Part shown: positions 1-11,538 of the stretch, in pieces
Layout: every line of letters begins with the position of its first letter
How positions within the stretch are numbered: position 1 is the stretch's first letter
Assembly: GCA_009782025.1 (NCBI GenBank)
Contig: WQUQ01000192.1
Span: 1 to 11,538 of the forward strand
Length of the DNA stretch: 11,538 nt
Source: Desulfobulbus sp.
GTDB taxonomy: Bacteria; Pseudomonadota; Gammaproteobacteria; Burkholderiales; Rhodocyclaceae
Direction: 5' to 3'
The notes under the pieces: generated by a model
What the model was told of the DNA's origin: nothing
The model's input: only the letters and a program-made list of their open reading frames with translations
Databases searched by the model: none
Made by a program: the position numbers and the translations under genes

Positions 1-2179
1 CGTCGATGCCAGCATCCTCAGCGGCCACTGGAACGGCCAGCCGGCGCGGATCGGCGTTGGCCGCGACATCAGCGAGCGCTTGCGCGCCGAAGAACAGCAG
101 AGGCTGGCGGCCAGCGTCTTCGACCACGCCCACGAAGGGATCATGATTACCGATGTCAACGGCCGGATCGTCGAGGTCAACGCCACCTTCAGCGAACTGA
201 CCGGCTATGCGCGCACCGAGGCGGTGGGCCAGACAGCCGGCCTGCTCAAATCCGGCCATCACGACGCGAGCTTCTACCAGCAAATGTGGCAGAGCATCGA
301 CAAAGTCGACTACTGGTCGGGCGAAATCTGGAATCGCCGAAAATCGGGTGAAATCTTCGTCGAACACCTGAGCATTTCGACCGTGCGCGACCGGCACGGC
401 GAAATATCCCATTTCGTCGGCATCTTCGCCGACATCACGCCGATCAAGGAAAGCCAGCGCCACCTCGAACGACTGGCGCATTTCGACGCCCTGACCCAGT
501 TGCCGAACCGGATGCTGCTGGCCGACCGGATGCAGTTGGCGATGGCGCAGTGCGCACGCAACGGCAAAATTCTCGCCGTTTGCTATCTCGATCTCGACAA
601 CTTCAAGCCGGTCAACGACAACCTCGGCCACGCCGCCGGCGACCGCCTGCTGATCGAGGTCGCGCGCCGGCTCAAGGAATGCGTCCGTACTGGCGACACC
701 GTATCGCGCCTGGGCGGCGACGAGTTCGTGCTGCTTTTCTCCAACCTCGACAACGACCTCAAAACCGACCGCGCCATCGAGCGCGTTATCTCGGCGCTCG
801 CCCGCCCTTTCACCATCGACGGACACACCGTGCACATCTCGGCCAGTATCGGCGTCACGCTCTACCCGCAGGACGGCGTCGATGCCGACACCCTGCTGCG
901 CCAGGCCGACCAGGCGATGTATTCGGCCAAGCGGGCGGGACGCAACCGCTACCACCTGTTCGACCCCGAGCGTGACCGGCGCGCCCGTATCCGTCATGAA
1001 AAAATCACCCGTATCCGCGCCGGCCTGAGCAACGGCGAATTCCTTCTCCATTACCAGCCCAGAGTCAATATGCGCACCGGCGAGGTGATCGGCGTCGAAG
1101 CCGTGGTCCGTTGGCAACACCCGGAACGCGGTCTGCTACCGCCTGACCGCTTTCTGCCAACCCTCGGGGACGACGCGCTGGCTGGCGAACTGGGCAACGA
1201 GCTGGGGGATTGGGTCTTGCGTCAAGCGCTCGACCAGCTCGCTGCCTGGATCAATCAAGGCCGGCGCTTGGCCCTCGGCGTCAGCATCTCCGGCGAGTAC
1301 CTGCAACAGCCGGACTTCGTCGACCGCCTGGGCGAGTTGCTGGCCACCCGCCCGAACGTGCCGCCGGCGTTGCTCGAACTGCAAGTTCTCGAAACCACCG
1401 TTCTCGAAGATCAGGCCAAGGGCGTCGAAGTGTTCACCGCCTGCGATCGGCTCGGCGTGTGCTTCGTGCTCGCCGACTTCGGCGCCGGCTCCGCCTCGCT
1501 GACCTGGTTCCGCCGCCTGCCGGTCGAGGCCTTGAAAATCGACCCGTCCTTTGTCCGCGACATGCTCGACAACCCGGATCACCTGGCCGTCGTCGAAGGC
1601 GCCATCGGCCTGGCCCGGGCCTTCCGTCGCCAGGTCATCGCCGGCGGCGTCGAATCGGTCGAACAGGGTCTGGCCCTGCTCCTGCTCGGCTGCGATGAAG
1701 CCCAGGGCAGCGGCATCGCGCGGCCGCTGCCGGCCGCTGATCTGGCCGGCTGGATCGATACCTTCCGGGCCGACGAGTTATGGCTATCGGCTTCCACATT
1801 CCGCTGGTCGCACGAGGATTTGCCGTTGTTGATGGCCGAAATCGAGCACATCAACTGGAAAAAGGCGCTCTACGCCTGGCTCGTAGCGGCGGATGCCAAC
1901 CGCCCGCCGCCGCCCGCCAGCGCGCGGGAATGCCGCTTCGGACGCTGGTATCACGGCCCGTTCAGCCGGCGCTACGCCGCCAGCCCCGGCTTCGCCGATC
2001 TGGAGCCGCTGCATGAGCGCATCCACGCCATCGGCGAACAATTGCTCGCCAACCATGCCCGCCTCGACGCTACCGCCACCCAGGCGCTGCGCGACGAACT
2101 GGAGGCGATCAGCCAGGAAATGGTGCAACGCCTGCAACAGCTACCGCTGGAAGCGCTGATCGGGACCCGGCGCCGTTGA
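1..2179 (+). CDS. PAS-PAS-GGDEF-EAL-CZB cyclic-di-GMP signalling protein, 5' end missing
   Basis: This is a cytoplasmic or membrane-linked signalling protein that probably makes cyclic-di-GMP in response to its sensory domains. The frame is open to base 2, and codons 2-79 encode the end of a PAS domain (ARIGVGRDISER). A TTG at 80 is therefore internal and the true start lies outside the window. Residues below are counted from that TTG. A second PAS domain spans about 8-125. The GGDEF domain has an intact GGDEF (212-216) and the RxxD inhibitory site (203-206) five residues before it. The EAL domain (about 310-560) keeps the first Glu as EAV (340-342) but has Ser402, Gln435, Ala465 and Gly522 where active phosphodiesterases carry Asn, Glu, Asp and Glu. 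The C-terminus (about 575-690) is a CZB zinc-binding domain with CRFGRW and His590, Cys618, His645, His649. Domain calls are firm. Cyclase activity and loss of phosphodiesterase activity are inferred from residues. Confidence 0.93.
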   Translation, partial: VDASILSGHWNGQPARIGVGRDISERLRAEEQQRLAASVFDHAHEGIMITDVNGRIVEVNATFSELTGYARTEAVGQTAGLLKSGHHDASFYQQMWQSIDKVDYWSGEIWNRRKSGEIFVEHLSISTVRDRHGEISHFVGIFADITPIKESQRHLERLAHFDALTQLPNRMLLADRMQLAMAQCARNGKILAVCYLDLDNFKPVNDNLGHAAGDRLLIEVARRLKECVRTGDTVSRLGGDEFVLLFSNLDNDLKTDRAIERVISALARPFTIDGHTVHISASIGVTLYPQDGVDADTLLRQADQAMYSAKRAGRNRYHLFDPERDRRARIRHEKITRIRAGLSNGEFLLHYQPRVNMRTGEVIGVEAVVRWQHPERGLLPPDRFLPTLGDDALAGELGNELGDWVLRQALDQLAAWINQGRRLALGVSISGEYLQQPDFVDRLGELLATRPNVPPALLELQVLETTVLEDQAKGVEVFTACDRLGVCFVLADFGAGSASLTWFRRLPVEALKIDPSFVRDMLDNPDHLAVVEGAIGLARAFRRQVIAGGVESVEQGLALLLLGCDEAQGSGIARPLPAADLAGWIDTFRADELWLSASTFRWSHEDLPLLMAEIEHINWKKALYAWLVAADANRPPPPASARECRFGRWYHGPFSRRYAASPGFADLEPLHERIHAIGEQLLANHARLDATATQALRDELEAISQEMVQRLQQLPLEALIGTRRR

Positions 2180-2245
2180 TCCCCGGCGGAATCCAGCAGT
2201 TCGGAAAAACTACCCGCCACGGCGCCGCCATTCATGCGTTCCCCC

Positions 2246-2269
2246 TGTCTCTATCGGTGTCTCTATCGG
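2246..2269. repeat. Perfect 12-bp tandem duplication upstream of ccmA
   Basis: The unit TGTCTCTATCGG occurs twice head to tail in the 154-bp spacer before ccmA, ending directly at the candidate -35 box. Two perfect copies of a 12-mer could be a recent slippage duplication or a pair of regulator half-sites; the sequence alone does not decide. The rest of the 2180-2333 spacer shows no gene and no convincing terminator. Confidence 0.6.
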
Positions 2270-2298
2270 TTGGAACAACGCCAATCTGCCATTAAACT
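2270..2298 (+). promoter_or_regulatory. Candidate sigma-70-type promoter for the ccm operon
   Basis: TTGGAA (2270-2275) and TAAACT (2293-2298) match the -35 and -10 consensus at four of six positions each and are separated by 17 bp. They lie 36 bp before the ccmA start, in the locally AT-rich part of the spacer. The match is weak and was not scored statistically, but this is the best candidate in the only sizeable gap ahead of the operon. Confidence 0.3.
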
Positions 2299-2333
2299 CA
2301 CGGATTCAAAAAATTTCCCGTGGTTTTTCCCCG

Positions 2334-2948
2334 ATGCTCGAAGCTGACAATCTGGAATGCGTGCGCGGCGAGCGCCGGCTGTTCGCGGGTCTCGGCTTTC
2401 GCCTGGCGGCGGGGGAATTGCTCCACCTGCAAGGCAGGAACGGGGCGGGCAAAACCAGTCTGCTGCGCATGCTGCTCGGCCTCTTGCCGCCGGAGGCTGG
2501 CGAGATTCGCTGGCAGGGCGAAGCGATCCGCAAGCTGGCCGAGGATTACCGCGCCGATCTCTGCTATCTCGGCCACCTCAACGCCATCAAGGAAGAATTG
2601 ACACCGTTGGAAAACCTGCTCGCCGCCGCCCGCCTGGCCGATGAGGATTTGCCCGAGGACGACGCCCTTGACGCCCTGGAGCAGGTCGGCCTCGCCGGGC
2701 GCGAGGATCTCGCCTGCAAGTATCTGTCGCAGGGGCAGAAGCGGCGCGTCGCGCTGGCCCGTCTGGTCAAGGAACGGCGGCCGCTGTGGATTCTCGACGA
2801 GCCTTTCGTCGCCCTCGACGTCGCCGCCGTGGATTGGCTGGCCGGCCTCATTTCCGGCCACCTGCAACGCGGCGGCCTGGCGGTGATGACGACGCACCAG
2901 CCGGTCAGCATCGCCGCCGGCGCGGTGCGCGAACTGCGGCTCGGCTAA
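2334..2948 (+). CDS. ccmA: Cytochrome c maturation ABC transporter ATP-binding protein CcmA
   Basis: CcmA is the cytoplasmic ATPase of the CcmABCD complex. In the family, ATP hydrolysis releases holo-CcmE, the haem chaperone, from CcmC and CcmD. All ABC ATPase motifs are present in the 204-residue protein: Walker A GRNGAGKT (34-41), signature LSQGQ (131-135), Walker B LWILDE (151-156) with the catalytic Glu, and the H-loop His188. The size is usual for CcmA. The ATG at 2334 has no clear Shine-Dalgarno sequence but gives the expected N-terminus. It is the first gene of the ccm operon; ccmB begins 10 nt after its stop. Confidence 0.97.
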   Translation: MLEADNLECVRGERRLFAGLGFRLAAGELLHLQGRNGAGKTSLLRMLLGLLPPEAGEIRWQGEAIRKLAEDYRADLCYLGHLNAIKEELTPLENLLAAARLADEDLPEDDALDALEQVGLAGREDLACKYLSQGQKRRVALARLVKERRPLWILDEPFVALDVAAVDWLAGLISGHLQRGGLAVMTTHQPVSIAAGAVRELRLG

Positions 2949-2958
2949 GGGTGGGTTG

Positions 2959-3627
2959 ATGTTCAAGATCATCCTGGCGGTCATCGGCCGCGATCTGAAA
3001 CTGGCCATGCGCCGCCAGGCCGACATCGTTTCGGCGCTGTTTTTCTTCATCATCGTGGTCAGCCTGTTCCCGCTCGGCGTCGGTCCCGAACCCGACCTGC
3101 TGCGCAAGCTCGCCCCCGGCGTGCTGTGGGTGGCGGCGCTCCTGGCGACCATGCTGTCGCTGCCGCGCCTGTTTGCCGACGATCACCGCGACGGCACGCT
3201 GGAGCAACTGGCGCTGGCTCCGTATCCGCTTGGCCTCGTCGTCACCGGCAAAGTGATCGCTCACTGGCTTGTTTCCGGCCTGCCGCTGGCGCTGATCGCG
3301 CCGGTGCTCGGCATCCAGTTCGATCTTTCCGCCGAGGCGCTGGTCGTGCTGACCGGATCCATCCTGCTCGGCACGCCAGCTTTGTCCGGCATCGGGGCCA
3401 TCGGCGCGGCGCTGACGCTCGGCTTGCGCGGCGGCGGCGTGCTGTTGTCGCTCCTGGTGCTGCCGCTGTACATTCCGGTGTTAATATTCGGCGCTGGCGC
3501 GGTTGATGCCACGGTGTCCGGTCTGGGGGGGGAAGGACACCTTTCCCTGCTCGCCGCGCTGACTTTCGCCTCACTCGGCTTCGCCCCCTGGGCCTCGGCC
3601 GCCGCCCTCAAAATCGCTCTCGAATGA
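2959..3627 (+). CDS. ccmB: Haem exporter/ABC transporter permease CcmB
   Basis: CcmB is the inner-membrane permease partner of CcmA. The 222-residue protein is strongly hydrophobic, with about six membrane segments and the family segment FADDHRDGTLEQL (72-84) in a cytoplasmic loop. A TTG directly before the ATG (2956) would add one residue, but the ATG at 2959 is preferred because AGGG (2948-2951) lies 7 nt upstream of it. The last codons overlap the ccmC start as ATGA, which suggests translational coupling. An eight-G run (3525-3532) falls within the coding sequence near residue 190. Confidence 0.96.
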   Translation: MFKIILAVIGRDLKLAMRRQADIVSALFFFIIVVSLFPLGVGPEPDLLRKLAPGVLWVAALLATMLSLPRLFADDHRDGTLEQLALAPYPLGLVVTGKVIAHWLVSGLPLALIAPVLGIQFDLSAEALVVLTGSILLGTPALSGIGAIGAALTLGLRGGGVLLSLLVLPLYIPVLIFGAGAVDATVSGLGGEGHLSLLAALTFASLGFAPWASAAALKIALE

Positions 3628-4388
3628 CAGATCGCTTCAATCTCTATCGCTTCGCCTCGCCGGCGACCTTTTATCCGCTGGCCGGCAGGATGATCCCGTG
3701 GTTCGTCGTCGCCGCCGTCATTTTCGGCGCGGCCGGGCTGTGGTTCGGCATGCTGGTCGCGCCAACCGACTTCCAGCAGGGCGAGGGCTACCGGATCATT
3801 TTCATCCACGTTCCGGCCTCGTGGATGTCGATGTTCATCTATCTGGTCATGGCTTTCTGGGCGGCCATCGGTCTCGCCTTCAACACCCGCCTGTCGGGCA
3901 TGATGACCCAGGCGCTGGCCCCGACCGGCGCGCTGATGGCCTTTCTCTCGCTATGGACCGGCGCGCTGTGGGGCAAGCCGATGTGGGGCGCGTGGTGGGT
4001 CTGGGATGCCCGGCTGACCTCGGAACTGATCCTGCTCTTTCTCTACATCGGCTACCTGGCGCTGACCGCCGCCATCGACGACACGCGCCGCGCCGACAAG
4101 GCCGGGGCGCTATTGCTGCTGGTTGGCGTGGTGAATATCCCGATCATCTATTTCTCGGTCAAATGGTGGAACACGCTGCACCAGGGGTCGAGCGTCAATT
4201 TCGCCAAATCGTCGATGGCCGTCACCATGCTCTGGGGCATGCTGCTGATGGCGCTGTGCTTCTGGATGTATTCGATTGCCGTGGCGCTCGCCCGCGTGCG
4301 CACCATCATGCTCGAACGCGAACGCAACACCGACTGGGCGCGGGCGGAACTGGCCGGCGAAAAGGCGGTCGGAGAGCAATCATCCTAA
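3624..4388 (+). CDS. ccmC: Haem-handling membrane protein CcmC
   Basis: CcmC presents haem at the periplasmic face of the inner membrane and passes it to CcmE. The 254-residue protein has about six membrane helices and the tryptophan-rich WWD signature (WGAWWVWDARLT, about 121-132). Two periplasmic His residues, His62 (IHVPASW) and His186 (TLHQGSS), match the axial haem ligands known for the family. The start overlaps the ccmB stop as ATGA. The 3' end is altered: the last Ser codon (TCC) and the TAA stop use bases of the inserted element that begins at 4384. The reconstructed ancestral gene would end Glu-Gln-Ser-TGA, one residue shorter. The protein should work normally because only the extreme C-terminus differs. 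Confidence 0.97.
   Translation: MTDRFNLYRFASPATFYPLAGRMIPWFVVAAVIFGAAGLWFGMLVAPTDFQQGEGYRIIFIHVPASWMSMFIYLVMAFWAAIGLAFNTRLSGMMTQALAPTGALMAFLSLWTGALWGKPMWGAWWVWDARLTSELILLFLYIGYLALTAAIDDTRRADKAGALLLLVGVVNIPIIYFSVKWWNTLHQGSSVNFAKSSMAVTMLWGMLLMALCFWMYSIAVALARVRTIMLERERNTDWARAELAGEKAVGEQSS
4371..4376 (+). promoter_or_regulatory. Displaced ribosome binding site, formerly of ccmD
   Basis: GGAGAG lies inside the last codons of ccmC. With the 4384-4617 element and one ATCAT copy removed, its GGAG would sit 7 nt ahead of the ccmD ATG, which is good Shine-Dalgarno spacing. In the present sequence it lies about 245 nt from ccmD and no start codon follows it at a useful distance. Confidence 0.5.
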
Positions 4389-4400
4389 AAACCGTAGTTG
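4379..4400. repeat. Left end of inserted element: target duplication plus terminal inverted repeat
   Basis: ATCAT (4379-4383) is the left copy of the 5-bp direct repeat. It is followed by the 17-bp inverted repeat CCTAAAAACCGTAGTTG (4384-4400), which is the exact reverse complement of 4601-4617. The CCTAA at its tip supplies the present ccmC stop codon. Confidence 0.88.
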
Positions 4401-4617
4401 ACCGCTTGTGATCCTTGAGAAATCCGCATGAACACGACCTTTCCCGGCTTCGATGAGCGTCACCGCATGAGTGAGGCCGCTACGCGCCCGATCAGGCCGC
4501 CCTCGGGCGCGCTGGCGACGTTGCTCCTCCTTGCAGGCATCAGCCTGCCGCGTCGTCGCGCCTTGCCAGCCCACCCGATGCCGACCTACTCCGGCGCGTC
4601 CAACTACGGTTTTTAGG
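4384..4617. mobile_element. 234-bp MITE-like element inserted between ccmC and ccmD
   Basis: The element is bounded by perfect 17-bp terminal inverted repeats and flanked by the 5-bp direct repeat ATCAT (4379-4383 and 4618-4622). It is too small to encode a transposase, so it would need one supplied in trans. The strongest evidence is the empty-site reconstruction: deleting it with one ATCAT gives GAG CAA TCA TGA, in which the ccmC stop and the ccmD start overlap as ATGA, the arrangement seen at five other junctions of this operon. Inside are a 6-bp-stem hairpin (GCAGGC 4534-4539, GCCTGC 4544-4549) and an ORF (4428-4616). The transposase family could not be assigned from the end sequence. Confidence 0.85.
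4428..4616 (+). CDS. Possible 62-codon small ORF inside the inserted element
   Basis: No protein family is recognised. The ORF starts with ATG, has GAG 8-10 nt upstream, and ends at a TAG within the right inverted repeat, 4 nt before the ccmD ATG. Counting its codons, 50 of 62 end in G or C, close to the bias of the surrounding genes. The predicted peptide has a short hydrophobic stretch (ALATLLLLAGI) followed by three Arg and a Pro-rich, aromatic tail ending in NYGF. It may be a real peptide, a decayed fragment of a captured gene, or chance. Its stop position could allow ribosomes to reinitiate at ccmD. Confidence 0.25.
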   Translation: MNTTFPGFDERHRMSEAATRPIRPPSGALATLLLLAGISLPRRRALPAHPMPTYSGASNYGF

Positions 4618-4622
4618 ATCAT
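4601..4622. repeat. Right end of inserted element: terminal inverted repeat plus target duplication
   Basis: CAACTACGGTTTTTAGG (4601-4617) is the exact reverse complement of 4384-4400 and is followed by the second ATCAT (4618-4622). The last two bases of this ATCAT are the first two of the ccmD start codon. The AGG of the repeat end is the only Shine-Dalgarno-like sequence near ccmD, and it is too close to the ATG (3 nt). Confidence 0.88.
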
Positions 4623-4821
4623 GATTTACTGGAACAGCGTCGGCGATTTTCTCGCCATGGGCGGCTACGGCGTGTACGTCTGGGGGTCGTTCGGCGTCAC
4701 CGCGCTGGTGATGGCGGTCGAGCCGATCCTCGTCGTTCGCCAGCGCAAAAACACCATCGCCCGCCTGAAGCGCCAGTTGCGCGCCGAGGAGCGGGCCGCA
4801 ACCCGGAGCACCACGGCATGA
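4621..4821 (+). CDS. ccmD: Haem exporter small subunit CcmD
   Basis: CcmD is a small inner-membrane protein that helps CcmAB and CcmC release haem-loaded CcmE. The 66-residue product shows the family pattern: an N-terminal segment with [14 protein letters not shown], one membrane helix (about residues 22-40), and a basic, charged cytoplasmic tail ([14 protein letters not shown]). The ATG at 4621 is chosen because the protein then begins [10 protein letters not shown] as expected and the ORF upstream in this frame is not CcmD-like. The start codon abuts the inserted element, leaving a poor ribosome site (AGGA ending 2 nt before ATG). The stop overlaps the ccmE start as ATGA. Confidence 0.92.
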
Positions 4822-5312
4822 AATCCCGTCACAAGAAACTGGCGCTGATCGGCGGCGCGCTCGCCGTCATCGGCATCATCGCCGCCCTGGTGCTGAACGC
4901 CCTGAACAGCAACATCGCGCTGTACATCTCGCCGACCGATGTCGCCGCCGGCAAGGCTCCGGCCGACCGGCTGTTCCGCATCGGCGGCCTGGTCAAGGAT
5001 GGCAGCCTCGCCCGCCAGGCCGACGGCGTCACGATCGCCTTCGTCGTCACCGATACCGAGCACGACATGCTTGTCCATTACAAGGGCATCCTTCCCGACC
5101 TGTTCAAGGAGGGTAAGGGCGTCGTCGCCCAGGGCCGGCTGGCCGCCGACGGCACCTTCACCGCCAGCGAGGTGCTGGCCAAGCACGACGAAAACTACAT
5201 GCCGCCGGAGGCCGCCAAGGCTGTCGGCGACGCCCATGCCCGCGCCGCCGAGAAAAAGGCGGCCGAGGATGCGCCCGTCACCCCGACCGCCCCGCCAACC
5301 GCGAGCAACTAA
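4818..5312 (+). CDS. ccmE: Periplasmic haem chaperone CcmE
   Basis: CcmE binds haem covalently in the periplasm and hands it to CcmF for attachment to apocytochrome c. The 164-residue protein has an N-terminal membrane anchor (about residues 8-28), an OB-fold body, and the haem site [11 protein letters not shown], in which His123 is the covalent haem ligand and Tyr127 the axial ligand by family knowledge (HxxxY type). The tail after about residue 135 is Ala-, Lys- and Pro-rich and probably flexible. The start overlaps ccmD as ATGA, with GGAG (4805-4808) 9 nt upstream. A palindromic repeat follows the gene. Confidence 0.97.
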
Positions 5313-5358
5313 AGTATTTTCTACTTGAATGATGACATCAAACCCCCCGATGCCGTTA

Positions 5359-5442
5359 GCCCCCACCCTGACCCTCCCCCGCAAGCAGGGGAGGGAATCA
5401 AACGCCTTCCCCCGCCTGCGGGGGAAGGTTGGGATGGGGGGC
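5359..5442. repeat. REP-like composite palindrome between ccmE and ccmF
   Basis: The 175-bp gap between ccmE and ccmF holds a C-rich/G-rich palindromic unit. Hairpin 1 pairs CCCTCCCC (5372-5379) with GGGGAGGG (5388-5395). Hairpin 2 pairs CCTTCCCCCGC (5405-5415) with GCGGGGGAAGG (5418-5428). Outer arms (about 5359-5373 and 5427-5442) form an imperfect inverted repeat around both. Similar C/G-rich palindromes are dispersed between genes in many GC-rich proteobacteria. It could slow or attenuate transcription into ccmF or protect the upstream mRNA. It has no T-run after the stems and so is not a standard terminator. No gene is seen in the rest of 5313-5487. Confidence 0.75.
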
Positions 5443-5487
5443 GGCGGCGTCAAAAATGTATGCAGTTGAACAGAAAGCGCTCTAAGC

Positions 5488-7476
5488 ATGATCCCTGAAC
5501 TCGGCCATTTCGCCCTCATTCTCGCCGCACTGGTCGCGCTGGCGCTCGGCACGCTGCCGCTGATCGGCGCCCATCGCCGGCTGCCGGCCTGGATCGCCCT
5601 GGCCCGTCCCGCCGCCTTCGCCTTCGCCTTGCTGGTGGCCTTCTCTTTCGCCTGTCTGACGCAGGCCTTCATCGTCAACGACTTTTCCGTCGTTTATGTG
5701 GCGCAGCATTCCAATTCGCTATTGCCGACGGTTTATCGCGTCGCCGCCGTCTGGGGCGGTCACGAAGGCTCGCTGCTGCTGTGGATGCTGATGCTGGCCG
5801 GGTGGACCGCCGCCGTGGCGCTGCTCTCGCGCCAGTTGCCGGAGGCCATGACCGCCCGCGTGCTCGGCGCCATGGGCCTCATCGCCTTTGGCTTTCTGCT
5901 CTTCATCCTGTTTACCTCCAACCCGTTCGAGCGCCTGCTGCCGGGCGCGGCCGAGGGGCGCGACCTCAACCCGATGCTGCAAGACCCCGGCCTGGTCATC
6001 CATCCGCCGCTCTTGTACATGGGTTATGTCGGCTTCTCGGTGGCTTATGCCTTTGCCATTGCCGCGCTGCTCTCCGGCCAACTCGACGCCGCCTGGGCGC
6101 GCTGGTCGCGGCCGTGGACGATGGCGGCGTGGATTTTCCTGACCCTGGGCATCGCCATGGGGTCGTGGTGGGCCTACTACGAACTGGGCTGGGGCGGCTG
6201 GTGGTTCTGGGATCCGGTCGAGAATGCCTCATTCATGCCCTGGCTGGTCGGCACGGCGCTGATTCACTCGCTGGCGGTCACCGAAAAGCGCGGCAGCTTC
6301 AAGAACTGGACGGTGCTGCTGGCCATCTCGGCCTTCTCGCTGTCGCTGCTCGGCACCTTTCTGGTGCGCTCCGGCGTGCTGACCTCGGTGCATGCTTTCG
6401 CCACCGACCCGACGCGCGGCATCTTCATCCTCGTCTTTCTCGTCGTCGTGGTCGGCGCGTCGCTGGCGCTGTTCGCCTGGCGCGCCCCGAGCGTCGGCCT
6501 GGGCGGGCGCTTCGGCCTCATTTCGCGCGAATCCATGCTGCTCACCAATAACGTGCTGCTGGTCGTCGCCGCCGCCACGGTGCTGCTCGGCACGCTCTAT
6601 CCGCTCCTGGTCGACGCGCTGGGCATCGGCAAGATTTCGGTCGGCCCGCCCTATTTCGATCTGGTGTTCCGGGTGGTCATGATTCCGCTGTTGTTCCTGC
6701 TCGGCATCGGCCCGTTCGCCCGCTGGAAGGAAGCCTCGCTGCCGGAGATCCTGCGCGCCGTGCGTTGGGCTTTCGCGGTCGGCGTCATCGTCGCCATCGC
6801 CGTACCGCTGCTCTACGGCCGCTGGAACCCGCTGACCGCCCTCGGCCTGCTGCTGGCCGGCTGGATCGCCGCCACTGTCAGCATCAACTTCGTCGACCGC
6901 GTGCGCCAGACGCGCGGCGACGGCGGCTTCCTCCACGCCGCGCTGCGTCAGCCGCGCAGTTTCGTCGGCATGCACCTGGCTCACCTCGGCGTCGCCGTGT
7001 TCGTCGTCGGCGTCACGATGGTCATGAGTTTCGAGGAAGAAAAGGATGTCAAGATGGACGCCGGCGAGTCGGTCGTCGTCGCCGGCTATACCTTCACCTT
7101 CCGCGGCGTGCATCAGGTCGACGGCCCCAATTACAAGGCCGCCCAGGGGCAGTTCGAGTTGAGCCGGGATGGCCGCTTGCTGCGCCAGTTGACGCCGGAA
7201 AAGCGCAACTACGTCTCCGGCGGCATGCCGATGACCGAGGCCGCGATCGACGCCGGCTTTCTGCGCGATGTCTATGTCTCGCTCGGCGAACCGATCGACC
7301 CCGGCCAGCCGGAAGGCGCCTGGGCCGTGCGCGTCTATTACAAACCCTTCGTCGACTGGATCTGGGGCGGCTGTCTGCTGATGGCGTGCGGCGGCCTCTG
7401 GGCCATGCTCGACCGCCGTTACCGCCTGAAGGCGCGCAGCGCCGCTCGCCTGCCCGCCGGGAGCCAAACCGCATGA
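5488..7476 (+). CDS. ccmF: Haem lyase membrane protein CcmF
   Basis: CcmF is the large inner-membrane subunit of the cytochrome c synthetase. It takes haem from CcmE and, with CcmH and CcmI, attaches it to the CxxCH motif of apocytochromes. The 662-residue protein is polytopic and carries the WWD signature WGGWWFWDPVENAS (235-248). His172, His260 and His302 and a fourth His at 496 or 499 match the conserved haem-ligand histidines of the family. A large periplasmic domain lies at about 515-635, before the last helix. The ATG at 5488 gives the typical start MIPELGHFAL, though the ribosome site is weak. The gene ends overlapping ccmG as ATGA. Confidence 0.98.
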   Translation: MIPELGHFALILAALVALALGTLPLIGAHRRLPAWIALARPAAFAFALLVAFSFACLTQAFIVNDFSVVYVAQHSNSLLPTVYRVAAVWGGHEGSLLLWMLMLAGWTAAVALLSRQLPEAMTARVLGAMGLIAFGFLLFILFTSNPFERLLPGAAEGRDLNPMLQDPGLVIHPPLLYMGYVGFSVAYAFAIAALLSGQLDAAWARWSRPWTMAAWIFLTLGIAMGSWWAYYELGWGGWWFWDPVENASFMPWLVGTALIHSLAVTEKRGSFKNWTVLLAISAFSLSLLGTFLVRSGVLTSVHAFATDPTRGIFILVFLVVVVGASLALFAWRAPSVGLGGRFGLISRESMLLTNNVLLVVAAATVLLGTLYPLLVDALGIGKISVGPPYFDLVFRVVMIPLLFLLGIGPFARWKEASLPEILRAVRWAFAVGVIVAIAVPLLYGRWNPLTALGLLLAGWIAATVSINFVDRVRQTRGDGGFLHAALRQPRSFVGMHLAHLGVAVFVVGVTMVMSFEEEKDVKMDAGESVVVAGYTFTFRGVHQVDGPNYKAAQGQFELSRDGRLLRQLTPEKRNYVSGGMPMTEAAIDAGFLRDVYVSLGEPIDPGQPEGAWAVRVYYKPFVDWIWGGCLLMACGGLWAMLDRRYRLKARSAARLPAGSQTA

Positions 7477-8057
7477 ACCGTTACACCTGGATACTCGGCG
7501 CTTTCGCCGCCCTCGTCGTGCTGCTCGCCGTCGGCCTCAGCCGTGATCCGCGCGACATTCCCTCGCCGCTGGTCGGCAAGCCGGCCCCGGCCTTCCGCCT
7601 GATGCAACTGGCCGAGCCGGACAAGACCTTCGGCCCCGAGGATCTGCGCGGCCAGCCCTGGCTGCTCAATGTCTGGTCCACGTGGTGCGTCTCCTGTCGT
7701 TATGAGCACCCGGTGCTGGTCGAATTCGCCAAAAAAGCCCCCGTGCCGCTGATCGGTCTCAATTACAAGGAATTGCGCGGCGACGGCGAAGTCGACATGA
7801 GCAAGATCGCCGCCGATCAGGAGCAACAACTGGCGCTGCAACGCGCCGGCGACTGGCTGCGCGCGCACGGCAACCCGTACCGGCTGACGGTGATGGACAT
7901 CGACGGTCGCGTCGGCATCGACTACGGCGTCTATGGCGTGCCGGAAACCTATGTCATCGACAAGGACGGCATCATCCGCATGAAGCACACCGGGCCGATC
8001 ACGCCCGAGGTGTTGAGCCAAAAAATCCTGCCCCTGCTGGCGGAGCTGAGCCGATGA
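7473..8057 (+). CDS. ccmG: Membrane-anchored thiol:disulfide oxidoreductase CcmG (DsbE)
   Basis: CcmG is a periplasmic thioredoxin-like reductant that keeps the cysteines of apocytochrome c and CcmH reduced for haem attachment. The 194-residue protein has an N-terminal anchor (about residues 5-22) and a thioredoxin fold with active site WCVSC (Cys72, Cys75) and the cis-Pro loop GVYGVPET. Compared with Escherichia coli DsbE, as recalled, it has about 20 extra residues after NYKE, a charged helix-like stretch (RGDGEVDMSKIAADQEQQL). The ATG at 7473 overlaps the ccmF stop and has GGAG 9 nt upstream. The frame also opens upstream inside ccmF, but that part is a shadow. Confidence 0.96.
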   Translation: MNRYTWILGAFAALVVLLAVGLSRDPRDIPSPLVGKPAPAFRLMQLAEPDKTFGPEDLRGQPWLLNVWSTWCVSCRYEHPVLVEFAKKAPVPLIGLNYKELRGDGEVDMSKIAADQEQQLALQRAGDWLRAHGNPYRLTVMDIDGRVGIDYGVYGVPETYVIDKDGIIRMKHTGPITPEVLSQKILPLLAELSR

Positions 8058-8530
8058 TCGCCCGTGTCCTGGTTTTCGCACTCTGCCTGCTCACCACCGC
8101 CGCCCACGCCTCGCCGGCCAACGAAGCGGCGCTGGCCGCCGACCCGGTGGCCGAAAAGCGCCTCCAGGCGCTGTCCAAGGAACTGCGCTGCCTGGTCTGC
8201 CAGAACGAAACCATCGCCGATTCCAACGCCGACCTGGCCGCCGATCTGCGCCGCGAAATTCGCGGCATGATCCACGACGGCAAGACGGACGCCGAAATCG
8301 TCGATTTCATGGTCGCCCGCTACGGCGACTTCGTGCTCTACCGGCCGCCAGTCAAAGGCATCACGCTGCTGCTCTGGGGCGGCCCGGCGGCTCTGCTGCT
8401 GCTCGGCCTGATCGCCCTGTTCGCCTATCTGCGCCGCCGCGCCGGCCGCGTCGGCGATGTCGAACGACCGCTGTCGACCGAGGAAGCCGGTCGCCTCGAA
8501 GCCCTGCTCAAGGAAACCGATTCCAAATGA
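8054..8530 (+). CDS. ccmH: Cytochrome c maturation thiol reductase CcmH (CcmL/CycL type)
   Basis: CcmH is a periplasm-facing thiol protein that acts with CcmG and CcmF on the apocytochrome CxxCH motif. The 158-residue protein has a signal sequence ending near AHA (residue 19), the hallmark LRCLVCQN (44-51) with Cys46 and Cys49, a three-helix domain, and a C-terminal membrane helix (about 103-125). It is the short form: the TPR part that is fused to CcmH in E. coli is the separate next gene, ccmI. ATGA overlaps join it to ccmG and ccmI. Confidence 0.97.
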   Translation: MIARVLVFALCLLTTAAHASPANEAALAADPVAEKRLQALSKELRCLVCQNETIADSNADLAADLRREIRGMIHDGKTDAEIVDFMVARYGDFVLYRPPVKGITLLLWGGPAALLLLGLIALFAYLRRRAGRVGDVERPLSTEEAGRLEALLKETDSK

Positions 8531-9741
8531 TGCCGTTCATTCTGTACGCGACCTTGATCGTCGTGGTCATCTGCGCCTTTCTCTTTCTGCCGCTATGGCT
8601 CGGCCAGCGCGGCGCGGCCGCGGGCGGCGACCGCCAGGCGGCCAATCTGGCCATTTTCCGCGACCAACTGGCCGAACTCGAACGCGAACGCCAGGAAGGC
8701 ACGCTGGCCGCCGCCGATTTCGACCAGGCCCGTCAGGAATTGCAGCGCCGCCTGCTCGACGAAGCCAGCCCGGCGGCGGATGTCGCCGCAGCCAAGATGG
8801 CGCCCAGCCGCAAGACGGCGCTCGCCCTGCTCGTGCTGCTGCCGCTTGCTGCGGCGGGCGGCTACGCCCTGCTCGGCAATCCGGCAGCGCTCGACCCGAT
8901 GCAGCGCAGCCAGCCCACTCAGCATGACATCGAGCGCATGGTGTCCGACTTTGCCGCCAAGATGGAAAAAGAGCCGGACAATCTGCAAGGATGGGTCACG
9001 CTGGGCCGTTCCTACAAGGTGATGGGACGTGGCGAGGAGGCCGAACGGGCCTACCAGAAAGCCTGGCCGCTGGTCGAACACGAGCCGCAACTGTTGACGG
9101 AGTATGCCGATCTGCTGGCCAGTAAAGCCGGCTCCCTGAGCGGCCGTCCCGAAGAACTGGTCAACCAGGCGCTGGCGCTGGATCCCGACAACCTGATGGC
9201 GCTTTGGCTCTCCGGCACCGCCGCCTTCAATCGCGGCGATTACGCCACGGCCGTCGAGCGCTGGCAGCGCGCCCAGCAGCACATCGCGCCGGATTCCGAA
9301 GACAGCCAGATGCTGGCCAGCAGCATCGAAGAAGCGCAGCGGAAACTGGGCGGCGGCAAGGTCGCCGCCGCGGCAGCCAAGGCATCGGCCAACGCATCGG
9401 CCAGCATCCGCGGCCATGTCGAATTGGCCGCCGCGCTGAAAGACAAGGCCGCTCCCGGCGATACCGTGTTCATCGCCGTCAAGGAAGCCGGCGGCCCGCC
9501 CATGCCGCTAGCCGCCGGGCGTCTGACCGTCGCCGACCTGCCGACGGATTTCAGTTTTTCCGATGCCGACGCCATGATGCCGTCCCGCCTCCTGTCATCC
9601 GTCAAGACGCTCCAGATCGACGTTCGCGTCTCCAGGAGCGGCACTGCCACGCCCCAGCCCGGCGACCTCGCCGGTAGCTCGGGGCCGGTGAAATTCGGCG
9701 CCGGGAACTTGCGCATCGTCATCGACAAGGCGCTTCCGTAG
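8527..9741 (+). CDS. ccmI: Cytochrome c maturation TPR protein CcmI (CycH)
   Basis: CcmI is the apocytochrome c-binding subunit of the haem ligation complex. The 404-residue protein begins with a membrane helix (about 4-24), a charged cytoplasmic coiled-coil-like loop (45-80), and a second helix (about 96-116). A periplasmic TPR region follows (about 150-255), then an Ala-rich linker (280-294). The C-terminal domain (about 295-404) has the family pattern GDTVFIAVKEAGGPPMPLA and ends in RIVIDKALP. The gene overlaps ccmH as ATGA. It is the last ccm gene; the napF-like gene starts 4 nt after its TAG and is probably cotranscribed. Confidence 0.95.
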   Translation: MMPFILYATLIVVVICAFLFLPLWLGQRGAAAGGDRQAANLAIFRDQLAELERERQEGTLAAADFDQARQELQRRLLDEASPAADVAAAKMAPSRKTALALLVLLPLAAAGGYALLGNPAALDPMQRSQPTQHDIERMVSDFAAKMEKEPDNLQGWVTLGRSYKVMGRGEEAERAYQKAWPLVEHEPQLLTEYADLLASKAGSLSGRPEELVNQALALDPDNLMALWLSGTAAFNRGDYATAVERWQRAQQHIAPDSEDSQMLASSIEEAQRKLGGGKVAAAAAKASANASASIRGHVELAAALKDKAAPGDTVFIAVKEAGGPPMPLAAGRLTVADLPTDFSFSDADAMMPSRLLSSVKTLQIDVRVSRSGTATPQPGDLAGSSGPVKFGAGNLRIVIDKALP

Positions 9742-9745
9742 GCTG

Positions 9746-10222
9746 ATGGTCGACGCCGCTCGCCGGGGATTCCTGCGCGGCCGGACGCGGCCCAGGGCCG
9801 AGTTGCGTCCGCCCTGGGCCGGGCCGGAAGCCGCCTTCATCGACCGCTGCACCCGCTGCCGCGACTGCCTGCCGGCCTGCCCGCCGGGCATCGTCGTCAG
9901 CGGCGATGGCGGTTATCCGACCCTCGACTTCACGCGCGGCGAATGCACCTTCTGCGCCGCCTGCGTCAGCGCCTGCCAGCCGCAGGCGCTGCTGCGCCGC
10001 GACGGCGAGGTGCCGTGGCCGTACACGGCGCACATCGGCGCCGCCTGCCTGCCGGCGCGGGGCAGCGACTGCCGGGTCTGCGGCGATCATTGCGCGGCGC
10101 AGGCCATTCGCTTTTCGCCGCGCATCGGCGGCAGCCCGCTGCCGGCAATCGACGCCAGCCGCTGTACCGGCTGCGGCGCTTGTCTCGTTCCCTGCCCGAG
10201 CCAAGCCATTCACATCGCCTGA
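9746..10222 (+). CDS. napF: NapF-like ferredoxin with four [4Fe-4S] sites
   Basis: NapF proteins are cytoplasmic iron-sulfur proteins linked to periplasmic nitrate reductase, where they are thought to help NapA maturation or electron supply. The 158-residue product has 16 cysteines in four groups: 35/38/41/45, 67/70/73/77, 101/109/112/116 and 140/143/146/150. Three are standard CxxCxxCxxxC motifs. The third, with a wider first gap, is the pattern expected of NapF. The N-terminus RRGFLRG also fits the family. The gene lies 4 nt after ccmI, so it is probably the last gene of the ccm transcript. No other nap genes are in the window. A generic polyferredoxin is the alternative, but the full pattern favours NapF. 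Confidence 0.88.
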   Translation: MVDAARRGFLRGRTRPRAELRPPWAGPEAAFIDRCTRCRDCLPACPPGIVVSGDGGYPTLDFTRGECTFCAACVSACQPQALLRRDGEVPWPYTAHIGAACLPARGSDCRVCGDHCAAQAIRFSPRIGGSPLPAIDASRCTGCGACLVPCPSQAIHIA

Positions 10223-10235
10223 TCTCTGCTTTAAT
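10209..10235 (+). promoter_or_regulatory. Candidate promoter for the DHH phosphoesterase gene
   Basis: TTCACA (10209-10214) and TTTAAT (10230-10235) each match the sigma-70 consensus at five of six positions, but the 15-bp spacer is shorter than the optimum. They overlap the end of the napF-like gene and lie 33 bp before the next ATG. The separate strong ribosome site of the downstream gene is compatible with independent transcription. Confidence 0.3.
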
Positions 10236-10268
10236 CTTTGCCGATGCCTGGCTAACCGGAGATACCCC

Positions 10269-11201
10269 ATGACCACAAAAAAATTCCGCCTCGTCACCCG
10301 CAGCGATTTCGACGGCCTGGTCTGCGCCGTGTTGCTCAACGAACTGAACCTGATCGACGACATCAAGTTCGTGCACCCGAAGGACATGCAGGACGGCAAG
10401 ATCGAGATCGGCAACGGCGACATCACCACCAACCTGCCCTATGTCGCCGGCGCGCATCTCGCCTTCGACCACCACCTGTCGGAAACGCTGCGCAATGCCG
10501 GCGCGCACGCCAACCACATCATCGACGCCAATGCCCCCTCGGCGGCGCGTGTCGTCTATGACTACTACGGTGGCCAGGCGGCTTTCCCGCGTATTTCGGC
10601 GGCGATGATGGCGGCCGTCGACAAGAGCGACTCGGCGCAGTTCAGTCGCGAGGAAATTCTCAATCCCGAGGGCTGGGTGCTGCTCAATTATCTGATGGAC
10701 GCCCGCACCGGCCTTGGCCGTTTCCGCGATTTCCGCATCAGCAACTACGCGCTGATGATGGATCTCATCCGCTATTGCCGCGATCACGACATCGACGACA
10801 TTCTCGCCCTGCCCGATGTCAAGGAGCGCGTCGATCTGTATTTTGCGCACGCCGACAAGGCCAAGGACCAGATCCTGCGCTGCGCCACCGTGCACAAGAA
10901 CCTGGTTGTGCTCGACCTGCGCGACGAGGAAACCATCTGGGCGACCAACCGCTTCACGATCTATGCGTTGTTCCCGCAGACCAACATCTCGATCCATGTG
11001 TTGTGGGGCGTGCACAAGCAGAACACCGTGTTCGCCGTCGGCAAGTCGATCCTCGATCGCGGCAGCAAGACCAATGTCGGCGAACTGATGCTGGCCTACG
11101 GCGGCGGCGGCCATCAGGCGGCCGGCACCTGCCAGGTCGCCAACGAGCAGGCGGCGACGACGTTGCAGGCCTTGATCGCCCGCATCAACGCCGACGGCTG
11201 A
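10269..11201 (+). CDS. DHH/DHHA1-family phosphoesterase (exopolyphosphatase-like)
   Basis: This is a soluble 310-residue metal-dependent phosphoesterase of the DHH superfamily, which includes RecJ, nanoRNase and related enzymes. Visible motifs are SDFDG (12-16), the diagnostic DHH (67-69) in FDHHLSE, a further Asp in VDKSD (117-121), and the DHHA1 substrate-binding motif GGGGHQAAG near the C-terminus (from 278). In motif I the usual HxDxDG reads RSDFDG, so the His is Arg while both metal-binding Asp remain. The start at 10269 is well supported by GGAG (10258-10261) 7 nt upstream; the same frame is open further back only as a shadow of napF. Relatives are often labelled exopolyphosphatase, but the substrate cannot be read from sequence. 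Confidence 0.88.
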   Translation: MTTKKFRLVTRSDFDGLVCAVLLNELNLIDDIKFVHPKDMQDGKIEIGNGDITTNLPYVAGAHLAFDHHLSETLRNAGAHANHIIDANAPSAARVVYDYYGGQAAFPRISAAMMAAVDKSDSAQFSREEILNPEGWVLLNYLMDARTGLGRFRDFRISNYALMMDLIRYCRDHDIDDILALPDVKERVDLYFAHADKAKDQILRCATVHKNLVVLDLRDEETIWATNRFTIYALFPQTNISIHVLWGVHKQNTVFAVGKSILDRGSKTNVGELMLAYGGGGHQAAGTCQVANEQAATTLQALIARINADG

Positions 11202-11204
11202 ACC

Positions 11205-11468
11205 TTATTCGGGCGTGGCGGTTGGAGGCAGCAATGGCGTCGGCGAGTAGCCGGATTCGATCATTTCGGCTTCCAGCTTGAGGCGCAGGATCAGCAGCCC
11301 GCGCAGCGATTCCCGCGCCCGATCCCTGGCCCAGGACAGATGGTCGTCCGCCAGGCAAGCGTCGATCTCGTGACGATTGGCCAGGTTGATGCCGCAAATT
11401 GCCGCGTAGCGCAGAATCTCGTGATCCAGTTCGCGCAACTCCGAGTCATAATGTTCAAATCCGCTCAT
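11205..11468 (-). CDS. Small hypothetical protein, convergent with the DHH gene
   Basis: The family is not recognised. The 87-residue product starting MSGFEHYDSEL is mostly charged and predicted helical, with two Cys (in AAICGI and DACLAD), a leucine-rich segment (ESLRGLLILRLKLEAEM) that could form an amphipathic helix or short coiled coil, and a Pro-rich tail. No signal peptide or membrane helix is seen. Codon third positions are mostly G or C, as in neighbouring genes. Its stop is 3 nt from the DHH gene stop. The start is uncertain: the ATG at 11468 lacks a clear ribosome site, and the frame stays open upstream (GTG at 11528), but that extension would overlap the divergent gene starting at 11501. 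Confidence 0.6.
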   Translation of the reverse strand: MSGFEHYDSELRELDHEILRYAAICGINLANRHEIDACLADDHLSWARDRARESLRGLLILRLKLEAEMIESGYSPTPLLPPTATPE

Positions 11469-11500
11469 GGACGGAGCATACAACCAAAAGGGAGCCTCCA

Positions 11501-11538
11501 ATGCAGTGGTTAGCCCTGCCTGATCCACGCAAGAACAT
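11501..11538 (+). CDS. Start of an unidentified plus-strand gene, cut by the window edge
   Basis: An ATG at 11501 is preceded by GGGAG (11490-11494) at a spacing of 6 nt, one of the best ribosome sites in the window. Twelve complete codons follow without a stop (MQWLALPDPRKN). This is too short to name a family. It would be divergent from the minus-strand gene, with 32 bp between the two start codons. Confidence 0.5.
   Translation, partial: MQWLALPDPRKN

Follow-up and report, generated by a model that had tools for sequence, protein, structure and literature searches.

The window, that is, the whole stretch of 11,538 nucleotides analysed here (contig WQUQ01000192.1 of a Desulfobulbus sp. assembly placed in the Rhodocyclaceae by GTDB), carries a ccm operon. 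Eight of its proteins were tested; seven belong to this operon (CcmA, CcmB, CcmC, CcmD, CcmE, a CcmF/NrfE-type lyase and a DsbE-type protein) and the eighth is NapF. A 234-bp element separates ccmC from ccmD and was studied with two covariance models, R1, built from 21 copies of the element, and R2, a core-only model. The features of the junction, in window coordinates, are as follows.

3624..4388, plus strand: ccmC, one serine longer, its stop provided by the element
4379..4383, no strand: left target duplication ATCAT (sequence; empty sites in relatives)
4384..4617, minus strand (folded, selected strand): whole 234-bp element (R1 212.4 bits on minus against 29.6 on plus; this copy belongs to the R1 training set, so the score is not independent)
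4384..4400, plus strand: 17-bp left terminal inverted repeat, pairing with the right one in stem P1
4460..4474, minus strand: small hairpin P3 (TCAC...GTGA), in the 21-copy consensus, not in the 36-copy consensus
4481..4599, minus strand: arm P2 of the fold (R2 match; covariation)
4518..4565, minus strand: Correia-type core CAAGGCGC...GCAACG within P2 (sequence alignment; R2 matches)
4601..4617, minus strand: 17-bp right terminal inverted repeat, the partner of the left one in stem P1
4618..4622, no strand: right target duplication ATCAT (sequence)
4621..4821, plus strand: ccmD, its start codon adjoining the right end of the element

The original prediction described a 234-bp MITE-like element with perfect 17-bp ends between two ATCAT repeats at this junction, and our analysis recovered all of these features. 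An inverted-repeat search of positions 4300-4700 returned a single pair, 4379-4405 with 4596-4622 (27 nt, 89%), and the perfect 17-bp ends lie within it; the element's ends read CCTAAAAACCGTAGTTG. Removal of the element and one ATCAT rebuilds the empty site GAGCAATCATGATTT, and the proposal that its stop/start overlap was the older state was borne out by relatives. Each of the 17 congeneric genomes in which ccmC was matched has an ATGA or GTGA ccmC/ccmD junction without an insert (the sample held 18 congeners besides the host genome, one of which, G160, had no ccmC match; 19 of 20 loci were read, L228 being left out). Since all 17 have the empty overlap junction, the insertion is young in its own lineage.

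The element was also said to supply the present ccmC stop and to end at the ccmD start. This is indeed the arrangement, as the TAA occupies 4386-4388, inside the left terminal inverted repeat, and the ccmD ATG (4621-4623) overlaps the right ATCAT. The accompanying claim that no gene was destroyed stands for the coding sequences, with ccmD left intact and ccmC gaining one serine and TAA, but does not extend to harmlessness. Through the insertion the Shine-Dalgarno-like GGAGAG (4371-4376) and ccmD have come to be separated by 239 bp, and the AGGA at 4615-4618 that now precedes the ccmD ATG is 2 bases away from it, which is poor spacing. Judged from the sequence, an insertion that breaks no gene but parts ccmD from GGAGAG and from the stop/start overlap would not clearly be harmless.

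Two plus-strand frames are found in the element. A 62-codon ORF (4428-4616) stops four bases ahead of the ccmD ATG, and a GTG frame (4471-4821) runs out of the element into ccmD. No codon-position signal is seen in these frames, but translational read-in is possible. A small protein encoded by the 62-codon frame could itself be under selection, and retention of the frame in all four full copies of this genome, together with an ORF of at least 55 codons from an ATG at positions 30-60 in 25 of 36 representative copies, is consistent with this. However, variable sites are not in excess at third positions (positions 1/2/3: 11/12/14 in the host's own copies, 14/18/15 in the Thiobacillus-type and 12/14/16 in the Nm33 copies), and element lengths of 231 to 238 shift the frame relative to the ends. 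A coding function was rejected on the variable sites, and we regard selection for such a protein as very improbable.

Additional copies with 5-bp duplications of their own had been suggested as a check, and such copies exist. The host genome (2.36 Mb, 79% complete) contains four full copies at 88-100% identity (contigs C192, C295, C262 and C57). Their duplications are perfect in three cases (ATCAT, ATAAT and ATAAT) and one base off in C262. There are also a 158-bp deleted copy with the duplication TTAAA (C188), a copy split by another repeat (C73) and partial matches on C229, C102 and C277. Because the genome holds further full copies with duplications, the repeat pair at the ccm junction is not due to chance. 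Overall, 84 full-length copies were collected, from which deleted, interrupted or diverged copies and those cut by contig ends (L112, L113, L117 and L121) were excluded. Among the 83 with both flanks (L162 has no left flank), the 5-bp duplication is perfect in 58, has one mismatch in 17, two in 3 and three in 5, and often reads ATNAT or TTNAA.

As is typical of a MITE, the element is short and without a transposase gene, its longest frames showing no coding signal; it has perfect inverted ends and, in the majority of full copies, perfect duplications; and it occurs in dispersed copies, with empty sites at the 17 congeneric ccm junctions. We conclude that the element is a MITE whose insertion into the ccmC/ccmD ATGA overlap took place in this lineage and duplicated 5 bp of the target.

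R1 matched 59 of 150 genomes of the family (E 1e-3), with a best hit of 1e-20 or lower in 27, and 23 of 369 genomes of the class (E 1e-15), the host being included in each count; there was no R1 match in three congeners of the 150-genome sample. The exact left end is present in 53 stretches of named genome records, many of them lacking the second end, and pairs of ends 234-238 bp apart occur, among others, in Nitrosomonas sp. Nm33 (repeatedly), Thiobacillus, Sulfuriferula, a Gallionellales MAG and Thiodiazotropha. The end sequences vary among genomes (CCTAAAAACCG, CCTACATTCCTC, CCTGGATTCCTCGG, CCTTGATTCC) but are largely complementary within each element. Genes beside the copies point away from the element on the left in 56 of 82 cases and on the right in 41 of 82 by crude ORF calls, counts that carry no weight because the same ORF calling got ccmD wrong in the window itself.

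A described Rfam family was rejected as the identity of the element, as a search of eight loci with copies (E up to 1) left the element itself unmatched; the two microRNA hits in L001 lie outside it. Several copies (L120, L129, L124, L125, L130, L056 and positions 6636-6855 of the host's own C73) are interrupted by other short repeats, which are located in or near loops of the fold, namely the apical loop, an internal loop or directly after the arm. A Nitrosovibrio MAG and a Nitrosomonadales MAG also contain 249-250-bp elements (L016, L036, L047, L050 and L063) that share these ends but have an interior which R1 matches only weakly, at about 27-33 bits. These were excluded from alignments A1 and A4; the ends of the 234-bp element may thus bear other interiors too.

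A full-length insertion sequence with like ends had likewise been proposed as a check, and five distinct complete IS1380-like elements were identified among the loci examined (L030 and L172 are the same element, as are L176 and L183, and each pair was counted once). All have CCTA-type ends (CCTANNNNCC..AGTTG) and a perfect 5-bp duplication. The one at L030 measures 1653 bp, shares its left end with the 234-bp element, and has ATCAA on both sides and a 522-aa transposase. In Pfam this protein exceeds the cut-offs for DDE_Tnp_1 and DDE_Tnp_1_4, and in NCBIfam its best family is IS1380, at 136.9, below the cut-off of 180. Its relatives are found in 11 of 150 family genomes (E 1e-20). The L030 insertion sequence is without the folded interior of the 234-bp element, which differs in turn from the IS1380 family, of which we take ISEcp1 to be a member, in that it encodes no transposase.

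No relative of the L030 transposase (E 1e-15) was detected in 39 of 40 genomes carrying the element, and the match in the sole exception is remote (27% identity). A PF13701 partner transposase in the host genome was rejected, there being no PF13701 match in this 79% complete assembly. Since the ends and the duplication length match the IS1380-like type, we consider it most likely that the element was moved in trans by a transposase of this group, which is a candidate group only.

The element's fold consists of stem P1, formed by the paired terminal inverted repeats, and the long arm P2, which bears a conserved core. The minus strand folds more stably in all five copies folded both ways, and R1, in whose training the host's own copies took part, gives the four full copies 212-220 bits on the folded strand against 29-31 on the other. 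To the 36 representatives (clusters at 80% identity, mean pairwise 0.62) RNAalifold assigned 61 pairs, 42 of them changed on both sides, and within the arm helix both-side changes occur in 30 of 34 pairs. Paired cells amount to 94.6% against 79.0 in shuffled alignments, and the covariation score is 0.453 against 0.166, a value reached by none of 500 shuffles; these shuffles leave the relatedness of the sequences partly in, and the structure was derived from the same 36 sequences. When the structure was slid by 1-3 columns, at most 41% of cells were paired and covariation was at most 0.10.

The cells of P2 comprise 803 Watson-Crick, 177 G-U and 11 A-C, where column make-up alone would give 580, 182 and 45, and G-U exceeds A-C in the arm of all 36 sequences. 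The asymmetry is absent in P3 (G-U 10, A-C 14) and in the apical pairs of the arm (1 versus 5). Were the palindrome maintained as a duplex, A-C would not be avoided while G-U is retained. Given the scarcity of A-C beside frequent G-U, the selected form of P2 is one single strand, and for P2 we conclude that the minus-strand arm is under selection in this form. Two stacked wobble pairs (A4 columns 32-127 and 33-126) are kept in 26 and 28 of the 36 sequences. The core has G-A/A-G steps in most copies (A1 columns 61-62 with 94-95 and 64-65 with 91-92), the first of which is replaced by AA/UU in L035 and L054.

These data bear on the view that the interior is inert, its palindromes being homogenised by arm-to-arm correction at the DNA level and its resemblance to other cores reflecting GC-rich convergence. 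A palindromic look is common in MITE interiors, and background-level hits of the raw core pattern in coding DNA occur in many genomes, as this view would have it. However, arm-to-arm correction acts alike on both strands and would not leave 177 G-U against 11 A-C, and the high-copy genomes described below stand far above their controls. An inert interior was rejected on the G-U/A-C asymmetry and on the covariation relative to shuffles, and we consider it improbable.

The core is also found outside the 234-bp family. Weak R1 matches in the host genome (C231, 27.5 bits; C140, 26.3 bits) led to a second MITE-like element with the same core. This second family (L114, positions 374-535; L115, positions 362-528) is 162-167 bp long and has the ends AGAGCCTGTTTGCGATC, a type that presumably recalls IS5-like elements. 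Because both of its members are in the training set of R2, their R2 scores hold by construction, whereas their R1 scores are independent. R2 matched 24 of 41 relatives, the host genome included.

An outer inverted-repeat pair of at least 15 nt surrounds the core in 31 of 42 loci examined; in six of the 42 no outer pair was found, and the remainder are either unclear cases or members of the 234-bp family. The core-bearing elements have about a dozen end sequences, of at least six clearly unlike types; examples are CCTAAAAACCG (the 234-bp family), GGGCCTGTT, AGAGCTCATTTCAT, an AGTG type, GGAACCTCT and TTAACCCGGCAAC. Because some end sequences are alike, there are fewer independent transposase types than end sequences. 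The elements are either about 160-170 bp long, with one core, or 256-273 bp long, and at 14 loci of the latter size two cores stand head to head. Both core copies seen in one genome (G184; L271 and L272) occupy the spacer between a tRNA-Ile and a tRNA-Ala gene, a gene order typical of rRNA operons, and lack recognised outer inverted repeats.

The strand preference recurs in these cores, the core strand being the more stable in 52 of 60 outside the 234-bp family (a set that excludes L386 and L390 as members of that family and keeps two of the three L292 matches and the minus-strand match of L379, all likely due to chance). Mid-stem positions are paired in 144 of 182 cases in 26 typed cores, against 108.7 with shuffled partners and a maximum of 125 in 2000 shuffles; the minus-strand core of L259 was framed wrongly in this set, and some end types occur in it twice. 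The cores share an AAGGC/AACGCN internal loop, a stem of about 7 bp, a second internal loop and an apical hairpin. Either common descent or repeated convergence may account for the cores as a whole, and the shared architecture favours one module.

Counts of the plain core pattern were set against a reversed-pattern control. Coding DNA is hit by the raw pattern as well; of the 200 of 369 and the 102 of 150 genomes with a match, many do not rise above the control, and weight was given to high-copy genomes alone. These include G352 (105 versus 1), G412 (60 versus 1), G273 (54 versus 2) and G535 (52 versus 0) and, outside the class, two genomes of a family in the same phylum, f208 (G680, 52 versus 0; G684, 31 versus 1). 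Across five f208 genomes (G680, G684, G635, G632 and G676) the pattern was seen at 13 to 52 places, with controls of 0-1.

The closest known system is the Correia element (CREE, NEMIS) of Neisseria, also small and non-autonomous, whose core ACAAGGCGA...GGCAACGCC has the same architecture. R2 was run (E up to 1) on 12 loci of IMG/VR contigs that show paired Correia ends. Three matched, all of the 106-107-bp form, of which four had been fetched: L292 and L306 at 1.6e-7, which represent the same insertion, and L297 at 0.019. A Correia-like element in L327 was found at E 7e-4 (172 kb searched, as for 1.6e-7). R2 missed seven 155-156-bp elements, in which the core is interrupted, a 69-bp element and L312. 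The ends of Correia elements, TATAGTGGATTAA, are unlike those of the 234-bp element, which we class as sharing the Correia core rather than as a CREE itself.

Passages of PMC2649163 give Correia lengths of 104-108 or 153-157 bp, state that the 26-bp Correia repeat was known from Neisseria alone and that the mobilising mechanism had yet to be determined in 2009, and describe the transcribed element as bound, and cut or protected, by RNase III. Stable transcripts are noted in part of a 2024 MITE review (PMC10969869). Excerpts of open-licence PMC text contained no statement of this core outside Neisseria; searches of that text with the core strings plus inverted repeat gave no match, and no paper, by title, dealt with an element with these end strings. 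The elements in the portions seen of PMC9012009 and PMC12542641 differ from the 234-bp element.

REP, REPIN and BIME sequences resemble the core in being strand-specific hairpins at high copy, some paired head to head. In contrast, the present core is about 50 nt long, has its own motif and is mostly enclosed by long inverted ends.

Based on these observations, we propose, with a probability of roughly 60%, that the element's interior is a Correia-type structured module, probably RNA, within an IS1380-like-ended MITE, and that its core is common to MITEs with different ends. The fold might instead act as single-stranded DNA during replication or transfer, read by a DNA enzyme as attC and REP hairpins are, with the core spreading at the DNA level. 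The G-U/A-C asymmetry is expected for folded single-stranded DNA too, and both the head-to-head pairs in many elements and the cores without recognised ends between the tRNA genes would suit it. Long inverted ends and duplications at most elements, however, fit ordinary double-strand transposition of the whole element, and the conserved stacked wobble pairs fit RNA better, to which such pairs are thermodynamically better suited. We therefore think a DNA-level fold unlikely.

Under the Correia-type RNA reading, a MITE that inserted into the ccmC/ccmD overlap, presumably after movement in trans by an IS1380-like transposase, would have brought in a minus-strand module, its stem P1 made by the terminal repeats and its arm P2 by the core-bearing helix. 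The selected strand would more likely act as RNA from read-through transcription than as folded single-stranded DNA. By analogy with the Correia element, its likeliest action would be as a site for double-stranded RNA processing or protein binding, which may help the carrier elements to be tolerated or kept. In the window, the ccm mRNA would bear the complement of the selected strand. Because this complement should still be able to form the perfect terminal stem, we predict that the mRNA is cleaved between the two genes and that ccmD loses its translational coupling.

MITE interiors are mostly regarded as leftovers; here one core holds a single-strand fold while the transposon end types around it change. 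Because the same folded core sits in differently ended small mobile elements, our comparisons suggest that the core itself does something worth keeping. Tentatively, and at slightly less than even odds, we extend this to the idea that one single-strand module, with the Neisseria Correia core as a member, raises as RNA or folded single-stranded DNA the survival or spread of carrier MITEs that use different transposases across the Proteobacteria. If true, the core would be a passenger common to unrelated jumping elements. The question of what the Correia core is for becomes testable outside pathogens, in high-copy environmental bacteria, and the covariance model can annotate many unexplained repeats of the Proteobacteria.
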